Origin: Pseudoxanthomonas broegbernensis
Lineage (GTDB): Bacteria; Pseudomonadota; Gammaproteobacteria; Xanthomonadales; Xanthomonadaceae
Direction of reading: 5' to 3'
NCBI RefSeq assembly: GCF_014202435.1
Contig: NZ_JACHGU010000001.1
Span: forward strand, 372,001-436,000
DNA: 64,000 nucleotides
Position 1 is the first letter of the stretch. Every line of letters starts with the position of its first letter. The translations under genes were made by a program, and so were the position numbers. Of the stretch, positions 1 to 64,000 are shown one piece after another. Under the pieces are notes generated by a model. The model did not search any database. It saw only the letters and a list, made by a program, of their open reading frames with translations, and was not told the DNA's origin.

Positions 1-1
1 C

Positions 2-511
2 GGTTCCAGCGCGCTGCTGTCCGGCGCGCTGGACAACCTCGGCGACGCGCTGACCTATGCGCTGAGCCTGGCGGTGGTGGGTGCCTCGCTGCGCGCCAAG
101 GCCTGGGTGGCGATGTTCAAGGCGGCCCTGATCCTGGGCGCGGCCGCGGCGGTGTGCGGTTCCATCGCCTGGCGCCTGCTCGTCGATCCGGCGGTGCCGC
201 TGTTCGGCACCATGGGCTGGGCCGGCGGTCTCAACCTGGCGGCCAACCTGCTGTGTCTGTGGCTGCTGCGGCCCTACCGGGACGGCGACGTCAACCTCGC
301 CTCCGCCTACGAATGCGCGCGCAACGACATCGCCGACGGCGTGGCGGTGCTGGCCGCCGGCGCGGCGGTGTGGTGGACCGGCGCGGGATGGCCCGACCTG
401 CTGGTGGCCGCGCTGTTGCTGGCGGTGTTCCTGCGTTCGGCCTGGCGCGTCTTCCTCGCCGCGCGCCGGGCGCTGGCCGAAGCCGGCCGCGCCGCGCCGC
501 GGCCGGGCTGA
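2..511 (+). CDS. Cation diffusion facilitator-like transporter, 3' part
   Basis: The frame is open from base 2, so the gene begins before the window. The visible 169 residues are mostly hydrophobic helices. They contain [16 protein letters not shown] near the start and [16 protein letters not shown] near residue 105. These fit transmembrane segments 2 and 5 of CDF metal exporters, where paired H/D-xxx-D motifs bind Zn, Co or Cd. Here the pairs read D-N-L-G-D and N-D-I-A-D, so the usual His is missing. The protein ends soon after the sixth helix with an Arg/Ala-rich tail and has no long cytoplasmic metal-binding domain. It could be a divergent CDF member that is not a zinc exporter. gcvT follows 55 bases later behind its own promoter. 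Confidence 0.6.
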
Positions 512-530
512 CGGGGGCGGGCGGCGCATC

Positions 531-539
531 TGGGATAAT
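531..539 (+). promoter_or_regulatory. Extended -10 promoter element for gcvT
   Basis: TG, one base, then GATAAT (534-539) forms an extended -10. No good -35 is visible. Transcription would start near 546, giving a leader of about 20 bases. There is no room for a glycine riboswitch between here and gcvT. Confidence 0.5.
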
Positions 540-566
540 GGCGTCCTTCCCTTTCGCGAGACCGCC

Positions 567-1688
567 ATGACCCGCAAGACCGTGCTCAACGACAGCCACC
601 GCGCGCTCGGCGCCAGGATGGTCGACTTCGGCGGCTGGGACATGCCCATCCACTACGGCTCGCAGATCGACGAGCACCACGCGGTCCGGCGCGAGGCCGG
701 CATGTTCGACGTCAGCCACATGACCGTGGTCGACCTCCACGGCGCGCGCGCGCGCGCGTTCCTGCGCCGCCTGCTGGCCAACTCGGTGGACAAGCTGCAG
801 ACGGCGGGCAAGGCGCTTTACAGTTGCATGCTCGACGTGCGCGGCGGCGTCATCGACGACCTCATCGTCTACCTGCAGGACGAGTCGTTCTTCCGCATGG
901 TCGTCAACGCGGCCACCCGCGAGAAGGACCTGGCGTGGATCCGCGAGCAGGCCGCGCCCTTCGGCGTGGACGTGCGCGAACGCACGGAGCTGGCGATCAT
1001 CGCCGTGCAGGGGCCGCAGGCGCGCGCCCGGGTGATCGGCCTGCTGCACGAGGGCGACCGCGCGGCGGCGCAGGAACTCGGCCGCTTCGCCGCGGTGCAC
1101 GTGCGCTCGGCCGGCGGCGCGCCGCTGTTCCTGGCCCGCACCGGCTATACCGGCGAGGACGGCTTCGAGGTCGTGCTGCCCGAGGATGCGGCGGTGGCGT
1201 TCTGGAACGCGCTGCTGGCGGCCGGGGTGACGCCGGCCGGCCTGGGCGCGCGCGACACCCTGCGCCTGGAGGCGGGCATGAACCTCTACGGCCAGGACAT
1301 GGACGAGAGCACCACGCCGTGGGAGGCGGGGCTGGCGTGGACGGTGGCGCTGGACGAGGCGCCCGCCGGGCAGCCGCGCGACTTCATCGGCCGCGCCGCG
1401 CTCGAGGCGCAGCGCGAGGCCGGGGTGCCGCGCCGGCTGGTCGGCCTGGTGATGGACGGTAAGGGCGTGCTGCGCCACGGGCAGAAGGTGCTCACCGCGC
1501 AGGGCGAGGGCGAGATCCTGTCGGGCACCTTCTCCCCGACCCTGGGCAAGGCGATCGCCTTCGCGCGCGTGCCGGCCGGCGAGACCGGCCGGGTGCGGGT
1601 GGACATCCGCGGGCGCGAGGTGCCGCTGCGGGTGGCCCGGTTCCCGCTGGTGCGCGAGGGCCAGGCGCAGCCGGACGCGCTGGGCTGA
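567..1688 (+). CDS. gcvT: Glycine cleavage system T protein (aminomethyltransferase)
   Basis: 373 residues, normal for GcvT. It transfers the methylene group from the aminomethyl-lipoyl arm of GcvH to tetrahydrofolate and releases ammonia, in the cytoplasm. The N-terminal stretch [15 protein letters not shown] and the FDVSHM motif are typical of the folate-binding domain. [12 protein letters not shown], the [16 protein letters not shown] region and a C-terminal GCV_T_C barrel with [18 protein letters not shown] follow in order. gcvH lies 86 bases downstream on the same strand, while the decarboxylase gene gcvP is not in the window. The ATG follows a short leader and only a weak ribosome-binding site. 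Confidence 0.97.
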
Positions 1689-1774
1689 ACGCGCCGCCGG
1701 CAGGATTCCTGCGCCGTCCGGTCCTCCGCTAAACTGGCCTCCCTTCCCGAAGCAGCGTGTGACCGGAGCCACCC

Positions 1775-2170
1775 ATGAGCGAGATTCCTGGCGACCTCAA
1801 GTTCCTCAAGTCCCACGAATGGGCCCGCGTCGAAGGCAATGGACGCATCACCGTGGGCATCTCCGACCATGCCCAGGGCCTGCTTGGCGACCTGGTCTAC
1901 GTCGAGCTGCCCAACGTCGGCGACAGCATCGAGGCCGGCAACCCGGTGGCGGTGGTGGAGTCGGTGAAGGCCGCGTCCGACGTCTACAGCCCGGTCGGCG
2001 GCACCGTGGTGGAGGTCAACGCGGCGCTGGCCGACAAGCCCGAGACCATCAACGAGGACGCCTACGGCGAAGGCTGGCTGTTCGTGGTCGAGACCAGCGA
2101 CGCCGACCAACTGGCCGACCTGCTCTCGCCCGACGACTACGCCGAGCTGATCGAGGAAGACGACCACTGA
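1775..2170 (+). CDS. gcvH: Glycine cleavage system H protein
   Basis: 131 residues, the usual size. GcvH is the lipoyl carrier that shuttles the aminomethyl group between the P, T and L proteins. The lipoylation site is Lys65 in ESVKAASD, within the hammerhead fold that runs from HEWARVEG through [10 protein letters not shown] to [14 protein letters not shown] at 1764-1767 is well placed before the ATG. A TAAACT -10-like box at 1730-1735 suggests it may also have its own promoter in addition to read-through from gcvT. A strong inverted repeat lies 40 bases after the stop. Confidence 0.97.
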
Positions 2171-2599
2171 GCCGCCCGGCGCGCACGCCGGTTCCTCGGT
2201 TGTCGCAACGACGCCCGCCTGCCCAGGCGGGCGTCCGCGTTTGCGGGCATCGGTTTCTCCTGCGGCGCGCGCGCGATCGCTCGCCGAAGACGCCGAATCG
2301 GCTTGCGCAGTTCTGCGCAAATCGGCTTGTGCGGCGCGAAACGGAAGCGCCGCCCGAGAAATTTTTCGACGCGTCGTGACGGCGCCTTGACGCGCCGTTC
2401 CGGCATGCCGGCGCGCATGCGACGCCATCGGCGCGCGGCGATGGTCGACGACGCCATCGCGAAAAATCGCTTGTTTTACGCATCCGTTTGCGAAGCGCCG
2501 CGCGGCGGCGGGCGGCGCGGACGGCACATGGCGCCCGCGTGGCCGGCCGCCGGCAGCGGATCGGCCGCGCGCGGCGCGCAAAAAAAATCCGCGCGGGTG
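2171..2599. other. Long intergenic region without a supported gene
   Basis: I find no convincing gene between gcvH and the promoter of the Lys/Ala-repeat gene. The stretch is palindrome-rich. AATCGGCTTG occurs at 2296-2305 and again at 2320-2329, and TTGCGCAG/CTGCGCAA (2303-2320) forms a perfect 8-base hairpin between the copies. A GCGA-AAAA-TCGC hairpin lies at 2459-2470, and A/T-rich patches lie near 2350-2370 and 2580. These could be protein-binding or attenuation sites, but nothing in the sequence assigns a role. Confidence 0.4.
2211..2234 (+). terminator. Inverted repeat downstream of gcvH, probable terminator
   Basis: Perfect 11-base arms (2211-2221 and 2224-2234, ACGCCCGCCTG and its complement) form a GC-rich hairpin. 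No T-tract follows, so termination is probable rather than certain. Confidence 0.5.
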
Positions 2600-2628
2600 T
2601 TGACAGTAAAAAAAACCGTGATTAGGTT
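2600..2628 (+). promoter_or_regulatory. Sigma-70-type promoter for the Lys/Ala-repeat protein
   Basis: A perfect -35 TTGACA (2600-2605) is followed, after a 17-base A-rich spacer, by TAGGTT (2623-2628). The leader to the ATG at 2915 would be about 280 bases. It is less GC-rich than the surroundings and has an unknown role. Confidence 0.55.
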
Positions 2629-2914
2629 TCGCCCAGCAGACGCTGCCTGCCGAAGCGAGTGAGTCGAATCAACACCACAACGCAAAGCACAACCCGGGCA
2701 TCCGCCAAGAAGATCACGACGGTGGATCAGGCCCGCTTCCCTCCGAAAAAAGCAGCGAACCCCAATTCTTCCGCCCGCGCCGTCGCAACGCGCGGGCTTC
2801 CCCGTATCCGTATCGACGTGCGTACCGCGCCGACGGACTCCCCTCGGCGGATGTCGCCGCGGGTTTTCGCGACTGGGCGTTACCCATCCGTAATCCACTG
2901 ACGAGGAGCCAACC

Positions 2915-3421
2915 ATGGCTGTCAAGAAAGCTGCCAAGAAGAAACCCGCCGCCAAGAAGGCGGTGAAGAAGGTCGCCAAGAAGGCCGCCGCCAAGAAGGC
3001 GGTGAAGAAGGTCGCCAAGAAGGCCGCCGCCAAGAAGGCGGTGAAGAAGACCGCCCGCAAGGCCACCGCCAAGAAGGCGGTGAAGAAGACGGCGAAGAAG
3101 GCGGCCAAGAAGTCCACCGCCAAGAAGGCCGCCAAGAAGACCGCCCGCAAGGCCACGGCCAAGAAGGCGGTGAAGAAGACCGCGAAGAAGGCCACGGCCA
3201 AGAAGGCCGCCAAGAAGGCGGTGAAGAAGACGGCGAAGAAGGCCGTCGCCAGGAAGACCGTGAAGAAGGCGGCCAAGAAGACCGCCAAGAAGGCCGCCGC
3301 CAAGAAGCCGGCCGCGAAGAAGGCCGCCAAGAAGCCGGCCGCCAAGAAGACCGCGAAGAAGCCGGCCAAGAAGAAGCCGGCCCCGGTCGCGCTGCCGGCC
3401 ACCCCGGCGCCGCTGATCTGA
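2915..3421 (+). CDS. Histone H1-like Lys/Ala-repeat protein (AlgP-like)
   Basis: 168 residues made almost entirely of Lys, Ala, Val, Thr and Pro in short repeats (KKAVKKVAK, KKTARKATAKK, KKPAAKK). This is the composition of eukaryotic histone H1 tails and of AlgP/AlgR3-type proteins of pseudomonads and xanthomonads, which bind DNA and affect nucleoid structure and gene expression. No folded domain is visible; the chain should be disordered and extremely basic, ending in a short Pro/Ala tail without lysines. A GAGGAG ribosome-binding site sits about 7 bases before the ATG, and a textbook terminator follows. The internal repeats make the gene prone to length variation. Exact target genes cannot be read from the sequence. 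Confidence 0.85.
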   Translation: MAVKKAAKKKPAAKKAVKKVAKKAAAKKAVKKVAKKAAAKKAVKKTARKATAKKAVKKTAKKAAKKSTAKKAAKKTARKATAKKAVKKTAKKATAKKAAKKAVKKTAKKAVARKTVKKAAKKTAKKAAAKKPAAKKAAKKPAAKKTAKKPAKKKPAPVALPATPAPLI

Positions 3422-3448
3422 TCGATCCCCGATAGCCGTACGACCATG

Positions 3449-3486
3449 ACTCCCTCCCCGATGCCCAGCGGGGAGGGAGTTTTTTT
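3449..3486 (+). terminator. Rho-independent terminator of the Lys/Ala-repeat gene
   Basis: Perfect 12-base arms (3449-3460 and 3469-3480) with an 8-base loop are followed directly by a run of seven T. The convergent serine hydrolase gene ends 28 bases further on. Confidence 0.95.
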
Positions 3487-3513
3487 ATGGGCGCGAGGCG
3501 GAGGCCCGCCGGG

Positions 3514-4908
3514 TCATCGCGGCGAGGCGACCGAGGAGGAGGAGGAGACGCCCGCCGACGGCGAGGCCGGCGAGGTGCCGTCGTCGGCCATCAGGTTGTC
3601 GCTGCCGAAGTCGGTGTCCACGTCCAGCCAGCGTTGCGCCGGCATGCCCAGGGCGCGGTCGAGGATGGTGGGCAGCAGGCCGGAGGGCAGGTTGCTCTCG
3701 CCGTTCCAGAGAATGGCCACGCCCAGGTCGCGGCCGGGCAGCAGCGCGGTCAGGCCGCGATAGCCCTGCACCGCGCCGGCATGGAACACCACCTCCTCGC
3801 CGGCGTAGTCGAACACGCGCCAGCCCAGCGCATAGCTGGCCGAGTTCACCCGCTCGTGCCGCCAGCCCGAGCGCATCTCCCCGGGCGTGGCCACGATGGG
3901 GGCGTGCAGGGTGGCCAGCAGCGGCGCCGGCAGCACGTCGGGCCGGTGCCCGGTCTGCGCCAGCAGCCATTGCGCCATGTCGCTGGCGCTGGCGTTGACG
4001 CCGGCGGCGGGCGGCAGGCGGTAGTAGGTCGGCTTCGGGTTCAGCGACACCCAGCCGTTGCGGCTGCGCGCGTGCGGCTTGGCCCAGCGCGCGCTGCCCT
4101 GCAGCCCGGCCAGGCCCAGGCTGGCGTCGCGCATGCCCAGCGGTTCGAGCAGGCGGCGTTGCACCGCCTGCTCGTAGAAGGACCCGGAAGCGGCGAAGAC
4201 CACGTCGCCGACCAGGCTGAAGGCCACGTTCTGGTAGGCGTAGCACTCGCCCGGCGCGCAGCGCATGGGCGCGGCCGCCAGTTTCTGCACCACCTGGTAG
4301 TACTCGGCGTTGCCTTCGATGTCGCGGTCGAAGGCGTTGTACGCCTTCAGCCCCACCCGATGGCTGAGCAGGTCGGCCACCGTGACCTGGCGGGTGTAGC
4401 CCTCGTCGGTCAACTGGAAGCCGGGCACGTAGTCGGACACGTGGCTGTCCCAGCGCAGGCTGCCGTCGTTGACCAGCAGGCCGGTCATCGCGCCGGCGAA
4501 GGCCTTGGACAGCGAGGCCAGGCGGAACACGGTGTGGGCGTCCACCGGCTGCGGCCGGACCACGTCGGTGACGCCGTAGCCGCGGGCGCTGAGCACGCGG
4601 CCGTCCTGGACGATGGCCATCGCCAGCCCGGGCACGCGTTGGCCCTGGACCAGTTGCTCGGCCATCGCCTCGAACCGGGCCACGTCGAACCCGGCCGCCA
4701 CCGGCTGCACCGGCGCGGCGGGGAAGGTGCGGTACGGCATCGGCTGGGTTGGCGGCAGCGCCGGCACGTCGGCCGACAGGGTGGGCGTGCGCGCGATGGA
4801 GGGCAGCGCCATGGCCAGCAGCAGGGCCAGCGATGCGGTCTTCAGCGACCGGGAGCCGTAGGCGTGGGACGAGGGCCTTGCCGGCCGGCGCGCGCGTGCA
4901 TCGTTCAT
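3514..4908 (-). CDS. Secreted serine hydrolase, beta-lactamase/PBP-C fold
   Basis: 464 residues from the ATG at 4908. An N-terminal Arg-rich stretch and the hydrophobic segment TASLALLLAMALPSIA look like a signal peptide, so the enzyme should act in the periplasm or outside. The class C/PBP signature is present: SxxK as S132-L-S-K135, YxN as Y225-Q-N227, and HAGAVQGYR as the HxG element near the C-terminus. Such proteins include esterases, D-aminopeptidases and penicillin-binding-like enzymes, and the substrate cannot be read from the sequence. The last 25 residues are Ser/Pro-rich and probably disordered. It is divergent from lemA and has its own promoter in the shared 79-base gap. A longer frame opening at 5058 would overlap lemA and lacks support. 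Confidence 0.85.
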   Translation of the reverse strand: MNDARARRPARPSSHAYGSRSLKTASLALLLAMALPSIARTPTLSADVPALPPTQPMPYRTFPAAPVQPVAAGFDVARFEAMAEQLVQGQRVPGLAMAIVQDGRVLSARGYGVTDVVRPQPVDAHTVFRLASLSKAFAGAMTGLLVNDGSLRWDSHVSDYVPGFQLTDEGYTRQVTVADLLSHRVGLKAYNAFDRDIEGNAEYYQVVQKLAAAPMRCAPGECYAYQNVAFSLVGDVVFAASGSFYEQAVQRRLLEPLGMRDASLGLAGLQGSARWAKPHARSRNGWVSLNPKPTYYRLPPAAGVNASASDMAQWLLAQTGHRPDVLPAPLLATLHAPIVATPGEMRSGWRHERVNSASYALGWRVFDYAGEEVVFHAGAVQGYRGLTALLPGRDLGVAILWNGESNLPSGLLPTILDRALGMPAQRWLDVDTDFGSDNLMADDGTSPASPSAGVSSSSSVASPR

Positions 4909-4942
4909 CGCTGCTGGTGCCTGTAATCTACTGCTTGGATCG

Positions 4943-4972
4943 ATTCTAGCGCCGGCTTTCCGGAATGCACAA
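4943..4972 (-). promoter_or_regulatory. Promoter of the serine hydrolase gene
   Basis: On the minus strand TTGTGC (4972-4967), an 18-base spacer and TAGAAT (4948-4943) precede the ATG at 4908, giving a leader of about 27 bases. Confidence 0.45.
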
Positions 4973-4987
4973 ACCAGGAGAAGATGA

Positions 4988-5590
4988 ATGGGCAGTTTGT
5001 TGATCCTGTTGGTATTTTTGGGTCTTCTCGCGGCCGTGGCGCTGTGGGCGGTGGGCATCTACAACGGGCTGGTCACCAGCCGCAACGGCTGGCGCAACGC
5101 CTTCGCCCAGATCGACGTGCAGTTGCAGCGGCGCTTCGACCTGATCCCCAACCTGGTGGAGACCGCCAAGGCCTACATGGCCCACGAGCGCGAGACGCTG
5201 GAGGCGGTGATCGCCGCGCGCGCGGCCGCGCAATCGGGCCTGGCCGCGGCCAAGGCCGATCCCGGCGATGCGGTGGCGATGGCGCAACTGGCCGCGGGCC
5301 AGGGCCAGCTCAACGGCGTGCTCGGCCGGCTGCTGGCGGTGGCCGAGGCGTACCCGGACCTGAAGGCCAACCAGAACATGATGCAGCTCAGCGAGGAGCT
5401 GTCCTCCACCGAGAACCGGGTGGCGTTCGCGCGGCAGGCCTACAACGACGCGGTGCTGGCCTACAACAACAAGCGCGAGATGTTCCCCTCCAGCGTGGTG
5501 GCCGGCATGTTCGGCTTCGCCCCGGCCGCGCTGCTGGACATCCCCGCCGACACGCCCCAGGTGCGCGAGGCGCCGAAGGTGCAGTTCTGA
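4988..5590 (+). CDS. lemA: LemA family protein
   Basis: 200 residues. A single N-terminal membrane helix (about residues 3-24) is followed by the conserved LemA core: YNGLVTSRNGWRNAF, QLQRRFDLIPNLVETAK, then a helical region ending in ENRVAFARQAYNDAVLAYN. LemA proteins are membrane-anchored helical bundles facing outward or periplasmic, of unsettled function. They often sit beside M48 metalloproteases or YgcG/TPM proteins. AGGAG at 4976-4980 is 7 bases from this ATG and excludes the ATG at 4984, which is in another frame. The M48 gene begins 30 bases downstream, so the two are very probably co-transcribed. Confidence 0.95.
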   Translation: MGSLLILLVFLGLLAAVALWAVGIYNGLVTSRNGWRNAFAQIDVQLQRRFDLIPNLVETAKAYMAHERETLEAVIAARAAAQSGLAAAKADPGDAVAMAQLAAGQGQLNGVLGRLLAVAEAYPDLKANQNMMQLSEELSSTENRVAFARQAYNDAVLAYNNKREMFPSSVVAGMFGFAPAALLDIPADTPQVREAPKVQF

Positions 5591-5620
5591 TGGACCGCCG
5601 GCCCCGATGAACCTGCGCGC

Positions 5621-7516
5621 ATGAACTTCTTCGAGCGCCAGGCCGCGGCGCGACGCGGTTCGGGGCGGCTGGTGGTGCTGTTCGCGCTGGCCGTGCTGTG
5701 CATCGTCTTGGCGGTGGACGCGGCGACCCTGCTGTTGACCGGCAGCGCCGGCGCCACGCTGGCCGCGACCGTGGCCACGCTGGCGGTGATCGGCCTGGGC
5801 TCGCTGTACCGGATCGCCTCGCTGCGCGGCGGCGGGGCGGTGGTGGCCGCGCAACTGGGCGGCACCTGGGTGCCCGAGGACACCCGCGACCCGTCGCTGC
5901 GGCGGCTGCGCAACGTGGTCGAGGAGGTCGCCATCGCCTCCGGCGTGCCGGTGCCCAAGCTGTTCGTGATGGAGCAGGAGCCGGGCATCAACGCCTTCGC
6001 CGCCGGCTACAGCCCGTCCGACGCGGCCATCGCGGTGACCCGCGGCGCGCTGGACCGGCTCAACCGCGACGAGCTGCAGGGCGTGATCGCGCACGAGTTC
6101 AGCCACGTGCTCAACGGCGACATGCGCCTGAACGTGCGCCTGATGGGCGTGCTGTTCGGGATCATGATGCTGGCCCTGATCGGCCAGCGCATCCTCATCT
6201 ACGGGCGCGGCGGCCGCAGCCGCAACGGCGGCGCGGTGCTGGTGGCCGCGCTGGTGGCGATGGTCGTGGGCGGCATCGGCGTGTTCTTCGGCCGCCTGAT
6301 CAAGGCCGGCGTCAGCCGCCAGCGCGAATACCTGGCCGATGCGGCGGCGGTGCAGTTCACCCGGCAGACGCGCGGGCTGGCCGGCGCGCTGAAGAAGATC
6401 GGCGGTCTGCCCGCCGGTTCGCGCCTGGACGACAAGGCCGACGCCGAGGAGATCGGGCACATGCTGTTCGGCCAGGGCAGGGCGGCGTCCTCGTGGCTGG
6501 CCACCCATCCGCCGCTGGCCGAGCGCATCCGCCGGCTGGAACCCTCGTTCGACGCGCGCCAGTTGCAGGCGCTGCAACAGCGCTGGCGCGCGCATCCGCC
6601 CGATGGCCTGGCCGAGGACGTCGCGCTCGGCCTGGCGCAGGCGCCCGTGGCCCCGCCGTCCTTGCCGGCATCCGGCGCACGCATGGCCATGACGCCGCCG
6701 CAGGTGGCCGGCCAGGTGGGCGCGCCGGCCGAGGACGACTACCGCCATGCCCACGACCTGGTGGAGGGCCTGCCCGAGTCGCTGCGCGAACTGGCGCGCG
6801 GGCGCGCCACCGCCATGCCGCTGCTGGCCGGCCTGCTGCTGGAGGCCGACCCGGCCGTGGCCGCGCGCCAGCGCAGCGAACTGGTGGCGCGCTGCGGCGA
6901 GGCCATGGCTGCGCACGCCTTCGAGCTGCGCCGGCAGCGGCTGGAAGCGCTGCACCCGATGCAGCGCCTGCCGCTGGCGGCGCTGGCCTTCCCGGCGCTG
7001 CGCCAGCGGCCGCGTCCGGAATTGGACGCCTTCCTCGGCGCGATCGAGGCGATGGTCCATGCCGACGGCCAGGTCTCGGTCTTCGAGTACTGCCTGTCGC
7101 GGCTGCTGCAGGTGCAGGTGCGCGAGGCGCTGGACCCGTCGCGCCATGCGCGCTTCGGCCGGCGCAAGGCCAGCGGCGTGCGCGAGGAGTTCGCCACCTT
7201 GCTGGCGGTGCTGGCCCAGGCTGGGCACCCGGACCAGCCGCTGCAGGCGCAGCGCGCCTACCTGGCCGGGCTGCAGCGGGTGCTGCCGCGCGACCACGTG
7301 GCGTACGCGCCGCCGGCCGAGGGCGTGCGCGCCCTGGACGCGGTGTGGGAGCCGCTGGACGCGCTGGCGCCGCCGGCCAAGCAGGTGCTGGTGGAGGCCC
7401 TGGTGGACGCGGTCTCCCACGACGGCCGCGTCGGCGTGGCCGAGGCCGAGCTGCTGCGCACGGTGTGCGCGCTGCTGCACTGTCCGCTGCCGGCGATGCT
7501 CGAGCGGGGCCGATGA
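5621..7516 (+). CDS. M48 family membrane metalloprotease with TerB-like C-terminal region
   Basis: 631 residues, about twice the size of HtpX. Two N-terminal membrane helices (about 17-37 and 45-66) and further hydrophobic segments near 175-225 flank the zinc site H158-E-F-S-H162. The third ligand is E236 in QREYLADAAAVQF, followed by the WLATHPPLAERIRRL motif typical of M48B enzymes. The last ~300 residues are an extension containing two DG-xV-xxxE signatures (HADGQVSVFE near 480, SHDGRVGVAEAE near 597) that resemble TerB-like helical domains. Its likely role is quality control of membrane proteins, perhaps with LemA. Its TGA overlaps the ATG of the next gene (ATGA). Confidence 0.88.
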   Translation: MNFFERQAAARRGSGRLVVLFALAVLCIVLAVDAATLLLTGSAGATLAATVATLAVIGLGSLYRIASLRGGGAVVAAQLGGTWVPEDTRDPSLRRLRNVVEEVAIASGVPVPKLFVMEQEPGINAFAAGYSPSDAAIAVTRGALDRLNRDELQGVIAHEFSHVLNGDMRLNVRLMGVLFGIMMLALIGQRILIYGRGGRSRNGGAVLVAALVAMVVGGIGVFFGRLIKAGVSRQREYLADAAAVQFTRQTRGLAGALKKIGGLPAGSRLDDKADAEEIGHMLFGQGRAASSWLATHPPLAERIRRLEPSFDARQLQALQQRWRAHPPDGLAEDVALGLAQAPVAPPSLPASGARMAMTPPQVAGQVGAPAEDDYRHAHDLVEGLPESLRELARGRATAMPLLAGLLLEADPAVAARQRSELVARCGEAMAAHAFELRRQRLEALHPMQRLPLAALAFPALRQRPRPELDAFLGAIEAMVHADGQVSVFEYCLSRLLQVQVREALDPSRHARFGRRKASGVREEFATLLAVLAQAGHPDQPLQAQRAYLAGLQRVLPRDHVAYAPPAEGVRALDAVWEPLDALAPPAKQVLVEALVDAVSHDGRVGVAEAELLRTVCALLHCPLPAMLERGR

Positions 7517-8886
7517 GCCCGGCCGCCGCGGCCCCGTCGCGGCTCGGCCGGTTCCGCGCCGCGCTGTCCGAATCGCCCCCGCTGCTGTGGGCCTTCGTCT
7601 ACTTCTTCTGCCTGCTCAGCGGCTACTACGTGCTGCGCCCGGTGCGCGAGGCGATGGTGGCGTCCAGCGACATCGAGGCGGTGTTCCCGCACGCCATGGT
7701 CGCCTTCTTCGCCGGCCGCGGCGTGGCCCTGGGCGAGTTCACCCTGCAGGTCATCTTCACCGCGGTGTTCGCGATCATGCTGCTGCTGCAGCCGGTGTAC
7801 GGGTGGCTGGTGAGCCGCTTCCCGCGGCGGGTGTTCCTGCCGGCGATCTACGGGTTCTTCATCGGCACGCTGCTGCTGTTCTACCTGATGTTCGACAGCG
7901 GCGTGGCCGGCCGCGGGCTGGCCTTCATCCTCTGGATCACGGTGTTCAACCTGTTCGCCGTGGCCGTGTTCTGGAGCTTCATGGCCGACGTCTTCGACAA
8001 CGCGCAGGCGCGCAGGTTCTACGGCTACATCGGCGCGGCCGGCACCTTGGGGGCGTTCCTCGGCCCGATGCTGACCAAGGCCCTGGTCAAGCAGGTCGGC
8101 ATCGCCAACATGATGCTGGTCTCGGCCGTGCTGCTGAGCGCGTGCGTGGTCTGCATCCTCAAGCTGCGGGCCTGGGCGGTGCTGCGCGAGCGCGAGCGGC
8201 GCCTGGCCAGCGGCGAGGTGCCGATGGGCGGCAAGTTCCTGGCCGGGCTGAAGCTGGTGGCGCGCGAGCCGCTGCTGCGCTGGCTGGCGTTGGTCGTGAT
8301 CGCAGGCGTGGGCGTGGGCACGCTGCTGTACAACGAGCAGAACGCCATCGCCCGCACCGCCTTCGCCACCGCCGCCGAGCGCGCCGACTACTTCGCGACC
8401 CTGGACCTTGCGGTCAATTCGCTGACCCTGCTGGTGCAATTGTTCGCTACCCGGCCGCTGCTCTCGCGCTTCGGCATCGCCCCGGCACTGCTGATCCCGG
8501 GCTTCGCCATCATCGTGGGCTTCTCGGTCCTGGCCGCCTCGCCGCTGCCGTTGATGGTGGCCGTCGTCCAGGTGGTCACCCGCGCCAGCGAGTTCTCGCT
8601 GGCCAAGCCGGCGCGCGAGACCATCTACACCCGGGTCGGCCGCGAGTGGCGCTACAAGGCCGGCGCGGCGATCGACACGGTGATCTACCGCGGCGCCGAC
8701 CTCGGCTTCGTGTGGCTGCACAAGCTGCTGTCGGCGTTCGGCTCCAGCGCGGTGTTCGGGGCCGGGTTGCTGGTGGCCACCGGCATGACCGTCGGCGTCC
8801 TGCGCCTGCTGCGCGAGGAGGCCAAGCTGCCGTCCGAGCGCGGCGCCGGAGGAGCGGTGGAGGATGCGCCGGCGTCGCCGGCCTGA
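7513..8886 (+). CDS. Polytopic transporter of the MFS/NTP-NDP exchanger type
   Basis: 457 residues, about 12 hydrophobic helices. The sequence SGYYVLRPVREAMV near the N-terminus and the FWSFMADVFDNAQARRFYGYIGAAGTLG-type region around residues 155-180 match bacterial proteins annotated as MFS transporters distantly related to ATP/ADP translocases. A short cytoplasmic loop rich in Arg separates the two six-helix halves. The substrate is unknown, and most bacterial members outside obligate intracellular species have no demonstrated nucleotide exchange. It starts inside the stop codon of the M48 gene, so lemA, the protease and this transporter form one transcription unit. Confidence 0.75.
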   Translation: MSPAAAAPSRLGRFRAALSESPPLLWAFVYFFCLLSGYYVLRPVREAMVASSDIEAVFPHAMVAFFAGRGVALGEFTLQVIFTAVFAIMLLLQPVYGWLVSRFPRRVFLPAIYGFFIGTLLLFYLMFDSGVAGRGLAFILWITVFNLFAVAVFWSFMADVFDNAQARRFYGYIGAAGTLGAFLGPMLTKALVKQVGIANMMLVSAVLLSACVVCILKLRAWAVLRERERRLASGEVPMGGKFLAGLKLVAREPLLRWLALVVIAGVGVGTLLYNEQNAIARTAFATAAERADYFATLDLAVNSLTLLVQLFATRPLLSRFGIAPALLIPGFAIIVGFSVLAASPLPLMVAVVQVVTRASEFSLAKPARETIYTRVGREWRYKAGAAIDTVIYRGADLGFVWLHKLLSAFGSSAVFGAGLLVATGMTVGVLRLLREEAKLPSERGAGGAVEDAPASPA

Positions 8887-8959
8887 GGCGGCGGCCCACA
8901 TCAGGCGGCAGGACGGGTGCGGTGCCCGTGTTCGGTCGCGCAGCCCGCGCCCGGCGTCG

Positions 8960-9337
8960 TCAGGCCCGCAGCGGCAGCGCGAACAGCGCCGCGCCGAGCA
9001 CGAACAGCGCGGTCAGCACGTGGACCAGCGGACGGTTCACGCGCAGGAAGATGAACTGTTCGAGCGCGCGCCCGATCCAGAACAGCACCATGAACCACAG
9101 CAGCGCGCGTCCCAGTGCCGTGCCGCGCAACTGCGCCGGATACAGCAGGCACAGCAGGCCGATGCCGAGGAACACGTAGACCAGGCGCAGGTTGAGGATC
9201 TGGACGATGGCGCGGGTCGGCAGGCCGACCTTGGCCAGTTCGCGCTTCCAGCCGAACAGCCTCCAGAACGCGAGATGGAACGCGGCGAAGCCGAAACTGT
9301 GCAGGGCGCAGAGCAGCAGCGGGAGATCCGGGCGCAT
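8960..9337 (-). CDS. Small four-helix membrane protein, unknown function
   Basis: 125 residues. Four hydrophobic segments are visible: LPLLLCALHSFGFAAFHLAF near the start, VYVFLGIGLLCLLYP, LLWFMVLFWIGRALE and VHVLTALFVLGAALFAL. Arg/Lys clusters lie between the first two. I do not recognise a characterised family; similar short proteins are annotated as hypothetical inner-membrane proteins. It lies 119 bases downstream of fadE on the same strand and converges with the transporter on its other side. It may be carried on the fadE transcript. Confidence 0.7.
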   Translation of the reverse strand: MRPDLPLLLCALHSFGFAAFHLAFWRLFGWKRELAKVGLPTRAIVQILNLRLVYVFLGIGLLCLLYPAQLRGTALGRALLWFMVLFWIGRALEQFIFLRVNRPLVHVLTALFVLGAALFALPLRA

Positions 9338-9456
9338 CGGGGGGTCCTCAGGCGGCGGCCTGGCGGCCTGGCGGCGGTGCCACGGCAGGGAAGGGATGCG
9401 AAGACGGCGGGCACGGGGCCCGCCGTCGTGGCAATGCCGCCAGGCGCGCGGGCGGC

Positions 9457-11928
9457 TCAGGCCGCTTCGCGCTTGCCGGCCGGGTGCTTGTCGTAATAGC
9501 CGGCCGAGCGCAGCTCGTGGACGTCGAAGTCGTCCACCGTGATCGTCTCCAGGGTGATCCGGCGCAACTCCTCCAGCAGCACCCGCTCCTGCGCGGTGAT
9601 CACGCCCTCGGCCACGGCCTCGTCCAACTGCGTGTGGAACTCCAGCGCCTCGATGCCGCGGGTCTTGATCGCCTTGAGGAACTTGCGCTCCACCGGCTCG
9701 GCCTGGATCGCCGTGGCCAGGTAGCTGTCGATGCGGCCGCCGGGATTGTTCGCGCAGGGGGTGGTGAACACGCCCGCGCCCAGGCGGTCGCGCGCCTCGT
9801 TGGGCGACATCAGCAGCGCGGCCACGCGATGGCACAGGCGGTCGCCGGGCGCCTCGGCGCGGCGACCCAGCGGGAACACCAGCAGCCACAGCGCCCAGCC
9901 CACCGGGCGGATCGGGAAGTTGCGCAAGGCATCGGACAGCGCGGTCTCGATGGCGTGGAAGCTGTTGTACATGCTCCACGCCAGCAGCGGCTTGTCCGCC
10001 TCCGGCGCGCCCTCGTCATGGTGGCGCTTGAGCACCGCGCCGGCCATGTACAGGTGGCTGAGCACGTCGCCCAGGCGTCCGGACAGCGACTCCTTGAACT
10101 TCAGCTTGCCGCCCAGCAGCAGCATCGACGCGTCGGCCAGCAGGGCCAGGTTGGCGGCGTAGCGGTCGAGCTTGCGGAAGAACGGGCGGGTGTAGCCGTC
10201 GCCGGGCGCACCGCCGATCCTGGAGCCGGTGATGCCGAACCAGAACGAGCGGAAGGCGTTGGAGACGCCGAAGCGCACGTGCCCGGACAGGCTTTCGTCG
10301 AATGCGTCCAGCCCGGCCTTGTGGTCTGGGTCTTGCGCGGCCTTCATCTCCTTCATCACCCACGGATGGCACAGGATCGCGCCCTGGCCGAAGATCAGCA
10401 GGCTGCGGGTCATGATGTTGGCGCCCTCGACGGTGATGCTGATCGGCGCGGCCTGCCAGTTGCGGCCGGCGAAGTTGCGCGGGCCCAGGATGATCCCCTT
10501 GCCGCCGATCACGTCCATCACGTCGGACACGACCTCGCGGCCCATGTTGGTGCAGTGGTACTTGGCGATCGCCGACGGCACCGACGGCACGTCGCCGCGG
10601 TCCACGGCGGCGGCGGTGGCCTGCGACAGCGCGCTGATGGTGTAGGCCTTGCCGCCGATGCGGGCCAGCGCTTCCTCCACGCCCTCGAAGCGGCCGATCG
10701 ACAGGCCGAACTGCTTGCGGATGCGGGCATAGGCGCCGGTCACCCGCGCGCCGATCTTCGCCCCGCCCGAGGCGGTGGAGGGCAGGGTGATGGAGCGGCC
10801 CACGGCCAGGCACTCGTTGAGCATGTTCCAGCCCTTGCCGGCCATCTCCGCGCCGCCGATGAGCTGGCTCAGCGGGATGAACACGTCGCGGCCGCGGATC
10901 GGCCCGTTCTGGAACGGCGAGTTCAGCGGGAAGTGGCGGCGGCCGATCTCCACCCCGGCGGTGTCGCGCGGCAGCAGCGCCAGGGTGATGCCGATGTCCT
11001 TGGTGTCGCCGATCAGCCCGTCCGGGTCGTACATGCGGAAGGCCAGGCCGATGAGCGTGGCCACCGGCGCCAGGGTGATGTAGCGCTTGTCGAAGGTCAG
11101 GCGCACGCCGAGCACGTTGGCGCCGTTCCACTCGCCCTTGCAGACGATGCCGAAGTCGGGGATGGACGTGGCGTCGGAGCCGGCGAACGGGCCGGTCAGG
11201 CCGAAGCACGGAACCTCCTGGCCGGAGGCCAGGCGCGGCAGGTAGTGGTCCTTCTGCTCCTGGGTGCCGTAGTGGTTGAGCAGCTCGCCCGGGCCCAGCG
11301 AGTTGGGTACGCCCACGGTGGAGCTGACCACGCTGGAGATCGAGGCGATCTTCTGGATCACCTTGTGGTGGGCCAGCGCCGAGAAGCCCAGGCCGCCGTA
11401 CTGCCTGGGGATGATCATGCCGAAGAACCTGTTCTGCTTGATGAACGCCCACAGCTCCGGCGGCAGGTCGGCGTGGATGTGGGTGATCTCCCAGTCGTCG
11501 ATCATCCGGCAGAGTTCCTCCACCGGGCCGTCGAGGAAGGCCTGCTCCTCGGCGGTGAGCTGCGGCTTGGGGTAGTCCAGCAGCTTCTGCCAGTCCGGGT
11601 CGCCGGTGAACAGCTCGCCCTCGAAGCCGACCGAGCCGGTCTCCAGGGCGATGCGCTCGGTCTGCGACAGCGGCGGCAGGACGCGGCGGAAGACCTTGAG
11701 CAGCGGCCCGGTGACCAGCGGCTTGCGCAGGAAGGGCAGCAGCAGCGGTACCGCCACCAGCGCGGAGACGGCGGCGACCGTGGCGGTGGCTGCCGGGTGC
11801 GCGCCCAGCAGCCAGCAGGCGGCCAGCGCGGTGGCCTGCAGCGCGGCCCAGGTGGCCAGGCGCAGCCGGTGGTAGGCGGCGAACCCGCCGATCAGCACGA
11901 AGGCCAGGATGGGTGCGGCGATACTCAT
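9457..11928 (-). CDS. fadE: Acyl-CoA dehydrogenase, FadE type
   Basis: 823 residues, close to E. coli FadE (814). Two N-terminal hydrophobic segments (about 3-60) anchor it to the membrane. The acyl-CoA dehydrogenase N, M and C domains follow: FFGMIIPRQYGGLGFS, then PCFGLTGPFAGSDA and the flavin/substrate region, then QFGLSIGRFEGVEEALARI. A long C-terminal DUF1974 domain specific to FadE completes the protein. It catalyses the first step of fatty-acid beta-oxidation, passing electrons to ETF. The ATG overlaps the stop of the upstream alpha/beta hydrolase by 4 bases, so they form an operon divergent from the TetR gene. The inverted repeats upstream suggest repression that is relieved by an acyl-CoA or a related ligand. 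Confidence 0.95.
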   Translation of the reverse strand: MSIAAPILAFVLIGGFAAYHRLRLATWAALQATALAACWLLGAHPAATATVAAVSALVAVPLLLPFLRKPLVTGPLLKVFRRVLPPLSQTERIALETGSVGFEGELFTGDPDWQKLLDYPKPQLTAEEQAFLDGPVEELCRMIDDWEITHIHADLPPELWAFIKQNRFFGMIIPRQYGGLGFSALAHHKVIQKIASISSVVSSTVGVPNSLGPGELLNHYGTQEQKDHYLPRLASGQEVPCFGLTGPFAGSDATSIPDFGIVCKGEWNGANVLGVRLTFDKRYITLAPVATLIGLAFRMYDPDGLIGDTKDIGITLALLPRDTAGVEIGRRHFPLNSPFQNGPIRGRDVFIPLSQLIGGAEMAGKGWNMLNECLAVGRSITLPSTASGGAKIGARVTGAYARIRKQFGLSIGRFEGVEEALARIGGKAYTISALSQATAAAVDRGDVPSVPSAIAKYHCTNMGREVVSDVMDVIGGKGIILGPRNFAGRNWQAAPISITVEGANIMTRSLLIFGQGAILCHPWVMKEMKAAQDPDHKAGLDAFDESLSGHVRFGVSNAFRSFWFGITGSRIGGAPGDGYTRPFFRKLDRYAANLALLADASMLLLGGKLKFKESLSGRLGDVLSHLYMAGAVLKRHHDEGAPEADKPLLAWSMYNSFHAIETALSDALRNFPIRPVGWALWLLVFPLGRRAEAPGDRLCHRVAALLMSPNEARDRLGAGVFTTPCANNPGGRIDSYLATAIQAEPVERKFLKAIKTRGIEALEFHTQLDEAVAEGVITAQERVLLEELRRITLETITVDDFDVHELRSAGYYDKHPAGKREAA

Positions 11929-12878
11929 GAGCTTGCTCCGGTGACGGGCATGGGCGCCCGATGCGCGGGGGAGCGTCCGGTCCCCTCGTTCCGGTCCAGG
12001 TCCGCCAGGCAGTCCAGGACGGCGGCGGTGAAGCGGTCGTTGTCGTCGCCGGCCAGCATATGCGTGGCATCGGCCAACTGCACGTGGCGCGCGTGCGGCG
12101 CCAGTTCCATGAAATCGGCCACGGTACGCGCCGATACCAGGTCGCTGCGGCCGCCGCTGACCAGCAGCAGCGGGCAGCGCACCGCGCGCGTGGCCGCGGC
12201 GATGGCGTCCTGGTGGCGTTCGCCGTCGCGGGCCAGCTCGTCCACCAGGCGCCGGTCCCAGTGCCAGTGCCAGCGGCCGTCCGCGTCGCGGCGCAGCAGC
12301 TCGCGCAGCGCGCCGGGCGGCCCGGCCGCGTCCGGCTCCCGGCGGCGGTGCGGCAGGTAGGCGGCGATGGCCGCGGCGGCCTGTTCCAGCGACGCGAAGC
12401 CTTCGGGGAAGGCGGTCATGAAATCGATAACGCGCTGCAGGCCCGCGCTTTCCCAGCGCGGGGTGATGTCCACCAGCACCATGGCGCGGAACAGGCCGGG
12501 CCAGCGCGCCTCGGCCAGCAGCCCGAACAGGCCGCCCATCGAGGCGGCGACCAGCAGCGGTGGCCGTGGCAGTTCGCCGGCCAGCACGATCAGGTCGTCG
12601 GTGAACTGGTGGCCGGTGTAAGGATCGTCGTCGGCGTTGCGGCCGGAGCCGCCATGGCCGCGGGCGTCGTAGGCCAGGCCGGCGAATCCGCGCGCGGCCA
12701 GCGCGTCGGCGGTGGCCGCCCACGCGCGCCGGGTCTGGCCGAAGCCGTGCGCGTACAGCACCGAGGGCATGCCCGCGTCCTGCCCGGCCCGCGCATGGGC
12801 GGTGGCGGCCAGCGTGACGCCCGCACCGGCCAGGCTCAGGCCGGTGGAACCGAAGGAGACGGGCACGGAGCAAACCAT
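11925..12878 (-). CDS. Alpha/beta hydrolase, fadE operon
   Basis: 317 residues. The alpha/beta-hydrolase fold shows the oxyanion-region HGFGQTRRAW, the nucleophile elbow AASMGG, which has Ala in place of the first Gly of GxSxG, and the C-terminal His in DATHMLAGDD. The catalytic acid is probably Asp in GGRSDLVS. It might hydrolyse an acyl-CoA or a lipid ester feeding the FadE pathway; that is inference from the operon. The ATG at 12878 lies inside a predicted operator and has no clear ribosome-binding site. A leaderless message or a start a few codons downstream (GTG at codon 5) is possible. The frame extends back to 13010, but that would run over the operators. Confidence 0.85.
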   Translation of the reverse strand: MVCSVPVSFGSTGLSLAGAGVTLAATAHARAGQDAGMPSVLYAHGFGQTRRAWAATADALAARGFAGLAYDARGHGGSGRNADDDPYTGHQFTDDLIVLAGELPRPPLLVAASMGGLFGLLAEARWPGLFRAMVLVDITPRWESAGLQRVIDFMTAFPEGFASLEQAAAAIAAYLPHRRREPDAAGPPGALRELLRRDADGRWHWHWDRRLVDELARDGERHQDAIAAATRAVRCPLLLVSGGRSDLVSARTVADFMELAPHARHVQLADATHMLAGDDNDRFTAAVLDCLADLDRNEGTGRSPAHRAPMPVTGASS

Positions 12879-12892
12879 ACCAGTTAGTATGG
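12875..12892. promoter_or_regulatory. TetR-type operator candidate, site 1
   Basis: CCATAC and GTATGG are perfect inverted arms separated by 6 bases. The core ATAC-N6-GTAT is repeated in site 2. The start codon of the hydrolase lies within the left arm, so binding would block this operon. Confidence 0.6.
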
Positions 12893-12912
12893 ATGGCCGC
12901 GGAGGATTGTCA

Positions 12913-12926
12913 ATACGACTGCGTAT
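12913..12926. promoter_or_regulatory. TetR-type operator candidate, site 2
   Basis: ATACG-ACTG-CGTAT is a perfect palindrome with the same ATAC-N6-GTAT core as site 1, lying 36 bases away in the centre of the divergent region. Confidence 0.6.
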
Positions 12927-12993
12927 GGGCAAGTCCGCCGCGGTGCGGAATTCCTGCCAGCCCTTGCCGCGCCTTGGTTTCCGCCGCAACCGC

Positions 12994-13017
12994 ATACTGC
13001 GACGAACCACAGCGTAT
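12994..13017. promoter_or_regulatory. TetR-type operator candidate, extended site 3
   Basis: Half-sites ATAC (12994), GAAC (13004) and GTAT (13014) occur at exact 10-base intervals just upstream of the TetR start. This fits two overlapping copies of the N6-spaced operator sharing a degenerate middle half-site, and so autoregulation. Confidence 0.45.
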
Positions 13018-13032
13018 GGTTAAATCCGGAGC

Positions 13033-13644
13033 ATGAACACGATGACCACGCCTGCCATCCCCACTCCCACCGCCGCCGCCCCGGCCTCCGCGCGCAACAC
13101 GCGCCTGAGCGCCGCCGACTGGGCCCAGGTCGCTCTCGACGTGATCGCCGAGCAGGGCGTGTCCGCGGTGGCGGTGGAGCCGCTGGCGCGGCGGCTGGGC
13201 GTGACCAAGGGCAGCTTCTACTGGCACTTTCCCTCGCGCGATGCGCTGCTGCAGGCCGCGCTGGAGCGCTGGGAGGACGTGGAGCAGGAGCAGGTGTTCG
13301 GCAGCCTGGAGGAAGTGCCCGATCCGCGCGAGCGGCTGCGCGTGCTGTTCCAACTGGTGGGCCACGAGACCAAGCCCCACGCGATCTACAGCGAACTGCT
13401 CAAGGCGCTGGACCATCCGGCGGTACAGCCGGTGGTGGAGCGCGTCTCGCAGCGGCGCCTGGACTACCTGACCGCGTCCTTCCGCCAGGCGGGGCTGGTC
13501 CGGAGCGAAGCGCAGCACCGCGCGCGCCTCACCTACGCCGCCTACGTCGGCTTCCTGCAGTTGCGTCCGCAGCAGCCGAAGATGACCCACGAGGAATTCG
13601 ACGAGTACCTCGAGCACGTGATCAATACGCTGATCCCGGGCTGA
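13033..13644 (+). CDS. TetR/AcrR family transcriptional regulator of the fadE operon
   Basis: 203 residues. A disordered Ala/Pro/Thr N-terminus precedes the TetR DNA-binding domain: LSAADWAQVALDVIAEQG, then the helix-turn-helix VEPLARRLGVTKGSFYWHF and SRDALLQAALERW. The C-terminal ligand-binding domain is helical and not classifiable by eye. It is divergent from the hydrolase-fadE operon, with three related inverted repeats between them, so local repression and autoregulation are likely. GGAG at 13028-13031 lies only one base before this ATG but 10 bases before an ATG at 13042 (codon 4). The shorter start, giving 200 residues, is therefore the better one for initiation. Confidence 0.93.
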   Translation: MNTMTTPAIPTPTAAAPASARNTRLSAADWAQVALDVIAEQGVSAVAVEPLARRLGVTKGSFYWHFPSRDALLQAALERWEDVEQEQVFGSLEEVPDPRERLRVLFQLVGHETKPHAIYSELLKALDHPAVQPVVERVSQRRLDYLTASFRQAGLVRSEAQHRARLTYAAYVGFLQLRPQQPKMTHEEFDEYLEHVINTLIPG

Positions 13645-13738
13645 TTCGCGGTCGCCGTTCCCCGGCACAGGAACCTGCCTCAGTCGGGGCTGGCCCGGCG
13701 GCGCGCCGGCTGCCCGCGTCCCTCCACACCGGGCCAGC

Positions 13739-13762
13739 ACCGGCCGAACCCGGCTCCTGCAA
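13739..13762 (-). repeat. Dispersed intergenic repeat, copy 1
   Basis: On the minus strand the stretch 13760-13741 reads as the core AGGAGCCGG(G)TTCGGCCGG, one of six loci in this window. It lies between the convergent tetR and pepQ genes. Confidence 0.6.
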
Positions 13763-13800
13763 GCAGCGGGCCCGTGGCGGCGCGATCGTGCCAGGCGCCC

Positions 13801-15123
13801 TCAGGCCGCGAATGCCGGCCGCGTCAGGTTCTCCGGCGCGTCCTCGGTGCAGGCCACGTCGTCCTCGATGCGGATGCCGCCGTAGGGGCGGAACGCCTCT
13901 ACCCGGGCCCAGTCCACGCTGTCGGCGCGCCCGTCGCCCTTCAGTTCGTCCAGCAGCATGTCGATGAAATAGATGCCCGGCTCGATGGTCACCACCATCC
14001 CCGGCTCCAGCACCCGGGTCATGCGCAGGTAGGGGTGGCCCTCCGGGCGCGGGATGCTGCCGCCGCGGTCGCTGGCGGCGAGGCCGGCCACGTCGTGCAC
14101 CTGCAGGCCGATCGGGTGGCCCAGGCCGTGCGGGAAGAACGCCGCGCTCACGCCGGTGGCCAGCGCCGCCTCCGGCGAGGCCTTCAGCACGCCGAACTCG
14201 CGCAGGACGCCCATCAGCGCCAGGTGCGCGTCCAGGTGCAGTTGCCGGTAGTCCGCGCCTGCGCGCACCGCGGCGCACATCGCCTGCTGGGCGGCGTCGA
14301 CCGCCTCGATCATGGCCTGGAACTCGCCGCCATGGTCGCTGGCGTGGGTGCGGGTGATGTCGGCCGCGTAGCCGCAATGACTGGCGCCGGCGTCGATCAG
14401 GAAGCTGCGCGGCTCGGTCGGCGGGGCGCGGTCCAGTTCGGTGTAGTGCAGCACCGCGCCGTGCTCGTTCAGGGCGACGATGTTCTGGTACGGCACCTCG
14501 GTGGCGTCCTGGCGCGCGGCGGCGCAGTAGGCCATGTGGATCTCGAACTCGCTGGCGCCGGCGCGGAACGCGGCCTCGGCGGCGACGTGCGCGCGCGCCG
14601 CCCGGTGCTGGGCCATGCGCATCAGCGCCAGCTCGTACGGGGTCTTGAACGAGCGCTGGTAGTGCAGGTAGTCCAGCGCCGGCGCCGGGTTGTTCGGTGC
14701 GTAGTCGCCCAGCGCGCTGTTGGCCTCGCCCAGGATCGCGCAGCGCGCGGCGGGGCCGGGCAGCAGCGGCAGGGCTTCCTCGGGGGTGCGGACCACGTGC
14801 ACGTCCACGTGCTCCACCCACCAGCCGCCGGGCGCGTCCGGCACCACGTGCCAGTAGTCCCGCGGCTGCAGGTAGATGACCTTCGGCCGCTGGCCGGGGG
14901 TGTACGCCAGCCAACTGTCGGCCACGGCGGTCAGCGGCAGCCAGTGCTTGAAGTGCGGGTTGACCGCGAACGGGTAGTCGCGGTCGTCGAACGCCTGGTA
15001 GTGGCGGCGGCCGCTGGGAATGAGCAGGTGGTCGTGGCCGCTGCGGGCCAGCGCCTCGTCGGCGCGCGCGCGCAGCACGGCCAGGTGCCGGGGATAGAGC
15101 AGGGCGGGATCGGTGTCGTTCAT
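13801..15123 (-). CDS. pepQ: Xaa-Pro dipeptidase
   Basis: 440 residues, close to E. coli PepQ (443). The pita-bread M24 metallopeptidase domain follows a PepQ-type N-terminal domain. The five metal ligands are visible: Asp in FLIDAGASH, Asp in AADITRTHA, His in FFPHGLGHPIGLQVHD, Glu in VVTIEPGIYF and Glu in GGIRIEDDV. It splits dipeptides with a C-terminal proline and is cytoplasmic. PepQ enzymes can also hydrolyse some organophosphates as a side activity. The ATG at 15123 follows a GCACACTA box on the minus strand (about 15158-15151) that may serve as a -10. The gene stands alone. Confidence 0.95.
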   Translation of the reverse strand: MNDTDPALLYPRHLAVLRARADEALARSGHDHLLIPSGRRHYQAFDDRDYPFAVNPHFKHWLPLTAVADSWLAYTPGQRPKVIYLQPRDYWHVVPDAPGGWWVEHVDVHVVRTPEEALPLLPGPAARCAILGEANSALGDYAPNNPAPALDYLHYQRSFKTPYELALMRMAQHRAARAHVAAEAAFRAGASEFEIHMAYCAAARQDATEVPYQNIVALNEHGAVLHYTELDRAPPTEPRSFLIDAGASHCGYAADITRTHASDHGGEFQAMIEAVDAAQQAMCAAVRAGADYRQLHLDAHLALMGVLREFGVLKASPEAALATGVSAAFFPHGLGHPIGLQVHDVAGLAASDRGGSIPRPEGHPYLRMTRVLEPGMVVTIEPGIYFIDMLLDELKGDGRADSVDWARVEAFRPYGGIRIEDDVACTEDAPENLTRPAFAA

Positions 15124-15425
15124 GGCGCGGGTGGAAAGCGGGAAGACCGGTAGTGTGCCCCATCCGCTCCCGCCGGGAATCCGCGGCCGCAGCAACCCCG
15201 GGTGCTGCTCGTGATCGTGTCGTGTGGCGGCGCATCGCCTCGGAAGGCGGAGGGTGCGGCGGCGTACCGCGACACGAGTGTCCTCCGGCGCCCACTGGAC
15301 GGCTCCCCTTTGCTGCGTGCCGGCAGGACGTACGACGCACGCGTGCCGATGGCCGCCGCTGGCGGGAGGGCGCGAGCGATGCGGCGGTGTGGAGTCCGTT
15401 TGCGCGAAGTGGAGATGGCCGGCGA
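15124..15425. other. Intergenic region, no gene found
   Basis: About 300 bases separate the pepQ start from the PilZ gene end. Open frames here lack gene-like composition. Apart from a possible pepQ -10 near 15152-15157, I see no repeat, RNA fold or operator that I can support. Confidence 0.4.
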
Positions 15426-15767
15426 TCAGCGCGCCGCCGCGTCCTCGCCGACCCAGTCGCGGATGAGGCCGCGCTGCTCGTCGGAAACGGTCAGGAAGCG
15501 GAATCCGCACCAGGCCTGGCCGGGCGTATTGGCCGCGCCGGACCAGAGCAGGTGCACGCCGACCATGATCGGCGCCGCGCCGCGTCCGCCGAGATGGAAG
15601 CGCAACTGGTACAGCGCATCCTCCAGCAGCGGGCTGGAGGCCAGCAGCAGCATGCCCGACTCGGACAGGTTGCCCAGGTGGCCGACGATCTCGTCGGTCA
15701 TCACGTCCACCACCGGTACGCTGTCGGCGACCTGGCGGCGCGGGGCGCGGCGGGCTTCGTGGATCAT
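15426..15767 (-). CDS. PilZ domain protein
   Basis: 113 residues forming one PilZ domain. The c-di-GMP-binding motifs are RRAPRRQV (RxxxR) at the N-terminus and D-x-NxSxxG as NLSESGM about 25 residues later. A beta-barrel region with FHLGGRG and GFRFL follows. Such single-domain proteins sense cyclic di-GMP and act by protein contacts. The ATG overlaps the stop of the upstream DUF1631 gene (ATGA), which suggests translational coupling and a shared pathway. Confidence 0.9.
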   Translation of the reverse strand: MIHEARRAPRRQVADSVPVVDVMTDEIVGHLGNLSESGMLLLASSPLLEDALYQLRFHLGGRGAAPIMVGVHLLWSGAANTPGQAWCGFRFLTVSDEQRGLIRDWVGEDAAAR

Positions 15768-18154
15768 GCGCCGCCCACCTCGGTCCCGTCCGCCGATGGC
15801 GCGGCCCTGCCGCCGGCCAGCCCGCGCAGCGTGCGCAGCGTGGCGTGCCAGGCGCGGTCGATCAGCCGGCCGCGGTCCTCGGTGACGATCCGCGCCTGTC
15901 CCTGCGCCATCAGCCGCGCCAGGGCGTCGAGCGAATGCTCGCCCACCTTGTGCCCGCGGGCGTTGACGAACAGTGCGTTGTCGGTGACCGGGCTGTACCA
16001 GGACAGGCGCTGGCGGCGCACGTCGCCCTGCTGGTTGGACACGAACTCGAACCAGGTGCCGAACGGCAGCGTGCGCAGCCGCTCGTAGCAGGCCTGCTCG
16101 CCGTCCGAGCGCGGCGGCAGGTGCGCGCCGCGCGCCTCGGCCTGCTCGCCCTCGCCCAGGCGGGTGCGGGCCTTGAGCTTGGCGGTCAGTTCGGTGCGCG
16201 AGGTGGTTTCGTCGTCCTCGCTGCGCGAGAGCCGGCGCGAGATCGCACTGGCCTCGTCGGCGTGATAGCCCACCTGGCGCAGCGCGGTGTCGATCTGCCC
16301 GGCCAGGGCCGGGTCGGCCGGCGCGTCGGGCGCGCAGGTGATCTCGACGATGCGCGAAGTGGCCTCGTCGCGCTCGCGCCATTCGGGCGAGTCCTCGCCA
16401 TGGCGCAGCGCGGTCAGGGTCAGCACGTCGGCCCAGGCCTGGCCCAACAGCGCCTGCACGAACTGCGGCGGCTTGCGCCCGCCCAGGCGCGCGGCGATGG
16501 CCTCGGCGGCGCGGTGCTTGGCCGTCTCCAGTCGGTCGCGCCCGCGCGCGGCCTCCACCTGGCGGCGTTCGCCGACCTCGGCCTTGCGCGCCTGCGCGCG
16601 GTGGTGCTCCTGCACTTCGCGGTTGGCCCGCTCGAACACGGCCTCGTCGCCGTCGTACTCCTCGACCACGCGGTCCACCGCGCGCTCCAGGCGCTGCACC
16701 AGTTGCGGGTCGGCGTCGTCGTCGGCCAGCCAGGTCGCGCCGGACTCGGCCACCGAGTTGAGCAGCTCGCGCGCCGGATGCTGGTCGCGGACGAAGAAGC
16801 TGCGGTCCTGCACCGCGGCGCGGGCCACCGGCACCTGCAGGCGTTCGAGCAGGTCCTGCGCCGGGGCGTTGCGGTGCACCTCGCGGCCGATCTCGCGGTA
16901 GAGCATGCCCAGCAGCTCGAAGGTGTCGCTGTGCTCCTGCGAGAGCCCGGCCTCGGGGCCGTGCGACTGGCGCACGTGCTCCAGCATCGAGTGGTGCAGG
17001 TCGTCCATGGTCCGCCGGCGCTTGCCCGGCAGGCGCGCGGGCGGGGCCGATTGCAGCGTGCCCAGCGCATTGGTCACCGCATCCAGCGGCAGGATGCGGC
17101 CCGGTGCCTGTCGCGGCGTGGCGCCGCCGGCCGTGTTGGCCTGGCGGTGTGCGGACAGCATGCCCTGCAGCGCGCCGAACACGGCCTGCTCGGGAAGCCC
17201 GGGACGGGCGCCGGGGCTGGCGGGAGCGGCCGCCGTGGCCGCGCCGCCCTCCACCACGCCGGGTGGCGCCTGCGGGGCTTCGGGCAGCCCCGCCAGCAGC
17301 GCCCCGTTCCAGTCCGAGCGATGGCCCTGGCCCTGCCATCCGGTCAACGGCCGCGGTCTGGGGGTGCCGGCGGTGCCAGGCGCCCCGGGCGCCCCGGGCC
17401 GGGCCGGGCGCCGGCTCTGGCCCGCGGTGCGCGGCCGGTACGGCAGGTAGGCCAGCCCGGGCAGCACGCCCTCGTGCGCCAGCAGGGTGTTCAGGCGCCC
17501 GACCAGTTCGCCGTAGCGGTCCATCACCTGGCGCTCGAACATGCGGTACAGCAGCAGTTGCGAGTCCAGGTTCATCCGCAGCGACTCGCCCGCCTCGCGC
17601 AGAATCCGGCACAGCGCGAACGGGCCGATCGGCAGGCGCTCGGGATCGAAGGCCGGGCGCGCGGCCAGCACGCCGAAGCGCTGGCCCAGCAGCAGCAGCG
17701 GGGTGCCGCCGCGCTGGGCCTGGTGTCGGGCGATTTCGCGCAGCACGATGTCGCGGTCCAGGTCGGTATCCTCGACCAGGGTCAGGCGCTGGTACTGCAG
17801 CGGGTCCTCGGGTTCCTCGGCCGGCGCCTCGGGCATAGGCGCCTCGCGCAGGCGCGCCAGTTCGGCTTCCAGCGCGGCCAGGTAGCGGGGGATGAGGTCG
17901 GCGCGATGCTGGCGCAGGTACTGCAGCTCGGCGAAGCACTCGGCCTGGTGCTGGCTGCTGCGGGCCCGCTCGGCCTGCTTGAACAACTGCCGTTCCAGTT
18001 CGTTGAGCGCCAGTTCCAGCGAGGTGGACAGGTACTGCGCGGCCAGCGCGTTCACCGCCCCCAGCAGGTGGCGCACGCGCGGCGGCAGCGCGGCGCTGGC
18101 CAGCGTCGTCGGTGGCGCGTCGCGGCGGGCGGCGGTGTGGGGGCTGGGGGACAT
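15764..18154 (-). CDS. DUF1631 domain protein
   Basis: 796 residues from the ATG at 18154. GGAAAG at about 18170-18165 on the minus strand precedes this ATG, whereas the ATG at 18178 has no support. The protein belongs to the large DUF1631 family of beta- and gammaproteobacteria: a helical N-terminal part with LELALNELERQLFKQAE, a disordered Pro/Gly/Ala-rich linker around residues 255-370, then a conserved C-terminal half with KRRRTMDDL and LPFGTWFEFV. No enzyme motif is apparent. The C-terminal FVSNQQGDVRRQRLSWYSP region recalls the beta-barrel of PilZ-like proteins. It is coupled to a true PilZ gene, which suggests a c-di-GMP-linked role, but the function is unknown. Confidence 0.85.
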   Translation of the reverse strand: MSPSPHTAARRDAPPTTLASAALPPRVRHLLGAVNALAAQYLSTSLELALNELERQLFKQAERARSSQHQAECFAELQYLRQHRADLIPRYLAALEAELARLREAPMPEAPAEEPEDPLQYQRLTLVEDTDLDRDIVLREIARHQAQRGGTPLLLLGQRFGVLAARPAFDPERLPIGPFALCRILREAGESLRMNLDSQLLLYRMFERQVMDRYGELVGRLNTLLAHEGVLPGLAYLPYRPRTAGQSRRPARPGAPGAPGTAGTPRPRPLTGWQGQGHRSDWNGALLAGLPEAPQAPPGVVEGGAATAAAPASPGARPGLPEQAVFGALQGMLSAHRQANTAGGATPRQAPGRILPLDAVTNALGTLQSAPPARLPGKRRRTMDDLHHSMLEHVRQSHGPEAGLSQEHSDTFELLGMLYREIGREVHRNAPAQDLLERLQVPVARAAVQDRSFFVRDQHPARELLNSVAESGATWLADDDADPQLVQRLERAVDRVVEEYDGDEAVFERANREVQEHHRAQARKAEVGERRQVEAARGRDRLETAKHRAAEAIAARLGGRKPPQFVQALLGQAWADVLTLTALRHGEDSPEWRERDEATSRIVEITCAPDAPADPALAGQIDTALRQVGYHADEASAISRRLSRSEDDETTSRTELTAKLKARTRLGEGEQAEARGAHLPPRSDGEQACYERLRTLPFGTWFEFVSNQQGDVRRQRLSWYSPVTDNALFVNARGHKVGEHSLDALARLMAQGQARIVTEDRGRLIDRAWHATLRTLRGLAGGRAAPSADGTEVGGA

Positions 18155-18243
18155 CCGGCGGCGGCTTTCCCTGTGCACAGGGGCGTTGGCGTGTCGCCGC
18201 GGGGGCGGCGAGCCACACCGGCGAGTATGGCCGATCGGGCGGG

Positions 18244-19479
18244 CTACAGGAACAAGCCGATGACGTCGTTGGCGAAGCGGCGGCCCAGCGCGGTCGGGCG
18301 CACGCGATCACCCTCGACCTGCAGCCACTGGCGCTCGCAGGCCTGCGCCAGCGCGGCGTCCAGGCTGTTCCCGGGCAGCCCGGTGCGGGCCTGGAAATCG
18401 GCCAGGGCGAAGCCCTCGTGCAGGCGCAGCGCGTTGAGCATGAATTCGAACGGGCGCCGCTCCGGATCGATCCGCTCGTCACCGCCGATGGCGCCGGCGG
18501 TGCCGGCCGCGGCCATCCACGCCGCCGGGTGCCGCTGCTTCCAGCGGCGCAGGATGGCCTGCTCGGCGCCCAGGGTGATCTTGCCGTGGGCACCGGCGCC
18601 GATGCCCAGGTAGTCGCCGTAGCGCCAGTAGTTGAGGTTGTGCGCGCATTGCCGCCCGGGGCGGGCGTAGGCGCTGGTCTCGTAGTGCGCGTAGCCGGCC
18701 CGGGCCAGCAGCGCCTGGCAGCGTTCCTGGATGTCCCAGGCCAGGTCGTCGTCGGGGATATCCGCCGGCGGCTTGGCGAAGAACACCGTGTTCGGCTCCA
18801 GGGTGAGCTGGTAGTGGCTGACGTGCGCCGGCCGCAGGGCCAGGGCGCGTTCCAGGTCGTGCTCGGCCATCGCCAGGTCCTGGCCGGGCAGGGCGTACAT
18901 GAGGTCCAGGTTGAGGTTGTCCAGGCCGGCGTCCTGGGCCAGCTTCACCGCCGCCTCGGCCTCGGCGCCGTCGTGGATGCGGCCCAGGCGGCGCAGGCAG
19001 CCGTCGTCGAAGCTCTGCACGCCGAAGCTGACCCGGTTCACTCCGGCGGCGCGGTAGCCGTCGAAGCGGCCGTGCTCGGCGGTGCCGGGATTGGCCTCCA
19101 GGGTGATCTCCGCTTGCGGCGCGATCCGCAGCCGCGCCGAGGCGGCCTGCAGGAAGCGGTCGATGGCCTGCGGCGGGAACAGGCTCGGCGTGCCGCCGCC
19201 GAAGAACACGCTGTGCACGGTGCGGCCCCAGGCCAGCGGCAGGTCGTGCTCCAGGTCGCGCACCAGCGCGTCGACGTAGTCGTCGAACGGCAGCGCGCCC
19301 TTGGCCGCGTGCGAGTTGAAGTCGCAGTAGGGGCACTTGCGCACGCACCAGGGCAGGTGCACGTACAGCGCCAGCGGCGGCGTCAGCAGCGCGGGCGTGG
19401 CGGCTTGCTCCACGGGCCGCGGCGCGTCCGGCGGCGGCGTGCCGGGCCGTGGTCCGGCAGGGCTAGGCGTGCTCGCCAT
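18244..19479 (-). CDS. hemW: Radical SAM heme chaperone HemW
   Basis: 411 residues. The radical SAM cluster motif is C45-VRK-C49-PY-C52 (CxxxCxxC). GGGTPSLF, the SAM-binding [12 protein letters not shown] region and [19 protein letters not shown] follow, and the C-terminal HemN_C domain is present ([14 protein letters not shown]). The residues that distinguish true HemN coproporphyrinogen dehydrogenase, notably the extra N-terminal region and the second-SAM Cys, are absent. HemW (formerly YggW) is therefore the better call: a heme-binding chaperone that delivers heme to apoproteins. The N-terminus is Pro/Ala-rich and overlaps the 3' end of rdgB by 17 bases; the order rph-rdgB-hemW is common in proteobacteria. 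Confidence 0.93.
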
Positions 19480-20119
19480 GGAACGCCGCGGTGCCGGCCA
19501 GGGCGGCCAGGTCCAGCCCGCCCAGGCGCGACTGCAGCACGGCCAGCGCCTTGCCGCGGTGGCTGATGCGGTTCTTCAGCGCCGGCTCCAGCTCGGCGGC
19601 AGACAGGCCATGTTCCGGGTCCAGGAACACCGGGTCGTAGCCGAAGCCGCCGGCGCCGCGCGGTGCGTCCAGGATGGTGCCGGCCCACGCGCCCTCGGCG
19701 ATCAGCGGCTGCGGGTCGTCGGCGTGGCGCAGCAGCACGATCACCGCGTGGAAGCGGGCGGTGCGCCGCGCCGGCGGCAGGCCCGCCAGTTCGTCCAGCA
19801 GCCGGGCGATGTTGGCCGCGCTGTCGCCGTGGCCGCCGGCATAGCGGGCCGAATACAGGCCCGGCGCGCCGTCCAGCGCGTCCACGCACAGGCCGGAATC
19901 GTCGGCCAGCGCCGGCAGGCCGGTGAGGCGTGCGGCATGGCGGGCCTTGAGCAGTGCGTTCTCCACGAACGTCAGCCCGGTCTCCTCGATGTCCTCCACT
20001 CCCAATTCGCCCTGCGGGACCAGGACCGCGCCGGTGCCTTCCAGCAGCGCGCGCAGCTCGGCCAGCTTGCCGGCGTTGCCGCTGGCCAGGACCAGGCGCG
20101 GAGCGGGAAGGGAGGCCAC
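19463..20119 (-). CDS. rdgB: dITP/XTP pyrophosphatase
   Basis: 218 residues from a GTG at 20119. The Ham1/RdgB family motifs are [10 protein letters not shown] at the N-terminus, [16 protein letters not shown] and ARYAG in the middle, and GGFGYDPVF and [10 protein letters not shown] towards the C-terminus. It hydrolyses non-canonical purine triphosphates such as dITP and XTP to monophosphates, keeping them out of DNA. The GTG lies 11 bases after the rph stop, and no ATG is available between that stop and the conserved N-terminus. It belongs to the rph-rdgB-hemW operon. Confidence 0.95.
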
Positions 20120-20130
20120 GGGTGCGGGGC

Positions 20131-20856
20131 TCAGGCGTCCAGCGCCTTGCGCTGGGCGGCGAGCAGGTCGCCGATGCCCTTTTCCGCCAGGGCCAGCAGC
20201 GCGTCCAGCTCGTCGCGTCGGAAGGCATGGCCCTCGGCGGTGCCCTGCAGCTCGATGAAGCCGCCGCCGTCGTTCATCACCACGTTCATGTCGGTATCGC
20301 AGGCGCTGTCCTCGGCGTAGTCCAGGTCCAGCACCGGCACGCCCTGGTACACGCCCACCGACACCGCGGCCACCGCGCCGAATACCGGGTTGCGCTTGAT
20401 TTCGCCGCGCTTGAGCAACCAGTCCACCGCATCGACCAGGGCGACGTAGGCGCCGGTGATCGCGGCGGTGCGGGTGCCGCCGTCGGCCTGGAGCACGTCG
20501 CAGTCCAGGGTGACGGTGCGCTCGCCCAGCGCGGCGCGGTCCACGCAGGCGCGCAGGGTGCGGCCGATCAGGCGCTGGATCTCCAGGGTGCGCCCGCCCT
20601 GCTTGCCGCGCGCCGCCTCGCGGTCGGAGCGGGTGTGGGTGGAGCGCGGCAGCATGCCGTATTCGGCGGTGACCCAGCCCTCGCCCTTGCCGCGCAGGAA
20701 CGCCGGCACCCGGTTCTCCACGCTGGCCGTGCACAGCACGCGGGTCTGGCCGAAGCAGACCAGCACCGAGCCTTCGGCATGGCGGGTGAAGCCGCGTTCG
20801 ATGCTCACCTGGCGCAACTGGTCGGGAGCGCGGCCACTGGGACGGACGACGGTCAT
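20131..20856 (-). CDS. rph: Ribonuclease PH
   Basis: 241 residues, the usual size. It is a phosphorolytic 3' exoribonuclease that trims tRNA precursors and also degrades structured RNA. Family motifs are [11 protein letters not shown] and [12 protein letters not shown] near the start, [32 protein letters not shown]-like (here [16 protein letters not shown]) and the catalytic-site region [15 protein letters not shown]. It is the first gene of the rph-rdgB-hemW operon and is divergent from yicC-gmk, the order found in many gammaproteobacteria. Confidence 0.97.
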
Positions 20857-20949
20857 GCGGGATTTCCGGCTGATGAGGGAGTGGAGCGGGCGGCGGCATC
20901 CGCCGCACGGGCGGCCGCGCAGATGCACGGCGTGCCGCGAAGGGCCGGC

Positions 20950-20955
20950 TAGATT
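20950..20955 (+). promoter_or_regulatory. -10 box candidate for yicC-gmk
   Basis: TAGATT in the divergent rph-yicC gap fits transcription starting near 20962, about 27 bases before the preferred yicC start. No clear -35 is seen. Confidence 0.3.
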
Positions 20956-20988
20956 ACCATTCGCGCCTTGCCATCGATGGATTCGCGC

Positions 20989-21849
20989 ATGATCCGCAGC
21001 ATGACCGCCTTCGCCAGCGGCGAACGCTCCACCCCGTGGGGTGTCCTGGGCTGCGAGCTGCGCTCGGTCAACCATCGTTTCCTGGAGACCGGACTGCGCC
21101 TGGCCGATGACCTGCGCGCGCTGGAGCCGGCCCTGCGCGAACGCGTGGCCGCGCGCGCGCAGCGCGGGAAGCTGGACCTGGCGCTGCGCCTGCGCGCGCC
21201 GGAAGCGGCGGCGACGCTGGCGGTGGACGAGGCGCTGGTGGAGCGGCTGGGCGCACTGGCGCAGCGGCTGGACGCGAAGTTCCCGCGCCTGCGCGTGGAG
21301 TTCACCCAACTGCTGCAACTGCCCGGCGTGCTGCAGGCGCCGGTGGCCGACGGCGAGGCCCTGCAGGCGCAGGCGCTGGAGCTGCTGGACGAGGTGCTGG
21401 ACGAGTTCGTCGCCGCGCGCGAGCGCGAGGGCGCCAAGCTGGAGGCGGCCATCGGCGAGCGGGTGGATGCGATCGAGCGCATCGCCGCGCAGGTGCGCGA
21501 GCTGATCCCGGCCATCCGCGAGGGCCAGCGCGCCAAGCTGGCCGCGCGCCTGGCCGAACTGCCGCACCCGGTCGATCCGGGCCGCACCGAGCAGGAACTG
21601 GTGATGTGGCTGCAGAAGCTGGACGTGGACGAGGAACTGGACCGCCTGGACAGCCACATCGCCGAGATCCGCCGCGCACTGCGCCAGCCGCAGCCGGTCG
21701 GGCGCCGGCTCGACTTCCTGCTGCAGGAATTCAACCGCGAGGCCAACACGCTCGGCTCCAAGTCGGTGGATGCGCGCACCTCCAATGCGGCGGTGGAGCT
21801 GAAGGTGCTGATCGACCAGGTCCGCGAGCAGGTGCAGAACATCGAATGA
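20989..21849 (+). CDS. yicC: YicC family endoribonuclease
   Basis: 286 residues from the ATG at 20989, which gives the family-typical N-terminus [12 protein letters not shown]. Upstream TTG (20968) and ATG (20977) codons would only add residues not seen in homologues. The YicC_N domain with [13 protein letters not shown] is followed by a coiled helical middle and the DUF1732 C-terminal domain, which contains [32 protein letters not shown] and [15 protein letters not shown]. coli YicC is a ring-forming RNase reported to act in small-RNA turnover. Its TGA overlaps the gmk ATG. Confidence 0.95.
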
Positions 21850-22484
21850 GCATCAGGGGCACGCTGTACATCGTCGCCGCGCCGTCCGGGGCCGGCAAGA
21901 GCAGCATCGTCAACGCGGTGCTGGAGCGCGACCCGGGCATCCGCCTGTCGGTCTCGTTCACCTCGCGCGCGCCGCGCCCGGGCGAACGCGACGGGCAGCA
22001 CTACCACTTCGTTTCCGCCGCGGAGTTCCAGCGCATGATCGATGCCGGCGACTTCTTCGAGTACGCCCTCGTGCACGGCGACTGGAAGGGCACCGCGCGG
22101 CAGTCGGTGGAGCCGCAACTGGCCGCCGGCCACGACGTGCTGTTGGAGATCGACTGGCAGGGCGCGGCCCAGGTGCGGGCCAAGGTGCCCGACGCGGTGA
22201 GCGTGTTCATCCTGCCGCCTTCGCGGCAGGCGCTGGAGCAGCGCATGCGCAAGCGCGGCCAGGACAGCGACGCGGTCATTGCCCGGCGCCTGGCGGCGGC
22301 GCGCGAGGAGATGTCGCATTACGCCGAGTTCGACTACGTGATCGTCAACGAGGTGTTCGACGCCGCCGTGGACGAGATGTGCGCGGTGTTCATCGCCAGC
22401 CGCCTGCGCCTGGCCCGGCAGCAGGCCCGCCAGCGCGGGCTGATCGAGGCGCTGGTCGCGCCGGACGTGCCGGACGTGCCGTGA
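21846..22484 (+). CDS. gmk: Guanylate kinase
   Basis: 212 residues. It phosphorylates GMP to GDP with ATP. The P-loop is APSGAGKSS at about residues 12-20. The GMP-binding [20 protein letters not shown] and the [14 protein letters not shown] region follow, then [11 protein letters not shown] and the lid region. The C-terminus carries a short Pro/Val-rich extension. The start overlaps yicC (ATGA), as in many gammaproteobacteria. The rpoZ gene often found downstream is not present; an inverted repeat pair follows instead. Confidence 0.97.
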
Positions 22485-22496
22485 TGGGCGGCTTGT

Positions 22497-22593
22497 TCAG
22501 GAGTCGTCGGCTTCAGTCGGCGCCCGCCATGCTGGCGAGCCGACCCTGGCCGGTTCCCGGGCCCTGTCGCCGACCGAAGCCGGCTCCTGCAGG
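22497..22593. repeat. Dispersed intergenic repeat, inverted pair (copy 2)
   Basis: A degenerate forward copy (22498-22520) and an exact core copy in reverse (22588-22570, AGGAGCCGGCTTCGGTCGG) face each other across about 50 bases, the arrangement of BIME/REP pairs. It lies between the convergent gmk and phzF genes and may fold to a transcript-ending stem. Confidence 0.7.
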
Positions 22594-22637
22594 CGCCGCA
22601 CCGGATAGCGCTGGCGGCTCCGTCATCCCCGCCGCGC

Positions 22638-23510
22638 CTACGCCCAGTCGATCTGCCCGCGCACCACGCTGACCACCCGGCCGCCGGACCAGACCTCGCC
22701 GTCGGCGTCCACGCGCATGTCCAGGCGCGCATCGTGGCCGACCTCGCGGCCCTGGCTGACGCGGTAGCGCCCGTCGGCGCCCGGCAAGGCGCCGCGCAGC
22801 GCCAGCCATGCGGCCAGGGTGGCGTTGGCCGCGCCGGAGGCGGCGTCCTCGAAGATTGCCGGGCCGCCGACGAAGGCGCGCGCGGCGATGTGGTAGTCGC
22901 CGCCATGGCAGCGGGCGAAGGCCAGCACCCCCATGCTGTCGGTGGCATGGGCCAGCGCGGCGACCGCGTCCCAGTCCGGCGCCGCGCCGCGCAGGCCCGC
23001 CTCGTCCCGTGCCTCGGCCACCCACCAGCGGCGGCCGCCATCCATCAGCGCCGGCGGCAACTCGCCGGGCGGCAGCCAGCCCAGCGCGGCGTGCGCGGCG
23101 CGCGCATCGGCGGTCTCGACCAGGCGCGCGCGCGGCGTGCGGATGGCGATGCGGCGCGCGCCCTCCGCCTCGTCCACCTGCAGCGGCAGCACCCCGGCGA
23201 TGCCTTCCTGCAGCAGCAGGCCGTCGCGCGGCCGGGCCCGCCCGGCTTCCAGCACGACGTGCGCGGTGCCCACGCTGGGATGGCCGGCGAACGGCACCTC
23301 GCGCTTGGGGCTGAACATGCGGATCGCATAGCCGGCGCCCGGGCGCGTGGGCGGGAACACGAAGGTGGTCTCCGGCAGCCGCGTCCAGCGCGCGATGGCC
23401 TGCATCGCGACATCGTCCAGGCCGGCGGCGTCGAGCACCACGGCCAGCGGATTGCCGGCGCCGGGCCGGTCGGCGAACACGTCCACCTGGACGAACGGGC
23501 GCAGGGCCAT
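22638..23510 (-). CDS. PhzF family isomerase-like protein
   Basis: 290 residues from the ATG at 23510. The PhzF signature is complete: VDVFADRPGAGNPLAVV at the start, LPETTFVF with the catalytic Glu near residue 45, FAGHPSVGTAHVV, and the second-half GxxxFEDAASGAA motif (PAIFEDAASGAANATLAAW). The fold is two diaminopimelate-epimerase-like halves. Characterised PhzF isomerises a phenazine precursor, but there are no other phenazine genes here. Most homologues have unknown substrates and are annotated only as PhzF family. It is a single-gene unit. Confidence 0.9.
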   Translation of the reverse strand: MALRPFVQVDVFADRPGAGNPLAVVLDAAGLDDVAMQAIARWTRLPETTFVFPPTRPGAGYAIRMFSPKREVPFAGHPSVGTAHVVLEAGRARPRDGLLLQEGIAGVLPLQVDEAEGARRIAIRTPRARLVETADARAAHAALGWLPPGELPPALMDGGRRWWVAEARDEAGLRGAAPDWDAVAALAHATDSMGVLAFARCHGGDYHIAARAFVGGPAIFEDAASGAANATLAAWLALRGALPGADGRYRVSQGREVGHDARLDMRVDADGEVWSGGRVVSVVRGQIDWA

Positions 23511-23720
23511 CGATGGCGATCCTCGGAGCGAAGGGCGGCCGAGCTTACCAAGCCATCGGCCGGTGTTCGTCGGCATGCGGCCAGCTCGCAACCGGCGGGC
23601 GCAGCGTGGCGGCAGGATTCGCCGCTTCCGCGCGGTGCCGCCTGGCTGTTCGCAGGGGCCGGGCAGGGCCGGCGGCCGCCGCGCCGGTGCATCGAACCAT
23701 CCCCGGCATCCGGCCGAGAT

Positions 23721-23746
23721 CGCCGGCCGAAGCCGGCTCCCGCAGG
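23721..23746 (-). repeat. Dispersed intergenic repeat, copy 3
   Basis: Core GGAGCCGGCTTCGGCCGG on the minus strand (23740-23723), upstream of lysAC. Confidence 0.65.
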
Positions 23747-23874
23747 AGAGGGTCGCGCGCCGGGCGATCGCCGGCCGGGCGGCACGCCGAAAGCCGCGGC
23801 GATGGTTGCGCGTGTGACGCTTCTACGCCTGCGAAAAGCCACGTGGAACGGCGATTCCGCAGGGCGATTCGGCT

Positions 23875-23880
23875 TAGAAT
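23875..23880 (+). promoter_or_regulatory. -10 box candidate for lysAC
   Basis: TAGAAT in the context GGCTTAGAATCGG resembles the serine-hydrolase promoter context GCTAGAATCG. No strong -35 is seen. It lies 46 bases before the preferred ATG. Confidence 0.4.
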
Positions 23881-23926
23881 CGGCAATTCGTGCCCGATGA
23901 TCGGGCGTTCTTCCGAAAGCAGCCCC

Positions 23927-26551
23927 ATGTCCGCAGTTTCGCCCGCGCAAGACGCCGCCTCCGGCGGCTGGATCGTCCTCAAGTTCGGCGGCACCTCGGT
24001 GTCGCGCCGTCATCGCTGGGACACGATCGGCAGGCTGGCGAAAAAACGCGCGGACGAGACCGGCGGGCGCGTCGTGGTGGTGGTGTCGGCGCTGTCGGGC
24101 GTGACCAACGAGCTGACCGCCATCACCGATGGCGCCGCCGACACCGCCCAGCGCATGGACGCCCTGGAGCGGCGCCACCGCGAATTCCTGGCCGAGCTGG
24201 AACTGGACGCCGACGCGGTGCTGGGCGAGCGCCTGGCCGCGCTGCGCGCGCTGCTGGCCGACCCGCGCGCCGCGTCGCGCCCGCTGGACTGGCAGGCCGA
24301 GGTGCTGGGCCAGGGCGAGCTGCTTTCCTCCACCCTGGGCGCGGCCTACCTGCGCGCGCAGGGGCTGGACTTCGGCTGGATGGACGCGCGCGACTGGCTC
24401 GACGCGCTGCCGCCGCAGCCCAACCAGAGCGAGTGGTCGCGCCGGCTGTCGGTCAACTGCCGCTGGGAAGCCGACGATGGCTGGCGCGAGCGCTTCGCCG
24501 CCCAGCCCGCGCGCATGCTGATCACCCAGGGCTTCATCGCCCGGCACCAGGACGGCGGCACGGCGGTCCTGGGCCGTGGCGGCTCGGACACCTCGGCCGC
24601 CTACCTGGGCGCGCTGCTGGGCGCGCGCCGGGTGGAGATCTGGACCGACGTGCCGGGCATGTTCAGCGCCAATCCGCGCGAGGTGCCCGACGCGCGGCTG
24701 CTGAGCCGGCTGGGCTACGCCGAGGCGCAGGAGATCACCACCACCGGCGCCAAGGTGCTGCATCCGCGCTCGATCAAGCCGTGCCGCGATTCGGGCGTGC
24801 CGATGGCGGTGCTGGACACCGAGAACCCGGACCTGTTCGGCACCGTCATCGACCGCAGCGCGGCCACCGTGCCGGGGGTCAAGGCGATCAGCCGCCGCAA
24901 CGGCGTGGTGCTGGTGTCGGTGGAGGACATCGGCATGTGGCAGCAGGTGGGCTACCTGGCCGACGTGTTCGAGCTGTTCCGCACGCACGGCCTGTCGGTG
25001 GACATGATCGGCACCTCGCAGACCAACGTCACCGTGTCGCTGGACCCCAGCGAGAACCTGCTCAGCCAGGACGTGCTCTCGGCGCTGGCCCAGGACCTGC
25101 AGAAGATCGGCCGGGTCAAGGTGATCGTGCCGTGCGCGGCCATCACCCTGGTCGGGCGCGGCATGCGCTCGCTGCTGCACCGGCTGCCGGAGGTGTTCTC
25201 GCGCTTCGGCCACGAGCGCGTGCACATGATTTCGCAGTCCTCCAACGACCTCAACCTCACCTTCGTCATCGACGAGGCCGATGCCGACGGCCTGCTGCCG
25301 CAGTTGCACGCCGCGCTGATCGACAACGGCGCCATGCCGGTGCAGGAGGCCGAGGTGTTCGGCCCGCGCTGGCGCGAGATCAACGGCGCGGTGCGCCCGC
25401 GCCCGCGGCCGTGGTGGCGCGGCGAGCGCCGGCGGCTGCTGGACCTGGCCCGGGCCGGCACGCCGCGCTACGTCTACCACCTGCCCACCGTGCGCGAGCG
25501 CGCCCGGCAACTGAAGGCGGTGGCGGCCGTGGACCACCGCTACTACGCGATCAAGGCCAACCCGCATCCGGCGATCCTGCGTGCCCTCGTGGACGAGGGC
25601 TTCGGCCTGGAGTGCGTGTCGCTGGGCGAGCTGCGCCACGCGTTCGCGGCGCTGCCGCACCTGGACCCCAAGCGGGTGCTGTTCACCCCCAGCTTCGCGC
25701 CGCGCGAGGAGTACGAGCAGGCGTTCGCGCTGGGCGCCACGGTGACGGTGGACAACGTGGAGCTGCTGCAGCGCTGGCCGGAGACCTTCCGCGGCCGCTC
25801 GCTGTGGCTGCGCATCGACCTGGGCCATGGCGACGGCCACCACGAGAAGGTCAACACCGGCGGCAAGGCGGCCAAGTTCGGCCTGTCGGCCGCGCGCGTG
25901 GACGAGTTCGTCGAGCGGGCGCGCACGCTGGGCGTGGCCATCGCCGGCCTGCACGCGCACCTGGGCAGCGGAGTGGAGACTGCCGGGCACTGGCGGCTGA
26001 TGTGCGACGAACTGGCCGGCTTCGCCCGCCGCATCGGCAGCGTCGGCATCCTCGACATCGGCGGCGGCCTGCCCATTCCGTACAGCGCCGACGACGAGCC
26101 GTTCGACCTGGAGGCGTGGGCGGCCGGCTTGGCCGAGGTGCGGCAGGTGCATCCCGCATTCGAGCTGGCGATCGAGCCGGGCCGCTTCCTGGTGGCCGAG
26201 GCCGGCGTGCTGCTGGCCCGCGCCACCCAGGTGGTGGAGAAGGACGGCGTGCTGCGGGTGGGCCTGGACGCGGGCATGAACGCGTTGCTGCGCCCGGCGC
26301 TGTACGACGCCTGGCACGACATCGTCAACCTGAGCCGCCTGGACGAGGCCGACGAGGGCATGTTCGACGTGGTCGGCCCGATCTGCGAGTCCAGCGACAT
26401 CTTCGGCCGCCGCCGCCGGCTGCCGGCGGCCACCGCGCCGGACGACGCCATGCTGGTGGCCGACGCCGGCGCCTACGGGCAGGCCATGGCCAGCACCTAC
26501 AACCAGCGGGCGCTGCCGGTCGAGGACGTGCTCGATGGGGCCGCGGGCTGA
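23927..26551 (+). CDS. lysAC: Bifunctional aspartate kinase / diaminopimelate decarboxylase
   Basis: 874 residues; two enzymes in one chain. Residues 1-485 are an aspartokinase with KFGGTSV (Lys19 onward), the GRGGSDTSAAYLGALL and EIWTDVPGMFSANPREV motifs, and tandem ACT domains around 330-470 that normally bind lysine. Residues from about 500 are a PLP-dependent decarboxylase: YAIKANPHP holds the PLP lysine (Lys543), then HLGSG, DIGGGLP, EPGRF, GPICESSD and a C-terminal AYGQAMASTYN. The chain thus performs the first and last steps of lysine synthesis. This fusion is known from Xanthomonas and Xylella. Feedback inhibition of the kinase half by lysine is expected from the ACT domains. Confidence 0.95.
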   Translation: MSAVSPAQDAASGGWIVLKFGGTSVSRRHRWDTIGRLAKKRADETGGRVVVVVSALSGVTNELTAITDGAADTAQRMDALERRHREFLAELELDADAVLGERLAALRALLADPRAASRPLDWQAEVLGQGELLSSTLGAAYLRAQGLDFGWMDARDWLDALPPQPNQSEWSRRLSVNCRWEADDGWRERFAAQPARMLITQGFIARHQDGGTAVLGRGGSDTSAAYLGALLGARRVEIWTDVPGMFSANPREVPDARLLSRLGYAEAQEITTTGAKVLHPRSIKPCRDSGVPMAVLDTENPDLFGTVIDRSAATVPGVKAISRRNGVVLVSVEDIGMWQQVGYLADVFELFRTHGLSVDMIGTSQTNVTVSLDPSENLLSQDVLSALAQDLQKIGRVKVIVPCAAITLVGRGMRSLLHRLPEVFSRFGHERVHMISQSSNDLNLTFVIDEADADGLLPQLHAALIDNGAMPVQEAEVFGPRWREINGAVRPRPRPWWRGERRRLLDLARAGTPRYVYHLPTVRERARQLKAVAAVDHRYYAIKANPHPAILRALVDEGFGLECVSLGELRHAFAALPHLDPKRVLFTPSFAPREEYEQAFALGATVTVDNVELLQRWPETFRGRSLWLRIDLGHGDGHHEKVNTGGKAAKFGLSAARVDEFVERARTLGVAIAGLHAHLGSGVETAGHWRLMCDELAGFARRIGSVGILDIGGGLPIPYSADDEPFDLEAWAAGLAEVRQVHPAFELAIEPGRFLVAEAGVLLARATQVVEKDGVLRVGLDAGMNALLRPALYDAWHDIVNLSRLDEADEGMFDVVGPICESSDIFGRRRRLPAATAPDDAMLVADAGAYGQAMASTYNQRALPVEDVLDGAAG

Positions 26552-26553
26552 CT

Positions 26554-26573
26554 CGGCTCGGCCGGCCGAGCCG
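26554..26573 (+). terminator. Palindrome directly after lysAC, possible terminator
   Basis: A perfect 20-base GC palindrome (arms CGGCTCGGCC and its complement) starts 3 bases after the lysAC stop. There is no T-tract. It could also be a protein-binding site. Confidence 0.35.
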
Positions 26574-26740
26574 CGCGGCAGCGGCATGCCGGCCGGCGCA
26601 CGGCCGCGGTGGCTGCCTTCCATCGAGCTTGGCGCTACGCTGGCGGCCCTGAGCGCCGGCATCCTGCCGGCCCTGGCCATCGCCTTTTCGCCCGGCGGCT
26701 GCTGCAGGCACCGGCCGGCATGGCTCATCACGGATACCGC

Positions 26741-28162
26741 ATGACCACTTTCGACCGAGACGCCATCCAGGTTTTCCGCTTCGTGCGATGCGGCTTCGAC
26801 GCCGCCACCGGCGTGGCCGAACTGGTCTACGCCTTCGACGACGGCCCGGAACTGGTGGAGACCGTGACCGTGCCCGGCGCGCCATTCGCGCTGGCCGGCG
26901 CGCGCGCGGCGGCGGTGGAACGGGCGCTGCGCCTGCTGCACCTGATCGCCGGGGTGAGCTACTACAAGGCGGCGGTGCCGCCGCGGATCGCCATCGACGG
27001 CTACGCCATCGACGCGGACACCGCCGCGCTGGTGGAGCGGATCTACGTCAACGGCCTGGGCGAGTTCGCCTATCGCAACGGGCTTGACCTGCATGGGCGG
27101 ATCGGGTTCCCGGCCGAGGCGGGCAGCGGCCCTCCATGGCGCGGCGACGCTGGCTCCGGCGAGGGCGCGGCGGATGCCGATGGAGCGCCTGCCGGGCGCG
27201 CGCTCGTAGCCATCGGCGGCGGCAAGGATTCGCTGGTCAGCATCGAGGCGTTGCGCGCGGCGGGCGTGGCGCAGACCGTGGCCTGGATCGGCAGCTCGCA
27301 ACTGATCCGCACCTGCGCCGAGCGCACCGGCCTGCCCACGCTCAACATCGGCCGCGCGCTGGCGCAGGAACTGTTCGAGATCAACCGCCAGGGCGCGTAC
27401 AACGGCCACATCCCGGTTACCGCGGTGAACTCGGCGATCCTGGTGCTGGCCGCGTTGCTGACCGGCCACGGCCAGGTGGTGTTCTCCAACGAGCGCTCGG
27501 CCAGCTACGGCAGCTGCATCGTCGCCGCCGACGGCACGGTCACCGGCGAGGTCAACCACCAGTGGTCCAAGGGCTGGGACTTCGAACGCGCCTTCGGCGA
27601 GCACGTCGAGCGCCACGTGGCCGCCACCGGCGCTGTCCCGGCGCTGCGCTACTACTCGCTGCTGCGGCCGCTGTCCGAGCTGGCGGTGGCGCGGCAGTTC
27701 GCCCGCAACGACCACTACGACGCGCACTTCTCCAGTTGTAACCGCAACTTCCACATCCTCGGCGAGAAGCCGGCGCAGCGCTGGTGCGGGCTGTGCCCGA
27801 AGTGCCAGTTCGTGTTCCTGGCGCTGGCGCCGTTCATGTCCAAGACCCGGTTGATGGGCATCTTCGGCCGCAACCTGCTGGACGACGCGGCGCAGGCGCC
27901 GGGCTTCGACGCGCTGCTGGAGTTCGGCGACCACAAGCCGTTCGAGTGCGTGGGCGAGGGCCGCGAGTCGCGCGCGGCGATGGCCTGGCTGGCCGAGCGC
28001 CCGGAGTGGCGCGAGGACGCGCTGGTGGCGCGCTTCGCCCGCCAGATCCGGCCGCTGCTGGACGAGGCGGAACTGGCGCTGGAGCCGTTGCTGGCGCCGG
28101 ACGGCGAACACCGCGTGCCCGCCGAGGTGTGGGAGCGGGTGCGTGCGTATTTCGCAGCTTGA
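26741..28162 (+). CDS. murL: UDP-MurNAc-L-alanyl-L-glutamate epimerase MurL
   Basis: 473 residues. MurL inverts the glutamate of UDP-MurNAc-L-Ala-L-Glu to the D form in an ATP-dependent reaction, replacing the need for free D-glutamate; this was shown in Xanthomonas oryzae. The sequence has a PP-loop-like nucleotide site G159-G-G-K-D-S164 in [13 protein letters not shown], consistent with carboxylate activation. It also has [21 protein letters not shown] and a CGLCPKC motif near residue 349. The function rests on the tight linkage to a MurD-type ligase that starts inside its last codons, plus the PP-loop. An ATG at 26720 would add 7 residues but has no better ribosome-binding site. Confidence 0.88.
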
Positions 28163-29537
28163 GGGGCAGCGCGTCGCGCTGTGGGGATGGGGCCGCGAGG
28201 GCCGCGCGGCGTACCGCGCCCTGCGCGGGCGCGAGGCGCCCGGGTCCCCGCTGCCGCTGACCCTGTTCTGCACGCCGGCCGAGGCCGGGGAGGCGCACGC
28301 GCTGGGCGATGCGGCGCTGCAGGTGGAGACCGAGGCCAGCGCCGAGCGCCTGTCCGCGTTCGAGGTGGTGATCAAGTCGCCGGGCATCAGCCCGTACCGG
28401 CCCGAGGCGCAGGCCGCGGCCGCGCGCGGCACCCGCTTCGTCGGCGGCACCGCGCTGTGGTTCGCCGGCCATGCGCAGGCGCGCGCGGTGTGCGTCACCG
28501 GCACCAAGGGCAAAAGCACCACCACCGCGCTGCTGGCCCACCTGCTGCGCGCCGGCGGCCACCGCACCGCGCTGGCCGGCAACATCGGCCTGCCGCTGCT
28601 GGACGTGGCCGAAGAACCCGCGCCGGAATTGTGGGCGATCGAACTGTCCAGCTACCAGACCGGCGACGTGGCCGCCGCCGGCGTGCGCCCGGAGGTGGCG
28701 GTGGTGCTGAACCTGTTTCCCGAGCACCTGGACTGGCACGGCAGCCAGGCGCGCTACGTCGAGGACAAGTTGGCGCTGGTGACCGCGGCGCGGCCGCGCA
28801 CCGCGGTGCTCAACGCCGCCGACCCGCGCCTGGCCGCGCTGGACCTGCCGCACAGCCACATCGCCTGGTTCAACCGTGGCGACGGCTGGCACCTGCGCGG
28901 GGATGCGCTGTACCGCGGCGATGCCTTCGTGCTGGATGCCGGCGAGGTGCCGCTGCCCGGGCGCCACAACCGCGGCAACCTGTGCGCGGCGCTGGCCGCG
29001 ATCGAGGCGCTGGGCGTGGACCCGGTGCCGCTGGCGCCGGCCGCGCGCGATTTCCGCCCGCTGCCGCACCGCCTGCAGTGGCTGGGCGAGCGCGATGGGA
29101 TCGGCTGGGTCAACGACTCGATCAGCACCACCCCGCACGCCAGCCTGGCGGCGCTGGACTGCTACGCCGGCCGCCGCACCGTGCTGCTGGCCGGCGGCCA
29201 CGACCGCGGCCTGGACTGGCACGATTTTGCCGCGCGGATGCAGGCGCATGCGCCACTGGGCATCGTGACCATGGGCGCCAACGGCCCGCGCATCCACGCC
29301 CTGCTGCAGCCATTGGCCGCGGCCGGCCGGCTGCGGCTGGGCGCGGCCGGAGGCCTGGCCGATGCCGTCGCCCAGGCGCGCGCGCTGCTGGCCGGCGATG
29401 GCGTGGTGCTGCTGTCGCCCGGCGCGCCCAGCTTCGGCGCCTACCGCGACTACACCGAGCGCGGCCGCCACTTCGCCGCGCTGGCCGGTTTCGACCCGGA
29501 CGCGATCAGCGCCATCCCCGGGCTGGGCGTGGCCTGA
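28143..29537 (+). CDS. murD2: UDP-MurNAc-L-alanine:L-glutamate ligase (MurD2)
   Basis: 464 residues from a GTG at 28143, overlapping murL by 20 bases. The Mur ligase architecture is clear: a short N-terminal Rossmann domain ([13 protein letters not shown]), the ATP-binding GTKGKSTTT from residue 120, [23 protein letters not shown] with the metal-binding His, and the C-terminal domain with [14 protein letters not shown]. Canonical MurD adds D-glutamate. The paralogue next to MurL in Xanthomonas adds L-glutamate, and the pairing here makes that the likely activity. A standard murD in the dcw cluster would lie elsewhere. The overlap implies coupled translation. Confidence 0.88.
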
Positions 29538-29621
29538 GCCCGGCCACGCCGGCGCGCGCCGGGGCCGGGCGCCTGCCGGCCGGCGGGACGGCCGCAGGCC
29601 ATGCACGGGTGCCGGCCGCAT

Positions 29622-29627
29622 TACACT
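29622..29627 (+). promoter_or_regulatory. -10 box candidate for the dienelactone hydrolase gene
   Basis: TACACT in the context ATTACACTCGC, 30 bases before the ATG; the same hexamer occurs before petA and miaB. Confidence 0.35.
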
Positions 29628-29656
29628 CGCCCTTCCCGACCGCAGGAGGCCGCACC

Positions 29657-30478
29657 ATGCGCAATTCCTCGATTGCCTCCGGCAGGCTGTTCGCCGCCAT
29701 GCTGGCCTCCGGGCTGGCGGCGTTGCTGGCGCTTCCGGCCGCGGCGCGGCCGCGCGCCGAACCGGTGGAGTGGACCATCGGCCACGAGCGCTTCAGCGGC
29801 TTCCTGGTCTACGACGACCAAGGCGATGCCAGGCGCCCAGGGCTGGTGATGGTGCCGAACTGGAGGGGCGTGAACGAATCGGCCGTGGCCAAGGCGCGCC
29901 AGGTGGCCGGCGACGACTACGTGGTGCTGGTGGCCGACGTCTACGGCAAGGACGTGCGCCCCAAGGACAACCAGGAGGCCGGCCGGGTGGCGGGCGCCTT
30001 GCGCGATACCCCGGCCCTGCTGCGCGCGCGCGCGCGGGCGGCGGTGGAGGCGCTGCGCGCCCAGGCGGGCCGGGCGCCGCTGGACCCGGCGCGGATCGGT
30101 GCGTTCGGGTTCTGCTTCGGCGGCACCACGGTGCTGGAACTGGCCCGTGCCGGCGCGCCCCTGGCCGGGGTGGTGAGCCTGCATGGCGGCCTGGGCACCG
30201 CGGCGCCGGCCGCGCCCGGCGCGGTGACGACGCCGGTGCTGGTGCTCAACGGCGCGGCGGACAAGGGCGTGGGGGCCGAGGACATCGCCGGATTCGGGCG
30301 CGAGATGGACGCGGCCGGCGCCGACTGGCAGTTCGTGAACTTCAGCGGCGCGGTGCACTGCTTCGCCGAGGCCGATGCCGGCGACGACCCGGCCAGCAAC
30401 TGCCGCTACGACGCGCGCGCGGCCAGGCGCGCCTACCGCATGCTGGAAGACTTCTTCGACGAGCGCTTCGGCGACTGA
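29657..30478 (+). CDS. Secreted dienelactone hydrolase family protein
   Basis: 273 residues. A signal peptide is apparent: basic start, then FAAMLASGLAALLALPAAARP. The alpha/beta-hydrolase of the dienelactone type has a Cys nucleophile in GAFGFCFGG, a catalytic Asp in NGAADKGVG and a His in GAVHCFAE. The N-terminal HERFSGFLVYDD and VMVPNWRGVNE strand regions also fit. The AGGAGG ribosome-binding site at 29644-29649 is strong. Family members cleave cyclic esters or related compounds, and export suggests an extracellular ester substrate. It is a stand-alone gene convergent with ispB. Confidence 0.88.
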   Translation: MRNSSIASGRLFAAMLASGLAALLALPAAARPRAEPVEWTIGHERFSGFLVYDDQGDARRPGLVMVPNWRGVNESAVAKARQVAGDDYVVLVADVYGKDVRPKDNQEAGRVAGALRDTPALLRARARAAVEALRAQAGRAPLDPARIGAFGFCFGGTTVLELARAGAPLAGVVSLHGGLGTAAPAAPGAVTTPVLVLNGAADKGVGAEDIAGFGREMDAAGADWQFVNFSGAVHCFAEADAGDDPASNCRYDARAARRAYRMLEDFFDERFGD

Positions 30479-30530
30479 CGCGGCCGGCCATCGCGGCGGC
30501 GGTGCGGCGCCCGCTGCCCGCCGCCACGGC

Positions 30531-31538
30531 TCAGTGCGTGCGTTCGACCGCGTAGCGGGCCAGCCCGCGCAGCGCGGCCAGGGCCTCGGACTCGGGCAGC
30601 CCGGCCAGCGCCGCCTCGGCGGCGACGGCGTATTCCCGCGCGCGCCGGCGGCTGTATTCCAGCCCGCCGGTGGCGCGGATGGCCGCCAGCACCGCCGGCA
30701 TCGCCGTGCCGTCGCCTTCCTGCACCGCCCGGCGCAGGCGCTGGCGGGTGGCTTCGTCGGAGTGCGCGATGGCGTGGATCAGCGGCAGGGTGGCCTTGCC
30801 CTCGGCGAGGTCGTCGCCCAGGTTCTTGCCCAGGTCGCCCGCCTCGGCGGCGTAGTCGAGCACGTCGTCGGCGATCTGGAAGGCGTAGCCCAGGTTCATG
30901 CCGTAGTCGTACAGCGCCTGCTGCACGGCCTCGCCGGCGCCGGAGGCCAGCGCGCCCAGGCGGGTGCCGGCGGCGAACAGCACCGCGGTCTTGCGCTCGA
31001 TCACGCGCAGGTAGGCGGCCTCGTCGGTGTCCGGGTTGCGCACGTGCAGCAACTGCAGCACCTCGCCCTCGGCGATGCGGTTGGTGGTGTCGGCCAGCAC
31101 CTGCATCACCTCCATCCGGTCCAGCTCGACCATCAACTGGAAGCTGCGCGAATACAGGAAGTCGCCCACCAGCACGCTGGCGGCGTTGCCCCAGATCGCG
31201 TTGGCGGTGCTGCGCCCGCGGCGCAGGTCGGACTCGTCAACCACGTCGTCGTGGAGCAGGGTGGAGGTGTGGATGAACTCGACGATGGCCGCCAGTTGGT
31301 GGTGGTCGGCGCCGGTGCCGGCATCGGCGGCGCTGGCCTGGCCGGCCAGCAGCACCAGCATCGGCCGCAGGCGCTTGCCGCCGGCCGAGACGATGTGCTC
31401 GGCGATCTGGTTGATCAGGACCACGTCCGAGGCCAGGCGGGCGCGGATCAGGGCGTCGACCGCGGCCATGTCGGCGGCGGCCAGGGCCTGGATGCGCGGC
31501 AGCGGGGCGTGGGGGAGGGGGGAAGGGTGATCGGCCAT
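30531..31538 (-). CDS. ispB: Octaprenyl diphosphate synthase (long-chain trans-prenyltransferase)
   Basis: 335 residues, the usual size. It elongates farnesyl diphosphate with isopentenyl diphosphate to make the side chain of ubiquinone. The first Asp-rich motif LLHDDVVDESD (D97, D98, D101) follows the GGKRLRPML signature, and the second is FQIADDVLDY. The small residues upstream of the first motif (FIHTSTLL) are compatible with a long product. A perfect -10 TATAAT lies 26 bases upstream, divergent from ssb. Confidence 0.95.
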   Translation of the reverse strand: MADHPSPLPHAPLPRIQALAAADMAAVDALIRARLASDVVLINQIAEHIVSAGGKRLRPMLVLLAGQASAADAGTGADHHQLAAIVEFIHTSTLLHDDVVDESDLRRGRSTANAIWGNAASVLVGDFLYSRSFQLMVELDRMEVMQVLADTTNRIAEGEVLQLLHVRNPDTDEAAYLRVIERKTAVLFAAGTRLGALASGAGEAVQQALYDYGMNLGYAFQIADDVLDYAAEAGDLGKNLGDDLAEGKATLPLIHAIAHSDEATRQRLRRAVQEGDGTAMPAVLAAIRATGGLEYSRRRAREYAVAAEAALAGLPESEALAALRGLARYAVERTH

Positions 31539-31563
31539 GCGAGGCGCCCGGGAAAGTGCCTGA

Positions 31564-31569
31564 ATTATA
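31564..31569 (-). promoter_or_regulatory. -10 box for ispB
   Basis: A perfect consensus TATAAT on the minus strand gives a start near 31557 and a leader of about 20 bases. The -35 is not recognisable. Confidence 0.55.
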
Positions 31570-31634
31570 AGGCGGCGATGGGAAGAATCCCTACATCGCC
31601 GGGCGTTGTTCAGCGCTGGCGCATGGCGCGCGGC

Positions 31635-31640
31635 TATACT
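31635..31640 (+). promoter_or_regulatory. -10 box candidate for ssb
   Basis: TATACT in the context GGCTATACTCC gives a leader of about 45 bases before the ssb ATG. The -35 is weak. Confidence 0.5.
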
Positions 31641-31690
31641 CCAATGCCTTTCGAGCGGGCCCGGCCGGGCCCGAAGACGGAACCCACACT

Positions 31691-32191
31691 ATGGCGCGCG
31701 GCATCAACAAGGTGATCCTGGTCGGCAACCTCGGCAACGACCCCGACACCAAGTACACCCAGGCAGGCATGGCCGTGACCCGCATCAGCCTGGCCACCAC
31801 CAGCGTGCGCAAGGACCGCGAGGGCAACTCCCAGGAGCGGACCGAGTGGCACCGGGTGGTGTTCTTCGGCAAGCTCGGCGAGATCGCCGGCGAGTACCTG
31901 CGCAAGGGCTCCCAGGTGTACGTGGAAGGCGAGATCCGCTACGACAAGTACACCGGCCAGGATGGGCAGGAGCGCTACAGCACCGACATCGTCGCCAACG
32001 AGATGCAGATGCTTGGCGGCCGCGGTGGCGGTGGCGGCGAGGGCGGCGGTTCCGACCGCGGCGAGCGCCCGCCGCGCAGCGCCCCGCCGCGCCGCGAATA
32101 CCCGCAGCGCAACGCACCGGCGGCCGCTCCCGCCGAGCCGGCCGCCGGCGGCTTCAACGACGACTTCGCCGACGATGACATCCCGTTCTGA
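31691..32191 (+). CDS. ssb: Single-stranded DNA-binding protein
   Basis: 166 residues. The N-terminal OB-fold is complete: [54 protein letters not shown] and [17 protein letters not shown] Gly-rich and Pro/Ala-rich linker follows from about residue 110. The C-terminal tip DDDIPF is the acidic peptide that recruits partners such as exonuclease I, RecO and PriA. It coats single-stranded DNA in replication, repair and recombination. It is divergent from ispB; rmlB starts 50 bases downstream. Confidence 0.98.
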
Positions 32192-32241
32192 AGACGGACG
32201 GGTGTGCAGCCGTTTTCCCGAGTGTGCGTGAGGAGCGATCC

Positions 32242-33297
32242 GTGCCGACCTGGCTCGTGACCGGCGGCGCCGGTTTCATCGGTGGCAACTTCGTGCTGGA
32301 AGCGGTGGCGCGCGGCGTGCGCGTGGTCAACCTCGACGCGCTGACCTACGCCGGCAACCTGCACACGCTGGCCGCGCTGGACGGCCATCCGGACCACGTC
32401 TTCGTGCATGGCGACATCGGCGACCGCACGCTGGTGGCGCGGCTGCTGGCCGAGCATCGCCCGGACGCGGTGCTCAATTTCGCCGCCGAGAGCCACGTGG
32501 ACCGCTCCATCGACGGCCCGGCGGCCTTCGTGCAGACCAACGTGGTCGGCACTCTGGCCCTGCTGGAGGCTGCGCGCGACCACTGGCGCGCGCTGGAGGA
32601 CGGCGCCCGCGAGGCGTTCCGCTTCCTGCACGTGTCCACCGACGAGGTCTACGGCGCCCTGGGCGACACCGGCACGTTCAGCGAGACCACGCCCTATGCC
32701 CCCAACTCGCCGTACTCGGCGAGCAAGGCCGCCTCCGACCACCTGGTGCGGGCCTTCCACCACACCTACGGGCTGCCGGTGCTCACCACCAACTGCTCCA
32801 ACAACTACGGTCCGTACCACTTCCCCGAAAAGCTCATCCCGCTGGTGATCGCCAAGGCGCTGGCTGGCGAGCCGCTGCCGGTCTACGGCGACGGCCGGCA
32901 GGTGCGCGACTGGCTGTACGTGTCCGATCACTGCGAGGCGATCCGCACCGTGCTGGCCCGCGGCCGGGTGGGGGAGACCTACAACGTCGGCGGCGACGCG
33001 GAGCGGCAGAACATCGAGGTGGTGCGCACGGTCTGCGCGTTGCTGGACGAGCGCCGTCCGCGCGAGGACGGGCTGCCGCGCGCGCGCCAGATCGCCCACG
33101 TCGCCGACCGCCCCGGCCACGACCGCCGGTATGCGATCGACGCCTCCAAGCTCAAGGGCGAACTGGGCTGGACGCCGGCCTACACCTTCGAGCAGGGCCT
33201 GGCCGCCACCGTGGACTGGTACCTGGACAACCAGGACTGGGTGCGGCGCGTGCTCGACGGCAGCTACCGGCTCGAGCGCATCGGCACCACGGTCTAG
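32242..33297 (+). CDS. rmlB: dTDP-glucose 4,6-dehydratase
   Basis: 351 residues from the GTG at 32242, chosen because AGGAG (32231-32235) lies 6 bases before it. The GTG at 32224 would place that site inside the gene. This short-chain dehydrogenase makes dTDP-4-keto-6-deoxyglucose, the second step to dTDP-L-rhamnose. Motifs: NAD-binding [28 protein letters not shown], catalytic YSASK, and [14 protein letters not shown]. First gene of rmlBACD, which supplies rhamnose for LPS or exopolysaccharide. Confidence 0.97.
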
Positions 33298-33426
33298 ACG
33301 CGGGTTCCACACGGGCGCCCGCATGCTTTCCAGGCGCGAGCCGGCGCGGGCGCCAGGCATCCTTCCAATGCGGGTCCCTCGCAACAGCCCGCATCTCCCC
33401 GCGCGGGCCACCAAGGGCAAGGCGAA

Positions 33427-34317
33427 ATGACACAACGCAAGGGCATCATCCTGGCCGGCGGCTCCGGCACGCGGCTGTATCCCATCACCCGCGCCATCAG
33501 CAAGCAATTGCTGCCGGTGTACGACAAGCCGATGATCTACTACCCGCTCAGCGTGCTGATGCTGGCGGGCATCCGCGAGGTGCTGGTGATCAACACCCCG
33601 CACGAGCAGGCGCTGTTCCAGGCGCTGCTGGGCGACGGCTCGCAGTGGGGCCTGGACATCCACTACGCGGTGCAGCCCAGCCCCGACGGGCTGGCCCAGG
33701 CCTACCTGATCGGCCGCGAGTTCGTCGGCGCAAAGCCCAGTTGCCTGGTGCTGGGCGACAACATCTTCCACGGCCATGGCCTGACCGGGCTGCTCGCGCG
33801 CGCGGGCGCGCGCAGTGAGGGCGCCACCGTGTTCGGCTATTGGGTGCGCGACCCCGAGCGCTACGGCGTGGCCGAGTTCGACGCGCAGGGCCGGGTGGTG
33901 GGCATCGAGGAGAAGCCGGAGCGGCCGCGCTCCAACTACGCGGTCACCGGGCTGTACTTCTACGACGGCCGGGCCAGCGACTATGCCGCCGAACTGAAAC
34001 CCTCGGCGCGCGGCGAGCTGGAGATCACCGACCTCAACAAGCGCTACCTCGCCGATGGCGAGCTGTACCTGGAACCGCTCGGCCGCGGCTACGCCTGGCT
34101 GGACACCGGCACCCACCGCTCGCTGCTGGAGGCGTCCACTTTCATCGAGACGATCGAGGCGCGGCAGGGGCTGCGCGTGTGCTGCCCGGAGGAGATCGCC
34201 TTCGGCAACGGCTGGATCGACGCGGCGCAACTGGAAGCGTTGGCCGCGCCGCTGGCCAAGAACGGCTACGGCCAGTACCTGATGGACCTGGCCCGGCGCG
34301 GCACGGTGGTGCGATGA
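33427..34317 (+). CDS. rmlA: Glucose-1-phosphate thymidylyltransferase
   Basis: 296 residues, typical. It makes dTDP-glucose from glucose-1-phosphate and dTTP, the first step to dTDP-rhamnose, and is usually inhibited by dTDP-rhamnose. Motifs: the nucleotide-binding [41 protein letters not shown] and [22 protein letters not shown]. It follows rmlB after a 129-base gap that holds a 7-base hairpin (33368-33374 with 33388-33394), so there may be partial separation from rmlB. rmlC begins within its stop codon. Confidence 0.97.
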
Positions 34318-34871
34318 GGCTCGTCCAGACCGATCTGCCCGGTTGCGTGGTGGTCGAGCCGGCGGTGTTCGGCGATGCCCGCGGCTTCTTCTACGAGGCC
34401 TGGAACGCGCAGCGCTACGCCGGGCACGGCCTGCCCGGAAGCTTCGTGCAGAGCAACGTGTCCTCGTCCTCGCGCGGCGTGCTGCGCGGGCTGCACTACC
34501 AGTGGCCCAACCCGCAGGGCAAGCTGGTCAGCGTGCTGGAAGGAGAGGTCTACGACGTGGCGGTGGACATCCGCCGCGGCTCGCCGCATTTCGGGCGCTG
34601 GACCGCGGCCGTGCTGAGCGGGGAGAACAAGCGCCAGTTCTGGATTCCGGAAGGCTTCGCGCACGGCTTCCTGGTGCTGTCGGAGCAGGCGTTGTTCAGC
34701 TACCTGTGCACCGCGCCCTACGACAAGGCCGCCGACGCCGGCATCCGCTGGAACGATGCGGCCATCGGCGTGGACTGGCCGGAATCGGCGCCGCTGCTGT
34801 CGGACAAGGACGCGGCCGCGCCGTTCCTGGATGCGATCGCGCCCGAGCGCCTGCCGGTCTTCCCGGGATGA
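34314..34871 (+). CDS. rmlC: dTDP-4-dehydrorhamnose 3,5-epimerase
   Basis: 185 residues. A cupin-fold epimerase, third step to dTDP-L-rhamnose. Motifs: [31 protein letters not shown] with the catalytic His, and [15 protein letters not shown]. The start overlaps rmlA (ATGA) and the stop overlaps rmlD (ATGA), so three genes are translationally coupled. Confidence 0.97.
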
Positions 34872-35806
34872 AGCTGCTGCTCGTCGGCGCCAACGGCCAG
34901 CTTGGCCGCGAACTGCGGCGCAGCCTGCGGACGCTGGGGCAGGTGGTGGCGGCCACGCGCGACGGGCGCCTGGACGATGCCGGCGCGGGCGACGCCGCGC
35001 CGGGGCCGGGCGCCTGCGCGGTCGCCGACCTGTCCGATCCCGCCGGCCTTGAGGCCCTGGTCGGCGCGGTCGCGCCCGACGCGGTGCTCAACGCCGCCGC
35101 CTACACCGCGGTGGACCAGGCCGAGGGCGACGCGCAGAACGCGTTCCGGGTCAACGCGCAGGCGCCGGGCATCCTGGCCCGCGGCTGCGCCGCCGCGGGC
35201 GTTCCACTGGTCCACTATTCGACCGACTACGTGTTCGACGGGCAGGGCACCCGCCCGTACCGCGAGGACGACCCGACCGCGCCGCTGGGCGTGTACGGCG
35301 CCAGCAAGCTGGCCGGCGAGGACGCGGTGCGTGCCGCCGGCGGCCGCCACCTGGTCCTGCGCACCGCCTGGGTGTACGCCACCCACGGGCACAACTTCCT
35401 GCGCACCATGCTGCGCCTGGGGGCCGAGCGCGAGGAATTGCGCGTGGTCGCCGACCAGGTCGGCACGCCCACGCCGGCGGCGTTGATCGCCGACGTCACC
35501 GCCGCCCTGCTGGGGCAGGCGCTGGCCGACACCTCGCTTCGCGGCACCTGGCACCTGACCGCCGGGGGCGATACCAGTTGGCACGGCTTCGCCGAGGCGA
35601 TCTTCGCCGAAGCGGTCTCCACCGGCCTGCTGCCGCGTGCGCCGCGGGTGCGGCCGATCGCCACCGCGGACTACCCGACCCCGGCCCGCCGCCCGGCGTA
35701 CTCGTGCCTGGACACCGCCCGCCTGCGCACCGATTTCGGCATCGAGCCGCCGCACTGGCACGACGGGCTGCGTGGGGTGATCGCGGCGCTGGCGGCCGCT
35801 CGCTGA
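34868..35806 (+). CDS. rmlD: dTDP-4-dehydrorhamnose reductase
   Basis: 312 residues. A short-chain reductase that finishes dTDP-L-rhamnose with NAD(P)H. Motifs: GANGQLGREL (cofactor loop), LNAAAYTAVDQAE, STDYVFDG, and the catalytic Tyr/Lys in YGASKLAGE. A roughly ten-residue insertion rich in Gly/Ala/Pro lies near residues 38-50 compared with the E. coli protein. Last gene of the cluster; no glycosyltransferase or O-antigen gene follows, so the rest of the pathway lies elsewhere. Confidence 0.96.
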   Translation: MKLLLVGANGQLGRELRRSLRTLGQVVAATRDGRLDDAGAGDAAPGPGACAVADLSDPAGLEALVGAVAPDAVLNAAAYTAVDQAEGDAQNAFRVNAQAPGILARGCAAAGVPLVHYSTDYVFDGQGTRPYREDDPTAPLGVYGASKLAGEDAVRAAGGRHLVLRTAWVYATHGHNFLRTMLRLGAEREELRVVADQVGTPTPAALIADVTAALLGQALADTSLRGTWHLTAGGDTSWHGFAEAIFAEAVSTGLLPRAPRVRPIATADYPTPARRPAYSCLDTARLRTDFGIEPPHWHDGLRGVIAALAAAR

Positions 35807-35857
35807 GCCGGCCGCGCCGGTTCCCGCACCGCATCGATCCATGGCCCCCGCCTTCCG

Positions 35858-35880
35858 TGTAGGGGCCGGCTTCGGTCGGC
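35858..35880 (+). repeat. Dispersed intergenic repeat, copy 4
   Basis: Core AGGGGCCGGCTTCGGTCGG in forward orientation, in the 236-base gap between rmlD and the OPT transporter gene. The rest of that gap holds nothing I can support. Confidence 0.65.
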
Positions 35881-36042
35881 GACCGGGCACCGGAGCCGGA
35901 GCCGGCATGTACGCCCGGGCGTCGAACGCCGGCCCGCCCGGCTTCCAGCAAATCCAGGCCGGCGGCCCCCGGCCTTCCTCCACTGGACTTGCCGCCGCCG
36001 GGCCGATAGCGTGTCGGGCTTCATGATTGCAGGGGAAACCAA

Positions 36043-37992
36043 GTGGCCCATCCCGCCGGTACGCCGCAACTGACCTTCCGCGCTGTGGTCCTGGCCATCG
36101 TCCTGGCCGTGGTGCTGGCGGCGGCCAACGCCTACCTGGGCCTGTTCGCGGGCCTGACCGTGGCCACCGCGATCCCCGCGGCGGTGGTGTCCATGGGCGT
36201 GCTGCGGCTGCTGGGCGGCGGCACCATCCTGGAGAACAACATCGTCCAGACCGGCGCCTCGGCCGGTTCGTCGATCGCGGCCGGCGTCATCTTCACCATC
36301 CCCGCGCTGGTGCTGATGGGCTACTGGCCCGACTTCAAGTACTGGTGGGTGCTGGGCATCGCCGGCCTGGGCGGGCTGCTGGGCGTGCTGTTCTCGGTGC
36401 CGCTGCGGCGCTCGATGATCGTCGAGGACCCGCTGCCGTTCCCCGAGGGCAAGGCCGCCGCCGAGGTGCTCAAGGCCGGCGACAACCCGGGGCCGGGGCT
36501 GAAGATCCTGGGCCTTTCGGCCGGCATCGGCGCCCTGGTCAAGCTGGCCGCGGGCAACGGCCTGCGCCTGATCCCGGACAGTTGGGCGGTGGCCGGCTAC
36601 TTCGCCGACAATCGCGTGATCGGCTACCTGGGCACCGGCCTGTCGCCGGCGCTGCTGGGCGTGGGCTACATCGTCGGCCTGAACGTGGGCATCGTGGTCC
36701 TGTCCGGCGCCATCCTGTCCTGGCACATCGCCATCCCGCTGTACCACGCCTTCTTCCTCCAGAGCGACCCGTCGCTGGCCGCCGCCATCGCCGGCCAGCC
36801 CGCGGCCGATGCGGCGTTCGCGATCTGGAACGCGAAGATCCGCTTCCTGGGCGTGGGCGCGATGCTGGTGGGCGGGGTGTGGACCCTGTTCTCGCTGCGC
36901 AACTCGCTGCTGGCCGGCATCCGCAGCGGCTTCGCGGCCGCGCGCAAGGGCGCCGCGCAGGGCACCGCCGAGACCGACCGCGACCTGCCGATGAAGTGGA
37001 TGCTGGCGGCGCTGGTGCTGTTCGTGCTGCCGCTGCTGGCGCTGTACCAGGCCATCGTCGGTCAGTGGCATGTCAGCATCCCGATGACGATCATCATGAT
37101 CGTCGCCGGCTTCCTGTTCGTGTCGGTATCCGGCTACCTGGCCGGCCTGGTCGGCTCGTCCAACAACCCGGTCTCGGGCATCACCATCGCCACCATCCTG
37201 TTCGCCTCGGTGGTGCTGCTGGTCTTGCTGGGCAGCGACGGCCAGACGCAGGTGGGCGGCGCGCCGCTGGGCGCGGTGGCCGCGATCATGATCGGCGCGG
37301 TGGTGTGCTGCGCGGCGGCGGTGGGCGGCGACAACCTGCAGGACCTGAAGACCGGCTACCTGGTCGGCGCCACGCCGTGGAAGCAGCAACTGATGCTGGG
37401 CATCGGCGCGTTCTCCTGCGCCCTGGTCATGGCCCCGGTGCTGAACCTGCTGCAGCAGGCCTACGGCATCGGCTCCAAGACCCTGCCGGCGCCGCAGGCC
37501 AACCTGATGGCCTCGGTGGCCAAGGGCCTGTTCGGCGGGCAGTTGCCGTGGACGATGATCGCCATCGGCGGCGTGGTCGGTGCGCTGGTGATCGCGCTGG
37601 ACGGCTGGCTGAAGGCGCGCGGCTCGCGCTTCCGGGTGCCGGTGCTGGCCGCGGCCATCGGCATCTACCTGCCGCTCGAGTTGATGGTGCCGATCTTCCT
37701 CGGCGGCCTGCTCGCGCACCTGGTGCAGCGCCTGCACAAGGTGCGCGACGACGACGAGGCCGGGCTGGACCGCGTGCACCGCCCCGGCGTGCTGTTCTCG
37801 GCCGGCCTGATCACCGGCGAGGCGCTGATGGGCATCGCCATCGCCCTGCCCATCGTGATCGCCCGCGACTCGGAGGTGCTGGCGCTGCCGCTGGATTCCG
37901 GCGCCTGGGCGCAGTGGATCGGGCTGGCGGTGCTGGCCTTCGTCGGCTGGCTGCTGTACCGAACCGGCAAGCGTGGCGAAGCGGCCGCCTGA
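36043..37992 (+). CDS. OPT family oligopeptide transporter
   Basis: 649 residues from a GTG at 36043, preceded by AGGGG at 36031-36035. About 15-16 hydrophobic helices are seen. Family signatures are FRAVVLAIVLAVVLAAANAY with YLGLFAGLTVATAIPAAV near the start, ENNIVQTGASAGSS, PFPEGKAAAEVL and GDNLQDLKTGYLVGATPW near residue 430. Members import small peptides or metal-chelate conjugates with protons at the inner membrane. A secreted S9 peptidase follows, which suits peptide scavenging. Confidence 0.93.
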   Translation: MAHPAGTPQLTFRAVVLAIVLAVVLAAANAYLGLFAGLTVATAIPAAVVSMGVLRLLGGGTILENNIVQTGASAGSSIAAGVIFTIPALVLMGYWPDFKYWWVLGIAGLGGLLGVLFSVPLRRSMIVEDPLPFPEGKAAAEVLKAGDNPGPGLKILGLSAGIGALVKLAAGNGLRLIPDSWAVAGYFADNRVIGYLGTGLSPALLGVGYIVGLNVGIVVLSGAILSWHIAIPLYHAFFLQSDPSLAAAIAGQPAADAAFAIWNAKIRFLGVGAMLVGGVWTLFSLRNSLLAGIRSGFAAARKGAAQGTAETDRDLPMKWMLAALVLFVLPLLALYQAIVGQWHVSIPMTIIMIVAGFLFVSVSGYLAGLVGSSNNPVSGITIATILFASVVLLVLLGSDGQTQVGGAPLGAVAAIMIGAVVCCAAAVGGDNLQDLKTGYLVGATPWKQQLMLGIGAFSCALVMAPVLNLLQQAYGIGSKTLPAPQANLMASVAKGLFGGQLPWTMIAIGGVVGALVIALDGWLKARGSRFRVPVLAAAIGIYLPLELMVPIFLGGLLAHLVQRLHKVRDDDEAGLDRVHRPGVLFSAGLITGEALMGIAIALPIVIARDSEVLALPLDSGAWAQWIGLAVLAFVGWLLYRTGKRGEAAA

Positions 37993-38089
37993 TGCCATCC
38001 CGCCGGCGGGGGGCAGCGCCTTCCGCCGATGCGCCGGCCCGGCGGCGCTGTCCAGCACCCGGGACCGTTCCCGCCAGGAGAAGCCCCGG

Positions 38090-40201
<2,112 letters not shown>

Positions 40202-40208
40202 TCCAGCC

Positions 40209-40233
40209 GATGGCCGGCGCGATGCCGGCCATC
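40209..40233 (+). terminator. Hairpin between the S9 peptidase and DUF819 genes
   Basis: Perfect 10-base arms (40209-40218, 40224-40233) with a 5-base loop; no T-tract. It could reduce read-through or protect the upstream message. Confidence 0.45.
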
Positions 40234-40279
40234 GCCTCTCCGGGGCTGTGGACCGGGACGAACAGGAGAACCGACGCCG

Positions 40280-41539
40280 ATGGCGATCCAGGCCACCGCA
40301 CCTTCCGCCGCACTGGTCCAGAACGACATCGTCCTGTTCGGCCTGATCGCCGCCACCCTGGGCGCGATCTTCTGGCTGGCCAGCGGGCCCACGCCGTTCT
40401 GGAGGAAGTTCTTCGCCTGGATCCCGGCGCTGCTGCTGTGCTACTTCGTGCCGGCGCTGTACAACACCGTCGGCCTGATCGACGGCGTCGACAACCACAT
40501 CTACAACCCGGTGGCCAGCCGCGTACTGCTGCCCGCCGCGCTGGTGCTGCTGACCCTGTCCGTGGACCTGAAGGGCATCCTCAGGCTCGGCCCGCGGCTG
40601 CTGTTCGTGTTCTGCGCGGGCACCCTGGGCGTGGTGCTGGGGGCGATGGTCTCGTTCCAGGCGATGGCCTGGCTCCATCCCCCGGCGGTGGCCGGCGATA
40701 CCTGGAAGGGCATGGCCGCGCTGGCGGGAAGCTGGATCGGCGGCGGCGCCAACATGGTCGCCATCCGCGAGGTGTACCAGGTCGACGCGACCTTGTTCGG
40801 GCAGTTCGCGGTGGTGGACGTGGCCATCGCCAGCCTGTGGATGGCCACGCTGCTGTTCCTGGCCAACCGCGCCGCGCGGATCGACGCGCGCAGCGGCGCC
40901 GACACCCGCGCGCTGGACGAGATGCAGGCCCGCATCGTCGCCTACGAGGCGGCCAACGCGCGCATCCCCAGCCTGACCGACCTGATGCTGATCGTGGGGC
41001 TGGCGTTCGGCGCGGTGGGGCTGGCCCATGCGCTGGGCGCGCCGGTCGCGGCCTGGTTCGCCGCGAACGTGGCCAACGCGTCGCAGTTCAGCCTGGACTC
41101 TTCCTTCGTCTGGGTGGTGGTGCTGTCCACGCTGGCCGGCCTGGGCCTGAGCTTCACGCCCGTGCGCCGCCTGGAAAGCGCCGGCGCCTCGAAGCTGGGC
41201 ACGGTGTTCCTCTATTTCCTGATCGCCAGCATCGGCATGCAGATGGACTTCATGGAACTGGCCGGGCGGCCGGAACTGCTCGCCATCGGCGCGATCTGGA
41301 TGCTCACCCACGTCCTGGTGATCTGGCTGGCGGCCAGGCTGCTCAAGGCGCCGCTGTTCTATTTCGCGATCGGTTCGCAGGGCAACATCGGCGCGGCCGC
41401 CTCGGCGCCGGTGGTCGCCGCAGCGTTCCATCCGAGCCTGGCGCCGGTGGGAGTGCTGCTGGGCACGGTCGGCTACGCCAGCGGCACCGTCATCGCCTAT
41501 GGCATCGGCCAGATCCTGCGCGTGATGGCAGGGCAGTAG
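40280..41539 (+). CDS. DUF819 family membrane protein
   Basis: 419 residues with about 10-12 hydrophobic helices. DUF819 (YjcL-type) signatures include SWIGGGANMVAIREVY near residue 155 and the C-terminal GSQGNIGAAASAPVVAAAF followed by GTVGYASGTVIAYG. The repeated GN/GG-rich discontinuous helices resemble the inverted-repeat cores of ion-coupled carriers, so a transporter role is plausible; the substrate is unknown. It lies 78 bases after the S9 peptidase. Confidence 0.88.
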   Translation: MAIQATAPSAALVQNDIVLFGLIAATLGAIFWLASGPTPFWRKFFAWIPALLLCYFVPALYNTVGLIDGVDNHIYNPVASRVLLPAALVLLTLSVDLKGILRLGPRLLFVFCAGTLGVVLGAMVSFQAMAWLHPPAVAGDTWKGMAALAGSWIGGGANMVAIREVYQVDATLFGQFAVVDVAIASLWMATLLFLANRAARIDARSGADTRALDEMQARIVAYEAANARIPSLTDLMLIVGLAFGAVGLAHALGAPVAAWFAANVANASQFSLDSSFVWVVVLSTLAGLGLSFTPVRRLESAGASKLGTVFLYFLIASIGMQMDFMELAGRPELLAIGAIWMLTHVLVIWLAARLLKAPLFYFAIGSQGNIGAAASAPVVAAAFHPSLAPVGVLLGTVGYASGTVIAYGIGQILRVMAGQ

Positions 41540-41570
41540 CCAGTGCCGTAGCCGGCCGTCGCATGCGGCC

Positions 41571-41603
41571 CTGCAGGAGCCGGCCATATCCGGTTCCTGC
41601 GGG
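41571..41603 (+). repeat. Dispersed intergenic repeat, hairpin copy 5
   Basis: CAGGAGCCGG (41574-41583) and CCGGTTCCTG (41590-41599) form a stem with one G-T wobble and loop CCATAT, between convergent genes. Probably acts as a bidirectional terminator. Confidence 0.65.
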
Positions 41604-41623
41604 CACGCCGCCGCCGCGCGGCG

Positions 41624-41848
41624 TCAACAGCACCTGAACCCGGAGCGCCCGCCGAAGCGGGCCTCCTGGCGTTCGCGGAAGAAGGCCTTGTAGTCCATCG
41701 GCTCCCGGTCCGGATGCTTCTCCAGCATGTGCCGGACGTAGGTGTCGTAGTCCGGGATGCCGCAGCACAGCCGCGCGGTCTGCACCAGCCGGCGCCACAC
41801 CCGCTTGTGCGTGGCGAAGTAGTCCAGCGGCACCAGTTGCCCGGCCAT
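41624..41848 (-). CDS. YbdD/YjiX family protein
   Basis: 74 residues. The small DUF466 family (E. coli YbdD, YjiX) accompanies CstA/YjiY-type carriers. Conserved features are RRLVQTARLCCGIPDYDTYVRHM-type sequence with the CCG/IPDYD motif and HPDREPMDYKAFFRERQEARFGG near the C-terminus. Here it starts at the last base of cstA, so it is coupled to it. The C-terminal FRCC adds two extra cysteines. It probably supports carrier activity or assembly. Confidence 0.92.
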   Translation of the reverse strand: MAGQLVPLDYFATHKRVWRRLVQTARLCCGIPDYDTYVRHMLEKHPDREPMDYKAFFRERQEARFGGRSGFRCC

Positions 41849-43920
41849 CACAGCCACGCCTTCTGCTGCTCGGGGGCGAGCGCCACGTAGGGCGTCTCCC
41901 GGTCGGTACGCGCCGGATTGGCGCGTGCCTTGCGGATCGCGCCCACGGAATAGAACAGCACGCTCAGCACCACCAGCATGAACAACAGGGTCAGCCCCGC
42001 GTTGACGTAGTTGTTCACCATCACCTGCTGCATGCCGCCGAAATCCTTGGACGGGGCGATCAGCTCGCCGGCGGCCAGTGCGTCGCGGTAGCGGTTGGCC
42101 TGGGCCAGGAAGCCCACGCCCGGGTCGGCCGAGAACAGCTTGATCCAGCCCGCGCTGAGCGTGCAGGCCAGCAGCCACACGGTGGGCAGCACCGGCACCC
42201 AGGCGTAGCGGTCCTTCTTGGCCTTGAACAGCACCACCGTGCACAGCATCAGCGCGATGCCCGCCAGCATCTGGTTGGCGATGCCGAACAGCGGCCACAG
42301 CATGTTGATGCCGCCCAGCGGGTCGGTGACGCCCTGGTAGAGGAAGTAGCCCCACAGCGCCACGCAGCCGCCGGTGGCGACCACGTTGGGCACCCAGGCG
42401 TCGGTGCGGCGCATGGCCGGGACGAAGCTGCCGAGCAGGTCCTGCAGCATGAACCGGCCCGAGCGCGTACCCGCATCCACCGCGGTGAGGATGAACAGCG
42501 CCTCGAACAGGATCGCGAAGTGGTACCAGAACGCCATCATGCCTTCGCCCGGCAGCGCGCTGTGCAGGATCTGGGCGATGCCCACCGCCAGCGTGGGCGC
42601 GCCGCCGGCACGCGAGAGGATGGACGGTTCGCCCACGTCCACCGCGGTCTGCTGCAGCACCTCGGGGGTGACCACGAAGCCCCAACTGGACACGGTCTGG
42701 GCCACGCTGGCGACATCGGTGCCGATCAGCGCGGCGGGGCTGTTCATGGCGAAGTACACGCCCGGGTCGATGATCGCCGCGGCCACCAGCGCCATCACCG
42801 CCACGAACGATTCCATCAGCATGCCGCCGTAGCCCAGATACGTGGCATGGCGCTCGTTGGCCATCAGCTTGGGTGTGGTGCCCGAGGCGATCAGCGCGTG
42901 GAAGCCGGACACCGCGCCGCAGGCGATGGTGATGAACAGGAACGGGAACATCCCGCCCTTCCATACCGGGCCGGTGCCGTCGGTGAAGCGGGTCAGCGCC
43001 GGCATGCGCAGCTCGGGCATGACGATCACGATGCCGATGGCCAGCGCCAGGATGGTGCCGATCTTCAGGAACGTGGACAGGTAGTCGCGCGGCGCCAGCA
43101 GCAGCCACACCGGCAGCACCGCGGCGACGAAGCCGTAGCCGATCAGCATCCAGGTGATCTGGGTGCCGCTGAAGGTGAAGGCCGGGCCCCACACCGGATC
43201 GGCGGCCACCCGCCCGCCGAACCAGATCGCCGCCAGCAGCAGGACCAGGCCCACCACCGAGATCTCGCCGATCCGCCCGGGGCGGACATAGCGCATGTAC
43301 AGGCCCATCAGGATGGCGATGGGCATCGTCGCGATCACCGTGAACATGCCCCACGGGCTCTCGGCCAGCGCCTTGACCACGATCATCGCCAGCACCGCCA
43401 GGATGATGATCATGATCAGGAACGCGCCGAACAGGGCGATGGTGCCGGGCACCGGGCCCATCTCCTCGCGCACCAGGTCGCCCAGCGAGCGCGCGTCGCG
43501 GCGGCTGGAGATCACCAGCACCATGAAGTCCTGCACCGCGCCAGCCAGGACCACGCCGGCCACCAGCCACAGCAGGCCGGGCAGGTAGCCCATCTGCGCG
43601 GCCAGCACCGGGCCGACCAAGGGGCCGGCCCCGGCGATGGCGGCGAAGTGGTGGCCGAACAGCACGTGCTTGTTGGTCGGCACGTAGTCCAGGCCGTCGT
43701 TGTTGAGCATCGCCGGGGTGGCCCGGGACGCGTCCAGGCCCAGCACCCGGTCGGCGATGAACAGCGCGTAGTAGCGGTAGGCCACCAGGTAGATGGACAC
43801 CGCCGCGACCACGATCCACAGCGCGTTGATCTGTTCGCCGCGGCGCAGGGCGATGGTGCCCAGGCAGAACGCGCCCAGCAGGGCCAGCGCGGCCCAGGCG
43901 ACTTTGGAAAGGGCTTTCAT
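41848..43920 (-). CDS. cstA: Carbon starvation protein A (pyruvate/peptide carrier)
   Basis: 690 residues with about 16-18 helices. CstA signatures: AYRYYALFIADRVLGLDA, NDGLDYVPTNKHVLFGHHFAAIAGAGP near residue 80, SGFHALIASGTTPK and a long multi-helix C-terminal half. In E. coli CstA and its relatives take up peptides and pyruvate when carbon is scarce. The ATG at 43920 is preceded by GGAGG, which lies in a small inverted repeat with the bases next to the ATG. A frame extending to 44031 adds residues unlike the family. Confidence 0.95.
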   Translation of the reverse strand: MKALSKVAWAALALLGAFCLGTIALRRGEQINALWIVVAAVSIYLVAYRYYALFIADRVLGLDASRATPAMLNNDGLDYVPTNKHVLFGHHFAAIAGAGPLVGPVLAAQMGYLPGLLWLVAGVVLAGAVQDFMVLVISSRRDARSLGDLVREEMGPVPGTIALFGAFLIMIIILAVLAMIVVKALAESPWGMFTVIATMPIAILMGLYMRYVRPGRIGEISVVGLVLLLAAIWFGGRVAADPVWGPAFTFSGTQITWMLIGYGFVAAVLPVWLLLAPRDYLSTFLKIGTILALAIGIVIVMPELRMPALTRFTDGTGPVWKGGMFPFLFITIACGAVSGFHALIASGTTPKLMANERHATYLGYGGMLMESFVAVMALVAAAIIDPGVYFAMNSPAALIGTDVASVAQTVSSWGFVVTPEVLQQTAVDVGEPSILSRAGGAPTLAVGIAQILHSALPGEGMMAFWYHFAILFEALFILTAVDAGTRSGRFMLQDLLGSFVPAMRRTDAWVPNVVATGGCVALWGYFLYQGVTDPLGGINMLWPLFGIANQMLAGIALMLCTVVLFKAKKDRYAWVPVLPTVWLLACTLSAGWIKLFSADPGVGFLAQANRYRDALAAGELIAPSKDFGGMQQVMVNNYVNAGLTLLFMLVVLSVLFYSVGAIRKARANPARTDRETPYVALAPEQQKAWL

Positions 43921-43933
43921 GGAGGACGCCTCC
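43921..43933 (-). promoter_or_regulatory. Ribosome-binding site of cstA inside a small hairpin
   Basis: On the minus strand GGAGG-CGT-CCTCC directly precedes the ATG. The ribosome-binding GGAGG could pair with CCTCC next to the start codon, and might therefore dampen translation. Confidence 0.35.
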
Positions 43934-44061
43934 GAAGGGACCGGCCAAGGGTCCGCCCGCGCGTCGGGCAGGTCAATGCGCGGTGCGCAAATGCCGCTGC
44001 GACTTTGGTCGAAGCGTGCGCGCGATCGCACGGGAAGGCATCGCGACGCGTGCCGGCGCCT

Positions 44062-45072
44062 TCACAGCCAGCGCGCGCGCTTGAACAGCCGGTACAGCCC
44101 GAAGCAGGCCACGGCCAGGCCGGCCACCAGCAGCGGATAGGCCCAGCGCGGTTCCAGTTCGGGCATGTGGGCGAAGTTCATGCCGTACCAACTGGTGACC
44201 AGGGTCGGCGCGGCCAGCAGCGCGGCCCAGGCGCCCAGGCGCTTGACCGTCTCGCCCTGGGCCAGGGTGACCAGCGACAGGTTCACGCTCAGCGCGGTGC
44301 CGAGCATGTCGCGCAGGGTGTCGATGGCGTCGTTGATGCGCAGCACGTGGTCGTGCACGTCGCGCAGGTAGACCCGCACCTCCTCGCGGATCAACTGGCC
44401 CTGCGCGGCCTGGCTGCGCATCAACTGGGCCAGCACGTCCTGCAGCGGCGAGACCGCCACGCGCATCGAGGTCAGGTCGCGCTTGAGGTCGTACAGGCGC
44501 ACCACGATCGCGCGGCGGTAGGTGTCGGAGAAGATGTCGCGCTCCAGCGCCTGCAGGGTGTCGCGGTGTTCGTCGACGATGGGCAGGTAGTTGTCGACCA
44601 CGAAGTCGAGCGCCGCGTACAGCGCCATCGCCGGCCCCAGCCGCAGCAATTCCGGCTCGCGCTCCATGCGCGCGCGCACGGCCGCGTAGGACAGCGAGGC
44701 GCCGTGGCGCACGGTCAGCAGGAAGCGCGCGCCGAGGAAGGCATGGGTCTCGCCGTAGCGGATGCGGCCGTCGACCATCTGCGCGGTGTGCACCGCCAGG
44801 AACAGGGTGTCGCCATAGGCCTCCACCTTCGGCCGCTGGTGCGCGTTGCGCGCGTCCTCCACCGCCAGCGGGTGCAGGCCCAGTTCCTCCTGCAGCCGCG
44901 CCAGCACGTCGTCGGTCGGTTCGTATAGCCCGACCCAGGCGAACCCCGGCGCGCCTTCCTCCAGCCGGTCGCTCAGCCGTTCCAGCGGCAGGTCGTGGCG
45001 GTGGCCCTGGCCGTCGTACCAGACGCAGTTGACGACGCAGGTGGGATTGACGGGGGCGGCCTGGGGATTCAT
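44062..45072 (-). CDS. corA: CorA family magnesium/divalent cation channel
   Basis: 336 residues from the ATG at 45072. The cytoplasmic domain and long stalk helix lead to two C-terminal membrane helices. The pore signature YGMNF is followed by the outer loop AHMPELEPRWAYP, where the family usually has MPEL, and the basic tail FKRARWL. HPLAVEDARNAHQRPKVEAYGD near residue 70 is also typical. It imports Mg2+ (also Co2+, Ni2+). Alternative ATG at 45081 adds three residues. It is separated from the upstream DUF4105 gene by a dispersed repeat. Confidence 0.95.
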   Translation of the reverse strand: MNPQAAPVNPTCVVNCVWYDGQGHRHDLPLERLSDRLEEGAPGFAWVGLYEPTDDVLARLQEELGLHPLAVEDARNAHQRPKVEAYGDTLFLAVHTAQMVDGRIRYGETHAFLGARFLLTVRHGASLSYAAVRARMEREPELLRLGPAMALYAALDFVVDNYLPIVDEHRDTLQALERDIFSDTYRRAIVVRLYDLKRDLTSMRVAVSPLQDVLAQLMRSQAAQGQLIREEVRVYLRDVHDHVLRINDAIDTLRDMLGTALSVNLSLVTLAQGETVKRLGAWAALLAAPTLVTSWYGMNFAHMPELEPRWAYPLLVAGLAVACFGLYRLFKRARWL

Positions 45073-45201
45073 GCGGCGCATCCTGCACTGCGCCGGGAGG
45101 AGGGGCAAGGCGAGCGCCGCGGCCCCGAGGCCGGGCGCACCGCAGGATGCGGCAAGGACGGCGGAGGGGGTGCCTGCGTGCCGATCGTCCCGGGCTCGGG
45201 C

Positions 45202-45232
45202 GGTCGCCGCCGCCCGAAGCTGGCCCCTACGG
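45202..45232 (-). repeat. Dispersed intergenic repeat, copy 6
   Basis: Core AGGGGCCAGCTTCGGGCGG on the minus strand (45228-45210), just downstream of the DUF4105 gene and upstream of corA. Confidence 0.6.
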
Positions 45233-46516
45233 TGCGGCGACCGGGTCGCGGCGCGTGCGCGGCCTGCGGCCCAGCGCCAGGGCCAGGGCCGCGTGCACCG
45301 GCAGCAGCAGCGCGATCCACGGCAGGTTGTACTGCGGGGCCTGGCTGAGCCATTGCAGTATCCAGCCCAGCGCGGCCAGCGCGGCGACCGCCCACAGCGC
45401 GAGGCGGAAGAACCCGCCGGGCATGCGCCCGCGCAGCAGCGCCACCGCCCCGGGCAGCAGCAGCAGGCACAGCGGATCGAGCAGCCACAGGTTGCGGTTG
45501 GCCCAGGCGGCCTGGTGCGCGGTGAAGCCCCACAGGAACACCAGCAGCGTGCCCCCCGTCCCGCACAGCAGCCAGAACGGCAGTGCGATCCCGCCCAGCA
45601 GGCGCGTCCGGCGGCGCGCGGCCAGCAGCGCGGCGGCGGCGGCCAGGCCGGCCAGCAGCCACGGCCAGGCGCGGCGCGGCCGTTCGGACGGCTCGGGGGC
45701 GATGCGGTGCGGCAGCAGTTCCTCCTCGGCCAGCACCAGCGGCCGGCCGTCGGGGGTGTGCGCCTCGCGCAGGCTGTCGGCCAGGCGCATCGGCACGAAG
45801 GCCTCGTCCCAGCGCGACAGCCGCCGGTCGGCGTACGGCCCCAGGCCCAGGTCGAACCCCAGCCACATCCACGCGGCCGGCCGCGCCAGGCGCACCGACT
45901 CGCTGCGGAAGGTGTTGCCGCGCGAGCGGCCGGACAACTGCGCCTTCAAGCCGCCGTCCAGGGCGTCGTCCAGCGCGTCGCGCACCTGGGTGGCGCAGTT
46001 GGCGGTGAAGTAGTCGTAGCGGTAGCGTGCGTTCTCCGGCCGCGCCCGCTCGGCCAGCGCATCGGCCAGCGCCCGCGCCCGCGCCGGTTCCAGGTCCAGC
46101 CACTGCACGCGCACGCCGCGCCCGGCGTCGCGATACTGGCCCAGGTCCTCGGCCATCGGCAGGGCGACCAGGTAGTACATCATCTCGCCGCGCACGAAGC
46201 GGCCGAGGAAGTCCGGCTCGGAGGGGTCGAAGTAGCCGAAGTTGTACGAGGTCGCCGTGCCGGTGCCGGCATCGGCGACGAGGATGGCGTCGTGGCCGAA
46301 GCGCTCGAAGAACGCCTCCCCCGGCTGCATGGTCATCACCCCGATGCGCGGCGCGGCGGCCTGGGCCGGGCCCGGCAGCCATGCGAGCAACAGCAGCAGG
46401 AGCCATGCCCGCGGGCCGCGCGTGGCGACGCGGGTGCGCGCCACCGGCGGCGCGCTCCGTGACTCGGGCGGGGCCGGCCGGCGCGGCCGCGGTGACGCCG
46501 GCGCGCACGGGCGCAT
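45227..46516 (-). CDS. Lnb-type (DUF4105) membrane protein, candidate lipoprotein N-acyltransferase
   Basis: 429 residues. A long Arg/Pro-rich leader precedes a hydrophobic segment (AWLLLLLLAWLPGPAQA), so the domain that follows is periplasmic. It has the features of the DUF4105/Lnb N-terminal domain: H75 in FFERFGHDAIL and C174 in YDYFTANCATQVRD, a likely Cys-His pair. About five membrane helices fill the C-terminal half. The family includes the Lnb lipoprotein N-acyltransferase of Bdellovibrio. It occupies the place of lnt in the miaB-phoH-ybeY-corC-lnt order of E. coli, which supports that role. That remains inference. It overlaps corC by one base. A GTG at codon 25 is an alternative start. 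Confidence 0.72.
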   Translation of the reverse strand: MRPCAPASPRPRRPAPPESRSAPPVARTRVATRGPRAWLLLLLLAWLPGPAQAAAPRIGVMTMQPGEAFFERFGHDAILVADAGTGTATSYNFGYFDPSEPDFLGRFVRGEMMYYLVALPMAEDLGQYRDAGRGVRVQWLDLEPARARALADALAERARPENARYRYDYFTANCATQVRDALDDALDGGLKAQLSGRSRGNTFRSESVRLARPAAWMWLGFDLGLGPYADRRLSRWDEAFVPMRLADSLREAHTPDGRPLVLAEEELLPHRIAPEPSERPRRAWPWLLAGLAAAAALLAARRRTRLLGGIALPFWLLCGTGGTLLVFLWGFTAHQAAWANRNLWLLDPLCLLLLPGAVALLRGRMPGGFFRLALWAVAALAALGWILQWLSQAPQYNLPWIALLLPVHAALALALGRRPRTRRDPVAAP

Positions 46517-47400
46517 CAGTCCTCGTCCTCCGGCTCCGGCGCCAGCACGCCGACCTGGAACGCCAGCACCCGGCGCGCATCGGCGCGGATCACCCGGAAG
46601 GCGAAGCGGTCCAGGGTCAGTTCCTCGCCGGACTCGGGCAGGTGGCCGATGGCCTCGGTGACCAGGCCACCGATGGTGTCGTACTCGTCGTCGGGGAAGC
46701 TCGCGCCGAAGCGCTGGTTGAAGTCGCCGATCGGGGTGAGCGCGTCGACCACGTACTGGCCGTCGGCCTGGGCCGCGATCAGCGCGCTGTCGTCCTCGGC
46801 CTCGTCGTGCTCGTCGTCGATCCGGCCGACGATCTGCTCCAGCACGTCCTCGATGGTGACCAGGCCGGCCACGCCGCCGTATTCGTCCACCACGATCGCC
46901 ATGTGGTTGCGCGAGAGCCGGAATTCCTTGAGCAGGACGTTGAGCTTCTTCGACTCGGGGATCAGCACCGCCGGGCGCAGCAGCGCATGGATGTCGCCGG
47001 AGCCGTTGTCGGCCACCACGCCGCGCAGGAGGTCCTTGGCCAGGAGGATGCCGAGGATCTCGTCGCGATCCTCGCCGTGCACGGGGAAGCGCGAATGCCC
47101 CGACTCGACCACCTGCCGCAGCAGCTCGGCGAAGCCCGCGTCGGCCGGCAGCGAGACCATCTGCGAGCGCGAGACCATCACATCGCCCACGGCCAGCTCG
47201 GACACCGACAAGGCGCCTTCCATCATGCGCAGGGTGTCGGCGTCGATCAGCCCGTTGCCCTGCGCGTCTTGCAGCACGGCCAGCAGGTCCTCGCGGGTGT
47301 CGGGCTCTCCGGAGAAGGCGGCGCTGATGCGCTCCAGCCAGTTGCGCCGCTTCTCGTGCGGTTCGGATGCGGTTCGGCTGCTACTGTCGTCTTCTGACAT
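46516..47400 (-). CDS. corC: CorC/YbeX family CBS-domain protein
   Basis: 294 residues. It lacks membrane helices and has two CBS domains (VGDVMVSRSQMVSLP near 70-85 and the HALLRPAVLIPESKKLNVLL region) and the C-terminal CorC_HlyC domain (YDTIGGLVTEAIGHLPESGEEL). The linking segment HMAIVVDEYGGVAGLVTIEDVLEQIVG is diagnostic. It is linked to Mg/Co homeostasis and, through its place beside ybeY, to ribosome-related functions. The C-terminus ends in an acidic EPEDED. Confidence 0.95.
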   Translation of the reverse strand: MSEDDSSSRTASEPHEKRRNWLERISAAFSGEPDTREDLLAVLQDAQGNGLIDADTLRMMEGALSVSELAVGDVMVSRSQMVSLPADAGFAELLRQVVESGHSRFPVHGEDRDEILGILLAKDLLRGVVADNGSGDIHALLRPAVLIPESKKLNVLLKEFRLSRNHMAIVVDEYGGVAGLVTIEDVLEQIVGRIDDEHDEAEDDSALIAAQADGQYVVDALTPIGDFNQRFGASFPDDEYDTIGGLVTEAIGHLPESGEELTLDRFAFRVIRADARRVLAFQVGVLAPEPEDED

Positions 47401-47441
47401 CGGGGGCGGACGGGCGCCGGAGATACGGCGTTGGCCGGAGT

Positions 47442-48086
47442 CTAGCGCGGAACGGCGGCGGCCGGCGAGGCGGCGGCGGCCTGCTGCGGGGCTTCCGCCG
47501 CGTCCTGCGGCTCCAGCGGGTCGCGGCTGTAGCTGCAGCCGGCCAGGGTCTTGCCCGGGTGTGAATCGACGTTGGATACGGTGACCACGGCCGAGTCGAT
47601 CCAGACGATCCCGTCCTCGCCGGCCGGCAGTTCCTCGGCGCGCACCTCGCGCCCGAACAACGCCTTGTCCGGGGTGTCGATGCCGGCCTCCAGCGCCAGT
47701 TCGCGGGCCAGCACGCGCGGGTCGGGCAGGTCCAGCACCGCCACCACGCCCTCGCCGGCCAACGCGATGTGGTCGCTGGCATGGCCGAACACGGTGATCG
47801 GCGCATTGAGCCGGTACTCGGCCATGAACGGATTGGCCTGCGGCTGCGGGCGCCAGCCCAGGGCCACGGCCGCGAGCGGATCGGCCTGCACCGGCGCCAG
47901 GGACATGAAGTCCTCGTAGCTCGCGCGGCATTCGATCAGCGCGGCCAGGTCCGGCGGCGCGGCCGCGGCCTCGTCCCGGGCGAACGCGGCCAGCGGCGCG
48001 AGCAGCAGCGCCAGGACGATCACCCACCCGGTCATGGAGGGGACGCAGGCGTCCGCTCGTGGCGCCGCCGGTTCCAGGATGCGCAT
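47442..48086 (-). CDS. Secreted protein of unknown function between ybeY and corC
   Basis: 214 residues from the ATG at 48086, 4 bases after the ybeY stop and preceded by GGGGAG within the ybeY end. An inner ATG at 48035 begins a compact signal peptide (WVIVLALLLAPLAAFA) but has no ribosome-binding site. The mature part contains two lone cysteines (IECRASYEDF, LAGCSYSRD) that could form a disulfide, and an Ala/Pro-rich tail. I do not recognise a family. It is inserted in an operon that elsewhere runs ybeY-ybeX directly, so an envelope role linked to CorC or the Lnb-like protein is possible. Confidence 0.7.
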   Translation of the reverse strand: MRILEPAAPRADACVPSMTGWVIVLALLLAPLAAFARDEAAAAPPDLAALIECRASYEDFMSLAPVQADPLAAVALGWRPQPQANPFMAEYRLNAPITVFGHASDHIALAGEGVVAVLDLPDPRVLARELALEAGIDTPDKALFGREVRAEELPAGEDGIVWIDSAVVTVSNVDSHPGKTLAGCSYSRDPLEPQDAAEAPQQAAAASPAAAVPR

Positions 48087-48090
48087 CGGT

Positions 48091-48573
48091 TCACTCCCCG
48101 GCATACGGGTCGGGCAGGCCCAGGCCGGCCAGGATCTCGCGTTCGAGCTGTTCCATGGCCTCGGCCTCGCGGTCGTCCTCGTGGTTCCAGCCCAGCAGGT
48201 GCAGCACGCCGTGCACGGTCAGGTGCGCGTAGTGCGCGTTCGCCGGCTTGCCCTGTTCCCGGGCTTCGCTGGCCACCACCGGCGCGCAGATCACCAGGTC
48301 GCCCAGCAGCGGCAGCTTCACCCCCTTGGGCAGGCCCTCGGGCAGCTCGGCCGGGAAGCTGAGCACGTTGGTCGCGTAGTCCTTGCCGCGGTAGTGGCGG
48401 TTGAGCGCGCGGCCTTCCTTGGTGTCGACGATGCGGATGGCCAGGTCGGCCTCGCGGATGCGGCCGGCCAGCGCGGCGGCGGCCCACCTGCGGAAGCTGG
48501 CCGCCGCCGGCACGCCGGTGCGCGGCACGGCATAGCTGATGGCGACGTCGAGGCGGACGGGGCCACGGGTCAT
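48091..48573 (-). CDS. ybeY: Endoribonuclease YbeY
   Basis: 160 residues. A zinc-dependent enzyme for 16S rRNA maturation and ribosome quality control. The metal motif H-x3-H-x5-H is [11 protein letters not shown] followed by [19 protein letters not shown] and [15 protein letters not shown] are also conserved. It sits in the operon miaB-phoH-ybeY-corC, 82 bases after phoH. Confidence 0.97.
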
Positions 48574-48655
48574 GGCCGTGGGCTCCGGTGTGGCCGGACC
48601 CGGCTGCCCGCGGTGGAGACCGCGGCGGCGCCGTCCTCGATCGGCCGCAGGGGCT

Positions 48656-49639
48656 TCATGTCGGCCCGGTCTCCCGGTCCTGCGCGTCGCGCATGTCGTA
48701 GGCGCTCACGATCCGCGCCACCAGCGGGTGGCGCACTACGTCGCGGGCCTCGAAGAAGGTGAAGCTCACGCCCTCCACGCCGCGCAGGACGTCGATGGCG
48801 TCGCGCAGGCCGGACTTGACGTGCTTGGGCAGGTCGATCTGGGTCAGGTCGCCGGTCACCACCGCGGTGCTGCCGAAGCCCAGGCGGGTGAGGAACATCT
48901 TCATCTGCTCGATGGTGGTGTTCTGCGCCTCGTCCAGGATCACGAAGGCGTCGTTGAGCGTGCGCCCGCGCATGTAGGCCAGCGGTGCGATCTCGATGAC
49001 GCTTTTCTCCAGCAGCTTGGCCACCTTCTCCACGCCGAGCATCTCGTACAGCGCGTCGTACAGCGGGCGCAGGTAGGGGTCGACCTTCTGGGTGAGGTCG
49101 CCCGGCAGGAAGCCCAGCTTTTCGCCGGCCTCCACCGCCGGGCGTACCAGCACCAGCCGCTGCACCCGCGATTCGTTGAGCGCGTCCACCGCCATGGCCA
49201 CGGCCAGGAAGGTCTTGCCGGTGCCGGCCGGGCCGACGCCGAAGTTGATGTCGTGGGTGGCGATGGCGTGCAGGTAGCGCGACTGGTTGGCGCCGCGCCC
49301 GCGCACGGTGCCGCGGCGCACGCGCACCGCCACGTCCTGCGGCTGGTAGCCGGGCTCTTCGGCCTGGTCGACGTTGGCCGCGTTCAGGCGCAGGTGGATG
49401 ACGTGGCTGTCGTAGGTGGTCTCGGCGCTCTCGGCGTAGAGCGCCTGCAGCAGGCGCTCGGCGCGGACGACGGCCGGCTCCGGGCCGCTGACGCGGAACA
49501 CGTTGCCGCGATTGGCGATCTCCACGCCCAGGCGCATTTCGATCTGGCGCAGGTGTTCGTCGAACGGGCCGGCCAGGTTGGCCAGCCGCTCGGTGTCGGC
49601 CGGGTCGAGGGTGAAGTCGCGCTGGGTGGGGACGGTCAT
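48656..49639 (-). CDS. ybeZ: PhoH-like ATPase (YbeZ)
   Basis: 327 residues. N-terminal KH-like region (residues 15-70), then the PhoH ATPase with Walker [32 protein letters not shown], Walker [12 protein letters not shown] and the GDLTQIDLP motif. YbeZ partners with YbeY and is thought to remodel RNA or ribosomes. Same operon as ybeY and corC; the PIN domain seen in some PhoH proteins is absent. Confidence 0.95.
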
Positions 49640-49828
49640 CGGTGGACGGCACCGCGCGCGGGCGCACGGTCGCCGTGATCGCGGCGGGGCAGGGAAGCGT
49701 AGCGCGGTCCGGGGTCCGGCGGCCAGCGGGGCCGCACCCGCCTGGGCCGGGCCGCGGCCACGCGCCGTGCGGCGGCCGTGGCGCCGGCGGTCCGTACCCG
49801 GCGGCGGGCACCTGCCCGCCGGCCTGCG

Positions 49829-51325
49829 CTAGGCCGCCGTGCCCGCCGCGGCTTCGTCCCCGCGCATGGCCACCCGGCCGCGCAGGGAGTTGGCCAGCGC
49901 CTCGGTGATGACGACATCGGCGAACTGTCCGACCAGGCGCCGCGGCCCGGGGAAGTTCACCGAGCGCATGTTCTCGGTCTTGCCGGTCAGCTCGTCGGGG
50001 TTCTTCTTCGAGGGGCCTTCCACCAGCACGGTCTGCACGCTGCCCACCATCGCCCGGGAGATGCGCGCGGCGTTGGCGTTGATCGCCGCCTGCAGCCGTT
50101 CCAGGCGGGCGTGCTTGACCGCATCCGGGGTGGTGTCTTCCAGGTCCGCGGCCGGGGTGCCGGGGCGGCGCGAGTAGATGAAGGAGAAGCTCTGGTCGAA
50201 GCCCACGTCCTCGATCAGCTTCATGGTCTTGTCGAAGTCGGCATCGGTCTCGCCGGGGAAGCCGACGATGAAGTCCGAGCTGACCGAGATGCCCGGCCGC
50301 ACCGCGCGCAGCTTGCGGATCTTCTGCTTGAACTCCAGCGCGGTGTAGCCGCGCTTCATCGCGCTCAGCACCCGGTCGCTGCCGGCCTGCACCGGCAGGT
50401 GCAGGTAGTCGGCCAGTTGCGGCACGTCGCGGTAGGCCTCCACCAGCGAGTCGGAGAACTCCAGCGGGTGCGAGGTGGTGAAGCGGATCCGGCCGACGCC
50501 CTCGATCTGGGCGATGGCGCGGATCAGCAGGCCCAGGTCCGCGGTCTCGCCGTCCTCGCCGTAGGGGCCACGGTAGGCGTTGACGTTCTGGCCCAGCAGG
50601 TTGATCTCGCGCACGCCCTGGGCGGCGAGCTGCGCCACCTCCACCAGCACGTCCTCGAACGGGCGGCTGACCTCGGTGCCGCGGGTGTAGGGCACCACGC
50701 AGAAGCTGCAGTACTTGGAGCAGCCCTCCATGATAGAGACGAACGCGCTCGGCCCTTCGGCGCGCGGCTCGGGCAGGCGGTCGAACTTCTCGATCTCCGG
50801 GAAGCTGATGTCCACCTGCGGCCGGTTCTGCTCGCGGCGGGCGCGGATCAGCTCGGGCAGGCGGTGCAGGGTCTGCGGGCCGAACACCAGGTCCACGTAG
50901 GGCGCGCGCTTGACGATGGCCTCGCCCTCCTGGGACGCCACGCAGCCGCCGACGCCGATGATGACCTCGCGGCCCTGGTCCTTGAGCCTGCTCTCCTTCA
51001 GCACGCGCCAGCGGCCGAGCTGGCTGAACACCTTCTCCTGCGCCTTCTCGCGGATCGAGCAGGTGTTGACCAGGACGACGTCGGCCTCTTCCGGGTCGTC
51101 GGTCAGTTCCAGCCCCTCGTGCTCGGCCAGCACGTCGGCCATCTTGGCCGAGTCGTACTCGTTCATCTGGCAGCCGTGGGTCTTGATGAACAGTTTCCCG
51201 CGCGCGCCGCCCGGGATGGCGCGCGGCGTGGCGCCCGGCAGCGGGACCAGGGCGGGGGCGGCGGAGGGAGCGGGCGCGATGGCGGCGTCCGGAGCGGCGT
51301 CCGGCGTGGCGTTCATCCCGGTCAT
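49829..51325 (-). CDS. miaB: tRNA-2-methylthio-N6-dimethylallyladenosine synthase MiaB
   Basis: 498 residues from the ATG at 51325. UPF0004 domain with three Cys ([30 protein letters not shown]), radical SAM domain with CSKYCSFC (CxxxCxxC), and a C-terminal TRAM domain ([15 protein letters not shown]...[11 protein letters not shown]). It adds the methylthio group to A37 of tRNAs. The N-terminal ~50 residues are an Ala/Pro-rich extension not needed by the family. A TACACT box lies upstream, and the gene leads the miaB-ybeZ-ybeY-corC unit, though 189 bases separate it from ybeZ. Confidence 0.97.
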
Positions 51326-51356
51326 GGCGGTCAATCCAGGCGGGCGGAAGGCGCAC

Positions 51357-51362
51357 AGTGTA
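51357..51362 (-). promoter_or_regulatory. -10 box candidate for miaB
   Basis: TACACT on the minus strand, 31 bases upstream of the ATG, in the context GCTACACTGTG. Confidence 0.4.
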
Positions 51363-51468
51363 GCGGCCGGCGCCCGCCATGGCGCGGCCCGGAGCGTCCG
51401 CGGCCGCGACTTTCCTCTTTGCGGACAACGGCTTGGCAAGCGCCCGGGAAGCTGGGAAACTCCGCGCC

Positions 51469-52367
51469 ATGAAGGGGATGCCGGGGATCCTGGGGCTTGT
51501 GCTGTTCGCGCTGGTGGCCGCGCCCGCCGGTGCCGGCACCCTGTATCGCTGCGTCGGCCCGGACGGCGCGACCAGCTACGTCAACACGCGGATTGCCGGC
51601 GCGCAGTGCGCGGTGTTCAGCCGCTACGTGCCGGATCGCTCGCCGGCCCGGCCGGCGCCTCCGCCTCCGCCGCCCCCGGCAGTGGCGTCTGTCGGTGGGG
51701 CCGATGCCGCGCCGGCAAGCCTGCGGGTCTCCCATGCGCCGCTGCCGCCCGGGCCGCACCGCAGCAACGCCGGCAGCGCGCCGCAGCGCCGGGTCGCCGG
51801 CCAGGTGTATTCCTACATGCAGGACGGCGTGCGCCACTTCAGCAGCCGCCCGCCGGCGCGCGGCGCCGCCGCCGAACAGGTGCGCACCATCGCCTACAGC
51901 TTCATCGAGACCTGCTACGCCTGCGCGCTGCAGCCGGGAGTGAGCTTCGCCACGGTGCGGCTGAACACCAACGCCTACCAGGGGGAGATCGCCGCCGCCG
52001 CCCGCGAGTTCGGGGTCGATGAGGCGATCGTGCGCGCGGTCATCCATGCCGAGTCGGCGTTCAACCCCACCGCGCTGTCCCGGGTGGGCGCGCAGGGGCT
52101 GATGCAGTTGATGCCGGCCACCGCGCGCCGGTTCGGGGTGGCCGACAGCTACGACGCCGGGCAGAACATCCGCGGCGGCGTGCAGTACCTGGCCTGGCTG
52201 CTGAAGCGCTTCAACGGCGACCTGACCCTGGCCGCGCCGGCTACAACGCCGGCGAGGGCGCGGTCGACCGCTACAAGGGCGTGCCGCCCTACAGCGAGAC
52301 CCAGCGCTACGTGCAGCGCGTGGCCATGCTGGCCGAGCGCTACCGCGGGGTGCAGGCCGCGCGTTGA
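51469..52367 (+). pseudogene. Lytic transglycosylase with frameshift (SLT domain, DUF4124)
   Basis: A signal peptide ([15 protein letters not shown]) and a DUF4124-like start ([15 protein letters not shown]) lead to a Pro-rich linker and an SLT domain. The catalytic Glu is in AVIHAESAFNP and QGLMQLMPATARRFG follows. After codon gcg at 52234-52236 the frame breaks. Adding one base restores AGYNAGEGAV, then RYKGVPPYSETQRYV, up to the TGA at 52365-52367, giving 299 residues. As read, the frame instead runs to 52575 with unrelated residues, overlapping petA. The GYNAG motif is needed for activity, so the read product would be defective. A base-calling error is as likely as a real mutation. Confidence 0.85.
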
Positions 52368-52445
52368 GGCCGGGAAACGTCGCCGCGGCGACGCATGGGG
52401 GGTGCGCAAAACGGGGCGCACCGGGGCGGGCGGCGGCGTCCGCCA

Positions 52446-52475
52446 TTGTCGGCCCGTTAAGCGTTCCGTTACACT
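52446..52475 (+). promoter_or_regulatory. Promoter of petABC
   Basis: TTGTCG (52446-52451), an 18-base spacer and TACACT (52470-52475). The leader of about 85 bases holds a 6-base hairpin (52496-52501 with 52508-52513). Confidence 0.5.
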
Positions 52476-52564
52476 TCGTTGTCTTTTGCGGCCGGCCTGC
52501 CTCTCCTGGCAGGTTCGGGTCGCAGGCAGCCAACGCTACCAGCAGAAGATTTTCGGAGTGCCGG

Positions 52565-53191
52565 ATGGCCAATGATGAGGTCCAAGCGCCCGTGAACACG
52601 GGTCGACGCCGATTCCTGACTGCGACCACCGCCGTGGTCGGGGCGGTCGGTGCCGGGTTCGCAGCAGTTCCCTTCATCAAGTCCTGGAATCCCAGCGCGC
52701 GGGCCAAGCTCGCCGGCGCTCCGGTGACCGCGGACATCAGCGCGTTGCAGGAAGGCCAGCGCCTGATCCTGGAATGGCGCGGCCAGCCGATCTGGATCGT
52801 CAAGCGTTCCAAGGCCGTGCTCGACGCGCTGCCCACCCTGGACGGCCACCTGCGCGACCCCAAGTCGGAGAACGCCGACCAGCAGCCGGAGTACGTGCGC
52901 CAGGCCAACCCGGAGCTGCGCTCGCTCAAGCCGGAGATCTCGGTGCTGGTGGGCCTGTGCACCCACCTGGGCTGCTCGCCGGAGATGGCCGCCGAGATCA
53001 AGCCCGAGCCGTACGATCCGGACTGGAAGGGCGGTTATTTCTGCCCCTGCCACAAGTCCCGCTTCGACATGGCCGGGCGCGTGTTCCAGGGCGTGCCGGC
53101 GCCGACCAACCTGGTCGTGCCGCCGCACCACTACGTCGACGACGGCACCATCGTCATCGGCGTCGATCCCTCCAACGGCACGGGGGCGTAA
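52565..53191 (+). CDS. petA: Ubiquinol-cytochrome c reductase Rieske iron-sulfur subunit
   Basis: 208 residues. A twin-arginine-like N-terminus (GRRRFLTATTAVVGAVG) doubles as the membrane anchor. The 2Fe-2S site is complete: C132-T-H134-L-G-C137 and C160-P-C162-H163, with C137 and C162 the expected disulfide. It passes electrons from ubiquinol to cytochrome c1 in complex III at the inner membrane. First gene of petABC, 3 bases before petB. Confidence 0.98.
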   Translation: MANDEVQAPVNTGRRRFLTATTAVVGAVGAGFAAVPFIKSWNPSARAKLAGAPVTADISALQEGQRLILEWRGQPIWIVKRSKAVLDALPTLDGHLRDPKSENADQQPEYVRQANPELRSLKPEISVLVGLCTHLGCSPEMAAEIKPEPYDPDWKGGYFCPCHKSRFDMAGRVFQGVPAPTNLVVPPHHYVDDGTIVIGVDPSNGTGA

Positions 53192-53194
53192 GCC

Positions 53195-54454
53195 ATGGCG
53201 AACATCTTCACCCGCACCGCCACCGGCGCGATGGACTGGGTCAACGCCCGCGCCCCGGCGCTGGCGCCGATGTACCGGAAGCACATGTCCGAGTACTACG
53301 CGCCGAAGAACTTCAACATCTGGTACATCTTCGGCGTGCTGTCGATGGTGGTGCTGGTCAACCAGATCGTCACCGGCATCTTCCTGACGATGCACTTCAA
53401 GGCCAGCGCGGCGGAAGCCTTCGCCTCGGTCGAGTACATCATGCGCGACGTGGAGTGGGGCTGGCTGATCCGCTACATGCACAGCACCGGCGCCTCGCTG
53501 TTCTTCATCGTCGTCTACCTGCACATGTTCCGCGGGCTGATGTACGGCTCCTACCAGAAGCCGCGCGAGCTGGTGTGGATACTGGGCATGCTGATCTACC
53601 TGGTGCTGATGGCCGAGGCCTTCATGGGCTACGTGCTGCCGTGGGGCCAGATGTCGTTCTGGGGCGCGAAGGTGATCATCTCGCTGTTCGGCGCCATCCC
53701 GGTGATCGGCAACGGCCTGACCGAGTGGATCATGGGCGACTACCTGCCCTCCGACGCCACCCTCAACCGCTTCTTCGCCCTGCACGTCATCGCCCTGCCG
53801 CTGGTGCTTTTGCTGCTGGTGGTGCTGCACCTGGGCGCGCTGCACGAGGTCGGCTCGAACAATCCGGACGGCGTGGAGATCAAGAAGGGCCCGAAGGGCA
53901 ACCGCTGGTCCCCCACCGCCCCGGCCGACGGCGTGCCGTTCCACCCGTACTACACGGTGAAGGACACCTTCTACGTGTTCGCGATGCTGGTCATCGCCGC
54001 CTTCATCATCTTCTTCGCCCCGGCGTTCGGCGGCTGGTTCCTCGAACACGACAACTTCACCGAGGCCAACAGGCTGGTCACCCCCGAGCACATCAAGCCG
54101 GTGTGGTACTACACCCCGTACTACGCGATGCTGCGCGTGGTCCCGCACAAGCTCAGCGGCGTACTGGTGATGTTCGGCGCGATCGCCATCCTGTTCGCGC
54201 TGCCGTGGCTGGACCGGGCCAAGGTCAAGTCCTACCGCTACCGCGGCCTGCTGTCCAAGGTGCTGCTGGGCCTGTTCGCTCTGAGCTTCGTGTGGCTGGG
54301 CAAGATCGGCGCCGGCCCGGGCACCGACCCGGTGGAGACCATCGTCGGCCGCTTCCTGACCGCGTATTACTTCCTTTTCTTCCTGACCATGCCGCTGTGG
54401 ACCAAGCTGGACCAGACCAAGCCGGTGCCGGAACGGGTGACGACGCATGACTAA
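53195..54454 (+). CDS. petB: Cytochrome b subunit of the bc1 complex
   Basis: 419 residues, about 8 membrane helices. The heme ligands lie in helices B and D: HSTGASLFFIVVYLHMFRG and HVIALPLVLLLLVVLHLGALHE. The Qo-site PEW-equivalent region is replaced by the proteobacterial KPVWYYTPYYAMLR. It hosts quinol oxidation and reduction. The stop overlaps petC by 8 bases. Confidence 0.98.
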   Translation: MANIFTRTATGAMDWVNARAPALAPMYRKHMSEYYAPKNFNIWYIFGVLSMVVLVNQIVTGIFLTMHFKASAAEAFASVEYIMRDVEWGWLIRYMHSTGASLFFIVVYLHMFRGLMYGSYQKPRELVWILGMLIYLVLMAEAFMGYVLPWGQMSFWGAKVIISLFGAIPVIGNGLTEWIMGDYLPSDATLNRFFALHVIALPLVLLLLVVLHLGALHEVGSNNPDGVEIKKGPKGNRWSPTAPADGVPFHPYYTVKDTFYVFAMLVIAAFIIFFAPAFGGWFLEHDNFTEANRLVTPEHIKPVWYYTPYYAMLRVVPHKLSGVLVMFGAIAILFALPWLDRAKVKSYRYRGLLSKVLLGLFALSFVWLGKIGAGPGTDPVETIVGRFLTAYYFLFFLTMPLWTKLDQTKPVPERVTTHD

Positions 54455-55190
54455 GAAGTGGATTGCCCTGCTAGCCGCAGCCGCCACCGGGCTCCTGTTC
54501 TCCGCCACCGCGCTGGCCGCGGCCGGCGGCCCGGTCCAGCAGGCCGACAACGACCTGTCCGACCGCGCCTCCCTGCAGCGCGGCGCGCAGTTGTACATGA
54601 ACCACTGCTCCGGCTGCCATTCGCTGAAGTACCTGCGCTATTCGCGCATGGCCGAGGACCTGGGCCTGACCGAGGACGAGGTGATGAACCACCTCAACTT
54701 CACCGGCGCCAAGTACGGCGAACAGATCCACGTGGCCATGACCCAGGCCCAGGGCGACAAGTGGTTCGGCAAGATGCCGCCCGACCTGAGCGTCATCTCC
54801 CGCGTGCGCGGCAGCGACTGGATCTACACCTACCTCAAGTCCTTCTACCTGGACGAGTCGCGCCCGCTGGGCTGGAACAACAAGCTGTTCCCCAACGTGT
54901 CCATGCCCAACCCGATGTGGGAGCTGCAGGGCCTGCAGCACGCCGAGTTCGGCGAGCCCGACGCGGTCGGCGAGCGCCACCCGGAGCGGCTGGTGGTCAC
55001 CACGCCGGGGCACCTGTCGGCGGCCGAGTTCGACCGGGCCGCGCGCGACGTCACCAATTTCCTCGAATACGCCGGCGAACCGGCCGCGCTCAAGCGGCAG
55101 GCCATCGGTGTGTGGGTGATCCTGTTCCTGGTCGCACTGACCTTCCTGGCCTACCTGCTCAAGCAGGAATACTGGCGGGACGTGCACTGA
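54447..55190 (+). CDS. petC: Cytochrome c1
   Basis: 247 residues. Signal peptide (WIALLAAAATGLLFSATALA), covalent heme motif C54-S-G-C57-H58, and a C-terminal membrane anchor (VWVILFLVALTFLAYLL) ending in basic/aromatic KQEYWRDVH. The axial Met probably lies in the MPNPMWELQG region. It receives electrons from the Rieske protein. Last gene of petABC. Confidence 0.97.
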   Translation: MTKKWIALLAAAATGLLFSATALAAAGGPVQQADNDLSDRASLQRGAQLYMNHCSGCHSLKYLRYSRMAEDLGLTEDEVMNHLNFTGAKYGEQIHVAMTQAQGDKWFGKMPPDLSVISRVRGSDWIYTYLKSFYLDESRPLGWNNKLFPNVSMPNPMWELQGLQHAEFGEPDAVGERHPERLVVTTPGHLSAAEFDRAARDVTNFLEYAGEPAALKRQAIGVWVILFLVALTFLAYLLKQEYWRDVH

Positions 55191-55355
55191 AGTGCTGCGA
55201 TGCGGCGTGCCCGTCCGGCCGGCGTGCCGGCCCCGGGCGGCCCCCGCCCTTGCGCTTTTCCGCCGGGGGATAGCACACTCGGGGACTGTGACGACCGTCG
55301 GCGAGGGGCTGGCGGCAGCGGTACGGCCGGCGGATTCCGGCCGTCGGAGGCCTAG

Positions 55356-55991
55356 ATGGCAGCGAGCGTGCGCATGCGCAATACCCTGACGTTGTTCTCC
55401 TCCGTCGATGACGTTCTTTGTCATCGCGTGCGGCTGGTCCTGGCGGCCAAGGGCGTGACCTACGACCTGGTGCCGGTCGACGCGCAGAACCCGCCCGAGG
55501 ACCTGATCCACCTCAACCCGTACCACTCGGTGCCGACCCTGGTCGAGCGCGAACTGGTGCTGTACGCGGCGTCGGTGGTGAGCGAATACCTGGACGAGCG
55601 CTATCCGCACCCGCCGCTGATGCCGGTGGACCCGCTGTCGCGGGCGCGCCTGCGCCTGGCGATGCTGCGCATCGAGCACGACTGGGTGCCGCAGGTGCAG
55701 GCCATCCAACTGGGCAACAAGCAGCAGGCCGAGGCCGGTCGCAAGCGCCTGAAGGAACTGCTGACCGAGTCGCTGCCGCTGTTCAAGGCCAGCAAGTTCT
55801 TCCTCAACCCCGAGATGAGCCTGGCCGACTGCGCGATGGCGCCGATCGTCTGGCGCCTGCAGGCGCTGGACGTGCCGCTGCCCAAGGACGGCAAGGCCAT
55901 CGAGGACTACGGCAACCGCATCTTCCGCAATCCCGGTTTCCTGCGCAGCCTGACCGACCAGGAAAGGAAATTGCGCGACATGCCGGCATGA
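55356..55991 (+). CDS. sspA: Stringent starvation protein A
   Basis: 211 residues; GGAGG (55346-55350) fixes the first ATG. GST-like fold: thioredoxin-like N-domain (LTLFSSVDDVLCHRVRLVLAAKG, NPYHSVPTLVERELVLYAASVVSEYLDE-type region) and an all-helix C-domain with the ADCAMAPIVWRL signature. The catalytic Ser/Cys of true GSTs is missing. SspA binds RNA polymerase and affects stress and stationary-phase transcription. It follows petC, a conserved neighbour order, and precedes sspB. Confidence 0.93.
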   Translation: MAASVRMRNTLTLFSSVDDVLCHRVRLVLAAKGVTYDLVPVDAQNPPEDLIHLNPYHSVPTLVERELVLYAASVVSEYLDERYPHPPLMPVDPLSRARLRLAMLRIEHDWVPQVQAIQLGNKQQAEAGRKRLKELLTESLPLFKASKFFLNPEMSLADCAMAPIVWRLQALDVPLPKDGKAIEDYGNRIFRNPGFLRSLTDQERKLRDMPA

Positions 55992-56025
55992 CCGGACGGC
56001 GATGCGCGCGCCCGGCCCGGCGGCG

Positions 56026-56031
56026 TAAACT
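56026..56031 (+). promoter_or_regulatory. -10-like box immediately before sspB
   Basis: TAAACT ends 6 bases before the sspB ATG, so transcription from it would start at the start codon and make a leaderless message. Confidence 0.3.
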
Positions 56032-56037
56032 GCGGGC

Positions 56038-56478
56038 ATGAGCGATGACGCCGCGAGCATGACCAGTTATCGCCCGTACCTGCTGCGGGCCTTGACCGAG
56101 TGGATCAACGACAACGGCATGACCCCGCACATCCTCGTCGATGCGGGCGTATCCGGCGTGCAGGTGCCGCCGGGCGCGGTGCGCGACGGGCGGGTGGTGC
56201 TGAACATCGCCGACCGTGCCGTGGTCGGCCTGCACATCGACAACGAATGGGTCGGCTTCACCGCCCGCTTCGGCGGGGTCAGCCAGGCGGTGAACGTGCC
56301 GGTGGGCGCGGTGCTGGCGGTGTACGCGCGCGAGACCGGGCAGGGCATGGTGCTGCCGGAGGAAAGCAGCGCCTCGCCGCCGGGCGATGGACCGGGCGAT
56401 GGCCCGGGGCCGCATGCGCCGCCGCCGGCCGATCCGCCCACGCCCGGCAAGCGCCCGCACCTGCGCGTGGTGAAGTAG
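56038..56478 (+). CDS. sspB: ClpXP protease specificity-enhancing factor SspB
   Basis: 146 residues. The folded domain (YRPYLLRALTEWINDNGMTPHI, VVLNIADRAVVGL, FTARFGG) binds ssrA-tagged peptides. A disordered Pro/Gly/Ala linker leads to the C-terminal RPHLRVVK, the short tail that docks on ClpX. It delivers tagged substrates to ClpXP. Follows sspA by 46 bases. Confidence 0.95.
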   Translation: MSDDAASMTSYRPYLLRALTEWINDNGMTPHILVDAGVSGVQVPPGAVRDGRVVLNIADRAVVGLHIDNEWVGFTARFGGVSQAVNVPVGAVLAVYARETGQGMVLPEESSASPPGDGPGDGPGPHAPPPADPPTPGKRPHLRVVK

Positions 56479-56565
56479 CCGCGCAGCGGGCGCCGTTGCC
56501 GGCCGTCGGTGCCGGCGAAGATCGTCCGAGGGTGGCTTGTCCGGCGCCGAGGCGCCGGGCGGCAT

Positions 56566-56901
56566 TCAATCGCGCCGTTCCAGCGGGATGATCCGCGCGC
56601 CCGCGGAAGGGCCGGTAAAGGACACCAGCCGCCCGGCCCTGAGCACCAGGCGCCCGCTGTGGCGGTCGGCGCCATCGTAGGAATAGTCGAAGCGGAAGCT
56701 GCGCTCCAGGCCGAGCCAGCCGTCCTGGCGCCGGTACACCCGCACCCCGTTGGCATGCACGCTCTGGTCCAGCCACTGCACCCCGGCGGCGGCGCAGGCG
56801 TCGCGGCCCAGCGCCTCGGCGCGCTCGGCCGCCGCGCGCGCGGCGTTCCAGAATGCCGCCGCGGCGGCACCGGCGATCATCAGCAGGATCAGGCTAGGCA
56901 T
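56566..56901 (-). CDS. DUF3301 domain protein
   Basis: 111 residues. An N-terminal membrane helix (PSLILLMIAGAAAAAFW) is followed by the DUF3301 core: RAAAERAEALGRDACAAAG-type helix, VQWLDQSV, and RRQDGWLGLERSFRFDYSYDG. This small gammaproteobacterial family has no known function. Convergent with sspB and divergent from the transporter operon. Confidence 0.85.
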   Translation of the reverse strand: MPSLILLMIAGAAAAAFWNAARAAAERAEALGRDACAAAGVQWLDQSVHANGVRVYRRQDGWLGLERSFRFDYSYDGADRHSGRLVLRAGRLVSFTGPSAGARIIPLERRD

Positions 56902-56948
56902 GGCGCCATGGTGCCGTAGCCCGAGCGGGCGGTAAATGCGGCCATGAG

Positions 56949-56962
56949 TTGACCTAGGTCAT
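56949..56962. promoter_or_regulatory. CRP/FNR-type binding-site candidate
   Basis: TTGAC-CTAG-GTCAT contains the perfect 12-base palindrome TGACCTAGGTCA (56950-56961). It matches the TTGAC-N4-GTCAA layout of DNR/NnrR/FNR-type sites except for the last base. It lies 27 bases before the ATG of the transporter-globin operon, so it may also act as a repressor site. The first TTGACC also resembles a -35 box. Confidence 0.45.
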
Positions 56963-56988
56963 TGGTCGCGGGCGTGCCAGGGGCGAGC

Positions 56989-58032
56989 ATGCCAACCATG
57001 AGAATGATTCTTATTGGTGGTCTTGCCCGTTCCGGCCTGCGGACGGCGCGCTGGGCGTTGCTGCTGGCCCTGGCGGCCTGTGCCGGCGAGCCGGACGCCC
57101 CCTCCCCGGTTGCTGAGCCCGCCGCCGTGCCGGTGCGGCTGGCCGGTCCCTCGGCGGTGGTGAGCTTCCCGCTGATGCACATGGCGCTTACCGGCATCGA
57201 CGTGCACGGCCGGCGCCCCCGGCCCGCGCGGTTCCGGCTATGGCAGAACCCGGACCAGTTGCGGGTGCTGCTGGCCCGCGGCGAACTGGACTACAGCGCG
57301 GTCCCGGCCAACCTGCCGGCGCTGATGGCCAACCGCGGCGAGCCGGTGCGGCTGTTGAACGTGTCGGTGTGGGGCCTGCTGTGGCTGGTCAGCCGCGATC
57401 CGGACGTGGCCGGGTTCGACGACCTGCGCGGGCGGACGCTGCTGACGCCGTTCCGCCGCGACATGGGGGCCATCGCCCTGCACGAGCTGCTCAAGGCGCG
57501 CGGCATCGAGGCCGGTGCCGGCATCCAGTTGCGCCAGGCCCGCGACGGCCTGGACGCGGTGGCGCTGATGCTGGCCGGCCAGGGCGAGCATGCGCTGCTG
57601 CCGGAGCCGACCGCCTCGCTGCTGCTGTGGCGCAACCGCGACGAGGGCGGGGCGCCGCTGTACCGCGCGCAGAGCCTGGAGCAGGCGTGGGCGCAGGCTT
57701 TCCCCGCGCGGCCGGAACTTCCGCAGGCCGGGGTGATGGCCGCCGCGGGCACGGATGGCGATCCGGCGCTGGACCGCGCCGTCGCCGCCGCCTACGCGCG
57801 CTCGGCGCGGTGGTGCAAGGCCGATCCGCCCGCCTGCGCGGCCCTGGCCCACCGGTACCTGCCGCACATGCCGGTACCGGCACTGGAGGAGTCGATCCGG
57901 GTCACGCGCCTGGACGGGCTGGACGCGGCCGCGGTGCGGCCACAGCTCGATGCGCTGTACCGGTTGATCCTCGACAGCCAGCCCGAGGCCGTCGGCGGCC
58001 GTCTGCCGGATGCCGGGTTCTACGGCCCATGA
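56989..58032 (+). CDS. ABC transporter substrate-binding lipoprotein (NitT/TauT type)
   Basis: 347 residues from the ATG at 56989, favoured by AGGGG (56979-56983). The leader ends in a lipobox LALAAC with C31 as the lipid site, so it is tethered to a membrane facing the periplasm. The body resembles NMT1/SsuA/TauA-type binding proteins: SAVVSFPLMHMAL, LDYSAVPANLPALMANRG, LLTPFRRDMGAIALHELLKARG and the GEHALLPEPTASLLLW region. The ligand is unknown. It heads a seven-gene overlapping set; the permease starts in its stop codon. Its first codons (AGA, ATT, CTT, ATT, GGT) are unusually A/T-rich for this genome. Confidence 0.82.
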   Translation: MPTMRMILIGGLARSGLRTARWALLLALAACAGEPDAPSPVAEPAAVPVRLAGPSAVVSFPLMHMALTGIDVHGRRPRPARFRLWQNPDQLRVLLARGELDYSAVPANLPALMANRGEPVRLLNVSVWGLLWLVSRDPDVAGFDDLRGRTLLTPFRRDMGAIALHELLKARGIEAGAGIQLRQARDGLDAVALMLAGQGEHALLPEPTASLLLWRNRDEGGAPLYRAQSLEQAWAQAFPARPELPQAGVMAAAGTDGDPALDRAVAAAYARSARWCKADPPACAALAHRYLPHMPVPALEESIRVTRLDGLDAAAVRPQLDALYRLILDSQPEAVGGRLPDAGFYGP

Positions 58033-58844
58033 ACGTCCACAGGCCAGCGACGAGCGCGACGCCGGTGCTGTGGTCGGCCCTGGGCCTGCTGGCGTTGCTG
58101 GCGGCCTGGCACCTGGCCGCGCTGCGGCTGGGGCCGCTGCTGATGGCCACGCCGGCGCAGACGGTGCAGGCGCTGGCAGCGCTGCTCGCCGGGGAAGGCT
58201 TTCGCCACCACGCCGCGGTCAGCCTGCTGCGGGTGGTGGCCGGGGTCGGGCTGGCCATCGTCATCGGCCTGGTGCTGGGCCTGCTGGCCGGCCGCCATGC
58301 GCGCCTGCGCGCGCTGCTGGAACCGCTGCGCTGGGTGCTGATGGCGGTGCCGGGCGTGATCGTGGTGGTGCTGGCGATGCTGTGGTTCGGCCTGGGCACG
58401 GCGATGGTGGTGTTCATGACCGTGGCGCTGGTGGCGCCGGGGGTGTACGTGAACACGCTCAAGGGCCTGCTGCTGGTGGACCCGGCGCTGGTGGAGATGG
58501 CCCGGGTCTACCGCTTCGGGCGCCTGCGCCGGCTGCGCCACGTGGTGTTGCCCGCGTTGACCGCGCCCTTGTGCGCGGCCCTGTTGATCGCCACGTGCAG
58601 CGGCGTGCGGCTGGTGGTGATGGCCGAGGTGCTGGGCGCGGTGGACGGCGCCGGCTACGCCCTGGCCAACGCCCGCGGCACCTTCGACAGTGCCGGACTC
58701 TACGCCTGGGCCGTGCTGGTGCTGGGCCTGGTGGCGGTGCTGGAACTGGGGCTGCTGCAACCGCTGCAGCGGCACCTGACGCGCTGGCGGCAGGACGCCG
58801 CACCGGCGCTGGCCGCACTCGCGCGAGGACGCGCCGATGCTTGA
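58029..58844 (+). CDS. ABC transporter permease (NitT/TauT type)
   Basis: 271 residues with six membrane helices. The binding-protein-dependent transport domain shows the EMARVYRFGRLRRLRHVVLPALTAPL coupling-helix region (EAA-type loop, family EAA---G motif). The N-terminal AALRLGPLLMATPAQTVQALAAL and LLRVVAGVGLAIVIGLVLGL are typical of SsuC/TauC permeases. It overlaps the binding protein by 4 bases and the ATPase by 8. Confidence 0.92.
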   Translation: MNVHRPATSATPVLWSALGLLALLAAWHLAALRLGPLLMATPAQTVQALAALLAGEGFRHHAAVSLLRVVAGVGLAIVIGLVLGLLAGRHARLRALLEPLRWVLMAVPGVIVVVLAMLWFGLGTAMVVFMTVALVAPGVYVNTLKGLLLVDPALVEMARVYRFGRLRRLRHVVLPALTAPLCAALLIATCSGVRLVVMAEVLGAVDGAGYALANARGTFDSAGLYAWAVLVLGLVAVLELGLLQPLQRHLTRWRQDAAPALAALARGRADA

Positions 58845-59583
58845 ACTGGACGGCATCGCGCTGGACCTGGGCGGCCGCCGCGTGCTTGCCGGTTTCGCCC
58901 TGCGCCTGGCGCGCGGCGAGCGGCTGGGGCTGGTCGGTCCCAGCGGCGCGGGCAAGAGCAGCGTGCTCAAGCTCGCCGCCGGCCTGCTGGTCCCTGGCGC
59001 CGGCAGGGTCCGCAATGGCTTCGCCCGCCCCTGCCTGGTGTTCCAGGAGCCGCGGCTGCTGCCGTGGCGCAGCGTGCGCGAGAACCTGGTCATTCCCCTG
59101 CGCGCGGCCGGGCGCACCCGGGACGACGCGCGCTCCGTCGCCGAAACCTGGCTGGCCCGGGTCGGCCAGGCGGGCGAGGCGGGCGCCTGGCCGCGCCAGT
59201 TGTCCGGTGGCATGGCCCAGCGCGTGGCCCTGGCACGGGCATTCGCGCTGGAGCCGGACCTGCTGCTGCTGGACGAGCCCTTCGGCGCGCTGGATCCCGA
59301 GCTGCGCCGCACCCTGGGCGCGCTGTGCGACGCGGAACTGGCGCGCACCGGCGCGGCGCTGGTGTGCGTGAGCCACCACCCGCAGGAACTGGGCGAGCGG
59401 GTCGACCGCTGCATCCGCCTGGAAGGCGGCCGCGCCTGGCCGCATGCCCTGCCCGGGCACGCACCTCGCGCGCCCGGCCGCGCGCCAGCCCTCCCTGGAC
59501 ATCCTTCTTCCGCGCCGGCCCATGCCCGCGCGCCCGGACTTCTCCCGCCAGCCGCGTCCCCGACGCAAGCGAGCCCGCCATGA
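58837..59583 (+). CDS. ABC transporter ATPase (NitT/TauT type)
   Basis: 248 residues. Walker [11 protein letters not shown]-loop VFQEPRLLPW, signature LSGGMAQRVALARA, Walker B LLLLDEPFGALD and H-loop SHHPQE are all intact. The last ~45 residues are a Pro/Ala-rich tail. Powers the permease encoded upstream; related to SsuB/TauB. The stop overlaps the next ATG (ATGA). Confidence 0.95.
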   Translation: MLELDGIALDLGGRRVLAGFALRLARGERLGLVGPSGAGKSSVLKLAAGLLVPGAGRVRNGFARPCLVFQEPRLLPWRSVRENLVIPLRAAGRTRDDARSVAETWLARVGQAGEAGAWPRQLSGGMAQRVALARAFALEPDLLLLDEPFGALDPELRRTLGALCDAELARTGAALVCVSHHPQELGERVDRCIRLEGGRAWPHALPGHAPRAPGRAPALPGHPSSAPAHARAPGLLPPAASPTQASPP

Positions 59584-60023
59584 GCCACTACGCCGTGTTG
59601 TTGATCCTGCACCTGTTCGCCGCGCTGATGTTCGTCGGTACGGTGTTCTTCGAGGTGTTGATCCTGGAAAGCGTGCGCAGGCACGTGCCGCGCAACGTGA
59701 TGCTGCAGATGGAGACCGGCATCGGCAATCGCGCGCGGCAACTGATGCCGTGGGTGCTGGCGGTGCTGTACGGCAGCGGCATGGGCATGGCCTGGCGCTA
59801 CCGCACGCTGCTGGCGCACCCGCTGGAGAGCAGCTTCGGCCTGCTGCTGACGATCAAGATCGTGCTGGCGCTGAGCGTGTTCGGCCACTTCCTCTACGCG
59901 ATGTCGCTGCGCCGCCGGCGCCGGCTGGCATCGACCGCATTCAAGCGCATCCACCTGAGCGTGTTCTGCCACATGGTCGGCATCGTGTTGCTGGCCAAGC
60001 TCATGTTCCACCTGGGGTGGTGA
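59580..60023 (+). CDS. Four-helix CopD-like membrane protein
   Basis: 147 residues with four predicted helices (about 4-27, 54-72, 85-108, 125-144). His residues lie at or near helix ends: H3, H11, H35, H80, H103, H125, H131, H144. The pattern resembles CopD/HemJ-like bundles, which bind copper or heme, and similar proteins are annotated as CopD family. Whether it binds metal or heme is inference. Its position inside a receptor/transporter/globin operon suggests it handles the imported cargo or its redox state. Confidence 0.7.
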   Translation: MSHYAVLLILHLFAALMFVGTVFFEVLILESVRRHVPRNVMLQMETGIGNRARQLMPWVLAVLYGSGMGMAWRYRTLLAHPLESSFGLLLTIKIVLALSVFGHFLYAMSLRRRRRLASTAFKRIHLSVFCHMVGIVLLAKLMFHLGW

Positions 60024-60055
60024 GCGCTTCCGCTTCCTTCGCCGAGAACCTCCAC

Positions 60056-62182
60056 ATGACCTCCCCCCGCCCCCATCTTTCACTGCTCGTCCCGGCCATC
60101 GCCGTTGCGCTGGCCTGCGTGCCGGCTTCGGCCTTCGCGGCCGACGCCCGCGAGCCGGTCGACCTGGACCGCATCGACGTGCTCGGCCGCAGCGGCGATA
60201 CCCCGGTCGCGCCGACCGTGGCCGACGAGCGCGAGCGCCTGGCCCGCGTGCCCGGCGGCACCAACCTGGTCGACCTGCGCAACGCCGGCCGCCAGGCCAC
60301 CCTGCGCGATGCCCTGGAGCACCAGCCCGGCATCGTCCTGCAGGAGTTCTTCGGCGGCATCGACCAGCCGCGCCTGAACATCCGCGGCTCCGGCATCCAG
60401 AGCAATCCGGTCAACCGGGGCGTGCTGCTGCTGCAGGACGGGCTGCCGCTGAACGAGGCCGACGGCTCGTTCGTGATCGGCCTGCTGGAACAGCGCAACG
60501 CCGCCTTCATCAGCGCCCGCCGCGGCGCCAACGCGCTCAGCCCCGGCGCCACTGCCCTGGGCGGCGAGATCGACTTCTACAGCCTCAACGGCGCCGACGA
60601 GCGCGGCCGCCTGCGCCTGGAGGGCGGCAGCGACGGCCGCCGCGGCGGACAACTGGCCTGGGGCGTTTCCGGCCCGCGCGCCGACGGCTGGATCGGCGCC
60701 AGCCACGATGCGTACGACGGCTACCGGCGCCACGCCGACGGCGAGCGCGATTCGGTCCACGTCAACACCGGCTGGCGCGCGGGCGAGACCTTCAGCAACC
60801 GCACCTGGCTGTCGTGGACCGACCTGTTCTTCCACATCCCCAACGTGGTGCCCAAGGCGCGCATCCACAGCGACCCGCGCGGGGTGATGGGCGACGGCGA
60901 CACGCCGCAGGACAATCTGTTGAACGTCTATCGCCGCGACCCGCTGCGCGACACCCGGCACTGGCGCGTGGCCAACGCCTCGCAATGGGGCGGCGAGCGG
61001 CTGCGGCAGTCGCTGGGCCTGTGGTGGCAGCACACCGACGACCTGTTCAAGAACCCGACCACCCACAACGTCAGCGACACCGATACCTGGGGCGCGCAGT
61101 ACCAGGCGGCCGGCGAGCGCGGCGACCTGGACTACCGGCTCGGCGGCGCCTACACCGCCGGCGACACCGCGCGCGACTTCTACGCCAACAGTCCGGCCGA
61201 CGGCACCCGGCTGCAGCGCTTCGGCCACTACGGCCTGGACGCGGCCAGCCTGGACCTGCAGGCCGCGCTGGGCTGGCGCACCGGCGAGCACTGGCGCCTG
61301 CTGGCCGAGGCCAAGTGGAGCCGGGTCGAGCGCGATGCCGCCGACCTGGCCCGCGGCGGCGGCCTGGAGCAGCGCTACGCCCATGCCAGCCCGCGGGTGG
61401 GGGCGATCTGGCAGCCGCGCCCGGGCCTGCGCCTGTTCGCCAACCTCAGCCGCAGCAACGAGGTGCCGACCTGGTGGGAGATCGTCAGCGCCGAGGTGCC
61501 GCCGGCCAGCCCGGCCGGCGCGCAGGCGCAACTGCTGCGCCTGCGCGTGCAGGCCGCCGACACCCTCGAGATCGGCGGCAGCGGCCGCTTCGGCGGCGCC
61601 GAGCGCGGCGCGGACTGGTCGCTGGCGGTGTACCGCAGCGCGGTCGACGACGAGCTGATGTCGATGGTGGACGCGTTCGGCAACCGCGTGGGCACCTACA
61701 ACTACACCGCCGGTACCACCCACCAGGGGGTCGAGGCCGGCCTGGACGGCCGCTTCCCCGCCGTCGGCGGCGGCGTGCTGGAATACCGGCTGGCCTGGAC
61801 CTGGAGCGACTTCACCTTCGACGACGGCCAGTTCGCCGGCAACCGCATCGCCGGCGTACCCAGGCACCTGGTCAGCGCCGAGCTGGCATGGCGCAGCGGC
61901 GGCTGGCGCATCGGTCCCAACGTGCGCTGGCTGCCCGGCGACACCCCGACCGACCACGCCAACACCCGCGACATCTACCAGGACGGCTACGCGCTGCTCG
62001 GCGCCAGGCTCGACTACACCGCCGCCGATGGACGCTGGACGGTGTTCGTGCATGCCGACAACCTCACCGACCGCCGCTACGCCAGCAGCTACGTGATCCG
62101 CAACCAGGGCACGCTGGCGCAGCCCGGTTTCCTGCAGGGCGTGGGCCGCAACGCTACGCTCGGCCTGACCTGGAGGTTCTGA
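60056..62182 (+). CDS. TonB-dependent outer-membrane receptor
   Basis: 708 residues. Signal peptide (LVPAIAVALACVPASAFA), a TonB-box-like LDRIDVLG just after the leader, a plug domain (LRDALEHQPGIVLQEFFGGIDQPRLNIRGSG) and a 22-strand barrel ending in TLGLTWRF with the C-terminal Phe of outer-membrane proteins. RYASSYVIRNQG near the end is the usual receptor C-terminal region. It imports an unknown ligand with proton-motive force via TonB. A GTG at 60020 could extend the N-terminus. Confidence 0.94.
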   Translation: MTSPRPHLSLLVPAIAVALACVPASAFAADAREPVDLDRIDVLGRSGDTPVAPTVADERERLARVPGGTNLVDLRNAGRQATLRDALEHQPGIVLQEFFGGIDQPRLNIRGSGIQSNPVNRGVLLLQDGLPLNEADGSFVIGLLEQRNAAFISARRGANALSPGATALGGEIDFYSLNGADERGRLRLEGGSDGRRGGQLAWGVSGPRADGWIGASHDAYDGYRRHADGERDSVHVNTGWRAGETFSNRTWLSWTDLFFHIPNVVPKARIHSDPRGVMGDGDTPQDNLLNVYRRDPLRDTRHWRVANASQWGGERLRQSLGLWWQHTDDLFKNPTTHNVSDTDTWGAQYQAAGERGDLDYRLGGAYTAGDTARDFYANSPADGTRLQRFGHYGLDAASLDLQAALGWRTGEHWRLLAEAKWSRVERDAADLARGGGLEQRYAHASPRVGAIWQPRPGLRLFANLSRSNEVPTWWEIVSAEVPPASPAGAQAQLLRLRVQAADTLEIGGSGRFGGAERGADWSLAVYRSAVDDELMSMVDAFGNRVGTYNYTAGTTHQGVEAGLDGRFPAVGGGVLEYRLAWTWSDFTFDDGQFAGNRIAGVPRHLVSAELAWRSGGWRIGPNVRWLPGDTPTDHANTRDIYQDGYALLGARLDYTAADGRWTVFVHADNLTDRRYASSYVIRNQGTLAQPGFLQGVGRNATLGLTWRF

Positions 62183-62184
62183 CC

Positions 62185-62625
62185 ATGCACGCCCCTTCGC
62201 CATCCCCCGATCCCGGTGCCTGCTGCAGCGAGGAGGACGTGGTCGCCCTGGTGCACCGCTTCTACGCGCGGGTGCGCCTGGACCCCGACCTGGGCCCGGT
62301 GTTCGAGCGCCACGTCGCGGACTGGCCGGCGCACCTGGCGCACCTGGTGGATTTCTGGTCGGCGTTGCTGCGCGGCACCCGCCGCTTCAGCGGTGCGCCG
62401 ATGCCCCGGCACATGGCGCTGCCGGGGCTGAACGCCGCGCTGTTCCGGCGCTGGCTGGAGCTGTTCGCGCAGACCACCGCCGAGCTGGGCAATCCGGCGA
62501 TGCAGTCCGAGGCCGATACCCGCGCGCGGATGATCGCCGAGCGCTTCTGGCAGCAGTACCAGGTCGCCGGCCACGACGTCCTTCACCATTGCCCCGTTTC
62601 ATCGCCCACCGGAGAGACGCCATGA
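62185..62625 (+). CDS. Group III truncated hemoglobin
   Basis: 146 residues; GGAGG (62172-62176) lies 8 bases before the ATG. The trHb group III pattern is present: Y27 as the B10 Tyr in HRFYARVRLDPDLGPVFE, a distal His (H50 or H53), the proximal His H76 in PMPRHMALP, and W90 as G8 Trp in FRRWLELFAQT. Such globins (Campylobacter Ctb) bind O2 and NO tightly and are linked to nitrosative or microaerobic stress. An Asp/Pro N-terminal extension and a Ser/Pro tail flank the core. It overlaps the cupin gene (ATGA). Confidence 0.9.
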   Translation: MHAPSPSPDPGACCSEEDVVALVHRFYARVRLDPDLGPVFERHVADWPAHLAHLVDFWSALLRGTRRFSGAPMPRHMALPGLNAALFRRWLELFAQTTAELGNPAMQSEADTRARMIAERFWQQYQVAGHDVLHHCPVSSPTGETP

Positions 62626-63047
62626 ACCGCATCCGCTTCCCCGCGATCCTGCCGCTGGCGCTGCTGGCCGCCCTGGCCGCCACCGCCACCAGCACCGCCA
62701 CCGCGCTGGACGCCGGGGCGGACGCGCCCGTGCCGCCGCGGTTGTCCACGCTGGCCGGTGCGCCCGACCCGGCCACCGCTCAGGCGCGCACCACCACCCA
62801 GGTGGGCCGCTACGGCCAGGCCCGGGTGATGCAGTTGCAACTCAAGGCGGGCACGCGGATGCCGGCCCATGCCGCGCCGGAGCGGGTGCTGGTGGTGGTG
62901 CTCGCCGGCCAGGGACGCTTCGAGTTCGACGATGGCCCGGTGCCGGTGCGCGCGCGCCAGGTGCTGCACCTGGCGCCGGGCGAGAACCACGGCGTGAGCG
63001 CGGACACCGACCTGGACCTGCTGCTGGTGCGCATGGCCGAGCACTAG
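62622..63047 (+). CDS. Secreted small cupin protein
   Basis: 141 residues with a signal peptide ([20 protein letters not shown]). One cupin barrel with His83 (MPAHAAPE), Glu87 and His123 (GENHGV) as possible metal ligands. It should act in the periplasm. Last gene of the transporter-globin operon, whose role is unknown. A GC-rich imperfect hairpin lies downstream (about 63101-63129). Confidence 0.8.
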   Translation: MNRIRFPAILPLALLAALAATATSTATALDAGADAPVPPRLSTLAGAPDPATAQARTTTQVGRYGQARVMQLQLKAGTRMPAHAAPERVLVVVLAGQGRFEFDDGPVPVRARQVLHLAPGENHGVSADTDLDLLLVRMAEH

Positions 63048-63214
63048 GAGGCACGGCCGCCTGCCCCGACGATCGCGGGACCGGGCATCCTGCCCGCCCG
63101 CCCGCCTCCGCACCGCGGGATGCGGGCGGTATCGCGCCCGTCCGCCTTGCGCCATCGTGGGTCGCCCGTGAAGCGGCGACGCGGCGCACGCGGAATCCGC
63201 CGCCATAGCCCGGA

Positions 63215-64000
63215 TCAGATCGGTGCCGGCCCCAGCTTCATCGACAGGTCGATGGCGCGCACGTGCTTGGTCAGGCCGCCGATGGAGATGCAATCCACGC
63301 CGTCCTGCGCGATCGCGCGCAGGCCGTCCAGGCCGACCCCGCCGGAGACCTCCAGCGGGATGCGCCCGTCGAACGGCGCCGTACGGGCGATGCGCACCGC
63401 CTCGCGGCGCATGTCCGCGGTGAAGTCGTCGATCAGCACGCGGTCGCAGCCAGCGGCCAGCGCCTCGCGCAACTGTTCCAGCGTCTCCACTTCCACGATC
63501 AGCGGCAGGGCCGGCTGTGCCTGGCGCGCCCGCGCGATCGCCGCGCCCACGGAGCCGGCGACGCGGACGTGGTTCTCCTTCAGCATCACCGCGTCGTACA
63601 GGCCGATGCGGTGGTTCGCCCCGCCGCCGGCGCGCACCGCGTACTTCTGCGCCTGGCGCAGGCCCGGCAGGGTCTTGCGCGTGTCCAGGATGGCCGTGCC
63701 GGTGCCGCGCACGGCATCGACGTGGGCGGCGGTGGTGGTGGCCGTGCCGCACAGCGTCTGCATGAAGTTCAAGGCGGTGCGCTCGGCGCTGACCAGCGTG
63801 CGGCTGCGGCCTTCCAGCAGCGCCAGCACGGTGCCGGCGGCCACGCGCTGGCCTTCGGCGACGCGCCAGTCGATCCGCACCTGCGGGTCCAGCGCGCGGT
63901 GGCAGGCGTCGAACCACGGGCGCCCGGCGATCACCGCGTCTTCCTTGCACAGCAGGTAGGCGCGTTCGGGCACGTCGGGCAGCAAGGCAGCGGTGACGTC
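63215..64000 (-). CDS. nadC: Nicotinate-nucleotide pyrophosphorylase (quinolinate phosphoribosyltransferase), 3' part
   Basis: The frame is open to the window edge, with 261 residues visible of about 290. The visible end of the window reads DVTAALLPD, the start-region signature GD-x-T-A-L-L-P. TALNFMQTLCGTATTT, ILDTRKTLPGLRQAQKYAVRAGGG, HRIGLYDAVMLKENH and LEVSGGVGLDGLRAIAQDGVDCISIGGLTKH are all typical. It makes nicotinate mononucleotide from quinolinate and phosphoribosyl pyrophosphate. The TTG at 63985 is not the true start. Confidence 0.97.
   Translation of the reverse strand, partial: DVTAALLPDVPERAYLLCKEDAVIAGRPWFDACHRALDPQVRIDWRVAEGQRVAAGTVLALLEGRSRTLVSAERTALNFMQTLCGTATTTAAHVDAVRGTGTAILDTRKTLPGLRQAQKYAVRAGGGANHRIGLYDAVMLKENHVRVAGSVGAAIARARQAQPALPLIVEVETLEQLREALAAGCDRVLIDDFTADMRREAVRIARTAPFDGRIPLEVSGGVGLDGLRAIAQDGVDCISIGGLTKHVRAIDLSMKLGPAPI

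Follow-up and report, generated by a model that had tools for sequence, protein, structure and literature searches.

The seven adjacent genes at positions 56989–63047 on the forward strand of the window (the whole 64,000-nt stretch of Pseudoxanthomonas broegbernensis DNA analysed here), which were confirmed at the coordinates given by an earlier sequence-only reading, are not unique to this host but represent a variant of a recurring cassette. The gene set is conserved, its promoter carries two sequence sites at a near-fixed spacing, and the genomes that carry it are associated with nitrite reductase. On balance, it is probably a laterally moving denitrifier cassette under Dnr/Fnr activation and Fur repression that imports an iron chelate and has NO-handling heme proteins attached. 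Its features in the window are as follows.

56949–56962, forward strand: predicted Dnr/Fnr-type site TTGACCTAGGTCAT, an exact match to TTGAYNNNNGTCAW
56989–58032, forward strand: substrate-binding lipoprotein, start probably ATG 56998; lipobox LALAAC (by eye)
56999–57013, forward strand: predicted Fur box TGAGAATGATTCTTA, 13/14 to TGAKAATNATTMTCA and an exact match to TGAKAATNATTMTYA
58029–58844, forward strand: ABC permease, NitT/TauT type (BPD_transp_1, 3.5e-19)
58837–59583, forward strand: ABC ATPase (ABC_tran, 4.5e-25)
59580–60023, forward strand: four-helix membrane protein, CopD/HemJ-like (H11, K93, and H125 invariant)
60056–62182, forward strand: TonB-dependent receptor (TonB_dep_Rec_b-barrel, 4.4e-33; plug stretch FFGGxDQPR)
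62185–62625, forward strand: truncated globin (Bac_globin, 1.2e-6; conserved Tyr27, His76, Trp90)
62622–63047, forward strand: cupin (Cupin_2, 5.6e-7; signal peptide by eye)

ATGA overlaps were found at 58029 (binding protein/permease), 59580 (ATPase/CopD-like protein), and 62622 (globin/cupin); the permease and ATPase genes overlap by 8 bp (58837–58844), and the receptor gene is separated by 32 bp (60024–60055) from the CopD-like gene and by 2 bp from the globin gene. The earlier proposal that the seven genes form one unit is supported. Five of them, encoding the binding protein, permease, ATPase, CopD-like protein, and TonB receptor, make up a core retained in 24/34 related loci. The binding-protein start had been placed at 56989, whereas relatives begin at an ATG aligned with 56998, where the first gene of the operon probably starts, judging from this alignment. 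Scans of the 64-kb window for tRNAs and for Rfam families (gathering score) gave no match.

The 34 loci were collected in a genome scan with two short peptide patterns based on a three-member alignment, and they lean toward close relatives, so that the prevalence counts are biased accordingly. The relatives range from Xanthomonadales to Campylobacterota. Because the five-gene core was present in 24/34 loci and its order was identical in 23 (L044 has the receptor and CopD-like genes swapped), the arrangement exceeds chance. All seven genes are found together again in a genome of the same genus (L072) and in Luteimonas (L022), but the set is not fixed: the globin, mostly fused, occurs in 17/34 loci, and NnrS swaps in. 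On the refuting condition named in the sequence-only reading, loss of the globin or the receptor from most homologous operons, the outcome is mixed: the receptor was kept in 28/34 loci (27/29 among those with at least 5.2 kb downstream), whereas the globin was kept in only half. The statement in that reading that no known pathway uses this set is supported, in that no published description of a system with exactly this gene set was found in the literature searched, as far as the available portions of those texts go.

Of all the evidence, the predicted promoter pair is the strongest. An exact match to TTGAYNNNNGTCAW occurred once in the 64-kb window (0.09 expected; at least one in 8/100 shuffles), and a site of the TTGAY-N4-RTCAW type lies at the same position in relatives; alone, the pattern is not rare, with 15 matches in the host genome versus 9 for the reversed control. 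Apart from the predicted Fur box at 56999, the window contains no sequence that matches TGAKAATNATTMTYA exactly. At up to one mismatch, Fur-type sites occurred at two places in the whole host genome (none for the reversed-pattern control), the other lying between a TonB receptor gene and a PepSY-type gene (both by eye). The Fur box centre lies 50.5 bp downstream of the Dnr/Fnr centre at the window operon, and the spacing was 49.5 or 50.5 bp in 18/37 regions scanned. When a pair was defined as a Dnr/Fnr-type site matching 10/10 and a Fur box matching at least 11/14, 36–62 bp apart, it was found once in the 64-kb window, at the operon promoter, and at 20/34 of the relatives' promoters, with just two other places in 583 kb. 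The 14 promoters that failed this rule comprised eight Pseudomonas loci, L041, and five Campylobacterota; among 11 further plasmid regions, three carried the pair, which was absent from those of Alphaproteobacteria, Neisseria, and Paraclostridium. Since the spacing within the pair is kept while its distance to the start codon varies, coding constraint is no explanation. Activators usually sit at −41.5; were this so here, Fur would cover approximately +9. Both sites are presumably functional, and together they point to iron plus low oxygen or NO.

A divergent Crp/Fnr-family regulator, which may be Dnr-like, was found in 29/34 loci; two of these regulators matched FtrB, FixK, Fnr, and other models, all below cut-off. 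Neither the two predicted sites nor this regulator had figured in the sequence-only reading. The Dnr/Fnr-type pattern lies at 13 places in the host genome, and seven of their neighbourhoods were inspected: one is the operon, and at the other six the site adjoins nirK with a copper receptor, adjoins ubiD, adjoins nirB/hemN, is located downstream of fnr, precedes an NnrS match by approximately 140 bases, and adjoins nrdD. Genes were called there by a crude composition method, and two of ten proteins scanned matched no model. An NO-forming nitrite reductase was present in 31/34 cassette genomes (NirK over the cut-off in 22, and a strong cytochrome-cd1 match in 9 more) compared with 55/229 genomes in a class sample that included the host (Fisher p 3e-14, the taxa not being independent). 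The earlier suggestion of a link between the operon and NO/O2 is upheld.

The four-helix protein scored 22.5 bits against CopD (PF05425), below the gathering cut-off of 32.1, and CopD was matched at E ≤0.01 by 18/41 members of its family, across which His11, Lys93, and His125 are invariant. One Aliarcobacter member matched UPF0093 (HemJ) at 8.9e-4, and the AlphaFold model has four long helices (pLDDT 87.6). The protein is better named CopD/HemJ-like, and it may bind heme. In several Alphaproteobacteria and Campylobacterota, its place is occupied by NnrS, a heme-copper protein, which adjoins the same ABC genes in Paracoccus, Azospirillum, Nitratiruptor, Agrobacterium, Martelella, Chelatococcus, Bartonella, and Cereibacter; both proteins occur together in Aliarcobacter and L054. 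This exchange was absent from the earlier reading. In one genome (G224), a CopD-like gene without the transporter lies beside globin, NnrS, and Rrf2 regulator genes; the four Rrf2 neighbours seen scored below both the RirA and NsrR cut-offs. NnrS is reported to protect the iron pool against the formation of dinitrosyl-iron (Stern et al. 2013, cited in PMC11526790).

The operon globin scored 29.2 against PF01152, above the cut-off of 21, and Tyr27, His76, and Trp90 are kept in at least 95% of 21 globins; it may belong to group III, as assigned in the earlier reading. One further globin-like ORF, in L018, was taken for an antisense artefact and excluded from this set (22 to 21 rows). Among the 17 loci with a globin, 16 encode it on the divergent strand as one protein fused to DUF1971, a cupin-like domain; one fused globin (L017) scored 19 on PF01152, below the cut-off. 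A separate Dnr/Fnr-type site (at least 9/10, counted without a shuffle control) was found at 15/17 globin-DUF1971 genes. The cupin of the operon itself is probably periplasmic, judging from its signal peptide.

The cross-envelope uptake route proposed earlier is supported. The importer resembles the NitT/TauT type at the family level in its permease, ATPase, and binding protein, with no equivalog cut-off reached; the best NCBIfam models for the permease were SaoP, SsuC, and TauC, every score being below cut-off. The window binding protein alone had no Pfam match; among 41 aligned relatives, VitK2_biosynth was matched by 20, Phosphonate-bd by 18, and NMT1 by 15. Its family profile matched the solved protein 3hn0 (1.9e-22), and its AlphaFold model alternates alpha and beta elements (pLDDT 90.2). 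Peripla_BP_2 was absent among the families listed for the 41 binding proteins, and the permease is BPD_transp_1, not FecCD. This is not the usual siderophore type of importer, which counts against an iron chelate, as does the nearest solved relative of the receptor family, PqqU/YncD (7.1e-50 by profile), since PqqU takes up something other than an iron chelate. Also weighing against the proposed cassette are the globin, missing from half of the loci, and a relative in Paraclostridium, which is Gram-positive and has no outer membrane, its ABC part lying with cupins, hcp, and hemerythrins. On the other side, this receptor family is also present on a Providencia plasmid (39%), together with a cupin and an ABC importer of the iron type by annotation (binding protein Peripla_BP_2; permease likewise annotated as iron type), and both promoters there carry the pair (Fur box shuffle frequencies, 0.064 and 0.008). 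The cassette has iron or heme genes in its neighbourhood in Nitratiruptor, Cereibacter, and Bartonella.

Known systems share parts of this arrangement. Fur-regulated TonB/ABC siderophore uptake (FecA-FecBCDE and others) has in common with the operon a TonB receptor, binding protein, permease, ATPase, and predicted Fur box, but the operon differs in its NitT/TauT-type ABC part, its extra Dnr/Fnr-type site, and the NO-linked heme proteins within it. The Dnr/NnrR/NsrR regulon (nnrS, globins, and denitrification genes) uses the same kind of activator site, and NnrS and single-domain hemoglobin are listed as its members (Rodionov 2005, PMC1274295); neither "TonB" nor "ABC transport" occurs in that text (0 occurrences each). 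The OprC/NosA copper receptor (TIGR01778) is a TonB receptor by nirK with an Fnr-type site in the same host, but it belongs to a different family from the operon receptor, which did not match that model. PqqU/YncD is the nearest relative of solved structure by profile, yet the operon receptor lies far under its family cut-off, and no dedicated ABC importer is known for PqqU.

Under the iron-chelate explanation, a Dnr/Fnr-type activator would switch the operon on at low oxygen or NO, and Fur would switch it off at plentiful iron. The receptor and binding-protein importer would take up a scarce chelate that probably bears iron, and the CopD/HemJ-like protein (NnrS elsewhere) and globin, which may both act on NO, would spare the arriving iron or the importer from poisoning. 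The NO that denitrifiers make damages iron-sulfur proteins and sequesters iron, yet their iron need is high. It is decidedly unlikely, though conceivable, that the cargo is itself an iron-nitrosyl complex or an NO-carrying or -releasing siderophore (e.g., a diazeniumdiolate), from which the exported cupin, CopD-like protein/NnrS, and globin would strip NO for a gain of iron during denitrification.

Other cargoes would fit parts of the evidence. NitT/TauT importers usually carry organic cofactor-type molecules, and an organic cofactor or precursor whose synthesis NO inhibits (thiamine pyrimidine, PQQ-like, or menaquinone-type) would agree with the weak NMT1/THI5 and VitK2_biosynth matches, the closeness to PqqU, and the ABC part retained in Paraclostridium; it is nevertheless unlikely, given the predicted Fur box, the lack of any Rfam family at gathering score in the window and hence of a known riboswitch, and a receptor score of 76.5 bits against a PqqU (NF041535) cut-off of 1200. 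Uptake of a tetrapyrrole (heme or porphyrin) to supply iron or heme in anoxia, with the CopD/HemJ-like protein and globin as heme proteins, is rather unlikely. The receptor family matched TonB-hemin (16/24) and TonB-hemlactrns (24/24), the UPF0093 match in Aliarcobacter agrees with it, hutW/hutX and a heme-type ABC importer lie beside the Cereibacter copy, and CobN (over the NCBIfam cut-off) and ExbB lie inside the Diaphorobacter HDW4A copy; however, neither the binding protein nor the permease belongs to a known heme-importer type, and the window receptor scored 55 and 47.8 bits on the heme models, far under cut-offs of approximately 320.

Uptake of a copper chelate to supply NirK and further copper enzymes, with the CopD-like protein passing copper on, is quite unlikely despite the CopD resemblance, the strong nirK association, a pseudoazurin adjoining the Martelella copy, and the description of NnrS as a cuproprotein (PMC6769254). 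The host has a separate TIGR01778 receptor divergent to nirK (754 bits) and no nosZ over cut-off, the operon receptor had no match to TIGR01778 up to E 0.1, apart from the start Met, no Cys or Met reaches 60% conservation across the 24-member family of that receptor, and the promoter carries the predicted Fur box. An N-oxide or aromatic substrate processed by the globin and cupin, as the sequence-only reading had suggested, ranks last and is very improbable, nothing favouring it beyond the presence of these two proteins: the cupin seems exported (by eye) whereas the globin does not, nutrient supply under respiration is the better fit for the predicted Fur and Dnr/Fnr sites, and no catabolic gene was shared between genera in the annotated plasmid neighbourhoods.

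If the cargo is an iron compound, as is probable, an uptake system switched on by iron shortage in combination with low oxygen or NO would close a gap in the iron supply of denitrifiers, because ordinary siderophore and heme uptake genes are reported to be down in anoxia in two organisms, Magnetospirillum (tonB, exbBD, and hmuUV; PMC9549626) and gonococcus (fbpA, hemO, and exbBD; PMC3032703), as far as the available parts of these papers go; in the available part of the latter, "nnrs" does not occur and the cassette transporter is not described. It would also supply NnrS and the CopD-like family with a concrete partner, and if the NO-bearing iron reading were true, both would be membrane partners of an importer. 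Since relatives range so widely, a single ligand identified for the binding protein would serve to annotate many genomes.

The seven genes lie in close succession on the forward strand, with a pair of predicted regulatory sites at the promoter:
56949-56962, predicted Dnr/Fnr-type site
56999-57013, predicted Fur box
56989-63047, + strand, seven-gene operon in the order binding lipoprotein, permease, ATPase, CopD/HemJ-like four-helix membrane protein (CopD-like; 59580-60023), TonB receptor, truncated globin, and cupin

The junctions comprise three ATGA overlaps, one 8-bp overlap, one 2-bp gap, and one 32-bp gap, and the terminal cupin has an apparent signal peptide. Named by eye from translations, the neighbors are a minus-strand gene followed by sspB, sspA, and petABC on the 5′ side and nadC on the 3′ side. 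The host genome comprises 3.47 Mb in 32 contigs.

A species-genome scan yielded 34 loci in relatives carrying a binding-protein homologue, and gene content was scored within 6.5 kb of that gene, the downstream stretch being short at five loci (L023, L048, L050, L052, and L054). Within this distance, the permease was found at 33 of the 34 loci, the ATPase at 32, a Crp/Fnr regulator at 29, the TonB receptor at 28, the CopD-like gene at 25, the globin at 17, and NnrS at 5. The permease, ATPase, CopD-like gene, and receptor occurred together at 24/34 loci, and in the same order as in the window at 23/34; L024 and L025 had neither receptor nor CopD-like gene within 6.5 kb, and the globin was absent over the same distance from eight Pseudomonas loci, L034, and L047, among others. 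The full seven-gene order recurred in a second genome of the genus (L072) and in Luteimonas (L022), where the receptor is split over two reading frames. At 16 of the 34 loci and at plasmid locus L017, the globin match ran on into the cupin-like domain DUF1971 as a single protein on the divergent strand, a domain composition confirmed by Pfam in L017 only. These 17 carriers are mostly Betaproteobacteria, and a literature search for DUF1971 together with hemoglobin found nothing. Of the 229 class genomes, 7 had the CopD-like gene on its own, one match being weak. Two copies were present at L032, L035, L036, L039, L055, L028, and L045, the second lying beyond the regulator in L028, L045, and L055. 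At L057 (5081-11618, genome G149), a CopD-like gene is flanked by a 1200-aa TonB receptor, in which approximately 590 residues separate the plug and barrel matches, and by a histidine kinase with a weak, below-cut-off PilJ match.

The cassette is most likely mobile. Among 198 family genomes, a strong binding-protein match was found only in the host and one same-genus genome, with three more weak and partial, and none of six genes flanking the operon was found in the available stretches of L072, L022, and L023. Plasmids of many genera carry cassette relatives. All that is left of the ATPase on a Pseudomonas nitroreducens plasmid is a 126-base match, with no receptor or CopD-like match after it; this remnant is apparently a decayed cassette copy. 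An annotated relaxase on this plasmid (L016, 16638-18641) begins with the 126-base match.

A site matching TTGA[CT]-N4-GTCAT precedes the binding-protein gene in the window and at most loci, with a predicted Fur-type box approximately 50 bp downstream; the center-to-center spacing was 49.5 or 50.5 bp in 18 of the 37 regions scanned. A fixed rule (Dnr/Fnr-type site 10/10, Fur box at least 11/14, offset 36–62 bp) gave 22 matches in 583 kb, 20 of them at binding-protein promoters and the other two at L033 (globin-DUF1971 promoter) and L047 (another gene); the only match in the window was at the operon. The rule failed at 14/34 promoters, namely those of eight Pseudomonas loci (degenerate), L041, and five Campylobacterota, and among 11 additional regions from plasmids, three carried the pair. 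In Xanthomonadales and most Pseudomonas, the predicted Fur box and the start codon overlap; in most Betaproteobacteria, the box lies upstream of the codon, with much the same spacing from the Dnr/Fnr-type site. Because the spacing is kept while the position relative to the start codon differs, coding constraint does not explain the pair. In raw counts without a shuffle control, 15 of the 17 globin-DUF1971 genes had a Dnr/Fnr-type site of their own (at least 9/10), and one (L033) had a Fur box. No Crp/Fnr gene was found at 50001-64000 of the window.

Across the host genome, the Dnr/Fnr-type pattern matched 15 times at 13 places versus nine times for the reversed control, and thus the pattern alone is weak evidence. 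Besides the operon, six of the 13 places, on contigs C5 and C11, were inspected. These sites separate nirK from a divergent TIGR01778 copper receptor and nirB from hemN, precede ubiD, follow fnr, adjoin nrdD, and lie approximately 140 bases ahead of an NnrS match. The site in the nirK–receptor region (C11:17454-20900) is TTGACCCAGGTCAA at C11:18584, and ubiD and ubiU (anaerobic ubiquinone) come next after this gene pair. Fur-type boxes with at most one mismatch occurred at two places (control, 0): the operon and a site whose neighbors were judged by eye to be a PepSY-type gene and a TonB receptor.

NirK exceeded its cut-off in 22 of the 34 cassette genomes, and 9 of the remaining 12 had a strong match (best E < 1e−60) to the cd1 family, which also takes in NirN and NirF. 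Neither was found in L052, L053, and L054, which are Campylobacterota MAGs of unstated completeness. In the class sample (n = 229, host included), NirK was found in 14 genomes, strong cd1 in 42, and either in 55 (one with both). Fisher's test of cassette genomes against this sample gave an odds ratio of 33 and a p of 3e−14, which is only indicative because the cassette genomes are kin of one another. No nosZ over the cut-off was found in the host genome.

Across the 24 receptor-family members, two of which come from Alphaproteobacteria, the plug stretch around FFGGxDQPR is invariant, and no Cys or Met other than the start Met is conserved at 60% or more; the nearest solved structure to the family profile was PqqU/YncD. 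His11, Gly67, Lys93, and His125 were kept in all 41 CopD-like proteins, whose predicted structure has four long helices, and by analogy with HemJ this protein may bind heme. In the globins (n = 21), Tyr27, His76, and Trp90 were kept in at least 95%. The binding protein gave a confident structure model.

The same ABC genes have NnrS as a neighbor in Paracoccus, Azospirillum, Nitratiruptor, Agrobacterium, Martelella, Chelatococcus, Bartonella, and Cereibacter; nap lies alongside in Agrobacterium, and hutW, hutX, and a heme-type importer do so in Cereibacter. Both NnrS and the CopD-like gene occur in Aliarcobacter, and Neisseria has the binding protein, permease, ATPase, and NnrS, with no receptor match found nearby. 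NZ_CP119142.1 (L098), listed as a gonococcal plasmid, is chromosome-sized (2.17 Mb) and has 17 annotated features in the collection searched. In Diaphorobacter HDW4A, one stretch holds a regulator, a receptor of the same family (59%), the binding protein, a cupin, two more receptors, CobN, ExbB, permease, ATPase, and NnrS, with the promoter pair. On its plasmid (L096/L097), CobN, which exceeds the NCBIfam cut-off and has an apparent signal peptide, sits inside the cassette together with ExbB and the two extra TonB receptors. A Providencia plasmid carries a receptor of the same family (39%) and a regulator together with a cupin, a methyltransferase, and an importer that is annotated as iron type; the pair is present at both promoters. 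On a plasmid (L101) of the Gram-positive Paraclostridium bifermentans, two cupins come after a relative of the ABC part, with genes for hcp, hemerythrin, and NifU in the surroundings and a Crp/Fnr regulator upstream.

In an open-access library that takes in few subscription papers or preprints, no description of the cassette was found. Copper is a less likely cargo, because the host owns a separate copper receptor and the operon promoter bears a predicted Fur-type box. The predicted site pair would activate the operon under low oxygen or in the presence of NO, in combination with an iron shortage. Given this pair, the receptor, the importer, and the NO-linked proteins, the simplest account is that the cassette serves iron-chelate uptake during denitrification, which we rate at somewhat better than even, since neither the importer class nor the nearest receptor structure fixes the cargo.
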